Assembly: GCA_947372165.1 (NCBI GenBank)
Contig: CANBSP010000008.1
Location: 1-64,000 of the forward strand
Source: Actinomycetota bacterium
GTDB taxonomy: Bacteria; Actinomycetota; Actinomycetes; Nanopelagicales; Nanopelagicaceae
Direction of reading: 5' to 3'
Length of the DNA: 64,000 nt
This document shows, piece by piece, positions 1-64,000 of the stretch (its first letter is position 1; the number at the start of each line of letters is the position of its first letter). The translations under genes and the position numbers were made by a program. The notes under the pieces were generated by a model, which worked only from the letters and a program-made list of their open reading frames with translations, did not search any database and was not told the origin of the DNA.

Positions 1-462
1 TTCAATGTGGCAGGTGCTTTACAGGTAAGAGAACATTGGTTAGCCGAGCGCCATGATCCAGAGACTCACTTGATCCCCAATGTTTTGAAAGCGAATCAGA
101 CGAATCCACTGAAGATCTTCGGAACGGATTGGGAGACCAAAGATGGCACCTGTATTCGGGATTATGTTCATGTCGTCGATTTGGCCCAAGCCCACATCCA
201 AGCGCTAGCTGCCCTAACTCCCGGAAGACACGAGATCATCAATCTCGGCAGCGGTGGCGGATATTCTGTTCGTGAAGTTATTGATACCGCACGCGAAGTA
301 ATCGGAAGAGAGATTCCCGTTATCGAGAGTGATAGACGAGCCGGAGATCCGGCTATTTTGATCGCGAGTATCGCAAAAGCAGAAGAGTTACTCGGTTGGA
401 GACCTACGCGAAATCTTGAGGCGATGATCTCTGATGCTTTTATGAGTCTAGAAGGTATCTAG
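1..462 (+). CDS. galE: UDP-glucose 4-epimerase, C-terminal part (5' end outside window)
   Basis: NAD-dependent short-chain dehydrogenase-type epimerase interconverting UDP-glucose and UDP-galactose in the cytoplasm. The reading frame is open to the left edge (first codons read Phe-Asn-Val-Ala-Gly-Ala, the conserved FNVAGA segment of GalE), so the GTG at 7 is an internal codon, not a start. Visible hallmarks are the H-L-I-P-N segment, the GTDWETKDGTCIRDYVHV region that binds the UDP-sugar, and the INLGSGGGYSVREV stretch. Roughly the last 150 residues of a normally 320-340-residue enzyme are present. The TAG stop lies inside an 11-bp tandem repeat. Family assignment is firm; the true substrate (Glc/Gal or GlcNAc/GalNAc) is not decided by this fragment. 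Confidence 0.93.
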   Translation, partial: FNVAGALQVREHWLAERHDPETHLIPNVLKANQTNPLKIFGTDWETKDGTCIRDYVHVVDLAQAHIQALAALTPGRHEIINLGSGGGYSVREVIDTAREVIGREIPVIESDRRAGDPAILIASIAKAEELLGWRPTRNLEAMISDAFMSLEGI

Positions 463-489
463 GAAGAATCTAGGAAGAATCTAGAAAGA
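457..489. repeat. 11-bp tandem repeat, three copies, at the galE stop codon
   Basis: Two identical copies of ATCTAGGAAGA (457-467 and 468-478) and one with a single change (479-489). The first copy contains the galE TAG stop. It lies in the tail-to-tail spacer between galE and the ACT-domain gene. No hairpin or T-run is visible here. Confidence 0.85.
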
Positions 490-501
490 ATCAGATAGCT
501 C

Positions 502-738
502 TTAGAGCGCCTTCACAGAGAGAACTTCTACTCCACCAATTTGGTTGAGAATGCTCACCAAATCTGATGAATCCGATCCAGGGATGGCGACAGTAATCTC
601 GTCATAACCACGTCCTGCTTCGTTTTTAAGGACTTGAAGACCTCTGATATCGCCACCGGCGAAACCAATAGCGGATGCGACCGCTCCGAGTGAGCCCGGA
701 CGATCTGGGAGTGAAACTTCGAGGATGAATTGAGCCAT
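502..738 (-). CDS. Small ACT-domain protein
   Basis: A 78-residue protein made of one ACT domain, a fold that binds amino acids or other small ligands and usually dimerises. The opening strand-loop, with LPDRPGSLG at residues 10-18, is the typical ligand-site signature (Asp-Arg-Pro-Gly). No catalytic domain is attached, so it is probably a stand-alone regulatory subunit; its partner cannot be told from context. The ATG at 738 is preceded after 6 bases by TAGGTT (rc of 745-750), which suggests a leaderless mRNA. Its 3' end faces galE. Confidence 0.8.
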   Translation of the reverse strand: MAQFILEVSLPDRPGSLGAVASAIGFAGGDIRGLQVLKNEAGRGYDEITVAIPGSDSSDLVSILNQIGGVEVLSVKAL

Positions 739-778
739 GGTCAGAACCTATCCGATCTGCATTACGCGAAAGTTACAA

Positions 779-1666
779 TTAAATTTGGATGATGTGAGCG
801 CCCGAGATCTGCACATTGATCTTAGGCAGCGGGATTGGCGCAGGGCCGGCGAGCACCGCTCCGCTTGTAGGGTCGAATTTGGCGCCGTGGCATGGGCAAT
901 TCATCGTATGTGAGAGAGAGTCATAGGCGACAGTGCAACCTTGGTGGGTACAGATCGCGCTATAGGCAAAGACGCCAGCGTTGGTCCGAAAGAGAATGGC
1001 TGGAGTGCCATCGTTTGCCGTGAAGGACATGGTCGATCCCACTGGAAAATCTGCAACTTTGACGATCATGGCGCTCACCTTAAGTTTTGGGCGGAAGGAT
1101 CCACCAGCTAATGATGCAATGACCGCGCCAGCTGCAACTCCCACGATGCCCATCACTTCGCGTCGATCTTTGAGATTGGGGATGATCCCGCCCAGCGCGG
1201 TTTTGCGTCCTCTAGAACCCGAACGAGCATGTGCGCGCCACAAGAAGAAGAGGGCGAGCCACGATGCGGCAAATGGCAGATCGCTACCTAAGAAAAATGG
1301 GTGGACATGGAAGGTGACCGAGAGCCAGAGAATGACTGAGACTGAGAAGCCACCAAGAATTGCTGCCTCCATCGCGACACCCGAGAGAACTGCAATACCG
1401 ATCGCAAATTCAGAGAGCATGACAAACCAGGCAAAGAGTGTTGCATGTTCAAGCATGTGGCGAAGTACGAAGGTCAATGGCGAATGGCCGATGTAACTTG
1501 TGAGTTGACCGCTAAATGAATTGGGGCCCGCCTTACTTAAAAATGCTGCATCACTCGCCTTTGCCCAACCGCCGTAGACCCAGACTCCCCCAAGCCACAG
1601 ACGAAGGATTGAAATTCCGAGAGGTTGATTGCGCCATGAGGCGAGACCGATTTTCTTTGATGCCAT
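779..1666 (-). CDS. DoxX-like membrane domain fused to a Rieske [2Fe-2S] domain
   Basis: Residues about 16-145 form a four-helix DoxX/DoxD-type membrane domain (helices near 16-34, 72-95, 100-118, 130-145). A helix near 171-190, resembling a twin-arginine-less anchor, follows, then a Rieske domain at about 198-295. The cluster ligands are clear: C239-x-H241 and C257-x-x-H260. The extra pair C244 and C259 that forms the stabilising disulphide in high-potential Rieske proteins is also present. DoxD-type proteins belong to thiosulfate:quinone oxidoreductase and related quinone-linked systems, so membrane electron transfer is a reasonable inference, but donor and acceptor are unknown. TTAAAT lies 6 bases before the ATG (leaderless). 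The neighbours give no pathway. Confidence 0.82.
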   Translation of the reverse strand: MASKKIGLASWRNQPLGISILRLWLGGVWVYGGWAKASDAAFLSKAGPNSFSGQLTSYIGHSPLTFVLRHMLEHATLFAWFVMLSEFAIGIAVLSGVAMEAAILGGFSVSVILWLSVTFHVHPFFLGSDLPFAASWLALFFLWRAHARSGSRGRKTALGGIIPNLKDRREVMGIVGVAAGAVIASLAGGSFRPKLKVSAMIVKVADFPVGSTMSFTANDGTPAILFRTNAGVFAYSAICTHQGCTVAYDSLSHTMNCPCHGAKFDPTSGAVLAGPAPIPLPKINVQISGAHIIQI

Positions 1667-1721
1667 GTATCTATTTAACAGTATCCACTTAGAAAATGCT
1701 GGCTGCTATCACTCAAAAAGC

Positions 1722-1797
1722 TGGCTCCCCCGACAGGCCTCGATCCTGTGACATCTCGATTAACAGTCGAGTGCTCTACCAACTGAGCTACAGGGGA
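1722..1797 (-). tRNA. tRNA-Asn (GUU)
   Basis: On the minus strand a full cloverleaf can be read: acceptor TCCCCTG pairing with CGGGGGA (one G-U), D arm with AGCTCAGTTGGTAGAGC, anticodon loop CTGTTAA giving anticodon GTT, and T arm with GTTCGA-like GATCGAGGC loop. Discriminator G is followed by an encoded CCA at the end (plus-strand TGG at 1722-1724). Length is 76 nt. Confidence 0.93.
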
Positions 1798-1815
1798 TTG
1801 AACAGGGGAATGATA

Positions 1816-3681
1816 CTAAAGGGCCTCGCCGATCGCCAACTCCTTCTGAATCCTGCGGGCAGCCTCAAGGCCGACGAGCCTGGTGAAAGTCTCGGTGTAT
1901 TCCGCCTCATTTTCAACGGGGTTGAGCCGCTGAAGCGTTGATTTAATCTCGGCGATCTCTCGGCTCAGAGCCACTTCACGAAGTCTGGCGAAGATCGATT
2001 GGATATATCGCTCTGAAACCTCACCATCGGTGCGGATCGGTTCCACTGTTAATTCGGTGATGAGAGATCGAAGTTCTTCATCCTCAGTGCGGTCTAGGAG
2101 ATCAGTTATTGCTTGATCAGGTGACTCATCGATTCTGGCACGAAGAGCCGCATATGGTCCATAAGTAAAAGCGTCAGCCTCTAACTCTGACCATGGCGTG
2201 GCCAATTCACTTACCTGAAGTTTTACTTTGAGAACTTCTCGTTCGAGCATCAAGATCGGATCTTTAAGGTTAACGCTTCCGGTCTGTGACAAAGCTGAAG
2301 GGGTTGAAGGGGTTGAAGGGGTTGAAGGGGTTGAACGAGATGAGGCGCCCTTGGGGCCCGCACTCTTCACGGCGCTATTGACCACATCAACTTCCATGCC
2401 CAGCCATGCAGCAACCGAGCGCACATACTCTGGGCGGAGTGAAGCATCCTTAATTTTACTAATCAGTGGTGCGACTTGGTTGAGCGCACTTACTCGTCCT
2501 TCAGGAGTCTTAGTGTCGTAGCCGGCAATGACAGACTTCATGGCAAATTCAAAGAGCGGCACTCTACGTGCAATGAGATCTCGGACCGCCTCATCTCCCC
2601 CAGTTTGACGGAGTTCGCATGGATCCATCCCATTTGCAGCCACTGCGACAAATGTCTGGGCGACAAATTTCTGGTCATCATCAAAGGCGCGAAGCGCAGC
2701 CTTCTGGCCCGCCGCATCGCCATCGAAGGTGAAGATCACTTCACCGCGGAAGGCATCATCATCCATCAAGAGTCGTCTAATGATTCGAATGTGATCATCA
2801 CCGAAGGCGGTACCGCAGGTTGCGACAGCTGTCGTCACGCCAGCCAAGTGGGCGGCCATGACATCGGTATAACCCTCAACGATGACAACTTGTCGCTTCT
2901 TAGCGATCTCCTTCTTCGCCATATCAAGGCCATAGAGAAGTTGAGATTTCTTATAGAGCGGAGTTTCGGATGTATTGAGGTATTTCGGACCTTGATCCTT
3001 ATCGTCACTCGCTAATTTGCGAGCACCAAAGCCCACAACATCGCCAGAGATATCTTTTACTGGCCAGAGCAATCGATTCCGATAGCGATCGATAAAGCCA
3101 CCACGAGAACCTTCTTTGATAAGGCCAGCAGTATTGAGTTCGGTATCGGTGTAGCCCAAACCCGTGAGGTGCTTGTAGAGCGCATCCCATTCATCAGGTG
3201 CATAACCCACACCGAAGAGATCAGCTGCCGAACGATCAAAGCCTCGACCATTGAGAAAATCGCGCCCTACCTGTGCTGGTCCAGCTTTCGCCAACTCTTC
3301 TTGATAGAACTTTGCAGCCGCGGTGTTCGCAGCAACCAAGCGCGAACGATTAATTCCCGGAGTTGATGGACCACTGGAGTCATAGGTCAATTGATAACCG
3401 ATTCGCTCGGCAAGTCGTTCAACGGTCTCTGTAAAAGTGAGGTGTTCGAGTTTCATTAGGAAGGCGATGACATCGCCACCGGTCTGGCAGCCAAAGCAGT
3501 GGAAGTACCCTTTAGAGGGAGTTACATGAAATGACGGTGACTTCTCATCATGGAAGGGACAGAGCCCCTTCTTCTGACCGCCGCCGGCACCTTTGAGTTG
3601 AACGTAATCGCCGACCACATCGTCGATATGGCTATGTTCGCGAACATGCGCGACATCTTCATCTCTTATCCGGCCAGCCAT
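1816..3681 (-). CDS. dnaG: DNA primase
   Basis: Makes the RNA primers for replication and works with the replicative helicase. The 621-residue product has the N-terminal CHC2 zinc finger (C41, H44, C62, C65), the catalytic core, and a TOPRIM domain with EGYTD at 269-273 and the metal-binding FDGDA around 319-323. A C-terminal helicase-interaction domain follows. A Ser-Thr-Pro repeat linker near 452-466 is encoded by a perfect 9-bp tandem repeat and joins core to C-terminal domain. It follows dgt on the same strand with a 43-base gap. TAAGAT six bases before the ATG (rc of 3688-3693) suggests its own leaderless promoter as well as readthrough. A dgt-dnaG pair is typical of actinobacteria. Confidence 0.97.
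   Translation of the reverse strand: MAGRIRDEDVAHVREHSHIDDVVGDYVQLKGAGGGQKKGLCPFHDEKSPSFHVTPSKGYFHCFGCQTGGDVIAFLMKLEHLTFTETVERLAERIGYQLTYDSSGPSTPGINRSRLVAANTAAAKFYQEELAKAGPAQVGRDFLNGRGFDRSAADLFGVGYAPDEWDALYKHLTGLGYTDTELNTAGLIKEGSRGGFIDRYRNRLLWPVKDISGDVVGFGARKLASDDKDQGPKYLNTSETPLYKKSQLLYGLDMAKKEIAKKRQVVIVEGYTDVMAAHLAGVTTAVATCGTAFGDDHIRIIRRLLMDDDAFRGEVIFTFDGDAAGQKAALRAFDDDQKFVAQTFVAVAANGMDPCELRQTGGDEAVRDLIARRVPLFEFAMKSVIAGYDTKTPEGRVSALNQVAPLISKIKDASLRPEYVRSVAAWLGMEVDVVNSAVKSAGPKGASSRSTPSTPSTPSTPSALSQTGSVNLKDPILMLEREVLKVKLQVSELATPWSELEADAFTYGPYAALRARIDESPDQAITDLLDRTEDEELRSLITELTVEPIRTDGEVSERYIQSIFARLREVALSREIAEIKSTLQRLNPVENEAEYTETFTRLVGLEAARRIQKELAIGEAL
2298..2336. repeat. 9-bp tandem repeat inside dnaG (Ser-Thr-Pro linker)
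   Basis: About four copies of the 9-mer GGGGTTGAA read on the plus strand. Because the unit is three codons long, copy number can change without a frameshift; it encodes repeated Ser-Thr-Pro triplets in DnaG. Confidence 0.9.
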
Positions 3682-3724
3682 ATCCCTATCTTAACGAGAA
3701 ACCCTGACAGATATCCTGTGGCGG

Positions 3725-4975
3725 TTAACGATGGCTCTGCGCAATGAGCTTCTTATGCAGGGCATATGCCCCTGGATCGGTGAGAGAGGCAATCTGGTCG
3801 ATCGCCACACGAAGGCGCTGTGCATCTGTTGAGGCCCCGCGCCAATCTTCGATGAAGTAACTCTCGAGTGCGCCTTCACCCCCGGTGTAGACCATCTCCA
3901 CGAGTTCTTTGATCAAGATCTGCTGTTCGGCATATCGCTTCTGCGAAGATTCGGCGCTGATCACATAGTGGCCAGCGATCGCCTTCAACAATGCGACCTC
4001 TACCCGTTGTTCGCGAGGAACCACAAGATTCGCACTGTATCGAGTGAGATTGCCATCGCCATATTGATCACGTGTGGCTGACTCTGCCGCAAGGGCAAAT
4101 CGGCCTACCAACTGGGAAGCCAAGTCCTTCAAGCGCGCAAGATTTCGATGCGACCCATCATAGGTAGTTGGCCAACAGGATAAAGATTGCAATTTTTCAA
4201 GAGCTTCATCGACTTCCGCTTCAGTGATATCACTCAGGCCAGTTCGCTGTGCGACCTTGTAAAGCGCTTCGACATCTCCGGTCAGACCTTCAAGTTTTAC
4301 TTGACCCGAAACAATCGCATCTTCTAAATCATGGACAGAGTACGCGACGTCATCTGACCAATCCATAATCTGTGCCTCCATCGACTGTGCGCCGACAGGA
4401 GCCCCTTTGCGGATCCAATGGAAGAGTTCGAGATCATCATCGTAGACACCAAACTTGCGAAGGTCAGTAGAGCGTGGCCATGGATACTTCGTCGCGGCAT
4501 CGAGTGAGGCCCTGGTGAGATTTAAACCAACACTTCGCCCCTGAGCGTCAACAGTCTTCGCTTCTAGGCGAATCAACAATCGAAGCGATTGGGCATTTCC
4601 TTCAAAGCCACCGGCTTCATTGCTCACTTCATTCAAGGCATCTTCACCATTATGGCCAAATGGTGGGTGTCCTAAATCATGGGCAAGGCATGCGCCTTCC
4701 ATCAGATCTGGATCTGCACCGAGTGCTTCGCCAAGTTCGCGACCTACCTGTGCACATTCGAGTGAGTGCGATAACCGAGTGCGCGGAAAGTCTGAGGCCC
4801 ACGGAACTTCGACCTGTGTCTTTGCCGCCAATCTGCGGAGTGCGAATGAGTGAATGATGCGTGCACGGTCACGGGCAAATTCAGTTCGGCCGCCACGCTT
4901 TGCGGGCTCATCAAGAAAACGTTCGCGATCGGCAGCGGTATAGCCCGAGTGTTCGTGCGCTTGTTGAAGAACCAT
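3725..4975 (-). CDS. dgt: Deoxyguanosinetriphosphate triphosphohydrolase-like protein (HD family)
   Basis: HD-superfamily phosphohydrolase that splits dNTPs (classically dGTP) to nucleoside and triphosphate, controlling dNTP pools or clearing them. In the 416-residue product the metal ligands are visible: H70 (in RTRLSHSLE), H99-D100 (in LAHDLGHPPFGHNGE), and the distal Asp near 208-209 (WSDDVAYSVHD). The length fits the type 2 dGTPase family. It sits 12 bases after the DUF218 gene and 43 bases before dnaG, so the group 6780-1816 reads as one operon. Exact nucleotide preference is not decided by sequence. Confidence 0.93.
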   Translation of the reverse strand: MVLQQAHEHSGYTAADRERFLDEPAKRGGRTEFARDRARIIHSFALRRLAAKTQVEVPWASDFPRTRLSHSLECAQVGRELGEALGADPDLMEGACLAHDLGHPPFGHNGEDALNEVSNEAGGFEGNAQSLRLLIRLEAKTVDAQGRSVGLNLTRASLDAATKYPWPRSTDLRKFGVYDDDLELFHWIRKGAPVGAQSMEAQIMDWSDDVAYSVHDLEDAIVSGQVKLEGLTGDVEALYKVAQRTGLSDITEAEVDEALEKLQSLSCWPTTYDGSHRNLARLKDLASQLVGRFALAAESATRDQYGDGNLTRYSANLVVPREQRVEVALLKAIAGHYVISAESSQKRYAEQQILIKELVEMVYTGGEGALESYFIEDWRGASTDAQRLRVAIDQIASLTDPGAYALHKKLIAQSHR

Positions 4976-4987
4976 AGTGAGTAAAGC

Positions 4988-5617
4988 CTACTTCTTGATC
5001 TGGTCCGTCAGGTGAATACCAAAATGTCCCACAGTCTTATAGGCCAGATATGCGCCAGTTTCCCGAAGAATGTAGCGCCAGCCTGCACTTTTAACGGCAG
5101 CGGGCCCAGTTTTCGCTGGCGCGCAGCTCGCTCGAAGGCCAAGATCCTTCGCCTCTGCCTCTGCGCGATAGCAGTGATACGGATCGGTTGCGATGATGAT
5201 CGACGTTAATTTATGGGCGCGCATGAAATCTACATAGGCCACGGTGCTACTGAGTGTGTCACGACCGATCGGGATTGCAGCGATAGCGCTCCTTGAGATT
5301 CTTCTCTCCAGCAAAGAGTTGCGACTCGTTGACGCTTCAGTGAAATTATCACCCTTGGCATTTGCGCCAACTGTGATAATTCGAGGAGCAAGGCCCTGGC
5401 GATAGACAACTTTTGCTTGATCGATCCGCGCCTGCAAGATGTCGGATGGAACGCCGTTGAACTGTGCGGCGCCAAGTATCACGATCGCATCGCTCTTTAC
5501 TGGCTTTGCGTTATGGCCCTCATTCCAGATTGAAAATGCGAAGTAGCCAGGTATCACAATGATTAAGAGCAAGATGAAGGTAAAGAGTCGACGGAATAGT
5601 CGCAAGAGGAAGATCAT
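4988..5617 (-). CDS. YdcF/SanA-type DUF218 membrane-anchored protein
   Basis: A 209-residue protein with one N-terminal helix (about 5-27, strongly hydrophobic after an Arg-rich start) followed by a DUF218 domain: DAIVILGA at about 43-50, VGANAKGDNFTEA, and the ATDPYHCYRA motif near 145-154. DUF218 proteins (SanA, YdcF, ElyC) act in envelope homeostasis; their chemistry is not settled. Its ATG overlaps the dusB stop in ATGA, so the two are translationally coupled. The domain should face outside the membrane. Confidence 0.85.
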   Translation of the reverse strand: MIFLLRLFRRLFTFILLLIIVIPGYFAFSIWNEGHNAKPVKSDAIVILGAAQFNGVPSDILQARIDQAKVVYRQGLAPRIITVGANAKGDNFTEASTSRNSLLERRISRSAIAAIPIGRDTLSSTVAYVDFMRAHKLTSIIIATDPYHCYRAEAEAKDLGLRASCAPAKTGPAAVKSAGWRYILRETGAYLAYKTVGHFGIHLTDQIKK

Positions 5618-6780
5618 CCGCCAGAGACCGAATCATCAATCGTGATCGCCGGAATTTCATCTGGATCTTTGAGCCAACCATCCGGAAGTGTGGGAGGACG
5701 TCCATGGGACTTTCGTCCACGAGGTGCTTCAGAGACTGCAGTTGGATATGGCTGATCATCGAGTTGGCCAAGGAGATGCTCTAACTCGCCAAGGGAAGCA
5801 ACCATTCCTAATGAGGATCGAATTTCGCGAGGAACAGTAAAACCTTTGAGGTACCAGGCCATATGTTTGCGAAGGTCACGCATCGCCCGGCCTTCAGCCT
5901 CAAAAAATTCTACAAGGAGATGTCCGTGACGAATCATGACATCGCGCACTTCATAGAGTGATGGTTCAGATTTTGTGGAATCACCACGAAGGGAGCGAAC
6001 AAGATCGGCGAAGAGCCATGGGCGACCAAGGCATCCTCGGCCCACGACAACTCCTGCGCAGCCGGTCTGCGCCATCATTCGAGCGCCATCTTCCCCGCTC
6101 CAGATATCGCCATTTCCAAGTACCGGCACGCCGGTCGGCTTGAGGTGTTCAACGAGTGTGGCGATCTTCGACCAATCTGCTTCACCGTCATACATCTGTT
6201 CGGCGGTACGTGCATGCAAGGCAACCCAGGCAACACCAGCATTTGCGGCGGAAGTCGCAGCATCTAAATAGGTGTGATGGTCGCTATCGATGCCAACGCG
6301 CATCTTTACTGTGACCGGAACTCCGTAAGGCTTCGCCGCATCCACCGACGCTTTAACGATATTTTCAAAGAGTCGACGCTTATAGGGAAGAGCTGCTCCC
6401 CCACCACGTCGTGTCACTTTAGGCACTGGGCAGCCAAAGTTGAGATCAATGTGATCGGCGAGATTCTCTTCCATCAACATGGTGATGGCTTTCCCGACGA
6501 CAATAGGATCGACTGCATAGAGTTGAACAGATCGAGGTGACTCACCTTTGCCTGGCGTGATGAGGCGAAGAGTCTCTGGGTGGCGTTCAATCAACGCACG
6601 TGCAGTCACCATCTCGGAGACAAAGAGACCAGCTCCTTGCTCGCGACAGAGTGTACGAAATGCCGAATTAGTAATTCCAGCCATAGGCGCGAGAACGACG
6701 GGGGTATCGAGCACCACCTCGTTATTGGCGAACCCCCCATTTGCAATAGGAAGTCGAAGCGGTGCAGGTTGAGTTAGCAC
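5614..6780 (-). CDS. dusB: tRNA-dihydrouridine synthase (DusB family)
   Basis: FMN-dependent enzyme that reduces uridines in the D loop of tRNA using NADPH. Motifs seen in order: [12 protein letters not shown] (FMN site), the [11 protein letters not shown] segment with the catalytic Cys, [17 protein letters not shown], and the GNGDIW and [10 protein letters not shown] flavin-phosphate segments. I place the start at GTG 6780, which overlaps the glyS stop as GTGCTAA; an upstream in-frame GTG at 6804 would give a 31-base overlap and adds only eight residues with no family similarity. Neither has a clear ribosome site. The C-terminal 60 residues are a basic, low-complexity extension. Confidence 0.92.
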
Positions 6781-8153
6781 CCGAGCAGACGCGGTGCGAG
6801 CCACGCCTGAACTTGGTCGATTGCGATTCGCTCTTGCGCCATCGTGTCGCGATGACGAATCGTTACCGCGTGATCTTCCAGGCTCTCAAAGTCGATCGTG
6901 ATACAAAATGGAGTGCCAATCTCATCTTGGCGGCGATAGCGACGGCCAATAGCACCGGAGTCATCGAAATCAACAGACCAGTACTGCCGCAGTTCGGCAG
7001 CGAGATCGCGAGCCTTTGGTGAGAGATCCGCATTTCTCGATAGTGGCAATACTGCGACCTTGATTGGAGCAAGGCGGTAATCGAGCTTCATAACCGCTCG
7101 CTTCTCCATCTCGCCTTTGGAGTTAGGTGCTTCATCTTCAGTATAGGCATCCATGATGAAGGTGAGTGCACAGCGATCTACGCCGGCTGCAGGTTCGATG
7201 ACATAAGGAACCCAACGCTCATTCTTCTCTTGATCGAACCACGAAAGGTCTTTACCTGAAGCTGCGCCATGGGCCTTAAGATCGAAATCTGTACGGCTCG
7301 CAATACCTTCGAGCTCGCCCCACTCTGTTCCATTAAATTCAAACTTGTATTCAATATCCACGGTGCGCTTTGAGTAATGCGAAAGCTTCTCTTTTGGATG
7401 TTCAAAGAGACGCAGGCGATCAGGATTAATCCCAAGGCCGGTATACCAAGCAAGACGAGTATCGATCCAATATTGATGCCACTCTTCATCAGTTCCTGGA
7501 ACAACGAAGAATTCCATCTCCATCTGCTCAAACTCGCGAGTTCGGAAGATGAAGTTTCCAGGTGTGATCTCATTTCGAAAAGATTTTCCGATTTGGCCAA
7601 TTCCAAATGGTGGTTTCTTACGTGAAGTCTGAGCGACATTGTCGAAGTTGATGAAGATTCCCTGCGCTGTCTCGGGACGAAGATATGCCAGACCGCTCTC
7701 ATCTTCGACTGCGCCAAGGTATGTCTTGAGAAGACCAGAGAATTGCTTAGGTTGTGTGAACTTTCCCTTATTGCCACAGTTAGGGCAATTTACTTCATCC
7801 ATAGATGTTGGAGTGCGGCCATTCTTCGCTTCAAAGGCCTCTTCCAAATGATCGGCGCGATAACGCTTGTGGCACTCAGTGCATTCAGTCAATGGATCGG
7901 TGAATGTCTCCACGTGGCCTGATGCTTCCCAGACTTCACGAGCCAAAATCACGCAGGAATCGAGTCCAACGACATCTTCACGGCCTTGAACCATCGCACG
8001 CCACCATTGGCGCTTCACATTATTCTTGAGCTCGACTCCAAGTGGGCCGTAATCCCAAGAGGCGCGCAATCCGCCATAAATCTCTGATGATGGATAAACA
8101 AATCCACGACGCTTGGCCAAACTAACAATTGTCTCTAAACGATCTGCGGCCAT
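6774..8153 (-). CDS. glyS: Glycyl-tRNA synthetase (alpha2, class II)
   Basis: Charges tRNA-Gly. The open frame extends upstream, but the ATG at 8153 ([10 protein letters not shown]) is the start because GGAGGA lies 7 bases before it and the product of 459 residues matches the actinobacterial homodimeric enzyme. Class II motifs are visible: [12 protein letters not shown] near the N terminus, [25 protein letters not shown] (motif 2) and the C-terminal anticodon-binding domain. Two CxxC pairs (CTECH and CPNCG) form a zinc site between motif 1 and motif 2. Downstream dusB is overlapped. Confidence 0.97.
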
Positions 8154-8233
8154 GATTTTCTCCTCCGGCTGGCTGTCGGCTTTTACTCCTCTTGCGGGCT
8201 GCAAGGATCCAAATTTTACCCGTATTCCGGTCG

Positions 8234-8239
8234 TAGACT
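8234..8239 (+). promoter_or_regulatory. -10 box for a leaderless benE-like mRNA
   Basis: TAGACT ends six bases before the ATG at 8246. No strong -35 is visible. The 92-base spacer to glyS is divergent, so promoters for both genes must lie here. Confidence 0.45.
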
Positions 8240-8245
8240 CGCCAT

Positions 8246-9493
8246 ATGACTCACGATCGTGGAACTCCCTATAAAGGCACAAAGAAGGTTCCTGCTCTCA
8301 CCGCGATCTGGCGAAATCTCCGTGATTTTCCACGGGCTCTGACCTTGAGCGCATTTATCTCCGGCCTACTTGTCGTGGTGGTCGCAGCGACTGGTCCAAT
8401 TGTCATCATGCTCAAAGCGGCGCAGGCCGGTAATTTCTCCTCAACGCAGACCGCCACCTGGATCTGTTCATCCTGGGTGATGTCAGGAGTACTCGGTCTC
8501 TATCTCTCGTTGCGTTATCGAATGCCGATGATCGGCTCGACTTCCACTGCATCCATCGTCCTTCTGGTTACCAGCTTTCAGACCCATTCCATCAAGGAAG
8601 CTGTCGCCTCATATATCTTTCTTTCGCTTCTCTTCATTCTTGTTGGCGCAACCAAACTCATGCCGATCATCATGCGAGCCATTCCGCACCAACTAGTAAT
8701 GGCGATGCTCGCCGGAGTTCTCTTCAACTTTGGCGTAAGCATCTTTACTCAATTCACGAGCGATCCTTGGATCGTCTCCGGAATGGTCCTCGCCTATTTT
8801 ATTGCGCGAACTCTTTCACTTCGTGCGCCAGTGATCCCAGTTCTGGTGATCGGCACTCTCTTATCTATCGCTACCAACAAGGTCCATCTTCACTCGCCCC
8901 ACTTTGGCCTGACACATCTCATCTGGGTGAACCCCCATTTCACAGTGGGCTCACTCGTTAACCTGGCCCTGCCCATGTTTCTTCTCACCATTGCAACGCA
9001 ATTTGCGCCTGGCTTTGCCGTTCTCAAGAACAATGGTTACAAAGCACCGCATAGCCAATCCTTGATCGCCTCTGGTTTCCTCTCATTGGCGAGTGCGGGA
9101 TTCCTCAATAGCGGCGTCAATACTTCAGCAATCACTGCAAGTATCGCAGTCGGTGAGCATGCCGATCCGGATCGCACCACTCGATATACCGCAGGAGTAA
9201 TAACGGGGATTTTCTATATTGCTGCAGGTCTGGTCGGAGCATCTATCCTCACGCTCTTTAGCGCCTTGCCTGCGGCCATGCTCGCATCTCTTGCTGGCCT
9301 GGCACTCTTCCCAGCCCTCTCGACATCACTGCATGAAGCGCTCAGCGATTCTCGTGGTCGTGAAGCGGCGCTCGTGACTGTCCTTGTAACAATCAGTGGA
9401 CTACACCCACTTCAGCTTGGTTCACCCTTTTGGGGACTTCTTGCCGGAACTTTGCTCTATGCCTTGCCGAATCTTCGTTCACGCTCTGCATAA
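8246..9493 (+). CDS. BenE-type benzoate/H+ symporter family protein
   Basis: A 415-residue integral membrane protein with about 12 predicted helices, matching the BenE branch of the nucleobase/benzoate transporter group: a long run of hydrophobic segments from residue 30 on, the [10 protein letters not shown] motif near 90-99, the [15 protein letters not shown] segment and [19 protein letters not shown] in the second half. BenE proteins import benzoate with protons, but no aromatic catabolism gene is nearby, so the substrate is open. It is a single plus-strand gene set between minus-strand housekeeping genes and overlaps uppS tail to tail by 37 bases. Confidence 0.82.
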
Positions 9494-10227
9494 ATTTCAA
9501 TCGCTTGCCACAAGGTGCGCCGATCGACATCAGGCCATAGGACATCCATAAAGACCATCTCGGCATAGGCCGATTGCCATGGCAAGAAATTAGAGGTCCG
9601 TTGCTCACCAGATGATCGCAAGAAGAGATCGACATCGCGCATCTTGGCGCTATAGAGATGTTGAGCAATGAGCTTCTCGGTTATCCCTTCTGGCTTGAGT
9701 TTTCGTCGGGCAACCTCTTTGGCGATTGCAGTCGCTGCATCCACGATTTCAGCACGACCGCCGTAATTGACACACATATTCAAAGTAAGAACTGAATTCT
9801 TCTTGGTGAGCTCTTGCGCCTCTTCTAATTCGGCAATCACCGATTTCCAGAGTCGCTTCTCTTTTCCAACCCAGGTAATACGAACTCCAAGGTCATTCAT
9901 CTCATCACGGCGACGGCGAATAACATCTCGATTGAAGCCCATTAAGAACTTCACCTCATCGGGTGAGCGGCGCCAATTCTCAGTTGAAAATGCATATGCG
10001 CTAATCTCCTTAACGCCAATCTCAATCGCCCCATGAACAATATCCAGAAGTGACGCTTCGCCAGCTGCATGTCCGGCGGTGCGTGGTAAGCCGCGCTCTT
10101 TCGCCCAGCGACCATTACCATCCATCACAATCGCCACGTGGGCTGGAATCTGTTCGGGCTTTAACCGAGGTGGCTTGGCACCCGATGGATGAGGTATTGG
10201 TGGAACGATCTTCTTCTTGGCAGCCAC
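9457..10227 (-). CDS. uppS: Isoprenyl (undecaprenyl/decaprenyl) diphosphate synthase, cis type
   Basis: Cis-prenyltransferase making the lipid carrier for cell-wall synthesis. In the 256-residue product the catalytic Asp36 lies in [12 protein letters not shown], followed by [24 protein letters not shown] and the C-terminal [20 protein letters not shown] substrate-binding segment. The N-terminal 28 residues are a basic, proline-rich extension. It begins at GTG two bases after recO's TAA, so the pair is coupled, as in mycobacteria (Rv2362c-Rv2361c). Chain length of the product is not decided by sequence. Confidence 0.96.
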
Positions 10228-10229
10228 GG

Positions 10230-10961
10230 TTACATTCTCTCAACTAATGGCAGCGAACGTAAGCCTCGCTCAAGATGCCATTGCAGGTAGGCGGCGATGA
10301 GCCCCGATGCTTCTCGGCGGTGCCGCAGTTCTGATTGAGTTGCCGATCCCCAATCCCCTGAAAGCAGATCAGACATCAAGGTGAGAGATTCTGGTGCGGG
10401 TGTTGGAGCCGCTGATGGTTTGCACGATGTGCAGACAGATCCTCCGCCAACAAGTGAGAAGAACTTATGTGGCCCAGGTTCGTCACAGACCGAACAGTTC
10501 ATGAGTGATGGCGCATAACCTGCCACCGAGAGCGAGCGCAGCAGGTAGGCATCCAAGATCAGGGAGGGGTCATAACTCTCATATGTGAGCGCCTTGAGCG
10601 CCCCGGTAATGAGTAGATATTGCTGTAAAGCTGGCTCGTGCTCATTTTGCGTGAAGCGTTCGGCCGACTCCAAGATCGCATTCGCTACTGTCCAGTGCTG
10701 GTAGTTCTCGCTGAGTCGATCACCGAAGTTTTCGATGCTGACCGCCTGCGTCACGGTATCGAGTGATTTGCCGGAATAGAGTTGAAGATCGACATGGCTA
10801 GTGGGTTCAAGCCGTGCACCCCATCGTGATTTCGTACGGCGCACGCCCTTCGCCACTGCCTTGATCCGGCCATGTTCGCGGGTGAGGAGTGTGATGATGC
10901 GATCGGCCTCGCCCAATTTCTGGGTTCGAAGCACGACTGCTTGATCTCGATATACCGCCAC
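10230..10961 (-). CDS. recO: DNA repair protein RecO
   Basis: Recombination mediator that helps RecA displace SSB in the RecFOR pathway. The 243-residue product has the N-terminal OB fold (opening [19 protein letters not shown]), a central helical domain and a zinc-binding Cys4 (CSVC at about 160 and CTSC about 20 residues later). GTG start 19 bases after leuA; directly upstream of uppS. Confidence 0.95.
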
Positions 10962-10980
10962 CCTCAGAAGGTAGTGGTGA

Positions 10981-12808
<1,828 letters not shown>

Positions 12809-12853
12809 TTACTTGGCCCCGCCACGGCAGCTAAGGAGGAGGCTGCGCTTCAT
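12809..12853 (-). CDS. leuL: Leucine-rich leader peptide upstream of leuA
   Basis: A 14-residue frame MKRSLLLSCRGGAK with three consecutive Leu codons (CTC CTC CTT), ending at TAA 107 bases before leuA. This is the classic form of an attenuation leader, and leuA leader peptides are known in Corynebacterium and Streptomyces. It has no ribosome site; instead TAGAGT lies seven bases before the ATG, so it would be read from a leaderless transcript. Too short for gene callers. The function is inferred from codons and position. Confidence 0.72.
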   Translation of the reverse strand: MKRSLLLSCRGGAK

Positions 12854-12860
12854 AGGGATA

Positions 12861-12889
12861 ACTCTAAGTCAGCTTTAAAGGATCGGCAA
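12861..12889 (-). promoter_or_regulatory. Promoter of leuL-leuA
   Basis: TTGCCG (-35, rc of 12884-12889), 17-base spacer, TAGAGT (-10, rc of 12861-12866), then seven bases to the leader ATG at 12853. The -35 lies inside the last codons of glnA. Confidence 0.65.
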
Positions 12890-14197
12890 ATAGCGGTCGA
12901 TCTCGTATGCGCTTACCTGCTTGCTGTAATCCGTCCACTCGGCTCGCTTATTCCGAAGTACATACTCGAAGACTGGCTCCCCTAGCGTTCTGCGCACGAG
13001 GGCCGAACTCTCCATCGCCTTAATTGCCTCATCAAGGTTCATTGGCAAGGCGGTGGGTTCATCATTATCTGTGAGCTCGTAGTTGCCAGCGATTCCTTCA
13101 AGTCCTGCCGCAATAATGACTGCAAAGGCGAGGTATGGGTTACATGCCGAATCTGGAGAACGAACTTCGACGCGAGTCGAATTCTCTTTAAGTGGCTTAT
13201 AGGCCGGAATGCGAACAAGAGAGGAGCGATCGTTGTGGCCCCAGGTAATAAATGCCGGAGCTTCACCTTCACCAGATAAGCGCTTATATGAATTTACAAA
13301 TTGATTGGTGATTGCCGTGAATTCGCGAGCATGGGCAAGAACTCCGGCGATAAATGACCGCCCTATTGGTGATAGACCAAATGGTGCTCCTGCTTGATAA
13401 AACGCGTTCTCTTCGCCTTTGAAGAGTGAGAAGTGCGTATGCATGCCGGATCCAGGATGTTCCGTGAAGGGCTTTGGCATAAAGGATGCATGGACGCCTT
13501 GATCAAGTGCGACCTCTTTAATGACGTGACGAGCGGTCATGATGTTATCCGCAGTGCTCAATGCATCGGCGTATCGAAGATCGATCTCTTGTTGGCCCGG
13601 TGCACCTTCATGATGAGAGAACTCAACAGAGACGCCCATCGCCTCAAGCATCGTAATTGCCTGGCGTCTGAAATCTTGACCGATCGCTGTTGGGGTGTGA
13701 TCAAAGTAGCCACCTTGATCTACCGGGATGGGTGTTGTGCCTGACTCGGGTGAATTCTTAAAGAGGAAAAATTCAAGTTCTGGATGGGTGTAACAGGTGA
13801 AACCCATTTCGGCGGCGCGACCCAAGACGCGCTTTAGGACCTGACGTGGATCTGATTCGGATGGTGAACCATCCGGCATCGTGATGTCACAGATCATTCG
13901 AGCAGCCCCTGGCGCTGTGGTGCGCCACGGCAAAATCGCGAAGGTTGAGGCATCTGGCTTTGCCAACATATCTGACTCAGTAATACGGGCATACCCTTGA
14001 ATCGCAGATCCATCAAAGCCAATGCCTTCGGCAAATGCTGAATCAAGTTCGGCCGGTGCAATTGCAACAGATTTGAGGAAGCCAAGTACATCGGTAAACC
14101 AGAGTCGAACAAATCGAATCGATCGCTCTTCTAAGGTGCGGAGAACGAACTCCTCCTGCTTGCTGATCTCGTCATTCATCGAATTCTCTGGGCTCAT
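12875..14197 (-). CDS. glnA: Glutamine synthetase, type I (GlnA2-like)
   Basis: Makes glutamine from glutamate, ammonia and ATP. The 440-residue product opens with FVLRTLEERSIRFVRLWFTD and matches the mycobacterial GlnA2 branch rather than the adenylylated GlnA1. The beta-grasp N domain (to about 105) precedes the catalytic domain with HPELEFFLF, HHEGAPGQQEIDLRY, FMPKPF and NSYKRL. The adenylylation motif NLYxLP expected near the C terminus is not seen; the region reads GNYELTDNDEPTALPMN, so control by adenylylation is unlikely. Start: ATG 14197 or the ATG six codons later (MNDEIS); neither has a strong ribosome site. The leuA promoter overlaps its stop. Confidence 0.95.
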   Translation of the reverse strand: MSPENSMNDEISKQEEFVLRTLEERSIRFVRLWFTDVLGFLKSVAIAPAELDSAFAEGIGFDGSAIQGYARITESDMLAKPDASTFAILPWRTTAPGAARMICDITMPDGSPSESDPRQVLKRVLGRAAEMGFTCYTHPELEFFLFKNSPESGTTPIPVDQGGYFDHTPTAIGQDFRRQAITMLEAMGVSVEFSHHEGAPGQQEIDLRYADALSTADNIMTARHVIKEVALDQGVHASFMPKPFTEHPGSGMHTHFSLFKGEENAFYQAGAPFGLSPIGRSFIAGVLAHAREFTAITNQFVNSYKRLSGEGEAPAFITWGHNDRSSLVRIPAYKPLKENSTRVEVRSPDSACNPYLAFAVIIAAGLEGIAGNYELTDNDEPTALPMNLDEAIKAMESSALVRRTLGEPVFEYVLRNKRAEWTDYSKQVSAYEIDRYLPIL

Positions 14198-14269
14198 AGT
14201 GGAAGACTCTCAATTTTTTGTTACGCGAATGTTAAACCTGGTCCGACGAACCAAGCCTGATTCCCACCT

Positions 14270-15352
14270 TTAAGCGAGCCCGTGAGCCTGCGCTACCGCC
14301 GCATACATGATTTTGCCATCGTGAATATTGAGTCCAGCAGCTAAAGCGGCATCGTCGTTGAGCGCACGCTCCCACCCTTTATTGGCAAGCGCCAATGCAT
14401 ATTTGATGGTCGCATTGGAGAGGGCATAGGTCGAGGTCGCAGGTACAGCGCCTGGCATATTTGCCACGCAGTAATAGAGCGAATTATGTACAGGGAATGT
14501 TGGGTCAGCATGAGTGGTCGCATGCGATCCTTCGAAACAGCCTCCTTGGTCGATTGCGATATCGACGAGAACTGATCCTGGCTTCATTCGAGCAACAAGT
14601 GCGTCGCTCACAAGCTTTGGTGCCTTTGCACCTGGCACCAAGACAGAACCAATGACGAGATCTGCCGACAGAAGTTCTTCTTCGATCGCATGTGCTGATG
14701 ATGCGATCGTCTTCACCTGACCGTGGAAAATATTATCGATCTCAGCAAGGCGATTGAGATTGAGATCTAGAATGGAGACATCTGCACGAAGGCCATGGGC
14801 CATCGCTGCTGCATTCAATCCTGCAACGCCACCGCCAAGAATCACAACTTTGCCAGGTTTCACTCCTGGGACTCCACCTAAGAGAACACCTCTTCCGCCA
14901 TTAGGTCGTTGAAGTGCTGTTGCGCCCACTTGAATCGACATACGTCCCGCAACTTCTGACATAGGTGCCAAAAGTGGAAGGGTCCGACCAACCTCAACCG
15001 TTTCATAGGCGATCGCTGTTGCACCGCTCTCCATGAGGGCGAGCGTCAACTCTTTATCTGCCGCAAGGTGAAGGTACGTGAAAATAACTTGCCCGCGTCG
15101 CATTCGAGGATATTCGACTGAGATCGGCTCTTTCACCTTCAAGATCAGATCGGCGCGTTCCCACACTTCATCCGCGCTGCCTACGATCTCAGCACCAGCT
15201 GCGCGATATTGATCATCAGTGATGGCGGAGCCCCGGCCAGCGCCAGCTTCAATGAGTACGGTGTGCGAGGCGGCGAGTGAATGGGCGCCAGCCGGGGTAA
15301 GTGCTACCCGTGATTCATTATTCTTAATCTCTTTTGGCACGCCAACTAACAC
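14270..15352 (-). CDS. ald: Alanine dehydrogenase
   Basis: NAD-dependent oxidative deamination of L-alanine to pyruvate and ammonia (reversible). The 360-residue product has the opening [19 protein letters not shown], the catalytic region around HLAADKE, and the Rossmann loop [14 protein letters not shown] near the middle. I start at GTG 15352 because GAGGAG (rc of 15360-15365) lies seven bases upstream; the earlier in-frame ATGs at 15370 and 15367 overlap this ribosome site. It lies 72 bases before glnA on the same strand, fitting shared nitrogen metabolism. Confidence 0.95.
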
Positions 15353-15390
15353 GGTACATCTCCTCATCATTGAGTGGTCCTGATTTCATC

Positions 15391-16392
15391 CTACTCCTCA
15401 GATCCTGAGGCAAAGAGCGCTTGGCATATTCTCGGGTGGAGTTCGCTGCGCATCTGACGGAATTGATCAGGCTCCCAGCCAGCAGCAAATGTCTTCCGAA
15501 GAAGCTTTGCGAGTTGATAATCCGGTTGATCATCCAGGGCACGCTCTAGCGCCCGCGAGGCGATCGCTCCATCGCCAGTTTCATACGTGAGCTCGGCATA
15601 GAGCGTCGCCGGTGCAGCTGCAAAGCCCGCGGGTGCAATTGAAGTCAGCCAGCGCCAGAGCGAGATGAGATCTCCTTGATTTTCGGGAGTCGCCATCCCG
15701 AGTGCATAATCTCGAACTTGTAGGTCATGCAAACGTGCAAGAACGAGCGCGACTCGAGTCATTTCAACCTCCATTCCTCGTAACGCAAAATCATTGAGAA
15801 GGTCTCGCACCGCGTGGGCACCCTCAGCCTGTAACAATCGACTATCGCTCTGGGAATAATCGATAGGAGCGATCTCGGCCAGCGCTGTCAGGAGTGAGAA
15901 ATTCGGATGATCGGTACGGAGCGAGGCACGAATTGCCTCTACGTTCGAGAACGGTAGAGCTACCCCTTCTGCTACTTGCTCGGCTGTAATAGAAGAGGAG
16001 AAGAATTCCGGGAGCGGATTTCCATCAGGTGGGCAACATGCGTTATCCCCGCATAACAAGGATCGCCATCGGCCATTTCGGATCTCAATGCTCTCTTTAA
16101 TAGATACTCCCTCGTCACTCAAAGAGCTATGGATCGATCGTGAAATCAATCCTTCGTGGTCAAAATCCGGAAGATAGGCGACCAAGAGGATGCAATCAGA
16201 TTCGTGACGGCGAATATGCGAGAGCAGAATCTGAATCTGCTCGGAATCGATCGCTTCAGGGTAATCAATCCGCATCGCCATACCTACATGTGAGTCACGA
16301 ATAGTGATGATCACAATCGAACTTTCAGGGTGGTATCCAATGAGGAAAGGAACTGCTGTTAATAGATCATGTGGGCTAGTAAGAGTTGTCAT
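15391..16392 (-). CDS. DUF4192 protein
   Basis: A 333-residue soluble protein of the actinobacterial DUF4192 family, recognised from the opening LTSPHDLLTAVPFLIGYHPESSIVII and from DxxLLVAYLPD further on. Function is unknown; no catalytic motif is obvious. The C-terminal third, with LARLHDLQVRDYALG and YAELTYETGDGAIASRALERAL, looks like a helical TPR-like part. It is upstream of ald on the same strand with a 38-base gap. Confidence 0.8.
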   Translation of the reverse strand: MTTLTSPHDLLTAVPFLIGYHPESSIVIITIRDSHVGMAMRIDYPEAIDSEQIQILLSHIRRHESDCILLVAYLPDFDHEGLISRSIHSSLSDEGVSIKESIEIRNGRWRSLLCGDNACCPPDGNPLPEFFSSSITAEQVAEGVALPFSNVEAIRASLRTDHPNFSLLTALAEIAPIDYSQSDSRLLQAEGAHAVRDLLNDFALRGMEVEMTRVALVLARLHDLQVRDYALGMATPENQGDLISLWRWLTSIAPAGFAAAPATLYAELTYETGDGAIASRALERALDDQPDYQLAKLLRKTFAAGWEPDQFRQMRSELHPRICQALFASGSEE

Positions 16393-16481
16393 AGCCCAAG
16401 ATTTCTACCAAAGTAGATAATCTGCTCTTCCCACTAGATGCCTCTGTGGAGAGTTCCTCCTTGTTAATCCTGTTAACAAAA

Positions 16482-16517
16482 TTATTGAAGTTATTGAAGT
16501 TATTGAAGTTATTGAAG
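16482..16517. repeat. 9-bp tandem repeat, four copies, after a stop codon
   Basis: Four perfect copies of TTATTGAAG directly beyond the TAA of the PKD-domain gene (stop at 16518-16520). Read on the minus strand, each unit contains TAA in the same frame as the stop, so it forms a series of tandem stops. Confidence 0.9.
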
Positions 16518-17336
16518 TTAATGACCAAATTTCGTAGGTGCTGGGGCGACCTTGATACGCGTACTGTAACTTTGGATGATCGCACCACCGATGACTGGAT
16601 AAGAGAAGCCAGCTGCGCTCCAATTACCTAACCATGAAACTGTGAGCGTCGCGAGATAAATCCCTGCCTTCTTGTAGGTATGTTCGATCGTCTTATCTGG
16701 AAGCGGCGCACCGGGAGTATCGGAGGTCATAACAGCGCCGTCGCCAAATTGCCAGGTAAAACTCGGTGTGAGCTTCACGCCAACAAGAACTCCCAGAATC
16801 TGAGTCGAGGTTGAAATGAGCGAGGAAGTATCAGTCCAGAAGTATGTTGGAAGTTGTGCGACCGCTCCAGTTGCGGGTTGAATAAAAATGTTCTTTGACG
16901 GCAAGAGTTGCGAAATTTGATCGGCGAGATTTACTTCGGCCACCGCAGTAGGTGTTGGCAAGATGGCTGCAGCCTTCGGTTTTGGTGGATGGTAGACATA
17001 CGGGATATGACGAACATAGGGCCTTGGGGTTGGATTGATCGTTCGCTTAACCGTCGGTTTTGATGAAGCCTTTGGTGTGGGCTTAACCGTCGGTTTTGGT
17101 GTGGGCTTTGGTGTGGGCTTTGGTGTGGAGCCAGGGATCACCTTCTTCGCATCAATAATGACCTTTCCGGTAGTTGGATCGGTATGGACATCGATACAGA
17201 CATTGTTGGTGCACTGCGCGGCGCTCGCCATGGATCCGATAGAGAAATATTCACAGGTGAATACGATCGACATCGCTGTCAGAACCGTCAGAACTGTCAG
17301 AGTTCTAGTCAATCGAGAGGTGATCGAGCTGGACAC
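16518..17336 (-). CDS. Secreted PKD-domain protein with Pro-Lys linker
   Basis: About 272 residues: a signal peptide (basic start, hydrophobic run TVLTVLTAMSIVFT, likely cut after ASA near 39), a Cys pair (AQCTNNVCID), then a linker of repeated Thr-Pro-Lys-Pro units encoded by tandem DNA repeats. A C-terminal PKD domain follows (FTWQFGDGA then HTYKKAGIYLATLTVSW). PKD domains are extracellular beta-sandwiches; the protein is probably exported and may bind polysaccharide or other surface proteins. The start is uncertain: the open frame runs to 17477, but GTG 17336 gives a proper signal peptide and has TACTCT six bases before it. Divergent from the Nudix gene. Confidence 0.72.
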   Translation of the reverse strand: MSSSITSRLTRTLTVLTVLTAMSIVFTCEYFSIGSMASAAQCTNNVCIDVHTDPTTGKVIIDAKKVIPGSTPKPTPKPTPKPTVKPTPKASSKPTVKRTINPTPRPYVRHIPYVYHPPKPKAAAILPTPTAVAEVNLADQISQLLPSKNIFIQPATGAVAQLPTYFWTDTSSLISTSTQILGVLVGVKLTPSFTWQFGDGAVMTSDTPGAPLPDKTIEHTYKKAGIYLATLTVSWLGNWSAAGFSYPVIGGAIIQSYSTRIKVAPAPTKFGH

Positions 17337-17412
17337 GAGCAGAGAGTATGAGGAATGCAACTCTAAGGTAGCGATGAATAGCTCGGGTGTGGATAAGCGG
17401 TAGGTTTGCATC

Positions 17413-17874
17413 ATGGTTGCTCGAGATGGTGATGGCTGGGTTGAATGTGCCTGCGGTAATCGCCATTGGGGGCTCAACGGAGCCGCCGGCCTCCTTCTTG
17501 TTCGTGATGGCGCTGTACTCCTCCAACATCGCGCACCTTGGGTTCACAACGGAGATACATGGGGTATCCCAGGCGGAGCTCGTGATTCACATGAAGAGAT
17601 CTTCGATGCCGCTGCGCGCGAGGCACATGAAGAGTGTGGAATCGAGAAAGATCTCATTAGACCGATCGAAACTTTCGTTGATGACCATGGGGACTGGGCA
17701 TATTGGACCGTCATCTGTGAGGCGAGTGAAGATGTCGAAGCACATCATGTGAATGATGAGGCGCTTCAGGTTGAGTGGGTTCCTTTTACTCGTGTCGCCG
17801 AGATGAATCTCCACCCAAGCTTTGCGAAATCTTGGCCTGCTTTACTTACCCTCTTGGGTGAATTGAGCATCTAG
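17413..17874 (+). CDS. Nudix hydrolase
   Basis: A 153-residue Nudix-fold pyrophosphohydrolase with a full Nudix box, G55-x5-E61-x7-R69-E70-x2-E73-E74-x-G76-I77, preceded by TWGIPGGA. An N-terminal zinc-ribbon-like remnant (ECACGNRHWG, two Cys) precedes the fold. Substrate cannot be told; the family cleaves nucleoside diphosphates linked to various groups, and the RAPWVHNGDTWGIPGGA context resembles 8-oxo-dGTP-type (MutT/ADPR) members in actinobacteria. TAGGTT six bases before ATG suggests a leaderless mRNA. Its 3' end overlaps the helicase gene by 33 bases on the opposite strand. Confidence 0.85.
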   Translation: MVARDGDGWVECACGNRHWGLNGAAGLLLVRDGAVLLQHRAPWVHNGDTWGIPGGARDSHEEIFDAAAREAHEECGIEKDLIRPIETFVDDHGDWAYWTVICEASEDVEAHHVNDEALQVEWVPFTRVAEMNLHPSFAKSWPALLTLLGELSI

Positions 17875-19887
17875 ACGCTTGAGCGAATCCTTGATGATCT
17901 TGGCATCCGAGGTACGCCAAAAAGGTGGCATCGAGTTAAGCAAAATGGATCCATATCTCTTTGTTGTGATTCGTGAATCTAAAATTGCTACCACTCCCCG
18001 ATCATCGATCGAGCGGATTAAGCGGCCAGTTCCCTGAGCAAGCAAGAGCGCGGCGCGTGGAAGAGAGACTTGCATAAATCCACTTCCACCGGCTTCATCT
18101 GCTTCGGCAGCTCGAGCTGCCATAACAGGTTCATCTGGGCGTGGAAAGGGAATGCGATCGATGACGACAAGTGTGCAGGATGGTCCGGGGACGTCGATTC
18201 CTTGCCATAGCGAGATCGTCCCCAACAAGATCGACCGTGGATCTTCGGCAAAGCGATCAACAAGTGGGCCAACAGAGTCGCCCCGCCGCTGCGTGATGAT
18301 CGGAAGTTTCAACTCTTTCAACACTTTTCGTAAGTGCTCATCTGCCATCTCAACGCCACGCCAAGAACTAAAGAGCGCCAGCGTGCGACCACCCGCAGCC
18401 TCGGCAAGTTCGCCTAACTCTGTGAGTGCTTCAATACTTGGCCCATCGCGACCTGGTTCGGGAATATGTTTTGGCAGATAGAGCATGCCTTGGTTGGCGA
18501 AATCAAAGGGTGATCCAACATCCAGCATCTGCACATTGGCCGGATCAATATCGCCGGGCTCGAAGGATTCAACTTCTTCATCCTCTGACGAGTTCTTGTT
18601 AACGACAAAGCCGATAGAGGATGCAATGGCATCGAAGGATTTTCCAACCGAGAGCGTCGCCGATGTGGCGATCACCGGTGATTGCGTCAAGAGGTTATCT
18701 CGCAATACAGAGGAGACTTGCAACGGAGCAAGGTAGATCGTGGAGAAATTTGGTTCAAACCACATAACCTGGCCATGGCCCGGCTTGAGTAACTTTGTCG
18801 CCGTCGTCAGCACTTCCTGTGTTGCGCCTTTTACCCGTGCACGCTCGGCGAGTGAATCGGGATCGATAATCTCGGAGTCGGCATTGATTAAGGCAATCAC
18901 TGCTGCTGCCGCCTCTTTCACCTTGCGGGTGGGCGCCTCCAGAACACTTGGCAGTTCGGGCATGCGACCAGCTCTTGTCGGATCGTTGCGCACATCGCTG
19001 GCATAATCTGTTAACGCTTCCGCAAAGAGATCAGCTGCCTTATCGAAGGCGACCGCGGCTTTGCCGGGCATATGTTTCTTCGCCATCTTCGCGGCGCGCT
19101 CGACGCGACCAGCAGTGAGTTCCTCTGTCACAGCCTGTGTCGTTCGGTCCATAAATTCATGTGCCTCATCGAGGATGATCGCATCACGTTCGGGCAAGAT
19201 GGGATGGGAATCGACAATTTCTATCGCTAACAAGGTGTGGTTAGTGACAACAACATCAGCGGTCTGCGCCTTTGCCTTTGCATTGACTGCAAAGCACCGT
19301 GATCCGAAGGGGCACTCTTCAGCACCCATACACTCTCTTCCAGAGGTGCTATTTGCAATCCACACTCGACGATCTACATCTGGTGCATCATCGCGATCGC
19401 CTGAGGCGCCAGGAGTCTCCACCCAGGCGCGCAACCGTTTTGCATCCTTCTCTAGCGTGCCAATCTCAAGGAGAATTTCGCCATCAGGATCTGTCCCTGC
19501 ACCATTCATCTTCTGCAGGCAGACATAGTTGCCGACACCTTTATAGACAGCGAAGGTCAACTCACGACCTAACTCTTTTTCGAGAGCTCCTTTAATCTTC
19601 GGGAGATCGCGTTCGACCAACTGGCGTTGAAGAGCAAGTGTTGCGGTTGCAACGAGAACTTTTTTTCCATGCACGAGTGCCGGTACGAGGTAGGCGAGCG
19701 ATTTTCCGGTGCCAGTTCCTGCCTGTACGAGTAGGTGGTGGCGGTCGGCGAGCGCATTTGCAACTGCCTCTGCCATTTCAATTTGGCCTTCGCGTGCTTC
19801 ACCGCCAATCGCCGTGACGGCAGCGTTGAGCGCCGATCGAACCTTCTTCAGAAATTCGATATTGGATTTGCTATTAGTTTCGATCAC
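17842..19887 (-). CDS. DinG/YoaA-type ATP-dependent DNA helicase (XPD-like, Fe-S)
   Basis: Superfamily 2 5'-3' helicase of 681 residues. Walker A is at about 55-62 (QAGTGTGKS), DEAH at 240-243, and motif VI near the C terminus (AQGTGRLIRS). Four cysteines (C123, C186, C192, C198) sit where XPD/DinG proteins bind a 4Fe-4S cluster. Such helicases unwind D-loops, R-loops and damaged forks. GTG start directly abuts the TAA of the DinB-like gene (TAAGTG), so the two are coupled. Confidence 0.92.
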   Translation of the reverse strand: MIETNSKSNIEFLKKVRSALNAAVTAIGGEAREGQIEMAEAVANALADRHHLLVQAGTGTGKSLAYLVPALVHGKKVLVATATLALQRQLVERDLPKIKGALEKELGRELTFAVYKGVGNYVCLQKMNGAGTDPDGEILLEIGTLEKDAKRLRAWVETPGASGDRDDAPDVDRRVWIANSTSGRECMGAEECPFGSRCFAVNAKAKAQTADVVVTNHTLLAIEIVDSHPILPERDAIILDEAHEFMDRTTQAVTEELTAGRVERAAKMAKKHMPGKAAVAFDKAADLFAEALTDYASDVRNDPTRAGRMPELPSVLEAPTRKVKEAAAAVIALINADSEIIDPDSLAERARVKGATQEVLTTATKLLKPGHGQVMWFEPNFSTIYLAPLQVSSVLRDNLLTQSPVIATSATLSVGKSFDAIASSIGFVVNKNSSEDEEVESFEPGDIDPANVQMLDVGSPFDFANQGMLYLPKHIPEPGRDGPSIEALTELGELAEAAGGRTLALFSSWRGVEMADEHLRKVLKELKLPIITQRRGDSVGPLVDRFAEDPRSILLGTISLWQGIDVPGPSCTLVVIDRIPFPRPDEPVMAARAAEADEAGGSGFMQVSLPRAALLLAQGTGRLIRSIDDRGVVAILDSRITTKRYGSILLNSMPPFWRTSDAKIIKDSLKRLDAQFTQEGK

Positions 19888-20349
19888 TTAGTTATTGACT
19901 ACATCCAAGATTTGCTGAATATGGCCAACCGGGTGGTTGGTAAAGAGCTCAATCATCTTTGCAAGAGTGATAGGACCATATTCGGAGTGATTACAGGTGC
20001 GAAGGAGGTCGGCATCTGTGGCTTGTCGAAGCAAGCGTGCGCACTCGCTTCGAGTTGCGCGTAAGAGTGCAAGTGCTGGTTCGATGGGAGCGGTTCGGTA
20101 AGCCAAGATCTCACTGCTTGCGAGCGCCTCTTCGCTAAAAGATCTAATCTCAGTACCTGGTTCGGAGAGAACCTGGATAATCCGTGTCAGGCAGTAGGCG
20201 TCAGCATGGGCTAGGTGATGGACCACCATGCGAGGTGTCCACTCCCCTTCGGGGCCCTTATCGAGGTTGCTGCTATCGAGGAGATTCGCGGCAGCGAGAA
20301 AATTGGTGGTAGCCGCTTCATATTCTGCGAGAAGATCTTTGATGCTCAT
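19888..20349 (-). CDS. DinB-like four-helix protein
   Basis: A 153-residue protein of the DinB/DUF664-like superfamily, which includes thiol-dependent transferases and mycothiol-linked enzymes. Putative metal-ligand His residues lie in MVVHHLAHADAY (about 45-56) and near the C terminus in FTNHPVGHIQQI. I choose ATG 20349 (MSIKDLLAEY): TATGAT ends six bases before it, while the longer frame adds an Arg-rich stretch. It is coupled to the helicase gene; DinB-type names come from damage inducibility in Bacillus, but no LexA box is seen here. Confidence 0.75.
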   Translation of the reverse strand: MSIKDLLAEYEAATTNFLAAANLLDSSNLDKGPEGEWTPRMVVHHLAHADAYCLTRIIQVLSEPGTEIRSFSEEALASSEILAYRTAPIEPALALLRATRSECARLLRQATDADLLRTCNHSEYGPITLAKMIELFTNHPVGHIQQILDVVNN

Positions 20350-20454
20350 GTGAGGATCATATGACGCGCGAACTACCCTTCTGGGGCTTTCCACCTTCGA
20401 GAAGTTCGCTGTGGCGAGTAACGCCTTTCTGTGACTTCGCTCTACCCTTAGCCC

Positions 20455-20754
20455 ATGGAATATGTGGTCGAAATCCCAGAAGTCCCGATTCGCAGAGCCA
20501 AGAAGGCCGCAAAGCGGGTCGCGAAGAAAGTCGCGAAGAAGGCTCCTGCCAAGAAGGTTGCAAAGAAGGTTGCAAAGAAGGTTGCCAAGAAGGTTGCAAA
20601 GAAGGTTGCCAAGAAGGTTGCCAAGAAGGCACCTGTTAAGAAAATGGCCACTGCCAAGAAAAAGGCCCCTGCCAAGAAGGTCGCTAAGAAGGCACCTGTT
20701 AAGAAGGTCGCCAAGAAAGTTGTTAAGAAACCTGCCAAAAAAGTTAAGCGTTAA
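20455..20754 (+). CDS. Histone-H1-like Ala/Lys/Val repeat protein
   Basis: A 99-residue, extremely basic protein. After about 15 non-repetitive residues (MEYVVEIPEVPIRR) it is almost wholly KKVAKKVAKKAPAKK-type repeats, like eukaryotic H1 tails and bacterial Hc1/BpH1-type proteins. Such tails bind DNA without sequence preference, so a nucleoid role is likely. The ATG opens directly after CTTAGCCC; no ribosome site is clear. A hairpin terminator follows. The reverse strand also stays open by low complexity but is not a gene. The same tail motif occurs in the products at 46035 and 49796. Confidence 0.8.
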   Translation: MEYVVEIPEVPIRRAKKAAKRVAKKVAKKAPAKKVAKKVAKKVAKKVAKKVAKKVAKKAPVKKMATAKKKAPAKKVAKKAPVKKVAKKVVKKPAKKVKR

Positions 20755-20765
20755 TTCATCGGATG

Positions 20766-20797
20766 AAAAAGGCCGCCAGGTAACTGGCGGCCTTTTT
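20766..20797. terminator. Bidirectional intrinsic terminator
   Basis: Stem GGCCGCCAG / CTGGCGGCC with loop GTAA-like, flanked by AAAAA on one side and TTTTT on the other. It ends both the H1-like gene (plus) and nrdJ (minus). Confidence 0.93.
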
Positions 20798-20832
20798 GCA
20801 TTACTTCTTTGTACTCATCAGATCTGGTCAGA

Positions 20833-23679
20833 TCAGGAACAACCTGATGTATTTCCGCAACCTTCGCAGACGAAGCATGAACCGGCCATACGCATCTTTA
20901 CTCCGCAGGTCATGCAGAGAGGTGCATCTGACTTCACGCCACTCATCTTCTCGAAGAGTTCCATCGATGAACCGACACCTGTTGAGTTATCAGCAGGCTT
21001 AGCCTCGATCGTTACAGATGCTGGCTTACTTGCAACCGCAGGAGCCGCCGCAGCTGCAACCGGTGCTTTTGGGAGTGCTGGTGCCGCTACATCCTGTGAA
21101 TATTCACCGGTCTCGAGTGCGCGAGCGCGCTCTGATGCGGTGTAGAGACCCATTGCTGAACGTGTCTCATATGGGAGGTAATCAAGTGCGAGGCGACGGA
21201 AGATGTAATCCATCATCGATTGCGCGATACGGATATCAGCATCATCTGTCATGCCTGCTGGCTCGAAGCGGAGGTTGGTGAACTTCTCAACGAAGGTCTC
21301 TAGAGGAACGCCATACTGGAGTCCGATAGATACTGCGATGGAGAAGGCATCCATAACGCCTGCAAGAGTTGAACCCTGCTTACCAAGCTTGAGGAAGACC
21401 TCAGCGAGGGCTCCATCCGCATAGGCACCGGCAGTCATGTAACCATCAGCGCCACCGACAGAGAATGAGGTAGTCATTGCTGGGCGTGACTTAGGTAGAC
21501 GCTTACGCGCTGGAGCAGCAACTGCTGCAGAGATGTTGGAATCTGTTCCCTTGTTCTCACCCTTGCCATCAGAGAGTGGCTGACCGACCTTACAGTTATC
21601 GCGATAGACCGCGAGCGCCTTAAGGCCAAGCTTCCAACCCTGGTAGTAGACCTCTTCGATCTCTTCCACAGTTGCATCTGAAGGCAGGTTCACTGTCTTC
21701 GAGATAGCGCCTGAGAGGAATGGTTGGCAAGCAGCCATCATGTGAACGTGGCCCATTGCGCTGATTGAGCGGATACCCATTGCGCAATCGAAGATATCGT
21801 AATGCTCGGTCTTGAGACCTGGTGCATCGATGACATTTCCGTTTGCTGCGATGTATTCGACAATCGCTTCAACAGTCTCTTCGGTGTAGCCAAGCTTGCG
21901 AAGCGCCATTGGGATGGTCTGGTTAACGATCTGCATAGATCCGCCACCGACGAGCTTCTTGAACTTTACGAGTGCGAGATCTGGCTCGATACCAGTGGTA
22001 TCGCAATCCATCATCAAGCCGATCGTTCCGGTTGGAGCAAGAACTGAAGCCTGCGCATTACGCCAGCCATTCTTTGCACCGATCTGAATTCCAAGATCCC
22101 ATTGCTTATTCGCCTCTGTCCAGACATCGCGGTCAAGAGTTGAGACTGACTTGGCTGATTGTGAAGCATTCGCATGCTTCTTCATGACCTTGGTGTGTGC
22201 ATCTGCGTTACGAGCATAACCCTCGTAAGCACCGACGATGCCAGCGAGTTCTGCTGAGCGACGGTAGGAAGTTCCGGTCAAGAGTGAGGTGATCGCACCT
22301 GCGAGCTGACGGCCGCCATCTGAATCGTAGGCAAGGCCTGATGCCATAAGGAGGGCACCGAGGTTTGCGTAACCGATACCGAGCTGACGGTAGTTACGTG
22401 TTGTCTCACCGATTGGCTCTGTTGGGAAATCTGCGAAGCAGATCGAGATATCCATCGATGTGATGATCAACTCGGTTGCCTTAACAAACTTCTTTGTATC
22501 GAATGAACCATCTGTATTAAGGAACTTCAAGAGGTTGAGTGAAGCCAAGTTACATGATGAGTTATCAAGTGACATGTACTCAGAGCAAGGGTTCGATGCA
22601 TTAATGCGACCGGTCTCTGGGTTGGTGTGCCACTCATTGATTGTGTCGTCATATTGAATTCCTGGATCAGCACATGCCCAAGCCGCCTCTGCCATCTTGC
22701 GGAAGAGTTGCTTAGCATCAACAGATTCGATGACATCGCCTGTTGCACGAGCTACGAGACCAAACTGCTCGCCATTCTCGTACGCGCGCATAAATGAATC
22801 GCTGACTCGAACTGAGTTATTTGCATTCTGGTACTGAACAGAGATGATGTCCTTGCCGCCGAGATCCATATCGAATCCAGCATCACGGAGTGCGCGGATC
22901 TTGTCCTCTTCGCGAACCTTTGTCTCGATGAACTCTTCGATATCTGGATGGTCGATATCCAAAACAACCATCTTTGCAGCGCGACGAGTCGCTCCGCCAG
23001 ATTTGATGGTTCCTGCTGATGCATCAGCACCACGCATAAATGAGACCGGACCAGATGCGGTTCCACCTGACTTGAGGAGTTCTTTAGCTGAACGGATACG
23101 TGAGAGGTTGAGGCCAGCTCCTGAGCCGCCCTTAAAGATCATTCCCTCTTCGCGATACCAGTTAAGAATTGAATCCATGGTGTCATCAACAGAGAGGATG
23201 AAGCAGGCAGATACTTGCTGCGGTGCATTTGTTCCGACGTTGAACCAGACTGGTGAGTTAAATGAGAAGACCTGATGAAGAAGCATGTAGGTGAGTTCGT
23301 GTTCAAAGACTTCAGCATCTGCATCAGTTGCGAAGTAACCATTCTCTTTGCCTGATGCGACATAGGTAAGAACTACGCGATCAATAACTTGCTTGAGCGA
23401 CCATTCACGATTGTCATGACCGACAGCACCGCGGAAGTACTTGGTGGTCACAATTGTGGAGGCATTCACTGACCAGAAATCTGGATACTCAGTGCCCTTC
23501 TGCTCGAAGATAACTTCGCCTGACTTCCAGTTGGTCTGGACAACATCGCGGCGCTCCCACTTCACTTCATCATAAGGATGCACACCAGCTGTGGTGTAAA
23601 TACGTTCAATGCTTAAGCCCTTACCCAACTTCTTTACTTGGGACTTGCGCTCCGCGGCGGGCTTATTAACGATAGACAT
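20833..23679 (-). CDS. nrdJ: Adenosylcobalamin-dependent ribonucleotide reductase (class II)
   Basis: Reduces ribonucleotides to deoxyribonucleotides with a B12-derived radical, so needs no oxygen. The 948-residue product shows FNSPVWFNVG, the GGSGAGLNLSRIRS segment, NPCSEYMSLDNSSCNLASLNL (catalytic region), and a C-terminal TSCPD/zinc-type tail with CMTCG and CEGCG. AAGGAG lies eight bases before the ATG. nrdR is 69 bases upstream on the same strand; no cobalamin riboswitch fits in that gap. Codon choice favours A- and C-ending forms, suggesting high expression. Confidence 0.97.
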   Translation of the reverse strand: MSIVNKPAAERKSQVKKLGKGLSIERIYTTAGVHPYDEVKWERRDVVQTNWKSGEVIFEQKGTEYPDFWSVNASTIVTTKYFRGAVGHDNREWSLKQVIDRVVLTYVASGKENGYFATDADAEVFEHELTYMLLHQVFSFNSPVWFNVGTNAPQQVSACFILSVDDTMDSILNWYREEGMIFKGGSGAGLNLSRIRSAKELLKSGGTASGPVSFMRGADASAGTIKSGGATRRAAKMVVLDIDHPDIEEFIETKVREEDKIRALRDAGFDMDLGGKDIISVQYQNANNSVRVSDSFMRAYENGEQFGLVARATGDVIESVDAKQLFRKMAEAAWACADPGIQYDDTINEWHTNPETGRINASNPCSEYMSLDNSSCNLASLNLLKFLNTDGSFDTKKFVKATELIITSMDISICFADFPTEPIGETTRNYRQLGIGYANLGALLMASGLAYDSDGGRQLAGAITSLLTGTSYRRSAELAGIVGAYEGYARNADAHTKVMKKHANASQSAKSVSTLDRDVWTEANKQWDLGIQIGAKNGWRNAQASVLAPTGTIGLMMDCDTTGIEPDLALVKFKKLVGGGSMQIVNQTIPMALRKLGYTEETVEAIVEYIAANGNVIDAPGLKTEHYDIFDCAMGIRSISAMGHVHMMAACQPFLSGAISKTVNLPSDATVEEIEEVYYQGWKLGLKALAVYRDNCKVGQPLSDGKGENKGTDSNISAAVAAPARKRLPKSRPAMTTSFSVGGADGYMTAGAYADGALAEVFLKLGKQGSTLAGVMDAFSIAVSIGLQYGVPLETFVEKFTNLRFEPAGMTDDADIRIAQSMMDYIFRRLALDYLPYETRSAMGLYTASERARALETGEYSQDVAAPALPKAPVAAAAAPAVASKPASVTIEAKPADNSTGVGSSMELFEKMSGVKSDAPLCMTCGVKMRMAGSCFVCEGCGNTSGCS

Positions 23680-23748
23680 TCGTACTGCTCCTTATGTGTA
23701 TATGTAACTGTTTATGGGTGACTAAAGCTGGTGGTAGTAGTGCGGTAG

Positions 23749-24288
23749 TTAGTTGTTCGCCGGGGAGAGCGTTTTAATCGGTGTTGCTTCTATCTTGCTT
23801 ACATCATGTGAACGTGCTGTTTCTAACGTGCTTGCCGAATGTGAAGGAGCGGCGCGGAGAAGTGCGATCTCGCCTTCAAAATCTTCGAGGGAGGCAAAGT
23901 TACGGTATACCGAGGCATAACGCAGGTAGGCCACCTCATCTAATTCACGGAGTGGCGCGAGGATAGCCAGACCGACTTCTTGTGCCTCTACCTCAGCCTG
24001 TCCATCAGAGCGAAGAGCTTCTTCGACCCGCTGGGCAAGCAGAGCTAGATCATCATCGTTGACAGGACGTCCCTGGCAGGCCTTGCGGACGCCATTGATG
24101 ACCTTCTCGCGGCTGAAGGGCTCGGTGGCCCCAGAGCGCTTTACGATGAGGAGAACGGATGTCTCTGATGTCGTGAAACGGCGACCGCACGCTGTGCACT
24201 CGCGACGACGACGGATGAGGGCGCCTTCTTCTACCGGCCGTGAATCGACGACTCGAGAGTCATCGTGGCGGCAGAATGGGCAGTTCAT
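23749..24288 (-). CDS. nrdR: Transcriptional repressor NrdR
   Basis: Repressor of ribonucleotide reductase genes that senses ATP/dATP. The 179-residue product has the N-terminal zinc ribbon (C3, C6 and the ECTACGR pair at 31-34), the R-R-R-R-E basic stretch at 26-30, then an ATP-cone domain ([21 protein letters not shown]). The C-terminal 30 residues are a poorly conserved tail. It is co-oriented with nrdJ and lies beyond the LysM gene, as in mycobacteria (Rv2718c). Confidence 0.96.
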
Positions 24289-24308
24289 CGTCTTCTCATT
24301 TCTTTTAT

Positions 24309-24348
24309 GTTCTTCTGGGTTCTTCTGGGTTCTTCTGGGTTCTTCTGG
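24309..24348. repeat. 10-bp tandem repeat, four copies, in the nrdR leader
   Basis: Four perfect copies of GTTCTTCTGG between nrdR and its putative operators. Read on the mRNA strand it is CCAGAAGAAC repeated, so it would lie in the 5' untranslated region. Confidence 0.9.
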
Positions 24349-24375
24349 TGCGAGAGGAGGAGATTAGCGGAAAAC

Positions 24376-24420
24376 CACAACTAATGGGTGATAATCGCGC
24401 TTTGACCCCTACATCTTGTG
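24376..24420. promoter_or_regulatory. Two possible NrdR boxes upstream of nrdR-nrdJ
   Basis: Against the consensus CACWATATATWGTG, the reverse strand of 24407-24420 reads CACAAGATGTAGGG (11 of 14 match). A weaker second site at 24376-24389 (8 of 14) has its centre 31 bases away, the spacing usual for paired NrdR boxes. Autoregulation by NrdR is inferred. Confidence 0.45.
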
Positions 24421-24561
24421 CCAACCGTACACCTGGCCTTGAGAGTTTTTGCGATGGCAAACGGCGTGTCGAGGTGAATACCAGTCCCATGGCCCATCTA
24501 CCTGCTGATGAAGAGTGAAGAATCTATCCCTTACTATCCCAAAACGGACAGGTAAGAGGAT

Positions 24562-24873
24562 CTACTTTGTTGGAACGAGCAACCGGGTTCCGACTGCGAC
24601 ATCGGTCGATGCCAGGTTGTTGGTCTGGCGAATCTCGTCAAGGACGGTATTTACATCGCGGTTACCCGCGACCATTGCTGCGACGGACCAGAGAGATTCA
24701 CCTGGAGCAACAACGACGCGGATATAACCAGATGTAGCAGGTGTAGAGATCACTTTACTTTCAGATGCATTACCAGCTGCGCTAAAACCAGCGCCAATCA
24801 CTACTAATAGCGATCCCACTGTTAATGTGCGAACGACATTACGACCGCGTCGTGTGAGTTTTGCTTGTGCCAT
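24562..24873 (-). CDS. LysM-domain protein divergent from lexA (ChiZ/DivS position)
   Basis: A 103-residue protein: short basic N terminus, one membrane helix or signal anchor (about 17-35), then a C-terminal LysM domain (YIRVVVAPGESLWSVAAMV ... VGTRLLVP). LysM binds peptidoglycan. In Mycobacterium (Rv2719c, ChiZ) and Corynebacterium (DivS) a gene in just this place halts cell division during the SOS response, and a LexA box lies upstream here too. I start at ATG 24873 (MAQAKL), not the ATG at 24885. No hydrolase domain is attached. Confidence 0.82.
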   Translation of the reverse strand: MAQAKLTRRGRNVVRTLTVGSLLVVIGAGFSAAGNASESKVISTPATSGYIRVVVAPGESLWSVAAMVAGNRDVNTVLDEIRQTNNLASTDVAVGTRLLVPTK

Positions 24874-24913
24874 CTGAATTACCAACTTCCGTCATAACGC
24901 TGTTCGAGGGGAT

Positions 24914-24929
24914 TCGAACAGTTGTTCTA
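24914..24929. promoter_or_regulatory. LexA (SOS) box of the LysM gene
   Basis: TCGAACAGTTGTTCTA matches the actinobacterial SOS box TCGAACN4-6GTTCGA with one end base off. It lies about 40 bases before the LysM gene start. Confidence 0.8.
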
Positions 24930-24971
24930 ATGAGAAAGATACCCCACCCCACTGACATCGGCAACATTTTT

Positions 24972-24987
24972 CCGAACATATGTTCGA
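24972..24987. promoter_or_regulatory. LexA (SOS) box of lexA
   Basis: CCGAACATATGTTCGA contains the perfect palindrome CGAACATATGTTCG. It overlaps the -35 of the lexA promoter, giving direct autorepression. Confidence 0.9.
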
Positions 24988-25012
24988 CAAATTCTCGATC
25001 CCGATGTACCCT
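24984..25012 (+). promoter_or_regulatory. lexA promoter (leaderless)
   Basis: TCGACA (24984-24989), 17-base spacer, TACCCT (25007-25012), then six bases to the ATG at 25019. The -35 overlaps the LexA box. Confidence 0.7.
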
Positions 25013-25018
25013 CTTCTT

Positions 25019-25711
25019 ATGGCTAAAAAGACCCCTTCCTCCGCGGCTACTCCTACGGCGGCTATTGCTGCAGCGCCAAGTTCTACAGCGGCTATCGATC
25101 CCCATGGCCTCACCCAGCGCCAACAGCTGATCCTCAAGGTCATCAAGGATGCCGTCGATGCCCAGGGCTTCCCGCCCAGCATGCGTGAAATCGGTGAAGC
25201 AGCCGGCCTCGCCTCCCCCGCATCTGTGAAGTACCAACTCGAAGAGCTCACCAAGAAGGGCTACATCAAGCGGAAGGCGACCAATGCTCGCTCCCTTGAA
25301 GTCTCTACCCCTGAGGACCAGATCGCCCCTGCAAAGGGCACCACAATCCCATTACTCGGCACTATTGCGGCAGGCTCTCCAATCTTGGCCGAGCAGACCG
25401 TAGAAGATCGCTTCACACTTCCAGAGGAGTTTGTTGGTCAAGGCGATCTCTTCATGTTGAAGGTCAAAGGCGACTCGATGGTCGATGCCGCGATCTGCGA
25501 TGGCGATTACGTAGTTATTCGCGCACAGAAGAACGCCGAGAAGGGCGAGATCGTTGCTGCGATGATTGATGGCGAAGCGACTGTGAAGACCTTCTCGAAA
25601 AAAGATGGCCACTTCTGGTTATTGCCAGCTAATGAGAATTACGCGCCAATCCCAGCCGATAACGCTGAGATTCTTGGCAAAGTCACCGCAGTACTTCGTA
25701 GCGTTCGCTAA
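25019..25711 (+). CDS. lexA: LexA repressor
   Basis: SOS repressor that cuts itself when stimulated by RecA filaments. I start at ATG 25019 (MAKKTP), giving 230 residues; the longer frame would run through the -10 box. After a 26-residue Ala/Thr/Pro-rich start comes the winged helix (LTQRQQLILKVIKDA ... SMREIGEAAGLASPASVKYQLEEL), then the cleavage site Ala118-Gly119 and the catalytic dyad Ser153 (GDSM) and Lys190 (TVKTF). Its 3' end overlaps prmC by four bases on the other strand. Confidence 0.97.
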   Translation: MAKKTPSSAATPTAAIAAAPSSTAAIDPHGLTQRQQLILKVIKDAVDAQGFPPSMREIGEAAGLASPASVKYQLEELTKKGYIKRKATNARSLEVSTPEDQIAPAKGTTIPLLGTIAAGSPILAEQTVEDRFTLPEEFVGQGDLFMLKVKGDSMVDAAICDGDYVVIRAQKNAEKGEIVAAMIDGEATVKTFSKKDGHFWLLPANENYAPIPADNAEILGKVTAVLRSVR

Positions 25712-26565
25712 GAACTCTTTCGCAGTGCGGTAGTAAAGCGCGGCCGATCATTGAGATCTCGGTGCAGTGCGATCGATTCGAAATCCTTACTTAACGCCTG
25801 CGCAAATGCGGGGCCCTGAACCTCATTGTGTTCGCAGGCAAAGAGGCCACCAGGCTTTAATAACCTACTTGCCGCCTCGATAAATTCGATCGGAATTGCC
25901 ATGCCATCGAGTGACCCGCCATAGAGCGCGGAGGCTGGTTCATAGTGGAGCTCTTCTGGTAACTCTTGAATCGTTGGCACATAAGGTGGATTCGCGACTA
26001 CTACATCGCACTTGACACCATCGAGTGCATCTTTTGCAGAAGCGTGAATCACGCGAATCGGCAGGTCAAATTTCGCGATGTTCTGATTAAGCCACTTAAG
26101 CGCCGCCTCTTCCTTTTCGACCGCTACAACCCTTAAATCACGCTTCTTTGCGCACTCGCTCACAAGCGAGATGGCAATCGCCCCGCTCCCGGATCCGAGA
26201 TCCACAATACTTACAGGATCGATGAAGCGATGAAGTTGATGCAGTACTTCATCGACGAGCAACTCGGTCTCTGGCCGAGGAATGAGGACTCCTTCGCCGA
26301 CATCAAAGGTGAGATAGCGAAAGGGCGCTTCGCCAATGATGTATTGGGTAGGTCGACCTGTCAGCCGTTCGGTGATGAGATCTGAAAACTCCTCTGAAAT
26401 CCGGTTGTACTCGTTCTCATCGAGTTCGACGGTACGTGCATGGAGTTCCATTCGAGTTACTCCAAGCAAATGTGCCAACAAGAGTTCGGCATCTATAGGC
26501 GAGATCTTCTTCTCAGCGAGCCGCGCCTTGCTGGTCGTAAGAAGTTCGCGAATCTGGAAAGCCAT
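25708..26565 (-). CDS. prmC: Release factor glutamine methyltransferase
   Basis: Methylates the Gln of the GGQ motif of release factors with S-adenosylmethionine. The 285-residue product has an N-terminal helical domain, the SAM loop DLGSGSGAI at 122-130 and the catalytic NPPY at 192-195. It follows prfA with a one-base stop/start overlap, so enzyme and substrate are co-made, as is usual. Confidence 0.96.
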   Translation of the reverse strand: MAFQIRELLTTSKARLAEKKISPIDAELLLAHLLGVTRMELHARTVELDENEYNRISEEFSDLITERLTGRPTQYIIGEAPFRYLTFDVGEGVLIPRPETELLVDEVLHQLHRFIDPVSIVDLGSGSGAIAISLVSECAKKRDLRVVAVEKEEAALKWLNQNIAKFDLPIRVIHASAKDALDGVKCDVVVANPPYVPTIQELPEELHYEPASALYGGSLDGMAIPIEFIEAASRLLKPGGLFACEHNEVQGPAFAQALSKDFESIALHRDLNDRPRFTTALRKSS

Positions 26566-27647
26566 TACTCCCCCGCTGTTGCCAGACGTTCGGCCTTATC
26601 AGCTTCGAGCAGAGCATCAATTACTGGATCTAATTCTCCGTTGAGAACTGCATCGAGGTTTGAGGCCTTGAAATTAACCCGGTGATCTGAAAGGCGATTT
26701 TCTGGGAAGTTATAGGTGCGAATTCGCTCAGATCGATCAACTGACTTCACCTGAGATTTTCGCTGCGCCATTGCTTCGGCATCGGCCTGCTCTTGTGCAT
26801 GTGCCAAGAGGCGGGCGCGCAAGATACGAAGCGCCGACTCTTTATTCTGCAACTGCGATTTTTCATTCTGACATGAGACGACCACGCCAGTGGGAATATG
26901 TGTAATGCGAACGGCCGAGTCGGTCGTATTCACCGACTGACCACCTGGGCCAGATGAGCGATAGACATCGATGCGAAGGTCTTGCTGGCGAATCTCAACA
27001 TCAACTTCATCCGCTTCAGCAAGGATCAGAACGCCAGCGGCAGATGTATGGATGCGACCTTGTGATTCAGTCTCTGGTACACGTTGTACGCGATGAACGC
27101 CACCTTCAAATTTCAATTTTGCATACGGAGATTGGCCAATCTCGGCGACGCCCTTAGATTTAACGGCCATCGAGATCTCTTTATATCCGCCCATTTCTGA
27201 CTCGGCGTAGTCGATGATCTCGGTCTTCCAATTGTGCTTCTCTGCATAGCGTTGATACATACGCAAGAGATCGCCGGCAAAGAGCGCAGACTCATCGCCA
27301 CCCACGCCCGCCTTGATTTCCAGAATAACGTCACGGTCATCATTGGGATCGCGAGGTAAGAGCAACTCCTCCATCTTCTCACCCGCTGCATCAAAGGTAG
27401 CCTGCAAGGCAGGAATCTCTTCGGCAAAGGCAGGATCATCTGCTGCCAACTCTCTCGCCGCCGCTAAATCATCCTCGGCCGCTTTATAGGCACGATAGCC
27501 ACCAATGACCGGACCGAGCTGGGCATAACGCTTACCGAGCTGGCGAGCCTTACCCTGGTCGGAGTGAATACTTGGATCAGCAAGTTCGCGCTCAAGCTCT
27601 TCATATTCAGCCAGAAGCGCCGGGATCGTTCCAAAACGCTCTGCCAC
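26565..27647 (-). CDS. prfA: Peptide chain release factor 1
   Basis: Ends translation at UAA and UAG. The 360-residue product carries the tripeptide anticodon PET (191-193, the PxT form of RF1) and GGQ at 235-237, whose Gln is the target of the neighbouring PrmC. The order rho-rpmE-prfA-prmC matches mycobacteria. Upstream lies a CTGAA repeat. Confidence 0.97.
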
Positions 27648-27675
27648 GGCCTACTCCTCTACTCATTTATTCGTT

Positions 27676-27700
27676 CTGAACTGAACTGAACTGAACTGAA
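27676..27700. repeat. CTGAA pentamer, five copies
   Basis: Five perfect copies of CTGAA between prfA and the rpmE terminator; it would be in the prfA 5' leader. Confidence 0.88.
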
Positions 27701-27741
27701 CTGGATCTACTCTGAAAAAGATCTAAATTATCTTGGGCAAT

Positions 27742-27786
27742 AAAAAAGACCCCGCGCACCCAGGTGGGTGCGAAGTGGGGTCTTTG
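27742..27786 (-). terminator. Intrinsic terminator after rpmE
   Basis: Minus-strand stem starting GACCCC with CGCACCC / GGGTGCG and GGGGTC, followed by TTTTTT (plus-strand AAAAAA at 27742-27747). Confidence 0.88.
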
Positions 27787-27793
27787 AAGAGAG

Positions 27794-28000
27794 CTACTTC
27801 TTTCCGAAACGCTTTTCGAACGCTGCAACACGGCCGCCAGTATCCAAGATACGTTGCTTGCCGGTGTAGAACGGATGGCATACGGAGCAAACTTCTACGT
27901 AGATCGAACCTGTCATCTTTGTGGACTTGGTGGTGAAAACTTCACCGCAACCGCATGTAACAGTTGTCTCGATATATTCTGGATGAATCTCTGGCTTCAT
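27794..28000 (-). CDS. rpmE: 50S ribosomal protein bL31 (zinc form)
   Basis: Bridges the two ribosomal subunits. In 68 residues the four zinc-binding cysteines are present (C16, C18, C38, C41), so this is the Zn-containing form. AAAGGA about eight bases before ATG is the ribosome site. It lies between rho and prfA. Confidence 0.97.
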
Positions 28001-28088
28001 GTGTAATCCTTTATATGGAAGTGGCTGGGTCCGGTAAACCGGTGAACCAGAAGGTATGGCTAGAGTCTACTCGAGAGCTCGGGATAGG

Positions 28089-28115
28089 CAAAAAGCGGCC
28101 TCTCGGCCGCTCTTC
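28089..28115 (-). terminator. Intrinsic terminator after rho
   Basis: Minus-strand hairpin GCGGCC-GAGA-GGCCGC followed by TTTTTGC. It lies between the rho stop and rpmE. Confidence 0.85.
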
Positions 28116-28142
28116 ACGCTTAATTCTAGGGAAACTGGGTTC

Positions 28143-29822
28143 TTACTTATCCCCGTCTGCCGTTGTCTTCTGGATCTGCATCAAGAATTCAACGTTCGAC
28201 TTTGTGCCCTTCATCTTGTCGAGCAAGAGCTCGAGCGCCTGTTGGCTATCAAGGGCATGGAGGACGCGACGAAGCTTCCAGACGATATTGAGCTCTTCAG
28301 TTCCCATAAGGATCTCTTCCTTACGAGTGCCCGAAGCATCGACATCAACAGCTGGGAAGATGCGCTTATCGGCAAATTTACGATCGAGCTTGAGCTCCAT
28401 ATTTCCGGTGCCCTTGAACTCTTCGAAGATGACTTCATCCATCTTGGAACCAGTCTCAACGAGAGCGGTTGCAAGGATGGTGAGTGAGCCACCATTTTCG
28501 ATATTACGCGCTGCTCCAAAGAATTTCTTCGGTGGATAGAGCGCTGCAGAGTCAACTCCGCCAGAAAGAATTCTTCCTGATGCAGGAGCTGCAATGTTGT
28601 ACGCACGACCGAGACGAGTAATTGAGTCAAGGAGAACGACAACATCGTGGCCGAGTTCGACGAGGCGCTTTGCACGCTCGATCGCTAATTCAGCGACAGA
28701 GGTGTGGTCATCAGCAGGGCGATCGAAGGTGGAAGCGATAACTTCGCCCTTTACGCTGCGCTGCATATCGGTCACTTCTTCTGGACGTTCATCTACAAGA
28801 ACAACCATGAGGTGACACTCTGGATTATTCGTTGTGATCGCATTCGCAATCGCCTGAAGGACCATGGTCTTACCGGCCTTAGGTGGGGAGACAATTAATC
28901 CGCGTTGTCCCTTACCGATTGGTGCAATTAAATCAATGACACGGGTTGTCAGAATCCCAGGCTCGGTCTCAAGGCGCAGGCGCTCTTGTGGGTAGAGCGG
29001 AACAAGCTTTGCGAAGTCAACGCGATTGCGAGACTCATCTGGGTCAGATCCATTAACGGTATCCAACTTAGCGAGGGCATTGAACTTCTCTTTCCGTTCA
29101 CCTTCGTGAGGTTGACGGACTTGGCCGGTAATAACATCGCCCTTACGTAGACCATATCGACGGACCTGCTGAAGCGATACATAAACATCGTTTGGACCGG
29201 CAAGATAACCCGTTGTGCGAATGAATGCATAAGAGTCCAAGATATCGAGCAAGCCTGCTACTGGGAGTAGGACATCATCTTCAGAGATCTGGACCTCGCG
29301 CTCACCGCGTTCCTGGCGATCGCCACGATCACGGAAACGGTTTCGATCGCGACCACGGCCCCGTTCATTTCGATCATTTCGGTCGCCCCGATCATTACGA
29401 TCATTACGATCATTACGGTCGCGACGATCGCTACTGCCACGATCATTGCGATCATTTCGATCATTGCGATCATTGCGATCATTGCTGCTCGTTTCGCCCT
29501 GAGAGCGGGAGTCAGAATCCGACTCGTCGGACTCATCTTCTGAACGGCCCTTTGGAGATTGGGAACCTGAATTCTTCTTATTGCGAGCCTCTTGGCGGGC
29601 TAGACGCTTCTCTTCGCGCTCTTGCTTTGCAGCTTCGCGGTTTGCAGCTTGAAGGTCTGCGATAGATGAGACGAGATCACCCTTGCTCAACTTGGCAGCG
29701 CCATCAATTCCGAGTGCGCCGGCAACCTTCTTGAGTTCGGTAACAGTCATAGCGGATAGTTCGCCGGAGTCCTTCTTCGCTTTCGCGGACTTCTCGGTGC
29801 TATCGATATCTGATGAAGACAT
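28143..29822 (-). CDS. rho: Transcription termination factor Rho with Asn-Asp-Arg insert
   Basis: Hexameric RNA helicase that ends transcription. The 559-residue product has the Rho N domain at about 20-60 ([15 protein letters not shown]), then a long disordered insert of about 100 residues rich in Arg, Asp and Asn repeats (residues about 85-170), then the OB-fold RNA-binding domain and the ATPase domain with Walker A SPPKAGKT. Actinobacterial Rho proteins often have such basic inserts. The insert is coded by near-perfect 9-bp repeats. A 5' leader of up to 220 bases lies upstream. Confidence 0.96.
29330..29500. repeat. 9-bp repeat tract coding the Rho insert
   Basis: Repeated GATCATT(A/G)C or GATCATTTC 9-mers read on the plus strand, giving Asn-Asp-Arg triplets on the minus strand. 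Unit length keeps the frame. Confidence 0.85.
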
Positions 29823-30045
29823 ACTTTCCTTAATGTGATGAATAGCGGGACTCTTCGGCTAAACCGAGGTAATCCGCTTAAGAGAGAACTTCTCTATATA
29901 TTTTTTATACGTGATTCTTAACTTATGTGAACTGTGCTGATTTTTTCTGATTGTGGTGAGTGTCTTAAGCGTTCTTCGCCTCAGGTGTTTCCGGCGGGCT
30001 TTGCGACGTGCAAAAGGTAGCACACCCGATCAGATATGCCCAAAA
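29823..30045. other. Spacer between thrB and rho
   Basis: This 223-base spacer holds the rho leader. It includes an AT-rich tract (TATATATTTTTTATAC near 29897-29912) that could be a promoter region for rho on the minus strand. No open frame or terminator is clear. Confidence 0.4.
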
Positions 30046-30966
30046 TTAGGCTTGTTGGTATCCCTCATGGCTAACCTCAAGGCTCTTCGCCACGAACCCG
30101 CCACCCGCAGCTTTAACCATCTCTTCGATCTCGGTATCCGAAGAGGTATGAAGTACGAGGACAGTTGGGCCAGCCCCGGAGATAACCGCTGCTACTCCTG
30201 CTGCGCGGAATCTCTCAACGAGCTCGAAGCTCTTCGCCATTGCACTTCCTCGGTACTTCTGATGGAGTCGATCTTCAGTTGCTACGAGGAGCAAGTCAGG
30301 GCGATGAGAGAGTGCATGAACAAGAAGGGCAGCCTTGCCGGCATTTGATGCGGCATCGCTATGGGAGACCATCTCGGGCAACAACTTGCGCGCCTTCGCC
30401 GTGGAGAGACCAGCGGCAGGAATCAAGGCGAGCGCCTTAATCTTTTCATGTACTGAAATCTTTACCGCTTTTCCGACTCCATTTTCGAGCCAAGCAATCG
30501 TTGCGCCACCGAGAACAGCTGCAGCGACATTATCTGGATGTCCCTCTAATTGCGTTGCTAGTGAAATCATCTCGTCATCGCTCATCAGCGCTTCCCCGCC
30601 ATGAACCAAGGCTCGAGAGAGGGCTAGTCCACCAACTATCGCAGAAGCGCTCGATCCAAGACCGCGACTATGGGGAGTCACGTTGAGAGCACGAAGTGCG
30701 ATGCCTCGAGGCTTCTGACCCATATGTTCGAACCCGCGAAGCATCGAACGAATGACTAAGTGATTCTTATCCTTCTTAACTTCGTCAGCACCTTCGCCAG
30801 TGACATCGACATCAAAGATTGCCTCATCAAGGATTTGTGCTGCATAACGATCTCGCAATTCAAGAGCCAGACCAAAAGTATCAAATCCTGGTCCAAGATT
30901 TGCCGATGTTACAGGCACGCTAATCTGCGCAAGATTTGATTTAAAGGTCAGGCGATTCGTTGTCAT
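30046..30966 (-). CDS. thrB: Homoserine kinase
   Basis: GHMP-family kinase phosphorylating homoserine for threonine synthesis. In 306 residues: opening VPVTSANLGPGFDTFGLAL (GHMP motif 1) and the ATP-binding PHSRGLGSSASA loop near 94-105. It is the last gene of hom-thrC-thrB, with a 13-base gap after thrC. Confidence 0.96.
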   Translation of the reverse strand: MTTNRLTFKSNLAQISVPVTSANLGPGFDTFGLALELRDRYAAQILDEAIFDVDVTGEGADEVKKDKNHLVIRSMLRGFEHMGQKPRGIALRALNVTPHSRGLGSSASAIVGGLALSRALVHGGEALMSDDEMISLATQLEGHPDNVAAAVLGGATIAWLENGVGKAVKISVHEKIKALALIPAAGLSTAKARKLLPEMVSHSDAASNAGKAALLVHALSHRPDLLLVATEDRLHQKYRGSAMAKSFELVERFRAAGVAAVISGAGPTVLVLHTSSDTEIEEMVKAAGGGFVAKSLEVSHEGYQQA

Positions 30967-30979
30967 GATCGATGCTCTC

Positions 30980-32068
30980 TTAAAGTCCCATAGCCTGTGC
31001 TGCGGCCTTCACATCGACAGGAACAACAACTGGCGCTTGGGCGCTATCTAGAATATGTCCGACATCTTTGAGGCCATTGCCAGTTACAGTAATAACAATC
31101 TTCTTACCCTTTGGCAGAACTCCTTCGGCCTTCTTTTTAATAAGGCCGGCAATTCCTGCTGCCGAGGAAGGCTCTACGAAGATTCCCTCTTTAGCCGCTA
31201 CGAGACGATAGGCGCTCAGGATCTCTTCATCAGTAACGGAATCAATCAATCCGCCAGAGTGATCTCGCGCGGCGATCGCCTGATCCCATGATGCCGGGTT
31301 ACCAATGCGAATCGCGGTGGCGATGGTTTCAGGGTCAGTCACTGGGTGGCCGAGGACTAGCGGAGCAGCCCCGGCAGCCTGGAATCCCCACATCTGTGGC
31401 AACTTCTTAGCGACTCGATCGGAGTAATACTCGTTGTAGCCCTTCCAATACGCGGTGATATTTCCGGCATTGCCTACAGGCAGTACATGGAGGTCTGGTG
31501 CATCACCTAGGAGGTCCACAACTTCAAAGGCCGCTGTCTTCTGACCTTCGATGCGGAAGGGATTTACTGAATTAACTAATGCGACGGGATACTCCTGTGA
31601 AAGTTCTCGCGCAAGATTGAGGCAATCATCAAAGTTGCCATCGACTTGAATAAGGCGTGAACCGTGAGCAATCGCTTGCGCTAATTTGCCCATAGCAATC
31701 TTTCCTTGCGGAATGAGAACAACAGGAATCATTCCCGCTTTCGTTGCATATGCGGCAGCCGATGCAGATGTGTTTCCGGTCGATGCACAGATCACTGCTC
31801 TCGCACCATCTTCCGCTGCTTTCGAGATCGCCATTGTCATACCGCGATCTTTGAAGGAGCCAGTTGGGTTTGCACCCTCGACCTTGAGCCAAATTTCATT
31901 ATCGAGCATCTCCGAGAGGACACATGCCGCCACGAGAGGTGTACCTCCTTCGCGCAGAGATACAACCGGAGTCTTTGACGATACTGGCAGACGATTGCGA
32001 TACTCATCGATGACGCCGAGCCACTGATGTGCCCCGCTCTTCTTACCCGCATTACTAAAGAGCGCCAT
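30980..32068 (-). CDS. thrC: Threonine synthase
   Basis: PLP enzyme converting O-phosphohomoserine to threonine. The 362-residue product is the short actinobacterial type with the PLP lysine in [11 protein letters not shown] (about 65-75) and the phosphate loop PVGNAGNI. Its ATG overlaps the hom TAA by one base. Confidence 0.96.
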
Positions 32069-33390
32069 TAACGGATACCTTCCACACGAATCACACTAAC
32101 AACATCTGAAACTGCATCGAGTTTCTCAAGATCTTTAACAGTGTTTGCTAAATCTGATTCTGCCGCAATGTGCGTCATAACAGTGAGTTCGGCATTATTT
32201 TCCGCACCGCTCTGCCTGACAGTCATGATCGAGACGGCATTCGCTGCAAAGGTCTGGGCAACCGAGGCAAGGACGCCTGGTCGATCTGAGACATGCAACC
32301 GGATTAAGTATCGAGTGCGTGCTACACCTATCGGTGCAATATCAAGATCTGCATAGTCAGTCTCGGTTGGTCCAAGACTTCCCTCGTTCCGGTTACGTGC
32401 TACCGCAACCAAATCACCCAAAATCGCTGACGCCGTAGGGGCTCCACCAGCTCCGCGGCCGTAGAACATGAGCTCGCCAGCAGATTGGCATTGAACGAAG
32501 ACCGCATTAAAAGCTTCGCGAACAGAGGCAAGCGGATGAGTCTTAGGTATCGCAGTGGGGTGGACTCGAACAGTGATCGTCTCTTCCCGTGAACCATGAG
32601 CCTCATTTGCTTCGGCGATCGCCAAAAGTTTGATGACAAAGCCCATATCTTGAACAACCGCGACATCTTCCGCGGTGATCTTGGTAATTCCTTCGCGATA
32701 GACATCAGCATCAGTCACAACAGAGTGGAAGGAGAGGCCAGCCAAGATCGCAGCCTTTGCTGCTGCATCAAAGCCTTCGACATCCGCAGTCGGATCGGCT
32801 TCGGCATAGCCGAGCTCTTGTGCCTCTTTAAGGGCATCAGCAAAAGAGAAACCTGGATGCTCATGCATCTTCGTCAAAATAAAGTTTGTTGTTCCGTTAA
32901 TAATTCCCATCACGCGTTCGACGTGATCACCTACTAATGACTCGGCAAGTGGGCGAAGAATTGGGATAGCCCCGGCAACTGCCGCCTCATAGTAGAAATC
33001 GACATCTGCCTCATCCGATGCATGGAAGAGCTCGGCACCATGGTGAGCTAAGAGGGCCTTATTCGCTGTTACGACAGCTTTGCCATTCTTCATTGCGGTG
33101 AGAATCAACTGGTGAGCAGGTTCAATGCCACCCATAACCTCGATAACCAGATCAATATCTGGGTCGTTGACGATCGATTCACTATCGGTCGTGAAGAGTT
33201 CTCGTGGAATACCTGGACGATCAATGGTGAGATCGCGGACTGCGATCTTGGTGAGGATCAGAGGGACGCCTGCCCGCGAGGCGAGGTCAGAGGCATTTGC
33301 CACTAAGAGGCGAGCAACTTCGGCGCCGACATGGCCGCAGCCGAGCATTCCAACGTTAAGGGTCTTACCTACCAAGGTACGGCCTGCCAC
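32068..33390 (-). CDS. hom: Homoserine dehydrogenase
   Basis: Reduces aspartate semialdehyde to homoserine. The 440-residue product has the nucleotide loop [13 protein letters not shown] near residue 14, the NGTTNFIL and [16 protein letters not shown] catalytic segments, and a C-terminal ACT domain ([17 protein letters not shown]) that gives threonine feedback. GTG start with TAGGAG upstream. First gene of the threonine operon. Confidence 0.97.
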
Positions 33391-33503
33391 GAGATCAACT
33401 CCTACATAATTTCGATATTTAAGATCCGGCGAGGGTTCGCCAAAACGCTTTGGTCCAGTTGAGGGCCACTCATAACTACTGGGGTACTACTGGGATAAGT
33501 ATC

Positions 33504-34826
33504 TCAGATATCTAGGGATAGAAGATCGCTAATACTCTCGCGGCGGGTGATGAGGCGAGCCACCCCATCCTTCACAGCGACGACTGCAGGGCGAGGAATA
33601 TGGTTGTAATTGCTAGCCATCGATCGCCCATAGGCGCCAGTGGCCGGAACTGCGAGCAGATCCCCTGGCTTAATATCCCCTGGCAGATCGATCTCGCGAA
33701 TGACGATATCGCCTGTCTCGCAATGCTTACCGACGATCCTGGAATCAACGGTTGCGCTATCAGAGAGGCGATTAGCTAAGAGCGCTGTGTATCTAGCGCC
33801 ATAGAGGGATGGTCGAATGTTGTCACTCATTCCACCATCAATGGAAATGTATCGACGGCTATCACCGCCATCGAGCTCAACGCTTTTTGTGGTGCCCACT
33901 TCATACAAAGTTGTGGTGGTTGGACCGACGATATGGCGACCTGGTTCGATCGAAATCTTTGGGACCCGCAATCCAAACTTTGCACACTCTCGCTTCACAA
34001 CAGTAGCGATAGCGCCAAGCACCTCGCGTGGAACAAGCGCGCTCTCCCCCGGCAAATATGCGATGCCGTAACCTCCACCTAAATCGAGCTCGGGCAATTG
34101 CATATCAAAGTGCTCGTGATACTTTGCGAGTAATTCAATTAATCTTGCCGCGGCCGCTTCGAAACCATCATTGATAAAAATCTGCGATCCAATGTGAGAA
34201 TGAATGCCTGCCAGGTTGAGAGATGGATGCGCAATTGTCGCCTCGATCGCTTTCCAGGCCGCACCGCTGGCAATAGAGAAGCCAAATTTCTGATCCTCGT
34301 GAGCGGTTGAGATGAATTCATGAGTATGGGCTTCAACCCCTGAAGTGATACGCAGAAAAACCTTCTGGATCTTCTTCTGCTCGGCTGCGATTCGGGCGAC
34401 TCGTTCGATCTCATGGAATGAATCCATCACGATGGTACCGACGCCGGCCTTGATGGCGTTTTCGATCTCAACTTCGGACTTATTGTTTCCGTGGAGTTCG
34501 ATTCGATCGGCTGGGAAATCAACAGAAGATGCAACCGCCAACTCTCCACCGCTACATGCATCAAGCCCGATTCCAACCGCATTGATCCATCGAACAACCT
34601 CTTTATTGAGGAAGGCTTTGCCCGCGTAGTAAACCGTCCCTGCCTCGGTACCAAACTCTTCAGTGAGGGCCTGCTTCCAGGCAAGGGCTCGATTGAAAAA
34701 ATCATCCTCATCGATAACAAAGAGGGGTGTACCAAACTCTGCCGCTAACCCGCTGGCTGTGATCCCGGCGATCGAGAGCTCGCCATCGAAAGAGGTATTC
34801 GCGCTATACGGCTCGGAGAGTTTCAT
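33504..34826 (-). CDS. lysA: Diaminopimelate decarboxylase
   Basis: Last step of lysine synthesis. In 440 residues: PLP lysine K70 (YYAGKAF), GGGYG, EPGR phosphate site and CETGD near the C terminus. It abuts argS with no gap between stop and start, as in mycobacteria. Confidence 0.97.
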   Translation of the reverse strand: MKLSEPYSANTSFDGELSIAGITASGLAAEFGTPLFVIDEDDFFNRALAWKQALTEEFGTEAGTVYYAGKAFLNKEVVRWINAVGIGLDACSGGELAVASSVDFPADRIELHGNNKSEVEIENAIKAGVGTIVMDSFHEIERVARIAAEQKKIQKVFLRITSGVEAHTHEFISTAHEDQKFGFSIASGAAWKAIEATIAHPSLNLAGIHSHIGSQIFINDGFEAAAARLIELLAKYHEHFDMQLPELDLGGGYGIAYLPGESALVPREVLGAIATVVKRECAKFGLRVPKISIEPGRHIVGPTTTTLYEVGTTKSVELDGGDSRRYISIDGGMSDNIRPSLYGARYTALLANRLSDSATVDSRIVGKHCETGDIVIREIDLPGDIKPGDLLAVPATGAYGRSMASNYNHIPRPAVVAVKDGVARLITRRESISDLLSLDI

Positions 34827-36506
34827 TTACATCTTCTCCGGTGCGCTGACACCAAGTAAGGCTAATGAATTAGCGATTACTTGCGCGGTTGATTGACAGA
34901 GTGTGGCTCGAGCTGAATGCAACGCCGCCGCAGGTTCATCCCCAAGAGGTAAGACTCGGCAATCAGCGTAGAAGCGGTGGTAAGTGCCAGCCAACTCTTC
35001 GACGTATCGCGCAATCCGGTGCGGTTCACGAAGTTCGGCTGCACTTGCAACGATGCGAGGGAATTGACCGAGAGCGCCAATTAATTCACGTTCGCGTTCA
35101 TCTTCGAGTAATTCTGGATGGATGTGATCGACCCCGTAGGCAATTCCAAGGTCGCTCGCATTTCGCAGGACACCACAGATTCTGGCATGTGCATATTGAA
35201 CGTAATAGACCGGGTTCTCATTAGTGCGGCTTCGAAGCACATCGACATCCATCACCATCGGGGTATCGACGGGATAACGAATCAAGGTGTATCGGGCAGC
35301 ATCTACGCCCACTTTTTCAATAAGCTCTTCGAGAGTGATGATCGTGCCAGCGCGCTTAGATAATTTGAGCTCTTCGCCATTCTCGAGGATCTTCACGAGT
35401 TGGCCAATTAAAATATCAATATTCTTAGTCGGATCGTCGCCGGCACACGATGCGAGCGCCTTGAGGCGATTCACATATCCATGGTGATCTGCGCCGAGCA
35501 TATAGATCAAGAGATCAAAGCCACGTTCGCGCTTTGAGATGTAATAGGCAGAATCTGAGGCGAAATAGGCGAAAGAGCCATCGGATTTGATCATGACGCG
35601 ATCTTTATCATCGCCAAAATCTGTCGTCCGCAACCAGATGGCGCCATCCAATTCAAAGACATGGCCTTTGCTTCGGAGAGTTTCTAGGCAGTGATTGAAA
35701 AAATTAGCATCATAGAGAGATCGCTCTGAGAACCAGATATCAAAGTGAGTATTCATCGCATCGAGAACTCGTTGTTGATCAGCTAACTGCAAGGCATAGC
35801 CAGCATCTCGGAAGGCAGCGATCGACTCCTGTGCGTCGAGATCCTTAAATTCGGGATTGGTCGCAACAATCGCCTTCGCTAGATCATCAATATAGAGTCC
35901 GTGATAACCGTTCTCTGGGCGCGGTAGGCCAAGCGCAGATGTGCGAATTGACTCACCGAAGAGATCCATCTGAACACCGCGATCGTTCACATAGAACTCG
36001 CGAGTTACATCGGCGCCAGCAGCGCTTAAGACGCGACCGAGCGCATCGCCTACTGCAGCCCAACGCGTGTGACCAAGGTGAAGTGGCCCAGTTGGATTTG
36101 CTGAAACAAATTCGAGGTTAACCTTTACGCCAGAGAGCGTTGAACTCTTTCCAAATTCCGCACCGGAGTTCAAGATGGTGGCAATAACGCCGCCTTGGCT
36201 CGCTTTAGCAAGAGTGAGATTGAGAAAACCAGGACCGGCAATATCGATCGCCGATAGATCTTTTGAAACTTCTGCATCCGATAAGAGCGCGCTCTGTAAA
36301 GCTTGTGCGATCTCACGCGGTGGAACACCAGCCGATTTTGTGAGAGCAAGGGCGATCGAGGTTGCGTAATCCCCATGTTCGCGATTCTTAGGACGTTCAA
36401 GAGTGATTGTTGTCGGCAGAACTGTCTGGGCCGGCAGGCTCCCATTTGATACGAGGGTGGCAAGGGCCCGAAGGATCGCGCCTTCTAGCTCCTCTTGAAT
36501 GCTCAT
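34827..36506 (-). CDS. argS: Arginyl-tRNA synthetase
   Basis: Class I synthetase of 559 residues. The HLGH (HIGH) motif is in NPTGPLHLGHTRW and the KLSKRAGT stretch stands for KMSKS. The N-terminal Add1 domain and the C-terminal anticodon-binding DALR domain (VQYAHARICGVLRNA) are present. TAAACT seven bases before ATG suggests a leaderless transcript that also carries lysA. Confidence 0.97.
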   Translation of the reverse strand: MSIQEELEGAILRALATLVSNGSLPAQTVLPTTITLERPKNREHGDYATSIALALTKSAGVPPREIAQALQSALLSDAEVSKDLSAIDIAGPGFLNLTLAKASQGGVIATILNSGAEFGKSSTLSGVKVNLEFVSANPTGPLHLGHTRWAAVGDALGRVLSAAGADVTREFYVNDRGVQMDLFGESIRTSALGLPRPENGYHGLYIDDLAKAIVATNPEFKDLDAQESIAAFRDAGYALQLADQQRVLDAMNTHFDIWFSERSLYDANFFNHCLETLRSKGHVFELDGAIWLRTTDFGDDKDRVMIKSDGSFAYFASDSAYYISKRERGFDLLIYMLGADHHGYVNRLKALASCAGDDPTKNIDILIGQLVKILENGEELKLSKRAGTIITLEELIEKVGVDAARYTLIRYPVDTPMVMDVDVLRSRTNENPVYYVQYAHARICGVLRNASDLGIAYGVDHIHPELLEDERERELIGALGQFPRIVASAAELREPHRIARYVEELAGTYHRFYADCRVLPLGDEPAAALHSARATLCQSTAQVIANSLALLGVSAPEKM

Positions 36507-36543
36507 TGACGAGAGTTTACCCGCAATCGGCGCTCCCCCGTAG

Positions 36544-37557
36544 TTAGGCTTTAATGAGTCCAGACGCCCGCTGAGTGAAGGTTGTAGGCACTACTCGTTC
36601 CTCATAGCCACTCTTCACGCCATCAATTCGATCAAAGAGTAATTGGGCCGCGATGCTGCCCATTGCGTGAATATCCTGCGTCACCAACGAAATGGCTGGA
36701 TCAAGGAGATCGGCGAGCGGAAGTTCGTCGAAGCCAATGAGGGCGATCTTGTGATGGAGGTTCTTTGAACGCAGGACTCGGATGGCCACAAGAGTGATGA
36801 CGTTCTGAGCGGTGAAGATCGCGGTTGGTCGATTCTGCCTTGAGAGGAGATCGATCAAGAATGCTTCGATCTCAGATTCGTTGTGAAACCCTAATTTTTC
36901 TAGCTCTTTATCAACCGGTATCTTCGAAGATCTCAAAGCCTTTCGGTAGCCGTTATGACGTTCTTTTGCTGTGAAGATACCTTCAAAGTCACCAAGAAAT
37001 GCAATCCGCTTATGGCCAAGGCTAATAAGTGAAGTGACCGCTTCCTCAACACCCTCGCTATTTGTCGCGGTTACGGCATCGGAGTTGAAATTCAGCGCCG
37101 GACGATCGATAAAGACGAATTGCGTACCTGCCCTTCGCTCATTCACCAAGTACTTATGGTCATCCGATGATGGGACGACGATAAGTCCATCAACTCGACG
37201 TGCAATAAAGCCATTGATCAACTCACGCTCACGTGCCGAGTCACCGTCAAGGCTGCCAGTCATCACTTCTATGCCCCGCGCTCTCGCGCAATCTTCAACC
37301 GTTCGATGAAGTGCTGCCGAGAACGGGTTGGAGACATTTTCAAGTAAGAGCCCAATGGTCTTGGTGCGCCCGCCCAATCGGCGAAGTGATCCAGCGGTGA
37401 GGTTATGTCGATAGTGAAGCTTCTTCACGGCACGTTCGACCTTGGTCACGAGTTCTGGGTTTACTCCAGATTCGCCATTGACTACTCGCGAGACGGTCTT
37501 AAGGCTCGTCCCAGATTCCTTGGCGACATCCAACATCGTTGGACGGTTGCGGTTCAT
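36544..37557 (-). CDS. LacI-family transcriptional regulator
   Basis: A 337-residue sugar-responsive regulator: N-terminal helix-turn-helix (TMLDVAKESGTSLKTVSRVVN, then hinge region), followed by a periplasmic-binding-like sugar domain (TIGLLLENVSNPFSA onwards). It is the last gene of the minus-strand sugar ABC operon, eleven bases after the ATPase gene, so it probably controls that operon. Candidate operators with AACG cores lie upstream of the first gene (see 40592-40701). Confidence 0.92.
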   Translation of the reverse strand: MNRNRPTMLDVAKESGTSLKTVSRVVNGESGVNPELVTKVERAVKKLHYRHNLTAGSLRRLGGRTKTIGLLLENVSNPFSAALHRTVEDCARARGIEVMTGSLDGDSARERELINGFIARRVDGLIVVPSSDDHKYLVNERRAGTQFVFIDRPALNFNSDAVTATNSEGVEEAVTSLISLGHKRIAFLGDFEGIFTAKERHNGYRKALRSSKIPVDKELEKLGFHNESEIEAFLIDLLSRQNRPTAIFTAQNVITLVAIRVLRSKNLHHKIALIGFDELPLADLLDPAISLVTQDIHAMGSIAAQLLFDRIDGVKSGYEERVVPTTFTQRASGLIKA

Positions 37558-37567
37558 GGGTTACAGA

Positions 37568-38353
37568 CTAGATGAGGCCCGTGATCGTTCCAAGGAGTTT
37601 CTCGGCATCAAATGTTGATGTCGGAGCATCAGCGACGATCTTGCCAAGGCGCAGCACAACAATTCTGTCGGTTACTCGAAGAACGTGCGGAAGGGTATGT
37701 GAAATAAAGATGACGCCAAAGCCCTTGGATTTCACTTGCTCAATGATGTTAAGAACTTCACCAGCTTGGCGAGCGCCGAGGTGGTTCGTTGGCTCATCAA
37801 GAAGGATCACCTTCGAAGCCCACGCAACAGATCTGCCAATCGCAACCGCCTGGCGTTGACCACCCGAGAGTTGTGAGACTGAGCGATTAGATTCTGGGAC
37901 TGCGATGCCAACATTTTTGAGATCCTGGAAAGCTCTTTGGTCCATCTCTTTATTGGCAAGAAAGCCGAGTTTGCCGAGTAAACCCTTCTTTACTTCTTCT
38001 CTGCCAAGGAAGACATTTGCAGAAACTGAGAGATGCGGTGCAAGCCCGGACTCTTGATAAAGGGTCTCGATGCCCGCTTCGATCGCATCATGAGGAGTAT
38101 TCCAATGGCGTTGAATGCCATCTAGTAAGACTTCGCCAGAATCTGGGCGATGCGCGCCGGAGAGAACCTTTACTAAGGTGGATTTTCCAGCACCATTATC
38201 GCCGACCAACCCAACAACCTCGCCAGCACGGACTTTCATGCTGACATTGTCGAGAGCGACAACCGAGCCGTAGTTCTTCGAAATATTGCGGACCTCATAT
38301 AGGACTTCTTCAGTTGAAGCAGAAGTTGAGGCAGATGCTGTTGCTGATGACAT
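37568..38353 (-). CDS. Sugar ABC transporter, ATP-binding protein (single cassette)
   Basis: A 261-residue ATPase with Walker A GDNGAGKST, signature LSGGQRQ and Walker B VILLDEPTNHLG. It has one cassette only, unlike the tandem two-cassette RbsA/XylG. I start at ATG 38353 (MSSATASAST), which overlaps the permease stop as TAATG. It energises the adjacent permease. Confidence 0.93.
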   Translation of the reverse strand: MSSATASASTSASTEEVLYEVRNISKNYGSVVALDNVSMKVRAGEVVGLVGDNGAGKSTLVKVLSGAHRPDSGEVLLDGIQRHWNTPHDAIEAGIETLYQESGLAPHLSVSANVFLGREEVKKGLLGKLGFLANKEMDQRAFQDLKNVGIAVPESNRSVSQLSGGQRQAVAIGRSVAWASKVILLDEPTNHLGARQAGEVLNIIEQVKSKGFGVIFISHTLPHVLRVTDRIVVLRLGKIVADAPTSTFDAEKLLGTITGLI

Positions 38354-39363
38354 TAGAGGTCGCCACCTTTCGTCCAATTACGTAATCCTTGAGAAAAGAC
38401 AGCTGCTGCAATCAAGAGTGCAACCACGACCTGCTTCCAGTTTGGCGCTACGCCAATAATGATCAATCCACTTGTCACGGTGGTGAGGATGAGTGAACCG
38501 AGAACGGTGCCAGTGATCTTTCCGACGCCGCCAGCGAGTGCTGCACCGCCGATGACGACCGCTGCGATCGCATCAAGTTCGCCTGATTGACCAGATGAAG
38601 GTGAACCAACGCTGAGACGCAGATAGAGGTAGAAACCAGCCAACCCAGAGAGTGCACCAGAGAGGATATAGACCTTGGTGAGATGGGCTTTAACATTAAT
38701 TCCGGCAGAGCGAGCTGCAAATGAATTTGATCCGATGGCATAGGTATAACGACCGAAACGAGATTTATGTAGATAGAGACCAATGATGACGACAAGGACT
38801 ACAACCACTAATCCTGGACTATTAAAGGGACCGTACTTCGGCACTGTCAGAGCGATTGCGCTATCTGGACCTTCGCCAACAGGTCCGCCGCCGGTAGTCA
38901 CAATGCAGAGACCGCGGAAGGCGCCCAGGGTGGCAAGTGTTGCGACGAACGGAACGATGCGTGCACGTGTAATGAGGAGGGCATTTATTAATCCAATGCC
39001 ACAACCCACCGCAACTGCCACTAAGAGTCCAATTGCCAACGTGGTGTTTTGATTAACGTTATGAGCGGTCAAATTCCGCATCGCAAATGCGGTGACGACG
39101 CCAGAGAAGCCGACAACTGATCCAACAGAGAGATCGATGCCGCCAGTAATAATGACAAAAGTTTCGCCGATTGCCATGAGCACAACGGGGATCCAGTCGG
39201 AGAGGACATTGGCGAATACTGCATTGGTAAAGAAGATGTGGTTCTTCAATGAGAAGAAGGTAACCATCGCTATCAGAACAAGAACCAAGATAAATTGTTG
39301 ATTCTTCAGAAGTCCCTTAGCCCGAGATGCCGGGGTGGGAGCCTGCGTGATTTGAGTAGTCAT
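38353..39363 (-). CDS. Sugar ABC transporter permease (RbsC/XylH family)
   Basis: A 336-residue membrane protein with about ten helices, including the ETFVIITGGIDLSVGSVVG motif and GVAPNWKQVVVALL near the end. Start ATG 39363 (MTTQITQ), with AAAGGAAGAT upstream; the longer frame to 39417 is not supported. It is separated from the binding-protein gene by a hairpin terminator. Confidence 0.93.
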   Translation of the reverse strand: MTTQITQAPTPASRAKGLLKNQQFILVLVLIAMVTFFSLKNHIFFTNAVFANVLSDWIPVVLMAIGETFVIITGGIDLSVGSVVGFSGVVTAFAMRNLTAHNVNQNTTLAIGLLVAVAVGCGIGLINALLITRARIVPFVATLATLGAFRGLCIVTTGGGPVGEGPDSAIALTVPKYGPFNSPGLVVVVLVVIIGLYLHKSRFGRYTYAIGSNSFAARSAGINVKAHLTKVYILSGALSGLAGFYLYLRLSVGSPSSGQSGELDAIAAVVIGGAALAGGVGKITGTVLGSLILTTVTSGLIIIGVAPNWKQVVVALLIAAAVFSQGLRNWTKGGDL

Positions 39364-39420
39364 ATCTTCCTTTACTTTTCCCGAAATTCTAAACCAGTTC
39401 TTGAGAACTAAGAGCAATCT

Positions 39421-39438
39421 GATTCAGATTCAGATTCA
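39421..39438. repeat. GATTCA hexamer, three copies
   Basis: Three perfect copies of GATTCA between the terminator and the permease start. Confidence 0.75.
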
Positions 39439-39444
39439 ATCTTT

Positions 39445-39493
39445 AATAAAAGAGCCGGTAGTAATCCTTAGAACTCTAGATTCCTACCGGCTC
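39445..39493 (-). terminator. Hairpin terminator inside the ABC operon
   Basis: Minus-strand stem GAGCCGGTAG / CTACCGGCTC (10 bp, plus 39484-39493 and 39452-39461), followed by TTTTATT. It sits between the binding-protein and permease genes, so would reduce transcription of the latter. Confidence 0.82.
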
Positions 39494-39543
39494 GACTCAC
39501 TACGTGAGGTAAGTCCTAGCCCCGAAGTGCGGGGCCAGATGGC

Positions 39544-40539
39544 TTACTTCTGAACGTATGTGTACTTCTTCTTATCTGATGCGTGGGTGTAGATATCGAT
39601 AGCGAAGTTAGGAATCACAACATTCTTCTTGATTCCAGTTGTCTTTCCACCGATGTAATCGACGAGTGTGTCGATTGCAAGCTTTGCTTCCTGTGCAGGA
39701 TCCTGAGCAATAAGAGCTGTGATGACGCGCTTAGCGATCAAATCAACATTCTTCTTATATGCATCGTAACCAACGAGAGCAACCTTGCCGACGAGACCCT
39801 TGGCCTGGATCGCAGCAGCTGCGCCATCAGCATTTGTGCCATCGATAGCGAAGATACCGTTGAGCTTTGGATACTTGGTCAACCAGTTGCTGACGTTTGT
39901 GTTAGCAACAGCAGGCTGTGACTGTGAGTATGCAACATCAACGATTGTGATGTTTGGATACTTAGCAGCGATCTGAGCCTTGAAGCCTTCAAGACGTGCA
40001 ACGTTTGTTGTTGCTGTAGCTGATGTAAGACCAACTGCAACCTGGAACTGCTTTGATGATGAGTACTTGATTGCCTTAGCAATAGCGTCAGCAGCCTTTG
40101 AACCACCATCAGCGTTGTCGCCGGTGATAAATGAGATTACGTTTGTGAGATCGTTAACGTGTGTATCAACGTTCACTACTGGAATCTTAAGAGCGACAGC
40201 CTTAGTGACTGTAGCTTGGAGAGCTGTTGGATCTGTTGGGATGAGAACCAATCCATCTGGCTTCTGTGCAAGAACTGCATCAGCAATTGGAATCTGTGTC
40301 GCTGGTGAGTAGACCGATGGGTCTCCCTGCCATACGAGGTTTACATTCTTAACCTTTGCTTCAGCAATGGCTCCGACCTTCATGGCCTGGAAGAATGGAT
40401 CTGACTCTGCACCCATAACGAATGCGATTGTGAGCTTATTAGCAGCATGTGTTGTTGCTGGAACGACAGCAGCTGCAAGCACTGCTGAAGCACCAATTGC
40501 AACAGCAGCAAGGCTGCGGCGCTTGATTGATGAAGTCAT
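39544..40539 (-). CDS. Sugar ABC transporter substrate-binding protein (RbsB-like)
   Basis: A 331-residue type I binding protein. Signal peptide 1-33 (MTSSIKRRS, hydrophobic core, TTHA cut before ANKLTIAF). There is no lipobox Cys, so it is not a lipoprotein by sequence. The core follows the ribose/galactose family (DPFFQAMKVGAIAEA, DGLVLIPTDP, GTNADGAAAAIQ). Start ATG 40539 with AAAGGG upstream. Codons are strongly biased to a few forms, suggesting very high expression. Confidence 0.93.
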   Translation of the reverse strand: MTSSIKRRSLAAVAIGASAVLAAAVVPATTHAANKLTIAFVMGAESDPFFQAMKVGAIAEAKVKNVNLVWQGDPSVYSPATQIPIADAVLAQKPDGLVLIPTDPTALQATVTKAVALKIPVVNVDTHVNDLTNVISFITGDNADGGSKAADAIAKAIKYSSSKQFQVAVGLTSATATTNVARLEGFKAQIAAKYPNITIVDVAYSQSQPAVANTNVSNWLTKYPKLNGIFAIDGTNADGAAAAIQAKGLVGKVALVGYDAYKKNVDLIAKRVITALIAQDPAQEAKLAIDTLVDYIGGKTTGIKKNVVIPNFAIDIYTHASDKKKYTYVQK

Positions 40540-40591
40540 TATTTCCCTTTCAAATGTAGTCACCCCTGGTGTGCGACCATCACGGTTTTGT

Positions 40592-40624
40592 GACATCGTT
40601 ATCCGAATTCTTGACAACGTTGTC
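40592..40624. promoter_or_regulatory. Candidate LacI-family operators
   Basis: GACAACGTTGTC (40613-40624) is a perfect 12-bp palindrome centred on CG, the form typical of LacI-family sites. GACATCGTTATC (40592-40603) is a weaker relative (4 of 6 pairs). They lie 50-85 bases before the binding-protein gene. Confidence 0.6.
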
Positions 40625-40680
40625 TGGAGAATTAAAGTAGGATTAGGATCTAGTGGCAAGACCACCTACGCTTATTCCAT

Positions 40681-40701
40681 ATAACGATCTGGTAACGGAA
40701 T
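40681..40701 (+). promoter_or_regulatory. TAACG-N6-TAACG motif, copy 1
   Basis: A 21-base motif with two TAACG cores 11 bases apart. An inverted copy lies at 41182-41202 with 18 of 21 positions the same. It lies 41 bases before the 143-residue gene. Confidence 0.6.
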
Positions 40702-40741
40702 CCATGCCAGGTACCGCTAGCCCATTAAAGGAGCGCCCCAC

Positions 40742-41173
40742 ATGACGAGCCCCGACCTCTCCCGCTTTTCGGGCTGGAAGCTCGCCCTCGCCCATCGTTG
40801 GCTAGAAATAGGCGCAGATGAGCTCCTTGCTGCGATCGGAGTCGACTTCGAGGCCTCTCTCTTGGCCCCGCTCCACGCATCAACAGCGACAGAGAGCCCT
40901 TACAAAGAGTATGAATGGGTCATCTTTCAGCACCCGACTATTAAGCCGGGAGTCCTTCACGCTGCCCCGCTCTCAGTAACAGAGGCGCCAGCCTTGTGGG
41001 AGGAATGGTTCTTTGTTGATGAGCAAATGCACCACCACGAGCTTCGCAACCATCCGCATGATGGTGAAGAAGAGATGTGGAAAGGCCACGACGATCTTCA
41101 TCCAGCAGTCGTCCTCGATATTCAATGGCACTACATCAATGATGGGGACCCCCGCCCATACCTGCTCCGCTAG
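40742..41173 (+). CDS. Unrecognised 143-residue protein between two sugar operons
   Basis: I do not recognise the family. The frame is real by its good ribosome site (AAAGGAG nine bases before the ATG at 40742), normal codon use and clear borders. It is soluble, acidic in the second half, with a His-rich region near 99-118 (MHHHELRNHPHD, then GHDDLHP) that could bind metal, and several Trp. It has no signal peptide or membrane helix. It lies between the divergent operons and is flanked by the two 21-base motifs, so it may be coregulated with sugar uptake. Function unknown. Confidence 0.7.
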   Translation: MTSPDLSRFSGWKLALAHRWLEIGADELLAAIGVDFEASLLAPLHASTATESPYKEYEWVIFQHPTIKPGVLHAAPLSVTEAPALWEEWFFVDEQMHHHELRNHPHDGEEEMWKGHDDLHPAVVLDIQWHYINDGDPRPYLLR

Positions 41174-41181
41174 ATAAGGGC

Positions 41182-41202
41182 ATTTCGTTACCAAAACGTT
41201 AT
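41182..41202 (-). promoter_or_regulatory. TAACG-N6-TAACG motif, copy 2
   Basis: Reverse-strand copy of the motif at 40681-40701 (18 of 21 identical). It contains AAAACGTTAT, 8 of 10 palindromic. It lies 163 bases before the second binding-protein gene. Confidence 0.6.
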
Positions 41203-41364
41203 CTTTTAGATCGACCGGACCTGAGCCTGCGCAGCAAAAAATCAGGACTCGCCCCTAGCCGAAAAGTTTGCATCGGACTAGATTTACGGCGCTCATCATT
41301 CGAACCCATGGTCAATGAAGATTTGGCCCGATTTCTGAGCACCTTTCGAAAGGTACATATACAT

Positions 41365-42438
41365 ATGTTCAAGCGCCGTCACGCGGTCTCAGCACTCGCT
41401 GCTGCAGCACTCGCAGTAACAGGTTTTGTAGCAACAACCCCAGCACACGCTGCTGCAGGTTTTGTTGGCGTCATCCTTCCAGATGCTGCGTCATCAAACC
41501 GTTGGGAAAGTGCTGACCGTCCATTCCTCACAGCAGCTTTCAAGGCAGCTGGAGTAACAGCAAAGATTCAGAATGCAAATGGCGATAAGGCCGCATTCGC
41601 AACTATCGCTGACCAAATGCTCACACAGGGCGCAAAGGTCCTCGTCATGGTTAACCTCGATTCAGCATCAGCTAAGGCTGTTCAGGACAAGGCAAAGAAG
41701 CAGGGCGTACCAACAATTGACTACGACCGCCTCACACTTAACGGTTCAGAGTCATACTACGTTTCATTCGATAACACTGCAGTTGGTGTTCTCCAGGGAA
41801 CAGGCATTGTTAACTGCTTGAAGGCTAAGAGCGTTAAGAACCCACGCATTGTTTACCTTAATGGTTCACCAACAGATAACAACGCAACACTCTTCGCAAA
41901 GGGATACAAGTCAGTTGTAGATCCTTACCTCAAGGCTAATGGCGGAACCGTCATTGCTGACCAGGCTGTCCCAGGTTGGGATAACGTCCAGGGTGGAACA
42001 ATCTTCGAGCAGATGCTCACAAAGGCTGGCGGAAAGCTTGATGCAGTTGTATCAGCTAACGAAGGTCTTGGACTTGCAGCAGTAGCTGTTCTCAAGAAGA
42101 ACGGCCTCAACGGCAAGGTCTGCGTATCTGGTCAGGATGCATCTGATGCTGGTCTCGCAGCGATCCTCACAGGCGATCTCTCAAACACTGTCTACAAGGC
42201 AATCAAGGCTGAAGCTAACGCAACAGCAGCTCTTGCAGTCTCACTCTTCAAGGGTCAGAAGGCAACTGCAGCTAAGGGTTCAGTCAACAATGGCACAGTC
42301 AACGTTCCATCAGTACTTCTCGTACCGGTCGGAATCACAAAGGCTAACGTCAAGGTTGTCATCGCAGATGGCTTCACAACTCGTGCCAAGGTTTGCGCAA
42401 TCGCAACTGAGGCAGTTTGTAAGGCTGCAGGTCTCTAA
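41365..42438 (+). CDS. xylF: Xylose-type ABC transporter substrate-binding protein
   Basis: A 357-residue type I binding protein of the XylF/ChvE branch. Signal peptide 1-32 (MFKRRH, then an Ala-rich core and PAHA cut site); no lipobox Cys. Core segments: GVILPDAASSNRWESADRP, PTIDYDRL, YLNGSPTDNNATLFAKGY, VVSANEGLGLAAV, VSGQDAS. The D-xylose role is inferred from family and from xylA nearby. Start ATG 41365 after AAAGGT; an upstream frame to 41308 lacks family likeness. Confidence 0.9.
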   Translation: MFKRRHAVSALAAAALAVTGFVATTPAHAAAGFVGVILPDAASSNRWESADRPFLTAAFKAAGVTAKIQNANGDKAAFATIADQMLTQGAKVLVMVNLDSASAKAVQDKAKKQGVPTIDYDRLTLNGSESYYVSFDNTAVGVLQGTGIVNCLKAKSVKNPRIVYLNGSPTDNNATLFAKGYKSVVDPYLKANGGTVIADQAVPGWDNVQGGTIFEQMLTKAGGKLDAVVSANEGLGLAAVAVLKKNGLNGKVCVSGQDASDAGLAAILTGDLSNTVYKAIKAEANATAALAVSLFKGQKATAAKGSVNNGTVNVPSVLLVPVGITKANVKVVIADGFTTRAKVCAIATEAVCKAAGL

Positions 42439-42482
42439 TAACTACCTTAAACAGGAAGTTATAAGGGCTTAACACCTTAAAA

Positions 42483-42515
42483 AAACCCACCTAATCTCGG
42501 TTAGGTGGGTTTTTT
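42483..42515 (+). terminator. Intrinsic terminator between xylF and xylG
   Basis: Stem AACCCACCTAA / TTAGGTGGGTT with loop TCTCGG, followed by TTTTTT. Like the terminator at 39445-39493 it follows the binding-protein gene. Confidence 0.93.
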
Positions 42516-42565
42516 CATTGGATGAATTGAAGTAAAGTGCGAATACTCAATCGATAGGGGTCACG

Positions 42566-43330
42566 GTGTCTGAGCCGATTCTTTCACTTCGGAATATCAA
42601 TAAATCTTTTGGTGCAGTACACGTACTTCGAGGCGTGGACCTCGATATCTACCCTGGCCAGGTCACTGCACTTGTCGGTGATAACGGCGCAGGTAAGTCC
42701 ACTCTTATTAAATGTATCGCTGGTATCTACACACCAGAGAGCGGCGACTATCACTTTGATGGAAAGCCGGTAACTGTCAGTGGCCCGCGTGATGCAACCG
42801 CTCTTGGTATTGAAGTCGTGTATCAAGACCTTGCACTCTGCGACAACCTCGACATTGTTCATAATATGTTTCTGGGGCGCGAGAAGAAAAAGGGCGTCAC
42901 CTTAGATGAAGCAACCATGGAGAAGCTGGCGCGTGAGACTCTCGATGGCCTCAGTGTTCGTACCGTTAAATCTATTCGTCAGACTGTTTCATCACTCTCG
43001 GGTGGACAACGTCAGACCGTTGCAATTGCCCGAGCAGTATTGTGGAATAACAAGGTCGTCATCTTGGATGAACCAACCGCAGCTCTTGGCGTCTCTCAAA
43101 CTGAGCAAGTACTTCACTTAGTGCGACGTCTTGCCGATGCCGGCATCGCCGTTGTTCTCATCTCACATAACCTGACAGATGTCTTCCAAGTCGCAGATAA
43201 CATCGCCGCTCTCTATCTCGGCACGATGGCTGCTCAAGTAAAGCTGAACGAAGTCTCGACCAACCAAGTTATCGAACTCATCACCACCGGAAAATCAGCT
43301 GGCGTTACGAAGGCGGAGGCAAGCAAATAA
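42566..43330 (+). CDS. xylG: Xylose-type ABC transporter ATPase (single cassette)
   Basis: A 254-residue ATPase with Walker A GDNGAGKST, signature SLSGGQRQ and Walker B VILDEPTAALG. It has one cassette, about half the length of E. coli XylG. GTG start with AGGGG upstream; its TAA overlaps the permease ATG by one base. Confidence 0.92.
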   Translation: MSEPILSLRNINKSFGAVHVLRGVDLDIYPGQVTALVGDNGAGKSTLIKCIAGIYTPESGDYHFDGKPVTVSGPRDATALGIEVVYQDLALCDNLDIVHNMFLGREKKKGVTLDEATMEKLARETLDGLSVRTVKSIRQTVSSLSGGQRQTVAIARAVLWNNKVVILDEPTAALGVSQTEQVLHLVRRLADAGIAVVLISHNLTDVFQVADNIAALYLGTMAAQVKLNEVSTNQVIELITTGKSAGVTKAEASK

Positions 43331-44544
43331 TGTCTATCGATACCCCCACTCCTACCCTCAAGTCAGTGCTCAACGATTACTGGTCTCGAGTAAAATCCGG
43401 AGATATTGGCTCGCTGCCGGCAGTGCTCGGTTTGATTGCTCTTTGTGCGGTCTTCACCTCGATGAGTTCCTTCTTCCTCACTCCTGGAAATTTCGCGAAC
43501 CTCCTCACTCAAGCTGCTGGCGTGATTGTTATCGCCATGGGCCTGATCTTTGTGCTCTTACTTGGCGATATTGATCTCTCTGCGGGTTATTCTGCAGGTG
43601 TCTCCGGCGCGATCCTCGTTATTCTCGTAACAAACCATCATTGGGGCTGGGCGCCAGCGCTCGCAGTCTCGATTGTCGCTGGCATTCTGATGGGGCTGGT
43701 CATTGGTTCGCTCGTCTCTTATCTCGGGGTTCCCTCTTTCGTAGTGACCCTTGCAATGTTCTTAGCCTTCCAAGGAATTCTCCTTCTCCTTGCAGGTGAA
43801 GGTGGAACAATTCCGATCACCGACAAGACTGTTGTTGCTATTGAAAATAGCAACATGACGCCGCTGATTAGCTGGGCCTTCTACCTCGGCGCAAGCGCGC
43901 TGTACATCCTCTCTGGTCTTCGGAAGATGGCGGTACGCCGCAAAGCGGGCCTCAAGAGTGAACTTATTCAACTCTGGGCACTGAAAACTTTCGGCCTCCT
44001 GGCTATTTGCGCCGGTGCGGTCTACTCGCTCAATCTAGAGCGTTCAAACAATGTCGCTCTCGTCTCGCTCAAGGGAATTCCCGTTGTCGTTGCATTGATT
44101 CTGGCGATCTTGGTAGTCGGAACTTTCTTCTTGGGTCGCACCTCTTTTGGGCGCCATCTCTATGCAGTAGGCGGCAATGCCGAGGCAGCACGTCGCTCTG
44201 GTATTAACGTAAAGCGCGTTCGGTTGATGTCATTTGTTATCTGCTCAACACTTGCAGCAATTGCTGGATTGATCTTTGTATCACGTGCAAACTCAGTCTC
44301 CCCAACAACTGGTGGAAATGCGACCTTGCTCTATGCAGTAGGCGCGGCCGTTATTGGTGGCACTTCCCTCTTTGGTGGCAAGGGCAAGATGCGCGATGCC
44401 ATCTTGGGCGGCCTCGTTGTGGCAGTGATTGATAATGGAATGGGACTTCTTGGATATGCAGCAGGTATTAAGTACATCGTGACTGGATTAGTTCTGCTGG
44501 TCTCAGCTGGTGTCGATGCTCTCTCACGCAAGGGCTCTTCTTAA
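43330..44544 (+). CDS. xylH: Xylose-type ABC transporter permease
   Basis: A 404-residue membrane protein with about ten to twelve helices. The MGLIFVLLLGDIDLSAGYSAG segment, GRHLYAVGGNAEAARRSGINV and GTSLFGGKGKMRDAI are typical of the XylH/FrcC family. Translationally coupled to the ATPase gene. Confidence 0.93.
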   Translation: MSIDTPTPTLKSVLNDYWSRVKSGDIGSLPAVLGLIALCAVFTSMSSFFLTPGNFANLLTQAAGVIVIAMGLIFVLLLGDIDLSAGYSAGVSGAILVILVTNHHWGWAPALAVSIVAGILMGLVIGSLVSYLGVPSFVVTLAMFLAFQGILLLLAGEGGTIPITDKTVVAIENSNMTPLISWAFYLGASALYILSGLRKMAVRRKAGLKSELIQLWALKTFGLLAICAGAVYSLNLERSNNVALVSLKGIPVVVALILAILVVGTFFLGRTSFGRHLYAVGGNAEAARRSGINVKRVRLMSFVICSTLAAIAGLIFVSRANSVSPTTGGNATLLYAVGAAVIGGTSLFGGKGKMRDAILGGLVVAVIDNGMGLLGYAAGIKYIVTGLVLLVSAGVDALSRKGSS

Positions 44545-44561
44545 GAATCTGAACCCTGTGC

Positions 44562-44643
44562 TGGTGCGGAAGGTGGGACTTGAACCCACACGCCGAAGCA
44601 CAGGTTCCTAAGACCTGCGTGTCTGCCATTTCACCACTCCCGC
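44562..44643 (-). tRNA. tRNA-Leu (UAG)
   Basis: Minus-strand cloverleaf with acceptor GCGGGAG / CTTCCGC, anticodon loop CTTAGGA (anticodon TAG), long variable arm TGCTTCGGCG typical of Leu, T loop GTTCAAGTC and encoded ACCA end (plus 44562-44564). It lies convergent to xylH. Confidence 0.92.
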
Positions 44644-44648
44644 GAGCG

Positions 44649-44671
44649 ACTAACAGAAGTTGCTTGTTAGT
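44649..44671. repeat. 7-bp inverted repeat before xylA
   Basis: ACTAACA (44649-44655) and TGTTAGT (44665-44671) with a 9-base loop. It could be an operator or a hairpin at the 5' end of the tRNA-Leu gene; nothing decides which. Confidence 0.5.
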
Positions 44672-44758
44672 ACGATCAGTTTAGGCGATGAGCCCCACTC
44701 CACCAAACCGAGTTAATCCCCCCTTCCAAAGCCGAGCAAAAAGTTGGAGAATCCATAC

Positions 44759-45925
44759 ATGACACCATCATCCTTCACGCCACAGCCTTCCGATAAGTTC
44801 ACCTTTGGACTCTGGACCGTCGGTTGGCAGGCTGCAGACCCATTCGGCGCCGCAACTCGCGCCGCCATAGATCCAATTCGAACAGTCAATGAGTTGGCTA
44901 AGCGAGGCGCCTACGGCGTCACCTTCCACGATGATGATTTGATTCCATTCGGTGCCAACGATGCCGATCGTGATGTGCAGATCGCCCGCTTTAAGAAGGC
45001 GCTTGCCGATACCGGAATGAAAGTTCCGATGGCGACCACAAATCTCTTCTCGCACCCAATCTTTAAAGATGGTGCCTTGACGTCAAACGATCGAGATATC
45101 CGTCGTTATGCAATTCGCAAGGTCATGCGCAATATCGATCTCGCTGTTGATCTTGGTGCAGAGATCTATGTCTGTTGGGGCGGTCGCGAAGGCGCTGAGA
45201 CAGATGCTGGCAAGGATCCGATCGTTGCCCTCGAGCGTTACCGTGAAGGTTTCAATATTCTTGGGCAATACGTTATTGACCAGGGTTACAACCTGAAATT
45301 TGCCATCGAGCCAAAGCCAAATGAACCTCGTGGCGATATCTACCTACCAACAATTGGCCATGCCCTCGGATTTATCCAAACACTAGATCATCCCGAAATG
45401 GTGGGACTCAATCCCGAGGTCGGCCACGAGCAGATGGCGGGATTGAACTTTGTGCACGGCATCGCTCAAGCACTCTTCCAAGGCAAGCTCTTCCATATCG
45501 ATCTCAACGGTCAGCATGGACCTAAGTTCGATCAAGATTTAGTCTTTGGTCATGGCGATCTCAAGAGCGCCTTCTTCTTAGTTGATCTCCTCGAGCGTTA
45601 CAACTATCAAGGGCCTAAGCACTTCGACTATAAGCCAATGCGCAATGAGGATGATGCCGGGGTATGGCAATCGGCTGAAAATAATATGCGCACCTATCTT
45701 GGACTTCGCGAACGTGCAAAAGCATTCCGTGCTGATCCTCGAGTGATCGATGCGATGAAGGCAGCTCGCCTTGATCAGCTAGCGGTTCCTACGCTTGCAG
45801 CGGGTGAGAGCTGGCGCGACCTTGGCGATCCATCCTTTGATCTTGAAAGCGCTGCGCTGCGTGGCTCGGGCTACGAGCTCCTTGATCAACTCGCAATCGA
45901 GCATTTGATGGGATTTAGCGGCTAA
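44759..45925 (+). CDS. xylA: Xylose isomerase
   Basis: Converts D-xylose to D-xylulose. The 388-residue product is the class I actinobacterial type: catalytic His57 ([11 protein letters not shown]), the [15 protein letters not shown] metal site and [11 protein letters not shown]. Start ATG 44759 with TTGGAG eight bases upstream; a TTG five codons earlier is unlikely. No xylulokinase (xylB) lies in the window. Confidence 0.97.
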
Positions 45926-45960
45926 CCCTAAGCCTGCATCGCTCATCTCTGATCTGATAT

Positions 45961-45988
45961 TTGCCCCGCAATTGGGCTGCGCTAGAAT
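45961..45988 (+). promoter_or_regulatory. Promoter of the coiled-coil/acyltransferase genes
   Basis: TTGCCC (45961-45966), 16-base spacer, TAGAAT (45983-45988), about 45 bases before the ATG at 46035. Confidence 0.6.
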
Positions 45989-46034
45989 CGCAACCTCGAC
46001 AGTGCGAGACAGGTAGATTGGATTGAGGTCACTC

Positions 46035-47060
46035 ATGGCTCAAAAGGGATTTCTCTCGTGGGTTGGATTTAAGAGCGAGAGCTCGCAATCGCAGTCGGCT
46101 GCCGGCACACCCGTCGCCACCAACTCTGTTGCCACCAACTCTCTCGGCACAACGAGTGCACCGAGCACAACCGGCGCGCTTGATCGCATCCGTGAATTAG
46201 AGAGCCAACTCGCAGATCTTCGTTCTCGTAAAGATATTACCTCGCTCACTCGAGAAGAGTTTGAGATTCTCGCTACTGAGACGGCCATGAATCTGGTCAA
46301 GACTGCCCAGCAACGTGAGAAGAGCGCGGCAGCACAAGCTGCAAAATTGATCGCAGAAAGTACTTCTGCCGCTTCCGTTGCAACTGCCACGGCTGAAGCA
46401 AAGGCGAAGTCGATTCTTGCAGCAGCTGAAGCTCGAGGCCGTAAATATTTAATGACCGCTGAATCCGAAGGCAATGAGGCAAAAGCTGCAGCAGAGCGCA
46501 CCGCCCGCGCTTTGGCGGATGCAGCAAAGCGTGAAGCCGAGAGTATTCGCAGCGCTGCAGCCAATGAGGTAGAGGCACTTCTGACCTCAAAGAAGCGAGA
46601 GGCATCCGCGATCACCGCATCCGCCAAGAGTGAAGCGGACTCCATGATCGAACAGGCACAATCGAACGTGGCCGACTATCGCAGCTGGTTAGTTTCCGCC
46701 GTTGAAGAATCTGAGCGCCTTTACAAAATACAGTCGCAATCACTCTCTGCAGCTCAGCAAGCGATCGATCAATCCCGCCAGCGGTTAGCTCATGCCTTTG
46801 AAAAACTTTCTCTCCATATCGAAGATGTAAACGATAATCTCGATGGCGAAAACCTACCTACCGCGAAAGAGTTCATCCGCGCCAAAAGTGGCGTAAAGGA
46901 GAGTGCTTCTGCCCGTCCGGTTAAAAAGGCAGAGGTCAAGAAGGCTCCCGTCAAGAAAACTCAGGCTAAGAAGGCTCCAGCCAAGAAGAGTGCGCCAAAG
47001 AAGAGTGCGCCAAAGAAAACTTCTTCAAAGAAGGCTGCGCCAAAGAGCACGCGAAAGTAA
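46035..47060 (+). CDS. Coiled-coil protein with lysine-rich H1-like tail
   Basis: A 341-residue protein, not assigned to a named family. After an N-terminal segment (MAQKGFLSWVGFKSES) and a Ser/Thr/Ala-rich stretch with a VATNS repeat, a long alanine-rich coiled coil runs over residues about 47-270, with heptad-like AEARGRKYLMTAESEGNEAKAAAE. A C-terminal Lys/Ala/Pro tail (about 296-341) has KKAPVKK and KKSAPKK units. The coiled coil resembles DivIVA/Wag31-type or filament proteins; the tail should bind DNA or acidic polymers. The first in-frame ATG at 46023 lacks support. Its TAA directly precedes the acyltransferase ATG. Confidence 0.78.
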   Translation: MAQKGFLSWVGFKSESSQSQSAAGTPVATNSVATNSLGTTSAPSTTGALDRIRELESQLADLRSRKDITSLTREEFEILATETAMNLVKTAQQREKSAAAQAAKLIAESTSAASVATATAEAKAKSILAAAEARGRKYLMTAESEGNEAKAAAERTARALADAAKREAESIRSAAANEVEALLTSKKREASAITASAKSEADSMIEQAQSNVADYRSWLVSAVEESERLYKIQSQSLSAAQQAIDQSRQRLAHAFEKLSLHIEDVNDNLDGENLPTAKEFIRAKSGVKESASARPVKKAEVKKAPVKKTQAKKAPAKKSAPKKSAPKKTSSKKAAPKSTRK

Positions 47061-48839
47061 ATGTCAGTTCGAACTGATTCAAAGAAGGCCAAGTCAGGCA
47101 GGTATATCTCCTCTATCGATGGCTTGCGTGCTCTCGCCGTCTTTGCTGTTCTGCTCTATCACCTTGGCGTCAATTGGATTCCAGGTGGATTTCTCGGTGT
47201 AGATCTCTTCTTTGTCATCAGCGGTTACGTGATCACTCGGCTTATTCTCGATTCGATCCAACGTTCGAGCGCCCTCGATCTTCGTGAATTCTTCCGCGCA
47301 CGTGTAAGGCGTCTCTATCCAGCTCTGCTCTTCATGATGGTTGGATCAACCTTTATCATCGCTCTCTTTGCCCCGGAAGCCATCCCTCGATTTATCCGAG
47401 ATATTCCCTATGTTCTTACCGGCACAAATAACTGGCACTTAGTGGCAGAACATCGCAATTACTTTGAAAACGTTGGGCGTCCTCCCCTGCTCCAACACAC
47501 CTGGTCGCTGGGAGTTGAGTTCCAGTTCTATCTCATCTGGCCATTGATCTTAATCTTCGCCCTCAAATATTTTGGCAAGAAGAACTTGGCGAAGGTTGCT
47601 CTGCTGATTGCGGCCATTTCAGGAACTGCGCTCTTTCTGCTCTCTCTCACCGTCGATGCCTCATCTTCGGCCAACAAGATCAGTCACATCTACTTTGGAA
47701 CAGATACGCACTCCATCGGCCTATTCCTAGGTTCTGCTCTCGCAGTGAGTTGGGTTCCGCAGAATCTCTCCCCCGTGATCTCCCAACGCGCCCAAGATTT
47801 TGTCGATGGTATTGGTGTTATCGGGCTCATCGGCTTGCTCTCAACCTTCCTCTTTATTGATGAGAGTAATCCCACTCTCTATCGGATCGCCTTCCCGTTA
47901 GCCGGCATTCTCGGATGCGCGATCATCACTTCATTGGTACATCCGGCATCACGCTTTGCACCATTGATGAGTGCGCGCTGGTTGCTTTGGATAGGTGAGC
48001 GATCCTATGGAATCTATCTCTGGCACTGGGTGATATTTCAAGTCACTCGGCCATCTTTGGATCTTGCTGGGGCCACGTGGGCTATCAATGCTGCGCGGAT
48101 ACTTGTTGTTATCGCCCTTGCTGATATCTCGCTGCGGTGGATAGAGATTCCGATCAGGCGCGGTCAACTCAGCAACTGGGTACGTGGTTTGAAGTATCGA
48201 ACTCCAAAAGTGCGCGCTCGTGCAAAGCTCACAATCGTTGGAACGATTCTCTTTCTACTTCTCGCAACATCTGGTGCATCGTGGGCTGCCTATTACCGCG
48301 TTCACTCGGGAGTAAATGACGCTCGTAGCAATCAAACAACGACGCTATCGGTCCATGCACCCACCGTTCCTGGCGTTCCAGGGTTGTGGGTAACAGGCGA
48401 TTCGGTCATTTTGGGGATTCATGAAAAATTAGCCACCCACTTCCCCATCTCTTTGATTAATGCGCGAGTGGGGCGGCAGATCGAAGAATTAATTACTGTC
48501 GTGAAAGAGGATCAACCACAAGTCCCTCATAGCATTGTGATTCTCGATCTCGGGAACAATAACCATCTGACAGAGAGTTCGGTTCGCACTCTGCTCGAAT
48601 TTCTGAAGAACCAGCCAAAGATCATCCTGGTCAACACAGCTGTGCCTCGATCATGGGCAGCCGATAACGATGCAATTATTGCCCGAGTGAGTGCAAGCTA
48701 CCCACAGGTGGAGTTAGTCGATTGGGCTGGGATTTCGCAAGGCCACCCTGAGTTCTTTGCACCCGATGGTGTTCACCTCGTCGATGCCGGAAGTAGCGTC
48801 TATGTCGCGGCGATCATGGACCATTTGCCGAAGAATTAA
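47061..48839 (+). CDS. Membrane acyltransferase (OafA/YrhL type) with SGNH domain
   Basis: A 592-residue protein: an acyltransferase-3 membrane domain (about ten helices, residues 13-395, with SIDGLRALAVFAVLLYHLG and GVDLFFVISGYVI at its start) and a C-terminal SGNH-like domain outside the membrane (Ser in VTGDSVILG, and the Asp-His pair in PDGVHLVD). Such proteins O-acetylate or O-acylate surface polysaccharide or peptidoglycan. It follows the coiled-coil gene with no gap, so they share a transcript. Confidence 0.9.
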   Translation: MSVRTDSKKAKSGRYISSIDGLRALAVFAVLLYHLGVNWIPGGFLGVDLFFVISGYVITRLILDSIQRSSALDLREFFRARVRRLYPALLFMMVGSTFIIALFAPEAIPRFIRDIPYVLTGTNNWHLVAEHRNYFENVGRPPLLQHTWSLGVEFQFYLIWPLILIFALKYFGKKNLAKVALLIAAISGTALFLLSLTVDASSSANKISHIYFGTDTHSIGLFLGSALAVSWVPQNLSPVISQRAQDFVDGIGVIGLIGLLSTFLFIDESNPTLYRIAFPLAGILGCAIITSLVHPASRFAPLMSARWLLWIGERSYGIYLWHWVIFQVTRPSLDLAGATWAINAARILVVIALADISLRWIEIPIRRGQLSNWVRGLKYRTPKVRARAKLTIVGTILFLLLATSGASWAAYYRVHSGVNDARSNQTTTLSVHAPTVPGVPGLWVTGDSVILGIHEKLATHFPISLINARVGRQIEELITVVKEDQPQVPHSIVILDLGNNNHLTESSVRTLLEFLKNQPKIILVNTAVPRSWAADNDAIIARVSASYPQVELVDWAGISQGHPEFFAPDGVHLVDAGSSVYVAAIMDHLPKN

Positions 48840-48844
48840 AAAAT

Positions 48845-48880
48845 AAAAAAGCCCGCCGGTTATTCGGCGGGCTTTCTTTA
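48845..48880. terminator. Bidirectional intrinsic terminator
   Basis: Stem GCCCGCCG / CGGCGGGC with loop GTTATT, flanked by AAAAAA and TTTCTTT. It separates the acyltransferase gene from the convergent membrane/H1-like gene. Confidence 0.92.
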
Positions 48881-48917
48881 ACTCTGCTTGAGACTTCTTG
48901 AAACTACTCGGGTCTCA

Positions 48918-49796
48918 TTAAGCGTATTGACCAGGAAGTCCGAAGACCTTTCCTGCAACAACTGTGCCATCTGCGTAGACAGCAGATACTCGGAATGATG
49001 ACCAACCATCGGTTGCACCCTTCGTGATATCTAGTGAGAGCTGAGTCGCTGGGACTGTTGAGATCAACTTCCATGCGCCACCATTTGAGGCGACTTCAAC
49101 ATTGAAGTTGGTCGCATCCGTTGTAGCGTTCCAGAAAATTGTTGCACCGGTTGCGGTGTAGTGAGCAACGATTCCAAGAGGCGCAGTGTGTGTGCCATCA
49201 GCGGCAGATGGTGCTGCTGCAGATGCTGTCGGCGTTGCTTCTGTTGTTTCTGGTGTGGCTGACATAGTCGAACTAGCGCTCGCCTCTGGTGTCGCAGTTG
49301 TTGTTGAGGTAGAAGTTGAGCTGTGGCTGCGAGAGATGACGAGAATTGCAAGAAGAGCAATACCTGCGATCACAGTGACAACAACGCGTGAAGATGAACC
49401 ACTCTGAGTGGTGCTCTTTGCTGTTGTTGTTGATGAAGCTGGTGCAACTGGTGCGCTCTTCGCTGCAGGAGTTGTGGAGATAGAGGTAACGGCTGCAGTT
49501 GATGCAGCAGGAATCACAATGCGCTTTGCGGCTGCTTTCTTAGCTGGAGCCTTCTTGGCGACCTTCTTCGCTGGAGACTTCTTTACTGGAGCCTTCTTCG
49601 CAACAGCCTTTTTAGCTGGAGCCTTCTTGGCGACTTTCTTGACCGGCGCCTTCTTGGCAACGCGCTTTGCGGCAACCTTCTTCGCTGGGGCTTTCTTAGC
49701 CGGTGCCTTCTTAGCAACCTTCTTAGCAACCTTCTTAGCAACCTTCTTAGCCGGTGCCTTCTTGGCAACCTTCTTTGCGCTCTTCTTTACTGCCAC
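48918..49796 (-). CDS. H1-like tail, membrane helix and outside Fn3-like domain in one protein
   Basis: A 292-residue protein. Residues 1-92 are Lys/Ala/Pro/Val repeats of the H1 type (KKAPAKKVAKK). Residues about 95-135 are a Ser/Thr/Ala linker, then one membrane helix at about 138-155 (VVVTVIAGIALLAILVI), a second Ser/Thr-rich linker (156-200) and a C-terminal beta-sandwich like Fn3 (about 205-288, with GATIFWNATTDATNFNVEVAS). There is no signal peptide; the strong positive tail puts the N terminus inside and the Fn3-like part outside. A role tying the nucleoid to the membrane is inference. I know of no named family. Confidence 0.8.
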   Translation of the reverse strand: MAVKKSAKKVAKKAPAKKVAKKVAKKVAKKAPAKKAPAKKVAAKRVAKKAPVKKVAKKAPAKKAVAKKAPVKKSPAKKVAKKAPAKKAAAKRIVIPAASTAAVTSISTTPAAKSAPVAPASSTTTAKSTTQSGSSSRVVVTVIAGIALLAILVISRSHSSTSTSTTTATPEASASSTMSATPETTEATPTASAAAPSAADGTHTAPLGIVAHYTATGATIFWNATTDATNFNVEVASNGGAWKLISTVPATQLSLDITKGATDGWSSFRVSAVYADGTVVAGKVFGLPGQYA

Positions 49797-49843
49797 AGTT
49801 GAACTCCTTGGTTTACGGGGTTGATTTCACTGCTTTAAGGATA

Positions 49844-50470
49844 CTAGAGAAGATCCACCAAAATAGGTGCAATCCTTCGCATGGCGCGGCCGCGATGGCT
49901 GATCTCATCCTTCTGCTGCGCATCAATCTCAGCCGAGGTGAGCGTCAACCCTGTCGGGATAAAGATTGGGTCATAGCCAAAGCCTTTGTCGCCTCGCGGT
50001 GCATCAATGATCTCTCCGGACATTTCTCCCATTTCGACAAAGTCCTGACCAGCAAGACGGTGGCCATCCGGAAAGGAGAGGGCAATTGCGCATCGAAAGC
50101 TCGCCGAACGATCAAGCTCTGGTTCGGAGTTCGCCAGTTCTTCCATCTGACGCAGCACCTTGGCGGTATTCGCGAGATCGTTGCCATGTTCACCTGACCA
50201 CCGTGCAGAGAAGATCCCAGGGTCTCCGCCTAGGGCATTAACGAATAGTCCGCTGTCATCGGCAAGTGCTGGAAGCGAGGTAAAGGCTGCAACCGCCTTG
50301 GATTTCAAGAGGGCATTCTCGGTGAGCGTTGTACCCGTCTCTTCCACATCGGGCATATCGGGAAAATCAGCGAGACCCAAGACCGTTATATCTTCTGCGA
50401 ATTCGCGCAGCAATCGATCAAACTCATGAATCTTCCCGAGATTGCGCGTTGCAAGAACTACCTTTTTCAT
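49844..50470 (-). CDS. rdgB: XTP/dITP pyrophosphatase
   Basis: Removes non-canonical purine nucleotides (dITP, XTP). The 208-residue product has LATRNLGKIHEFDRLL at the start, DDSGLFVNALGGDPGIFSAR in the middle, and GFGYDPIF, the usual Ham1 motifs. It follows rph by 12 bases. Confidence 0.95.
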   Translation of the reverse strand: MKKVVLATRNLGKIHEFDRLLREFAEDITVLGLADFPDMPDVEETGTTLTENALLKSKAVAAFTSLPALADDSGLFVNALGGDPGIFSARWSGEHGNDLANTAKVLRQMEELANSEPELDRSASFRCAIALSFPDGHRLAGQDFVEMGEMSGEIIDAPRGDKGFGYDPIFIPTGLTLTSAEIDAQQKDEISHRGRAMRRIAPILVDLL

Positions 50471-50482
50471 TGAAGCAGATCT

Positions 50483-51226
50483 CTACTTCGCAGGTGCCGT
50501 TTGTGCGAGTGCAGCGGCTTGGAGAGCGGTGAGCTCCTTACAGCCAGCAACACCCAGATCGAGTAATTGGTTAAGAAGTGTGCGATCAAATGGAACGCCC
50601 TCGGCCGTGCCTTGTACCTCAACAAAATTACCATCACCCGTGCAGACGATATTCATATCGGTATCAGCATCAACATCCTCTACATAGCAGAGATCGAGCA
50701 TTGGAACACCCTTGATGATTCCCACACTCACAGCTGCGACAGATTGGCGCAGAGGTTGGCGATCGGCCAAGATGTGGCCAGCGCCCTTCGCCCATGTGAT
50801 TGCATCGGCCAGCGCAACATAGGCGCCAGTAATCGCTGCTGTTCGTGTACCACCATCAGCTTGAAGTACATCGCAATCGATAACAATTGTGTTCTCGCCA
50901 AGAGCATGTGTATCAACAACAGCGCGTAGAGATCGACCGACGAGACGAGAGATCTCTTGTGTACGTCCACCTAACTTGCCTTTGACACTCTCACGATCTG
51001 ATCGAGTATGTGTTGCGCGTGGCAACATCGCATATTCAGAGGTGACCCATCCTTGACCTTTGCCAGTCAACCAGCGTGGCACACCAGGAGTGAAACTTGC
51101 GACGCAGAGCACGCGAGTGTTACCAAACTCAACCAAGACTGATCCTTCGGCATTCTTCAACCAGTTGCGTTGGAATGAGATGGGACGTAGTTGATCTTCA
51201 GAACGACCATCAGAACGTTTACTCAC
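50483..51226 (-). CDS. rph: Ribonuclease PH
   Basis: Phosphate-dependent 3' exonuclease that trims tRNA ends. The 247-residue product has the usual opening [36 protein letters not shown], and [22 protein letters not shown] start. It lies between murI and rdgB as in mycobacteria. Confidence 0.96.
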
Positions 51227-51238
51227 TTATTGCTCTCT

Positions 51239-51273
51239 TCTACTTATGTACATCGCTCTACTTATGTACGCGG
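51239..51273. repeat. 18-bp direct repeat in the rph leader
   Basis: TCTACTTATGTAC occurs twice 18 bases apart (first base 51239 and 51257), separated by a short spacer. It lies just before rph. Confidence 0.7.
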
Positions 51274-51299
51274 GTTTTTAGGTGTTAGTGTGGTGACTC

Positions 51300-52088
51300 T
51301 TAAAGGTGAGATTCAACAGAGGTGACTTCTGGGCCAAGGAATCTGCGAGCGAGTAGTGAAAATGCGGCGGCATCGCCCGTGGAGATAAAACGGTACGTGG
51401 GGTTACCTTCATCGTTGAGGAGCTCGTGCTCAACAAGAGTGCGATAGAGATCTTTCGCAGTCTCTTCTGCGCTTGAGACGAGCGTTACGTAATCCCCCAT
51501 CACATATGAGATAACGCCTGTCAGTAATGGGTAATGGGTGCAACCAAGGACGAGGGTATCAACGCCTTTATCTAAGAGTGGTCGTAGATACTCTTGTGCA
51601 ACTTCGGTAATCGCTGGGCCCGATGTCTCACCGCGTTCGACAAACTCTACAAATTTAGGGCAGGCGATCGCAGTGATATCCAACTGGGGTGCAGCAGTAA
51701 AAGCATCGAGATATGCGCCTGAATCAATAGTTGCTTGTGTCCCGATAACTCCTACCTTGCCGGATCTCGTGGCAGCCACAGCTCGACGTGCCGCTGGCTG
51801 AATCACTTCAATGACAGGAATCTCATATCGTTCGCGGGCATCGCGCAACATCGCTGCGCTTGCGGTATTACAAGCAATGACGAGTGCTTTAGCTCCGGCT
51901 GCCACTAATTGGTCGAGGCTTTCCAGGGCAAAACTTCGAACCTCGGCAAGCGGCCTAGGTCCATATGGTCCACGAGCGCTATCGCCCAAGTAGAGAATAG
52001 ATTCGTTCGGAAGTTGATCGATGATCGCCCGTGCGACTGTAAGTCCGCCAACGCCAGAATCGAAGATTCCAATCGGGGCGCTATTCAT
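51300..52088 (-). CDS. murI: Glutamate racemase
   Basis: Supplies D-glutamate for peptidoglycan. In 262 residues: [16 protein letters not shown], the catalytic Cys in VIACNTASA, and LGCTHYPLL with the second Cys. It follows the DUF2017 gene by nine bases, within the clpS-DUF2017-murI-rph-rdgB group. Confidence 0.97.
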
Positions 52089-52097
52089 AGGGCCAGT

Positions 52098-52646
52098 TTA
52101 GAGCAAGTTCAGCAAGTTCTCCTGCAGCCAACCAAGCCAGTAATAGACGGCATAGATAGATTTCTGCGGATCCTCATCGGGCAGTGATTCAAAGAGTTCG
52201 AAACTCTCTTCATTAATTTCAAGTCTCACGCTGAGCGCAAGCCGCAAATCGTTGAGTGCAACCAGCCAGGTATCAGCCTCCAGATCAGCGACCGTGCCAG
52301 CCTTTTCATCATCGACCAGGATCGCAAGATGTGCGCGAACCTCACGCAAAATTCGTTGTTTGGTCGAACGGATAGACGATTCGGTGAACCTTCGGAAATC
52401 ATTTGCTGCCTCGGGGTCGGCATAGGCGTTGGGAAGCAATCGCATGAGGACAGGATCATCTGGCGCTACTACCTCTTGCTGCATGGACATCAGTGCGGCG
52501 AATGGATCGGCTGCATCGTAATGATGGAAGAAGTCGCCCTCACCCAATAATTCAAGGAGCTGTTCAACGAGATTGATGAGGATATGGGCCTCATCAAGTG
52601 TGAGATCGAGTGAATAGGTATCCCCTGCGCGTTCAAAGTTAGACAT
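52098..52646 (-). CDS. DUF2017 protein
   Basis: A 182-residue helical protein of the actinobacterial DUF2017 family, known mainly by its position next to clpS. It has an acidic middle and C terminus, and a SVRLEINEESFELFESLPDED region. Its ATG overlaps the clpS TAA by one base. A link to ClpS or the Clp protease is likely from position but not shown. Confidence 0.85.
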   Translation of the reverse strand: MSNFERAGDTYSLDLTLDEAHILINLVEQLLELLGEGDFFHHYDAADPFAALMSMQQEVVAPDDPVLMRLLPNAYADPEAANDFRRFTESSIRSTKQRILREVRAHLAILVDDEKAGTVADLEADTWLVALNDLRLALSVRLEINEESFELFESLPDEDPQKSIYAVYYWLGWLQENLLNLL

Positions 52647-52966
52647 TAGATCTTGTCATCACGTTGAAGGGTCGCCCATAAACCATGTTCGTGCAGGCTC
52701 TGGACATGGCGTTCCATCTCTTCTCGACTTCCGCTTGAAACGACCGCTCGCCCCTCGTTATGCACTAAGAGCATTAACTCATGAGCTTTCTCTTGCGAGA
52801 AACCAAAGAGCTTCTTAAAGACAAAGACCACATAGCTCATGAGGTTCACTGGATCATCCCAAACGATGCAGGTCCATGGTCGATCGAGGAGTTCATGGAG
52901 AGCAGCATCTATATCGGTGAGCGTATCGACGCCGCCGAGGCTTGAATTGTTATTCTCGTTTTTCAT
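52646..52966 (-). CDS. clpS: ATP-dependent Clp protease adaptor ClpS
   Basis: Delivers N-degron proteins to ClpAP/ClpCP. In 106 residues: [22 protein letters not shown] and the [12 protein letters not shown] stretch match the family. Overlaps the GH18 gene stop by four bases (ATGA). Confidence 0.95.
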
Positions 52967-54789
52967 CTCACGACAACTTTAACAAACTCTGTCTTTGAGG
53001 CCATGAATGCTGCATCGCCCGGAATAAGAATTCGATAACTCTTCACCCCTGGTCTCGACTCGGCAAGCGTGAAGGTAAAGGTTCCGTCAGCAAGCGTCTT
53101 CACTGTTGGCATGGTTGACGCTTTAGCCCCTGTGCCATCATCGAGTTGGACCGTGACTCCCCCAATTTTTGGTTGTACTTGCCCAGTAATGGAATATGTA
53201 ACCCCCGCCTTCATAGAAGTAGGAGGTGACCACGAGATTAAGCGCGCAACATTGATAGCGAAAGGTTGAGAAAGCCCCGCTAATCGATCCCATGATCCTG
53301 CGCTTCGAATTCGGAATTGAGTATTTTCACCGATGATCAGACCAAATGAGAGCGTGCCATCAATGGCCGAGACTTGAGGGATGAGGGGCGAGCTCAATGC
53401 CGACCAGTCGCTCGTCGCAGTCTTGCTCTCAATCTGTACGGGGATTCCCGCAAAGGCGGTCGTATCCTTCTTTGCCACGGTGGATCTGATTGTCAAAAGA
53501 TCGCCAATACTCGCCTGTGCCGAACTAGCCACAAGATTGGCGATAACTGGATCGGGCGCGATTGAGGTTGCAACCGTGCGGATCGCCGAAATTGCGGTCG
53601 CATCTTCCATGCCTATCGTCCACTCGGCAATTCCACCCAAGTGATATTTAGCAACTAAGGATGCTCGTAAAGAGAAGCCTTGGGCATCTTGATACCAGAC
53701 TGTGCGCGAAGCAGTGCATGTTGTGAGGCTGCCATCGCTGGTAGTGCCGTTGTACACCTTTTGGTAGGTGAAAGTGCTCTCGCCATATTTGGCAATGTAG
53801 GTAGGTGCTGCGCCATAGGTTGTCGCAAGATTTGCAGCATCATGCATAACAACTGTCGCTGCAGATGCAGAAGGAGTCACTGTTTTAAGGTAGTTAATGG
53901 GAAGCGATGGGCAGGTGCCAACAACCTTTGTTACCCAATCGCGGCCGTATCCAGGAATTCCCACAAATACCTTTGATGCCGGCATGACCGACACTGCATA
54001 GGAGACCGCAGATTCCGTCCATGTGATCGGACCAATCGGTCCTGGCGTTGACGTTGAATAGTCGTAAGCCATGATTCGTAGTCGATCAATCGCAGCGCCA
54101 ATCTGCGACCAGGCATAGAGGTAGTAACCCTTCTTTCCGCTGGCCGGATCAAAGAGCGGTGGCGTTGTGACCGAAAGTAATTTTCCTTGAGCATGCAAGG
54201 TTGTCGCGAGATCTTGAATGAAGGCCACCCAACGCGGTTGTGTCGTGTTCCAGGTTGCGAGGGGATCGACGTAGGCGAAACTCTCCCAATCCAGATCGAT
54301 CCCATCATAATTATTAGCAATCACGAGATTCATGATGGTCGAGATAATTGATTTCTCAGAGGTCGGATTGGCGAGCAAATTTGAGAGTGAGAGCTGAACG
54401 CTCTTGCCGGTCTTTGGATCGGTCGAAGTTCCATCGGTGATCGTAGGGAGAAGTAGATAACCAGCATTATGCAGCGTTGCAATGGTTGTTGCGATCGGGA
54501 GATTTGGATTAGCTGGTGTGTAATTATCTTGAATCGTCGTTGCATCTTTTAGCGCATACCAAAATGGCGTTACTTCACTGATTAAATCTGGGTTGGCAAG
54601 GGCCGCTGGCACCGAGCTCTTGATGGAGTAATAAGGAATCCAACCCGAGAGAATCTTTCGAGGTGGATTGTCTGCGTGGGCGGCCGTGCTAAGCGTTTGT
54701 AAAATTGGTAAAAAGAGTGCAAGGGTTGCGAAAACTATCTGGGGTGCCCGAAACGAATTCCGCGAGAGAGAACCCGCCCGCTTAACCAC
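52963..54789 (-). CDS. Secreted glycoside hydrolase family 18 protein
   Basis: A 608-residue exported enzyme-like protein: signal peptide (about 1-39, cut after HA near AHA), GH18 barrel at about 45-400 with the full acid motif [10 protein letters not shown] (D-x-x-D-x-D-x-E), and two C-terminal beta-sandwich domains. GH18 enzymes cleave chitin, peptidoglycan or other GlcNAc polymers. Its likeness to YaaH/spore-type GH18 makes a cell-wall target possible. GTG start, six bases after DUF3039. It is coupled to clpS, a strange partner for a secreted enzyme. Confidence 0.88.
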
Positions 54790-54795
54790 GGGTTG

Positions 54796-55068
54796 CTACT
54801 CCTTCTTCAGGGTTGCGTAGATCTCTTTGCACGTGGGGCAGATTGGGAATTTCTCCGGGTCGCGATTGGGCACCCATTTCTTGCCGCAGAGCGCACGGAC
54901 TGGCTTTCCGGTGACAGCTGATTCCACGATCTTCTCTTTCCGCACATAATGCGAGAAGCGCTCGTGGTCACCATCATCGGTCGAGAGGGTCGATGTTGAC
55001 TCCTCGGTCTGCTCTTCGGTCTTACCCCGGGTGAGAAGACCCGGTAAGTCAGAGAAACCCATGCGCAT
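54796..55068 (-). CDS. DUF3039 protein (zinc-ribbon-like)
   Basis: A 90-residue protein of the actinobacterial DUF3039 family. Cys residues ALCGKKW and PICPTCKE near the C terminus can bind zinc. TAGAAT lies seven bases before the ATG (rc of 55076-55081), so it is likely leaderless. It starts the minus-strand group with GH18 and clpS. Confidence 0.8.
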   Translation of the reverse strand: MRMGFSDLPGLLTRGKTEEQTEESTSTLSTDDGDHERFSHYVRKEKIVESAVTGKPVRALCGKKWVPNRDPEKFPICPTCKEIYATLKKE

Positions 55069-55086
55069 AATGGCGATTCTATCGCC

Positions 55087-55092
55087 TAAGAT
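55087..55092 (+). promoter_or_regulatory. -10 box of argF
   Basis: TAAGAT ends six bases before the ATG at 55099. No clear -35. It lies only five bases from the -10 (55076-55081) of the divergent DUF3039 gene. Confidence 0.5.
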
Positions 55093-55098
55093 TCTCCA

Positions 55099-56040
55099 AT
55101 GAAGGATCTACTACGCACCGCGCACCTAAGTCGTGAAGATGTCGATTTACTCCTCGACACTGCCGCCGCTTTTGCGACAAATCCCTTGCGTTCCAGAGAT
55201 GCCCTCGCCAATCGTTCGGTAGCAATTTATATGACGAAGCCATCAACACGTACCCGGCTGGCATCTGAGACTGCCGTTGCGCACCTAGGTGGTACACCAA
55301 TCTTTCTTCGTGGTGATGATCTTCAGATCGGTCGCGGCGAGACGATCGCCGATACCGCCCGAGTGGTGAGTGGGTTCTGCTCTGCCCTTCTTATACGCAC
55401 CTTCGATCAGAGCGATGTCGATGAGCTCGGCGCCCATGCATCAATTCCCGTGATCAATGGCTTGACCGACCTCGACCATCCAACGCAGTTGCTCGCTGAT
55501 TGGGCGACGATCCGCGAAGTCTTTGGAAACGATATTGCGGGCAGAAAATTTACCTATGTTGGTGATGGAAATAATATGGCGCATGCCTGGCTTGCGATGG
55601 GAGCAATACTTGGCGCGCACGTTGTTGTCTCATCGCCGACTGGCAAATTGGCCCCAGACCATGATGCGATCGCAACCGCTCGCGCAATTGCCGAAACGAC
55701 TGGTGGAAAGATCGAGATCGATCACGATCCAGAAAATGCAGCTAAAGGCTCCTCTGTTCTCTACACCGATGTCTGGATGTCGATGGGCGATCCCGAGAGC
55801 GAGCGCACCGAGAAACTCGCCGCCTTGGCCCCGTACCAAATCAACGATCACCTCATGGGTCTGGCCGAGAAGGATGCGATCTTCATGCATTGCCTACCTG
55901 CCCACCGAGGCGAGGAGGTCACCGCGAGCGTGATCGACGGTCCACGTTCTCATATCTGGCGTGAGGCTTTCCATCGCCGCACCACAATCCAAGCGATCAT
56001 GTATCACTTGGTACGTGGAGAGTTAACCGGTCGGACTTAA
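55099..56040 (+). CDS. argF: Ornithine carbamoyltransferase
   Basis: Makes citrulline from ornithine and carbamoyl phosphate. The 313-residue product has STRTR at 49-53 (carbamoyl phosphate site), the DHPTQ segment and the catalytic Cys in HCLPAHRG. No other arg biosynthesis gene lies beside it. Confidence 0.96.
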   Translation: MKDLLRTAHLSREDVDLLLDTAAAFATNPLRSRDALANRSVAIYMTKPSTRTRLASETAVAHLGGTPIFLRGDDLQIGRGETIADTARVVSGFCSALLIRTFDQSDVDELGAHASIPVINGLTDLDHPTQLLADWATIREVFGNDIAGRKFTYVGDGNNMAHAWLAMGAILGAHVVVSSPTGKLAPDHDAIATARAIAETTGGKIEIDHDPENAAKGSSVLYTDVWMSMGDPESERTEKLAALAPYQINDHLMGLAEKDAIFMHCLPAHRGEEVTASVIDGPRSHIWREAFHRRTTIQAIMYHLVRGELTGRT

Positions 56041-56068
56041 TTCCCACCTACTTCTAACGCATCTCCTA

Positions 56069-56097
56069 CTGACAAAGGCGCCTGGCAGGGATAGCGT
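56069..56097 (+). promoter_or_regulatory. Promoter of pntAA (leaderless)
   Basis: CTGACA (56069-56074), 17-base spacer, TAGCGT (56092-56097), six bases to ATG 56104. This is the cleanest example of the leaderless layout in the window. Confidence 0.7.
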
Positions 56098-56103
56098 TGG
56101 GAT

Positions 56104-57237
56104 ATGCGAGTAGCTGTTCCTAAAGAGAGCCGGTCCGGTGAGAAGCGCGTAGCGCTGGTGCCCGACATCATTACAAAGCTGACCAAGGCAGGTCTTGAGG
56201 TCGTTATTGAATCCGGGGCTGGCATCAGCGCCGATTTCTCTGACGATCAATATGCCGCCGCAGGTGCAATCGTTAAGAGTGGCAACGTCACAAGTGATGC
56301 AGATGTGATCGCCTCGGTTCAGCCACTTACTCCACCTGAGATGTCAGCGCTGAAAAAGGGCGCCATCACAATTTCCTTCCTATCCCCTACCACTGCAGTC
56401 GATTCCATTGATGCTGCAGCAAGTGCTGGGGTCACAGCGCTCTCTCTTGAATTAGTTCCTCGTATTTCGCGTGCTCAGTCGATGGATGCACTCACCTCGC
56501 AAGCCTTGTGTGCCGGCTACCGTGCCGCGCTCGTCGGTGCCGAGCTTTCTCCGCGCTTCTTCCCTCTTTTGATGACAGCGGCTGGAACCGTCACGCCCGC
56601 CCAAGTTGTTGTGCTTGGTGCAGGAGTGGCTGGTCTACAGGCGATTGCAACAGCAAAGCGTCTTGGTGCAGTTGTGAGTGCTTATGATGTTCGCCCAGCA
56701 TCTGCTGATGAAGTGAAATCAATGGGTGCAAAATTCATCACCTTGGAGCTCGAAGCTCTTGAAGGATCTGGTGGTTACGCCCGCGAGATGACCGAAGAGC
56801 GCGCAGCTAAGCAACGAGAACTTCTTACGCCATATATATCTGCAGCAGATGTGCTGATCACAACCGCAGCAGTCCCAGGACGGGCTGCGCCTCGCCTTGT
56901 CACAGCGGCGATGGTTGCCACAATGAAACCTGGATCTGTTGTCGTTGACCTTGCTGCCGAAACTGGTGGAAATGTTGAGGGCACCAAACCTGGCGAGATC
57001 GTCACGACCGATAACGGTGTTCGGATGTGGGGTGGAAAGGATGTTCCAAGCCAACTCCCATTTCACGCATCCATGCTCTTCTCTCGCAATGTCGTAAACC
57101 TTCTTCTCCTGATGACCAAGAGCGTTGATGGCAAGCCAACTGGTGAGGTTATTCCAGACTTCTCTGATGAGATTATCGATGCTGCAACCCTGACTTTTAA
57201 TGGCGCCCGCCGCACACCAGAAGGAGCGAAGAAATGA
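56104..57237 (+). CDS. pntAA: NAD(P) transhydrogenase, alpha subunit part 1
   Basis: Soluble NAD-binding domain I of the proton-pumping transhydrogenase. In 377 residues: VAVPKESRSGEKRVALVPD, the Rossmann loop VVVLGAGVAGLQAIATAKRLGA, and VVDLAAETGGNVEGTKPG. Overlaps pntAB in ATGA. Confidence 0.95.
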   Translation: MRVAVPKESRSGEKRVALVPDIITKLTKAGLEVVIESGAGISADFSDDQYAAAGAIVKSGNVTSDADVIASVQPLTPPEMSALKKGAITISFLSPTTAVDSIDAAASAGVTALSLELVPRISRAQSMDALTSQALCAGYRAALVGAELSPRFFPLLMTAAGTVTPAQVVVLGAGVAGLQAIATAKRLGAVVSAYDVRPASADEVKSMGAKFITLELEALEGSGGYAREMTEERAAKQRELLTPYISAADVLITTAAVPGRAAPRLVTAAMVATMKPGSVVVDLAAETGGNVEGTKPGEIVTTDNGVRMWGGKDVPSQLPFHASMLFSRNVVNLLLLMTKSVDGKPTGEVIPDFSDEIIDAATLTFNGARRTPEGAKK

Positions 57238-57527
57238 GCAATGGTCTAGCACTTCTCTCGATCTTCGTACTCTCTGTCTTTGTTGGCTTTGAGGTTGTTG
57301 CAAAGGTCTCCACAACTCTTCATACCCCGTTGATGTCGGGAGCGAATGCCATTCACGGCATCATCTTGGTGGGGGCAATCTCTGTGGCAAGTAATGCCAC
57401 GAGTACTTTGTCGACCGCGCTCTCAATTGCAGCGATCATCCTCGCAACGATCAATATGGTCGGTGGCTTTGTAGTGACGGACCGCATGCTCGAAATGTTT
57501 AAAGGCAAGAAAAAGGAGGTGAAGTAA
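57234..57527 (+). CDS. pntAB: NAD(P) transhydrogenase, alpha subunit part 2 (membrane)
   Basis: A 97-residue membrane subunit with about three helices. The opening has hydrophobic runs and SGANAIHGIILVGA, typical of the family; the C-terminal FVVTDRMLEMF follows. Its TAA is right next to the pntB GTG. Confidence 0.93.
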   Translation: MSNGLALLSIFVLSVFVGFEVVAKVSTTLHTPLMSGANAIHGIILVGAISVASNATSTLSTALSIAAIILATINMVGGFVVTDRMLEMFKGKKKEVK

Positions 57528-58907
57528 GTGAATCGCAATCTCTATGACTTACTTGGCCTCATTGCTGCCGTCTGCTTCATCTTGGCCCTCAAGGGCCTCT
57601 CTTCGCCAAAGTCTGCTCGACGCGGAAATATCATTGGCGCAATTGGTGCGACGCTTGGCACCATCTTGGTCTTTTGGGCACCTGGTGGTCAGCATAAGAA
57701 CTTACTTCCAATCCTTGGCGCAATCGCCTTTGGTGTTCTCGTTGGCGTACCTGCAGCTCGTCGAATCCAGATGACTCAGATGCCACAACTTGTTGCACTC
57801 TTCAACGGAGTGGGCGGCGGCGCTGCGGCGCTTGTGTCCACTGTCGAATATCTTCGTCTTGGTAGCGATGCAACCACCGCCAAGATTCTTGCGACTGTAT
57901 TCACAGTTGTCGTTGGTTGTGTTTCATTCTCAGGTTCGATCATCACCTTCTTGAAGTTGCAAGAGATCATGACGACCCGACCTGTCGTCTTCCCAGGCGG
58001 AAGATTTGTTATTGCTGCAACCCTTGCCGCACTCTTGGGAAGTGCAGGCTGGGTCATCAACTCTGGCGGAACAAAGCCACTTGTCATCATGGGCCTTCTC
58101 GCATTGGCCTTTGGCGTCCTCTTCGTACTCCCTGTCGGTGGTGCTGATGTGCCTATCGTTATCTCACTCTTAAATGCCTTCACAGGATTGACCGTTGCGG
58201 CAAGTGGTTATGTGCTTCAAGCAACGCTCCTCATTGTTGCCGGAACCCTGGTTGGTGCATCGGGAACGATTCTGACTCGTTTGATGGCCGCCGCCATGGG
58301 TCGCTCGCTCTTTGGCACTCTCTTCGGAGCATTTACCGCCAAGCCTCAAGAGAGTTCCGGAGCAACTGAGACTCGATCCGTTAAATCTGGATCAGCCGAT
58401 GATGTCGCCATTCTCCTGAACTACGCCCAGCGCGTTGTCATTGTTCCTGGCTTTGGCCTTGCCGTTGCACAAGCTCAGCACACCGTACGCGAATTAGCGG
58501 ATCTTCTTACGAGCAAGGGCGTTGATGTCGCTTATGGAATCCACCCAGTTGCAGGCCGTATGCCAGGTCATATGAATGTGCTCCTTGCCGAGGCGAATGT
58601 TCCTTACGAGCAACTTGTGGAGATGGAAGAAGTGAATCCAACTTTTCCTCAGACAGATGTTGTGCTCGTTGTTGGAGCCAATGACGTCGTGAACCCTGCT
58701 GCTAAAACAACACCAGGTTGCCCTATCTACGGCATGCCCATCTTGGATGTTGCTCAAGCAGGCAATGTCATCTTCTTAAAGCGATCGATGCGTCCGGGCT
58801 TTGCAGGAATTGAGAACGAGCTTCTCTATGATGCGAAGACCACTCTCCTCTTTGGAGATGCGAAAGATTCTTTGACGAAGGTTGTCTCGGCGCTCAAGGC
58901 GCTTTAA
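57528..58907 (+). CDS. pntB: NAD(P) transhydrogenase, beta subunit
   Basis: A 459-residue protein: membrane domain (residues 1-about 265, about nine helices) and NADP-binding domain III with VVIVPGFGLAVAQAQH, GYHPVAGRMPGHMNVLLAEA and the RSMRPGFAGIENEL segment. It completes a three-gene pnt operon that uses the proton gradient to make NADPH. Confidence 0.95.
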   Translation: MNRNLYDLLGLIAAVCFILALKGLSSPKSARRGNIIGAIGATLGTILVFWAPGGQHKNLLPILGAIAFGVLVGVPAARRIQMTQMPQLVALFNGVGGGAAALVSTVEYLRLGSDATTAKILATVFTVVVGCVSFSGSIITFLKLQEIMTTRPVVFPGGRFVIAATLAALLGSAGWVINSGGTKPLVIMGLLALAFGVLFVLPVGGADVPIVISLLNAFTGLTVAASGYVLQATLLIVAGTLVGASGTILTRLMAAAMGRSLFGTLFGAFTAKPQESSGATETRSVKSGSADDVAILLNYAQRVVIVPGFGLAVAQAQHTVRELADLLTSKGVDVAYGIHPVAGRMPGHMNVLLAEANVPYEQLVEMEEVNPTFPQTDVVLVVGANDVVNPAAKTTPGCPIYGMPILDVAQAGNVIFLKRSMRPGFAGIENELLYDAKTTLLFGDAKDSLTKVVSALKAL

Positions 58908-58911
58908 TTAT

Positions 58912-59973
58912 TTAAAGTTTTCCGCGCGCGATCTGAATCGGCCAGGTAACTTCTTGCCCTAAGACTGATGCGGCAAAGAGTGGCCAACGTGGGTTACGTA
59001 AGAATTCTCTGGCCATCATGACGGCATCTGCCTTACTTGACGAGATGATCTCCTCGGCTTGTGCCGGATCGGTGATCATTCCTACCGCTGAAGTGAATGC
59101 GCCGCCAACGTTCTTGATGGCATCAGCAAAGTGAACCTGATAACCAGGCCCCACGGTGATATTTGCCTTCGCAACATTTCCACCACTGGAGACATCGATC
59201 AGATCGACTCCCAGCGCGGTGAGTTCTGGCGCAAGCTTCACGCTCTCTTCAATGGTCCAACCACCATCCGTCCAGTCCGAGGCAGAGATTCGCACAAAGA
59301 GTGGCATCTGGGCAGGGATAGATGCGCGGACTTCAGCAGTTACCTCTTTGAGGAAGCGTGTGCGATTTTCATACGAGCCGCCATATTCGTCGGTGCGGGT
59401 ATTAGAAAGTGGTGAGTAGAACTCGTGCAGGAGGTAACCGTGAGCAGCATGGATCTCAACGAGATCAAACCCGGCATCAACTGCTCGCTTAGCGGCCTCG
59501 CCGAACGCTTTAACAAGATCCTTGATCTCTTCAGTTGAGAGTGAACGTGGTTCTGGGTAGCCAGGGAATGCGATCGCCGACGGAGCGACTGCCTGCCAGC
59601 CACCTTCTTCATCCGTTGCAATCGGATGATCAGAACCTGGAAGCGTTGTTCCCGCTTTACGGCCGGCATGCGCGAGTTGAATACCGATCTTTACATTCTG
59701 AGAGTGGGAGAAATCCGTAATGCGCTTCCACGCCACCACTTGTTCTTCGTTATAGAGACCAGGGCAACCAATGGAGATGCGTCCCTCAGGAACTACGCCG
59801 GTTGCTTCGGCGATGATCAAACCGGTTCCACCTGTCGCAAATGACCCGAGGTGCGCCATATGCCATTCACCCACGATGCCTTCGGGTGCCGAGTATTGGC
59901 ACATTGGGCTCACCCAGATGCGATTAGAAAATGTTGTGCCACGAAGTGTGAGTGGATCAAAGAGGTGTGGCAT
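58912..59973 (-). CDS. Old-yellow-enzyme family ene-reductase (NamA/YqjM type)
   Basis: FMN-dependent NADPH oxidoreductase of 353 residues. The start is ATG 59973 (MPHLFDPL); the longer open frame adds poor-quality residues. Motifs: NRIWVSPMCQYSA (Cys at the FMN), AHAGRKA, HAAHGYLLHEFYSPLSNTRTDEYGG (substrate and flavin) and GMITDPAQAEEI. Such enzymes reduce unsaturated carbonyl compounds; the natural substrate is unknown. It starts four bases after the pirin stop. Confidence 0.93.
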   Translation of the reverse strand: MPHLFDPLTLRGTTFSNRIWVSPMCQYSAPEGIVGEWHMAHLGSFATGGTGLIIAEATGVVPEGRISIGCPGLYNEEQVVAWKRITDFSHSQNVKIGIQLAHAGRKAGTTLPGSDHPIATDEEGGWQAVAPSAIAFPGYPEPRSLSTEEIKDLVKAFGEAAKRAVDAGFDLVEIHAAHGYLLHEFYSPLSNTRTDEYGGSYENRTRFLKEVTAEVRASIPAQMPLFVRISASDWTDGGWTIEESVKLAPELTALGVDLIDVSSGGNVAKANITVGPGYQVHFADAIKNVGGAFTSAVGMITDPAQAEEIISSSKADAVMMAREFLRNPRWPLFAASVLGQEVTWPIQIARGKL

Positions 59974-59977
59974 GGTC

Positions 59978-61054
59978 TTAGTTGCCACTTCCCTTGTGAT
60001 TATCTTGTGATTCTTGGATGCCATCTGGCGTATTGTGAACATTCTTAATATCGCCACCAAGCTTTGCGCCTTCGCCACTTCGGTTCAGTGGCTTCTTTTC
60101 AGTCAGATGATCTGCCGGAACAGTGCCAAGTAACCCCTTTTGGAAATCTTCGAAGGCTTGGAGAACTTCTGCCTTCGTATTCATCACAAACGGCCCCATC
60201 CAGGCGACAGTTTCACGAATCGGCTCGCCGCCTAAAATCAGGATATCCATCTGTGGGCTTCGTGACTCTTGAACGCTATCGGCTTGAATCACGAGTGTTC
60301 CGCCATCAACCATGACAGCGAGTTGACCCATCTGAACTGGTTGACGATTCTCGCCGACTGTTCCTTTGCCATTTAATGTGTAGATAAGTGCGTTGTAATC
60401 CGGACGCCACGGTAGGCGAAGTTGCGCGCCAGGCGCGATGGTTGCGTGGACCAAGGTGATCGGTGTTTGGGTGGAACCTGGGCCCTTGTGGCCATCTACT
60501 TCACCGGCGATGACGCGGATGAGTGATCCGCCATCGGCGCTTGTCAGGAGCGCAACATCAGCGGCTCGTAGATCTTGGTAAGAAGGCTTTGACCACTTCT
60601 TTGCTGCTGGGAGATTTACCCACAGTTGGAAACCATGGAAGAGGCCACCTGACATCACCAAATGCTCGGGTGGAGTTTCGATATGCAAAATTCCTGCGCC
60701 AGCAGTCATCCATTGGGTATCGCCGTTGCTGATGGTTCCGCCGCCACCGTGATTATCTCGGTGATCGAAGATGCCATCGATAATGTATGTAACCGTCTCA
60801 AAGCCGCGGTGTGGGTGCCAAGGAGTGCCCTTGGGTTCGCCCGGTGCATACTCAACCTCACCCATCTGATCTAGGTGGATGAATGGATCAAGATCTGCGA
60901 GATCAACGCCTGCAAAAGCACGACGGACTGGGAATCCTTCACCTTCGAAACCTTGTGGCGCCGTGGTTACTGATTTCACACGGCGAACCGGTGATGCAGG
61001 ATTTGCGACTACACGAGGTAGGACAGTTAAGTCACTCACTGTTACAGCAGGCAT
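59978..61054 (-). CDS. Pirin-family protein
   Basis: A bicupin of 358 residues. The metal-binding motif HPHRGFETVTYIIDG with following HRDNHGG and GAGILHIETPP is standard for pirins, some of which are quercetinases. It is upstream of the ene-reductase, which suggests a shared stress or detoxification role. The C-terminal 50 residues are a polar extension. Confidence 0.92.
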   Translation of the reverse strand: MPAVTVSDLTVLPRVVANPASPVRRVKSVTTAPQGFEGEGFPVRRAFAGVDLADLDPFIHLDQMGEVEYAPGEPKGTPWHPHRGFETVTYIIDGIFDHRDNHGGGGTISNGDTQWMTAGAGILHIETPPEHLVMSGGLFHGFQLWVNLPAAKKWSKPSYQDLRAADVALLTSADGGSLIRVIAGEVDGHKGPGSTQTPITLVHATIAPGAQLRLPWRPDYNALIYTLNGKGTVGENRQPVQMGQLAVMVDGGTLVIQADSVQESRSPQMDILILGGEPIRETVAWMGPFVMNTKAEVLQAFEDFQKGLLGTVPADHLTEKKPLNRSGEGAKLGGDIKNVHNTPDGIQESQDNHKGSGN

Positions 61055-61135
61055 CGAAGCTCTCTTCAGATAGATTTAGTTGAATCTTTAACTACTTTCC
61101 AATCATAGAACGTCAGAACTCGCTTCGCTATTCCA

Positions 61136-61278
61136 GCTCCATCTCGGTGCGGGCGTGGGGTTTTTGCGTGGAGGTTAGTCGGATCGCACCTGCGCTCCAC
61201 CTCGATGCGGGCGTGGGGTTTTTTGCGTGGAGGTTAGTCGGATCGCACCTGCGCTCCATCTCGGTGCGGGCGTGGGGC
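61136..61278. repeat. 58-59-bp tandem repeat, about 2.4 copies
   Basis: Units start at GCTCC at 61136, 61194 and 61253 (third cut short). Each holds GTGGAG and CTCCAC, able to form a hairpin, plus a T-run. It lies in the spacer between the pirin gene and the next plus-strand gene. No protein-coding frame here is convincing. Confidence 0.9.
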
Positions 61279-61416
61279 CACCGCTTAATTGGGATATTGC
61301 GCACAAACCACCCGTTTTTCACCCACTTTTTCACCCGTTTGCGAGAGTCGGTCTATTCCCAATACAGGTTCGAGAGGAATACCCTTCAATAACGGAGAAG
61401 TATCGATGGAGGTGCG

Positions 61417-61692
61417 ATGCAAAGTTTGGCCGTTACGGCAGTCATCGTCTTATTACTCGCCATCGTCGGCGGCCCAGTGACATTTTTACTCTCGCGAAGC
61501 AATCCTCGAGGGCGCTCACTCTTTATTCTTCACAGAGTCGGAACAACAATCTTAGGTTTTCTCTCTTCTCTCATGAGTTTTACCTTGATGGCCGCGCATC
61601 TCTCCATCATTATCAGATCACTCGGAGCCATTGGATTACTCTCAAGCGTCGTAGGTCTGATTCGACTCTATCGAAAGACGTCGCGGCGTTAG
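61417..61692 (+). CDS. Small membrane protein of unknown family
   Basis: A 91-residue protein with two to three hydrophobic segments (residues 4-24, 44-62, 67-83) and a basic end (LYRKTSRR). GGAGGTGCG directly before the ATG is a strong ribosome site, so the gene is real. No family is recognised. It lies 86 bases before the HNH gene on the same strand. Confidence 0.7.
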   Translation: MQSLAVTAVIVLLLAIVGGPVTFLLSRSNPRGRSLFILHRVGTTILGFLSSLMSFTLMAAHLSIIIRSLGAIGLLSSVVGLIRLYRKTSRR

Positions 61693-61778
61693 ATTAATTC
61701 AGCTTTCAAACTCTACGAGGTTGTGGAAATCTAAAAAACCTCACAATTCATGTCAGTGGAGATTCAGATAATTCATTC

Positions 61779-63173
61779 ATGTACATGACCACCGCAGACC
61801 TATCAGCAAATGAAGAAGTGACTCATCTGCTTCATGCGCCGGCTGGTATCGAAGTACTTACGCAGCTTGTAAAAATTGATCCACTTACTCTTGATGAGTC
61901 GGGAAGAATTGATTTTCTCAGCGCGCTCGAGCGACAGTCCGGTTGGCTTCAATCAGTAATGCAATCTGCGATCGTCGCAGTTGCAGGATCTAAAGCTTCG
62001 CGAGCAGAAGATATTTTTGCGGGCGTCGATGATGCGGAGCGAGAAGAGATTGCTCTGGCCTTGCGCGTATCTGGCGGATCGGCACAGCAAAAGATAGATG
62101 TAGCTCGAGTCCTCACCTCACACCTTCCCGAGACCACCGCTGCGCTCGCCTCAGGCCAGATTTCACTCGCTCATGCCAATGTCATTGCGAAAGAGAGCGC
62201 GGAAATCATCCGTTCCGGCGCAACATCCGAACAGATCTGCGAACTCGAGCGAATCGCACTCTCGCACTCTGAATTTCATACTCCAGGACAGGTTGCCTCA
62301 AAAATCAAAGCCGCAATCGCCAAACTTGCACCAGTGGAATTTGAAGAGGCTTGTTCGATTGCGCAAGAACGACGGAGCGTCGACTGCTATCCACAGGCAA
62401 ATGGCATGGCCCAGATAGTCGCCCTTCTTCCGGCCGCCGATGCCCAGGTTGTAATGCTCGCCATCGATAAGTTGGCCCGGCTCAATAAAGAGAGCGCACG
62501 GCATGAAGCCACTCTCGCTGAGCGAAATCGCCTTCGCGTGAGAGAGAAATCAGGCGCACGTATAGGCGCGGATCACATTGACCGGGAAGCGATCTCCCTT
62601 CAATTACGGATTGAAGCCCTTCGCGCCGATGCATTGACAACAATCGCTAAGGATTACCTTGCCACTTCCCTCTCGCAAGGTTCTTCCCATGGGCGCCCAG
62701 TGACTCTCAATCTCACGATGGATCTTCCAACTCTCTTAGGCCTCGCTGAGAATCCCGCTGAACTCAAAGGTTACGGGCCGGTACCTGCTTCGGTCGGCAG
62801 AGAATTAGCCGCTGATGGAAGGTGGCGGAAATTTATTACTGACCCATTGAGCGGGGAATTGCTCGATGTCGGAAGATCGACCTACGAACCTCCCCAACCA
62901 CTCAAAGATTTCTTAACCGCGCGGGATCAAGTTTGTCGATTCCCTCACTGCAGGCAACCGGCTCGGATATCAGATATTGACCATGCCGATCCTTGGGAAT
63001 CCGGCGGTGAGACCTCACGTGAAAATATGGGGATGCTCTGCCGTCGCCATCATCAGATGAAGACGCACGGAGGTTGGAAGCTCACAAGCAATAGTGATGG
63101 CTCCTGTCATTGGGAATCACCGCAAGGCAAGATCTATTTCGTACCATCTCGAAGGATGGATCAAGATTACTGA
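61779..63173 (+). CDS. DUF222 / HNH endonuclease protein (13E12 family)
   Basis: A 464-residue protein: DUF222 domain (about 20-330) and a C-terminal HNH domain with CRFPHC, DIDHADPW and NMGMLCRRHHQMKTHGGW (Cys/His/Asn ligands). Such proteins are multi-copy in many actinobacteria and linked to mobile or repeat elements. GATAAT lies six bases before the ATG (leaderless); MTTADLS two codons later is an alternative start. It is next to tmRNA. Confidence 0.88.
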   Translation: MYMTTADLSANEEVTHLLHAPAGIEVLTQLVKIDPLTLDESGRIDFLSALERQSGWLQSVMQSAIVAVAGSKASRAEDIFAGVDDAEREEIALALRVSGGSAQQKIDVARVLTSHLPETTAALASGQISLAHANVIAKESAEIIRSGATSEQICELERIALSHSEFHTPGQVASKIKAAIAKLAPVEFEEACSIAQERRSVDCYPQANGMAQIVALLPAADAQVVMLAIDKLARLNKESARHEATLAERNRLRVREKSGARIGADHIDREAISLQLRIEALRADALTTIAKDYLATSLSQGSSHGRPVTLNLTMDLPTLLGLAENPAELKGYGPVPASVGRELAADGRWRKFITDPLSGELLDVGRSTYEPPQPLKDFLTARDQVCRFPHCRQPARISDIDHADPWESGGETSRENMGMLCRRHHQMKTHGGWKLTSNSDGSCHWESPQGKIYFVPSRRMDQDY

Positions 63174-63180
63174 TTGCACT

Positions 63181-63216
63181 GCATGTAACAGTGCATGTAA
63201 CAGTGCATGTAACAGT
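63181..63216. repeat. 12-bp tandem repeat, three copies, at the tmRNA end
   Basis: Three copies of GCATGTAACAGT right after the HNH stop and touching the last base of tmRNA. Each contains CACTG/CAGTG inverted ends, so small hairpins are possible. Confidence 0.88.
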
Positions 63217-63582
63217 GGAGGTGCCGGGAATCGAACCCGGGTCCTCTAGTACTGACATAAAGCTTCTACGGGCGTAGTGCACTAAACGTTTTCTCAGCCC
63301 TGACTCTCACGCGCACATGTAGTCAACGAACTCATTTAGGAAGTGATTTCCCCGCTCACATCCCTAACACTGTGAGTAGGTAAGCTCTCTAGCGACGCTA
63401 GATTCCGTGACGAGAGCGCGCACGGGCTAACGGATCACTATCGCTTATGCAGCGAGAGTTAGATCAGCGGCAGTTGTACTGGCGCTTATAGTTTTGTCAC
63501 GGTTTTTGGTTAACGAGATCATCCGGACTTCCTCGGCCCGCTTCCTTTATCCCAACATCTAAAGTCGAGACCGTTCACCCCC
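63216..63582 (-). ncRNA. ssrA: tmRNA (ssrA)
   Basis: Rescues stalled ribosomes with SmpB. On the minus strand the 5' end GGGGGTGAACGG pairs its acceptor GGGGGTG with CACCTCC at the 3' end (all seven pairs, one G-U), and the T arm CCCGGGTTCGATTCCCGG is clear. Discriminator A is at 63216; the CCA is not encoded. The tag frame reads ASTTAADLTLAA then TAA (63483-63445), ending in LAA like other actinobacterial tags. Length is 367 nt. smpB lies 345 bases upstream. Confidence 0.93.
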
Positions 63583-63927
63583 GTGGTTAGACGGAAATTA
63601 GAAAGCTACATTCACACAGGTCGCCCCGTGCCAAAAGTTCCCTATGTAATTATTAAAGATTGCAGATATCTCTGAAATCGACGACGATCCCCAAAATTCA
63701 ATCAAGTCGCCAATCCCCCGCCGTGAGTTCCGCAGATACTGCGGCCGCTATTCGAGAGGAGGGTGAAGATCATTAAATCAGATGGTGCGTCGCTTGAGAT
63801 AAGTGTAAGGAAAGTTCGTTCAAATTCACAACTGGAGCTTTGCCCGCCCCATAGCTGATCTTCTTGCACGCCTGCTGATCTTCTTGCACGCCTGCTGATC
63901 TTCTTGACGAAGAGAAGCGCGCAAAAC
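63583..63927. other. Spacer between tmRNA and smpB
   Basis: About 345 bases without a supported gene. It must hold the ssrA promoter on the minus strand. Near 63854-63908 it has a 20-bp tandem repeat. Confidence 0.5.
63854..63908. repeat. 20-bp tandem repeat, about 2.6 copies
   Basis: GCTGATCTTCTTGCACGCCT at 63854 and 63874, and a partial copy from 63894. It lies just after the smpB stop on the minus strand. Confidence 0.9.
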
Positions 63928-64000
63928 TCAATCCTTGCCAGAGGTCCTTCTCGATAGCTCGCGCGTGACTTCGCGATTAGCCTGCTTCTCCATGAGCGCA
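63928..64000 (-). CDS. smpB: SsrA-binding protein SmpB, C-terminal end (rest outside window)
   Basis: The last 23 codons end in TGA at 63928 and read ALMEKQANREVTRELSRR..., matching the basic C-terminal helix of SmpB. Its place 5' of ssrA on the same strand supports this. The fragment is too short for more. Confidence 0.75.
   Translation of the reverse strand, partial: ALMEKQANREVTRELSRRTSGKD

Follow-up and report, generated by a model that had tools for sequence, protein, structure and literature searches.

The TAACG sites that lie between two sugar operons in this stretch of DNA are a real, conserved regulatory site, and one more general than first thought. Judging from their sequence and distribution, they probably belong to a genus-wide family of sites for an OmpR-family regulator, most likely MtrA, which would activate sugar uptake, with a LacI-type product adding repression at the left operon. 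An earlier note on this DNA had read the sites as an operator pair around the 143-residue gene between the operons, with the product of the neighbouring LacI-type gene as the likely regulator of all of them. That one regulator acts on both transport operons is very probably correct, whereas its identification with the LacI-type product is very unlikely, and the pair is not private to this region but drawn from the genus-wide family. It is MtrA as the binder, activation as the effect and the signal answered that we infer.

The genome has a size of 1.36 Mb in 21 contigs, and the public records of its relatives are of metagenome-assembled actinobacteria; genome size, a rhodopsin and the related records together suggest that the group is of the freshwater acI type. 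Such bacteria are difficult to cultivate, so that their regulation is mostly unread, and a search of the open-licence literature yielded no paper that deals with how they regulate sugar genes. A cis-regulatory code that can be read from the sequence offers a testable global sugar regulon together with a candidate regulator; an OmpR-family regulon based on direct repeats is of a known kind, whereas the assignment to these bacteria of a sugar regulon with an MtrA-type site appears new within that literature.

The two sites and the promoters that they occupy

In the window (the whole stretch of 64,000 nucleotides that was analysed), the 21-bp motif is present exactly as the earlier note had described it, with ATAACGATCTGGTAACGGAAT on the plus strand at 40681-40701 and ATAACGTTTTGGTAACGAAAT as the reverse complement of 41182-41202, the two being identical at 18 of 21 positions. 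Each copy contains two TAACG cores 11 bp apart, arranged as a direct repeat and not as a palindrome. The direct-repeat sites themselves, both ATAACG-N5-GTAACG by motif search, occupy 40681-40697 on the plus strand, for the left (sbp) operon, and 41186-41202 on the minus strand, for the right (xyl) operon; the former recurs at the same place in the sbp promoters of relatives and the latter is conserved in xylF promoters. No other position in the 64-kb window matches RTAACGN5GTAACG with zero mismatches. The weight-matrix scores are 26.1 and 22.2 bits for the window sites and 12.6 bits for the next best position in the window, although the matrix was trained on 75 intergenic sites from the genus, both window sites among them, so that the scores serve as a ranking and not as an independent test.

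The left operon is encoded on the minus strand and starts with the sugar-binding protein gene sbp (39544-40539; PF13407), followed by a sugar ABC transporter permease (38353-39417; PF02653), a sugar ABC transporter ATPase with a single ABC domain according to the domain search (37568-38377) and an RbsR-like regulator of the LacI family (36544-37557; PF00356 and PF13377), whose gene closes the sbp operon in eight loci. This operon was found in four of the 32 genomes of the genus by a search with the binding protein (E <= 1e-60), and four further loci from the genome collection bring the number of loci to eight; the gene order lacI-ATPase-permease-sbp with a divergent small gene is kept in all of them. 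Alignment of the eight loci places the -10 box of the sbp promoter, TTTAAT, at 40631-40636 and its -35 box, TTGCCA, at 40654-40659, both on the minus strand, with a TTG-type -35, a 17-nt spacer and TNTAAT in most of the loci. A TAACG-type site is located about 21 nt upstream of the -35 box in 8/8 sbp promoters, the left site of the window being 44 nt upstream of the -10 box; it is a direct repeat in six loci (five besides this genome) and inverted in two. At these two loci (L212, around 5930-5965, and L214, around 5910-5945) the inverted form ATAAC-N6-GTTAT, as TATAAC-N6-GTTATA or near to it, stands at the position of the direct repeat, with the distal half-site flipped.

Both palindromes that had been reported nearby were also found. 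The first, GACAACGTTGTC at 40613-40624, lies directly downstream of the sbp -10 box, as in 8/8 sbp promoters, and is a probable LacI-type operator, whereas the second, GACATCGTTATC at 40592-40603, is imperfect, is 21 bp from the first and is a probable second operator from motif reading and the eight-locus alignment. The palindrome GACAWCGTTGTC is positioned just downstream of the sbp -10 box in all eight loci, and in L208 and L213 a second palindrome overlaps the -35 box. Overlap with the likely start point, and in these two loci with the -35 box, is as expected of a repressor, and the LacI-type product is the probable repressor at the GACAWCGTTGTC palindromes of its own operon. As in other LacI-family operators, these palindromes share a central CG and overlap the likely start of the lacI-containing operon; they are separate from the TAACG sites and are seen at the lacI-sbp type of operon only, and none of the 17 xylF promoters contains the palindrome with fewer than three mismatches.

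The right operon, on the plus strand, comprises xylF, a xylose-type binding protein gene (41365-42438; PF13407, with xylF as the best NCBIfam match, below the cut-off), a xylG-like ATPase with a single ABC domain by domain search (42566-43330), a xylH-like permease (43330-44544; PF02653) and xylA, a xylose isomerase of the Arthrobacter type (44744-45925; TIGR02631, 629 bits against a cut-off of 447). Within the genus, xylF was detected in 23 of the 32 genomes, and the exact direct repeat is present in 16 of 17 xylF promoters, the seventeenth (G003) having a degenerate form; the site is thus not missing from the orthologous operons of relatives, an absence that the earlier note would have counted against its proposal. 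The -10-like hexamer of the xylF promoter in the window, TAGATT at 41279-41284 on the plus strand, is placed by a TAnnnT conserved in the 17 promoters and lies 76 nt downstream of the site; across the 17 promoters the distance from the end of the site to TAnnnT is 32, 54 or 76 nt, in 22-bp steps. By eye, a good -35 box is apparently absent from the xylF promoters, which fits dependence on an activator. In one clade (L027, L030-L035, L038 and L039) a conserved inverted pair TGTCCGA...TCGGA is located between the site and the -10 box upstream of xylF, and is possibly the operator of a xylose-specific regulator. The sugar transporter ATPases of the two operons (37568-38377 and 42566-43330) are single-domain proteins of 254-269 residues; ATPases of the RbsA/XylG type have two ABC domains and about 500 residues.

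Recurrence of the site in the genus

Over the 32 genomes of the genus, the pattern RTAACR-N5-RTAACR gave 123 matches, compared with 70 for the reversed pattern used as a control (Wilcoxon p = 8e-4), and in this genome the corresponding numbers are 8 and 3. Six of the eight matches in this genome are intergenic and adjoin carbohydrate genes; two of these are the window sites, and the other four are found at a glgX-type debranching enzyme gene, at a LacI-type regulator with a sugar-binding protein, at a ROK regulator with a sugar isomerase-like gene and at a binding protein near an amylase-like gene. The remaining two lie within guaB and within a permease gene, and these recurrent matches in coding sequence are attributed to chance or codon effects.

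For 91 matches, drawn from 19 genomes, the flanking sequence was inspected, and 75 of these matches are intergenic by a simple reading of open reading frames, one of the 75 having been re-assigned by hand. As the 75 sites include many orthologous copies, the counts are given as 35 independent groups. Genes with a Pfam carbohydrate assignment lie downstream of 21 of these groups, and include binding proteins, sugar-type permeases and ATPases, regulators of the LacI, ROK and SorC types, glycosidases of the GH1, GH2 and GH42 families, alpha-amylase and glycogen genes. The other 14 groups consist of three at binding-protein-like genes without a Pfam match, one at an ambiguous dehydrogenase, six at something else and four with no gene in reach. 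The spacer was left free in the search pattern, yet it is biased to NTTTG, and at some binding-protein genes the orientation of the site is reversed relative to the gene. A site between glgA and glgC, 2 nt from the glgA start and with an atypical spacer, is kept in four genomes, and it is uncertain whether it is a true member of the family.

Three promoters (L103, around 2067-2094; L141, around 2046-2073; L152, around 2037-2064), each ahead of a gene for a monosaccharide-type permease, carry three RTAACR units in tandem at an 11-bp period. Rhodopsin was considered as a conserved target and rejected: the strong site that lies 132 nt upstream of the rhodopsin gene in one genome, G022 (L146, 2091-2107), has no equally strong counterpart in the other rhodopsin upstream regions scanned.

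Candidate regulators and the proposed mechanism

Direct repeats with an 11-bp period are typical of response regulators of the OmpR family, for which inverted repeats are unusual. This genome encodes four regulators of the family, namely a PhoP/RegX3-like protein, GlnR, MtrA and a fourth, PhoP-like protein, the PhoP-like names having been given by eye. MtrA matches the NCBIfam MtrA model with 350 bits against a cut-off of 300, its recognition helix differs little from that of M. tuberculosis MtrA, and mtrA is present in all near-complete genomes except G017, in which a contig edge falls inside the gene. A histidine kinase gene (MtrB) follows directly after mtrA, and the locus (L240, G000:C6:72500-80500) reads by eye as ahcY-mtrA-mtrB followed by comF-like and secA-like genes. 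The usual third component of the MtrAB-LpqB system is encoded by lpqB, which at the mtrA locus of this genome is not downstream of mtrB, so that our claim is one of MtrA-type regulation and not of a complete MtrAB-LpqB system.

The MtrA consensus of C. glutamicum, (A/G)TAACAATttn(A/G)TAACAAT, is given in the review by Bott and Brocker (PMC3353115), according to which MtrA activates from sites upstream of the -35 box and represses from sites near the -10 box. Among the 35 non-redundant sites of the genus, the majority base agrees with this consensus at all six free positions (A, T, T and T after the first core, A and T after the second), the core positions being uninformative since they were fixed by the search pattern. 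The sites here thus share with those of C. glutamicum the (A/G)TAAC direct repeat, the 11-bp period, the T-rich spacer and the AT after the second core, and the two systems also have in common that both MtrA and MtrB are encoded and that activating sites lie upstream of the -35 box (PMC3353115). The differences concern the targets, which in C. glutamicum, where their function is known, comprise osmoprotectant carriers, cell-wall peptidases and rpf2, whereas the sites here precede genes for sugar uptake, for sugar regulators and for glycosidases, and possibly glycogen genes, and the gene after mtrB, which is comF-like here and not lpqB. Neither the exact matches of this genome nor its mtrA locus include an exact site in front of an established type of MtrA target (cell-wall enzymes, osmoprotectant carriers and mtrA itself), so the regulon would be strongly rewired. 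The MtrA of Streptomyces coelicolor recognizes a direct repeat of a similar type, GTAACC-N5-GTAACC, and binds upstream of citrate synthase genes; the targets described for it are central carbon genes, sugar transporters not being reported among them, whereas the sites here are found at sugar uptake genes (PMC12323332).

With MtrA as the preferred binder, a regulator dimer would bind head to tail on the two RTAACR units, 11 bp apart and upstream of the -35 box, on one helix face relative to the -10 box, and would thereby activate transcription of the sugar-uptake operon that follows. Sugar-specific repression would be added at the left operon by the LacI-type product, from the palindromes overlapping the likely transcription start, giving a logic of global activator AND NOT local repressor. 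The distances from site to -10 box (44 nt at sbp; 32, 54 and 76 nt at xylF) are close to whole helical turns apart, and such phasing would point to binding on one face upstream of RNA polymerase, and hence to activation; this evidence is suggestive, the three xylF classes representing few independent lineages.

Elsewhere, MtrAB is a regulator of the cell wall and of osmotic stress. It is plausible, though short of probable, that in this group MtrAB has been rewired to a global activator of sugar uptake, and perhaps of glycogen metabolism, taking over a role that in other actinomycetes belongs to GlnR and allowing the loss of GlnR. If MtrA does bind the sites, they would be an example of how a regulon is rewired in bacteria with reduced genomes, and the genomes with and without detectable GlnR would serve as a natural experiment.

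The alternative that survives best is that the sites are bound by another of the OmpR-family regulators (the PhoP/RegX3-like one of L047 or the PhoP-like one of L050), or by a regulator from outside that family, and that this binder is the global sugar regulator. We consider this unlikely but of some weight, since OmpR-type genes of L047 and L050 are present in most genomes of the genus and the inverted variants of L212 and L214 would suit a more flexible dimer, whereas the known sites of the better-studied relatives of these two regulators, repeats of the GTTCACC and TCACAG types, fit the consensus less well than does the MtrA site.

GlnR is a weaker candidate. Its boxes in actinomycetes, GTnAC-n6-GTnAC, resemble the TAACG sites in being GTnAC-type direct repeats with an 11-bp period, and 13 out of 20 genes for carbohydrate ABC transporters have a promoter that GlnR binds (PMC10704036), so that both the type of box and the type of target would fit. 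This genome also has a clear glnR gene (G000:C7:21908-22612; closest structure 8hih, E 6e-85), which adjoins mshD. However, GlnR was detected in only 13 of the 32 genomes and in nine of the 16 better ones, and eight genomes without detectable GlnR contain 25 intergenic sites of the same pattern, which indicates that the sugar sites are independent of GlnR. By eye and by pattern, GlnR-like arrays are found at amtB in most GlnR-positive genomes and are missing in 11 of 12 negative ones, which supports the view that GlnR has truly been lost. At the amtB locus of this genome (L166), which has such arrays, the sugar matrix detects no site. GlnR as a necessary binder was therefore rejected, the GlnR-less genomes having kept their sugar sites, and that the sites are GlnR boxes is improbable. 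The patchy occurrence of GlnR in the genus, together with the amtB arrays (loci L160-L188), is in itself a natural experiment on the loss of a nitrogen regulator.

The LacI-type product, which the earlier note had favoured, is less probable still as the binder of the TAACG sites. It is encoded within the left operon, the central CG of LacI operators is common to TAACG, and 41192-41203 is two positions off GACAWCGTTRTC. The sites are, however, direct repeats without the form of a palindrome with a central CG, and they are kept in genomes in which the LacI operon was not detected (the operon in four of 32 genomes, xylF in 23 of 32), whereas separate LacI operators are present in 8/8 sbp promoters and, with fewer than three mismatches, in no xylF promoter; the detection of the operon in no more than four genomes and its own palindromic operators make this reading very unlikely. 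That the resemblance of the two sites is due to chance or to a duplicated piece of DNA, as the similarity of 18/21 over a short stretch and the 70 control matches might suggest (the bare pattern also arises randomly, as in the guaB and permease coding matches), is already refuted by the footprints and retains next to no probability, since in relatives where the two are not neighbours each site is conserved independently at the promoter to which it belongs.

The small gene and the rearranged block

The gene for the 143-residue protein (40742-41173, plus strand) is an open reading frame divergent to sbp in eight loci. Its control by the same regulator, which had been proposed from its position between the sites, is not established, as the sites sit at the sbp and xylF promoters and the gene is flanked by both through the position of the block. 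In this genome (34827-45925 of the window) the lacI-sbp block lies between argS and xylF, whereas it is absent there in G017 (L239), in which argS is directly beside xylF; the xylF genes of the two genomes are 98% identical, and their sequences are near-identical from GCATTTCGTTACC to the xylF start. In G003 (L236) the lacI-sbp block and the small gene follow xylA, at the opposite end of the xyl operon. From the comparison with G017 and G003, 41182-41202 belongs to the argS-xylF intergenic region common to relatives and 40681-40701 belongs to the sbp operon, with an approximate junction at 41174-41181 (G017 comparison), where the block of lacI to sbp with the small gene ends and the conserved DNA upstream of xylF starts. 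On this comparison, the two sites are neighbours by REARRANGEMENT, through a block rearrangement in this genome; a tandem duplication followed by reciprocal loss would explain the swap of the block.

The 143-residue protein has no Pfam or NCBIfam match, and fold comparison of its AlphaFold model, which is fair (pLDDT 84.8), gave no convincing relative. In six relatives the family has 34 invariant columns, which include several histidines, and it also occurs without the sbp operon (L005, L006 and L210).
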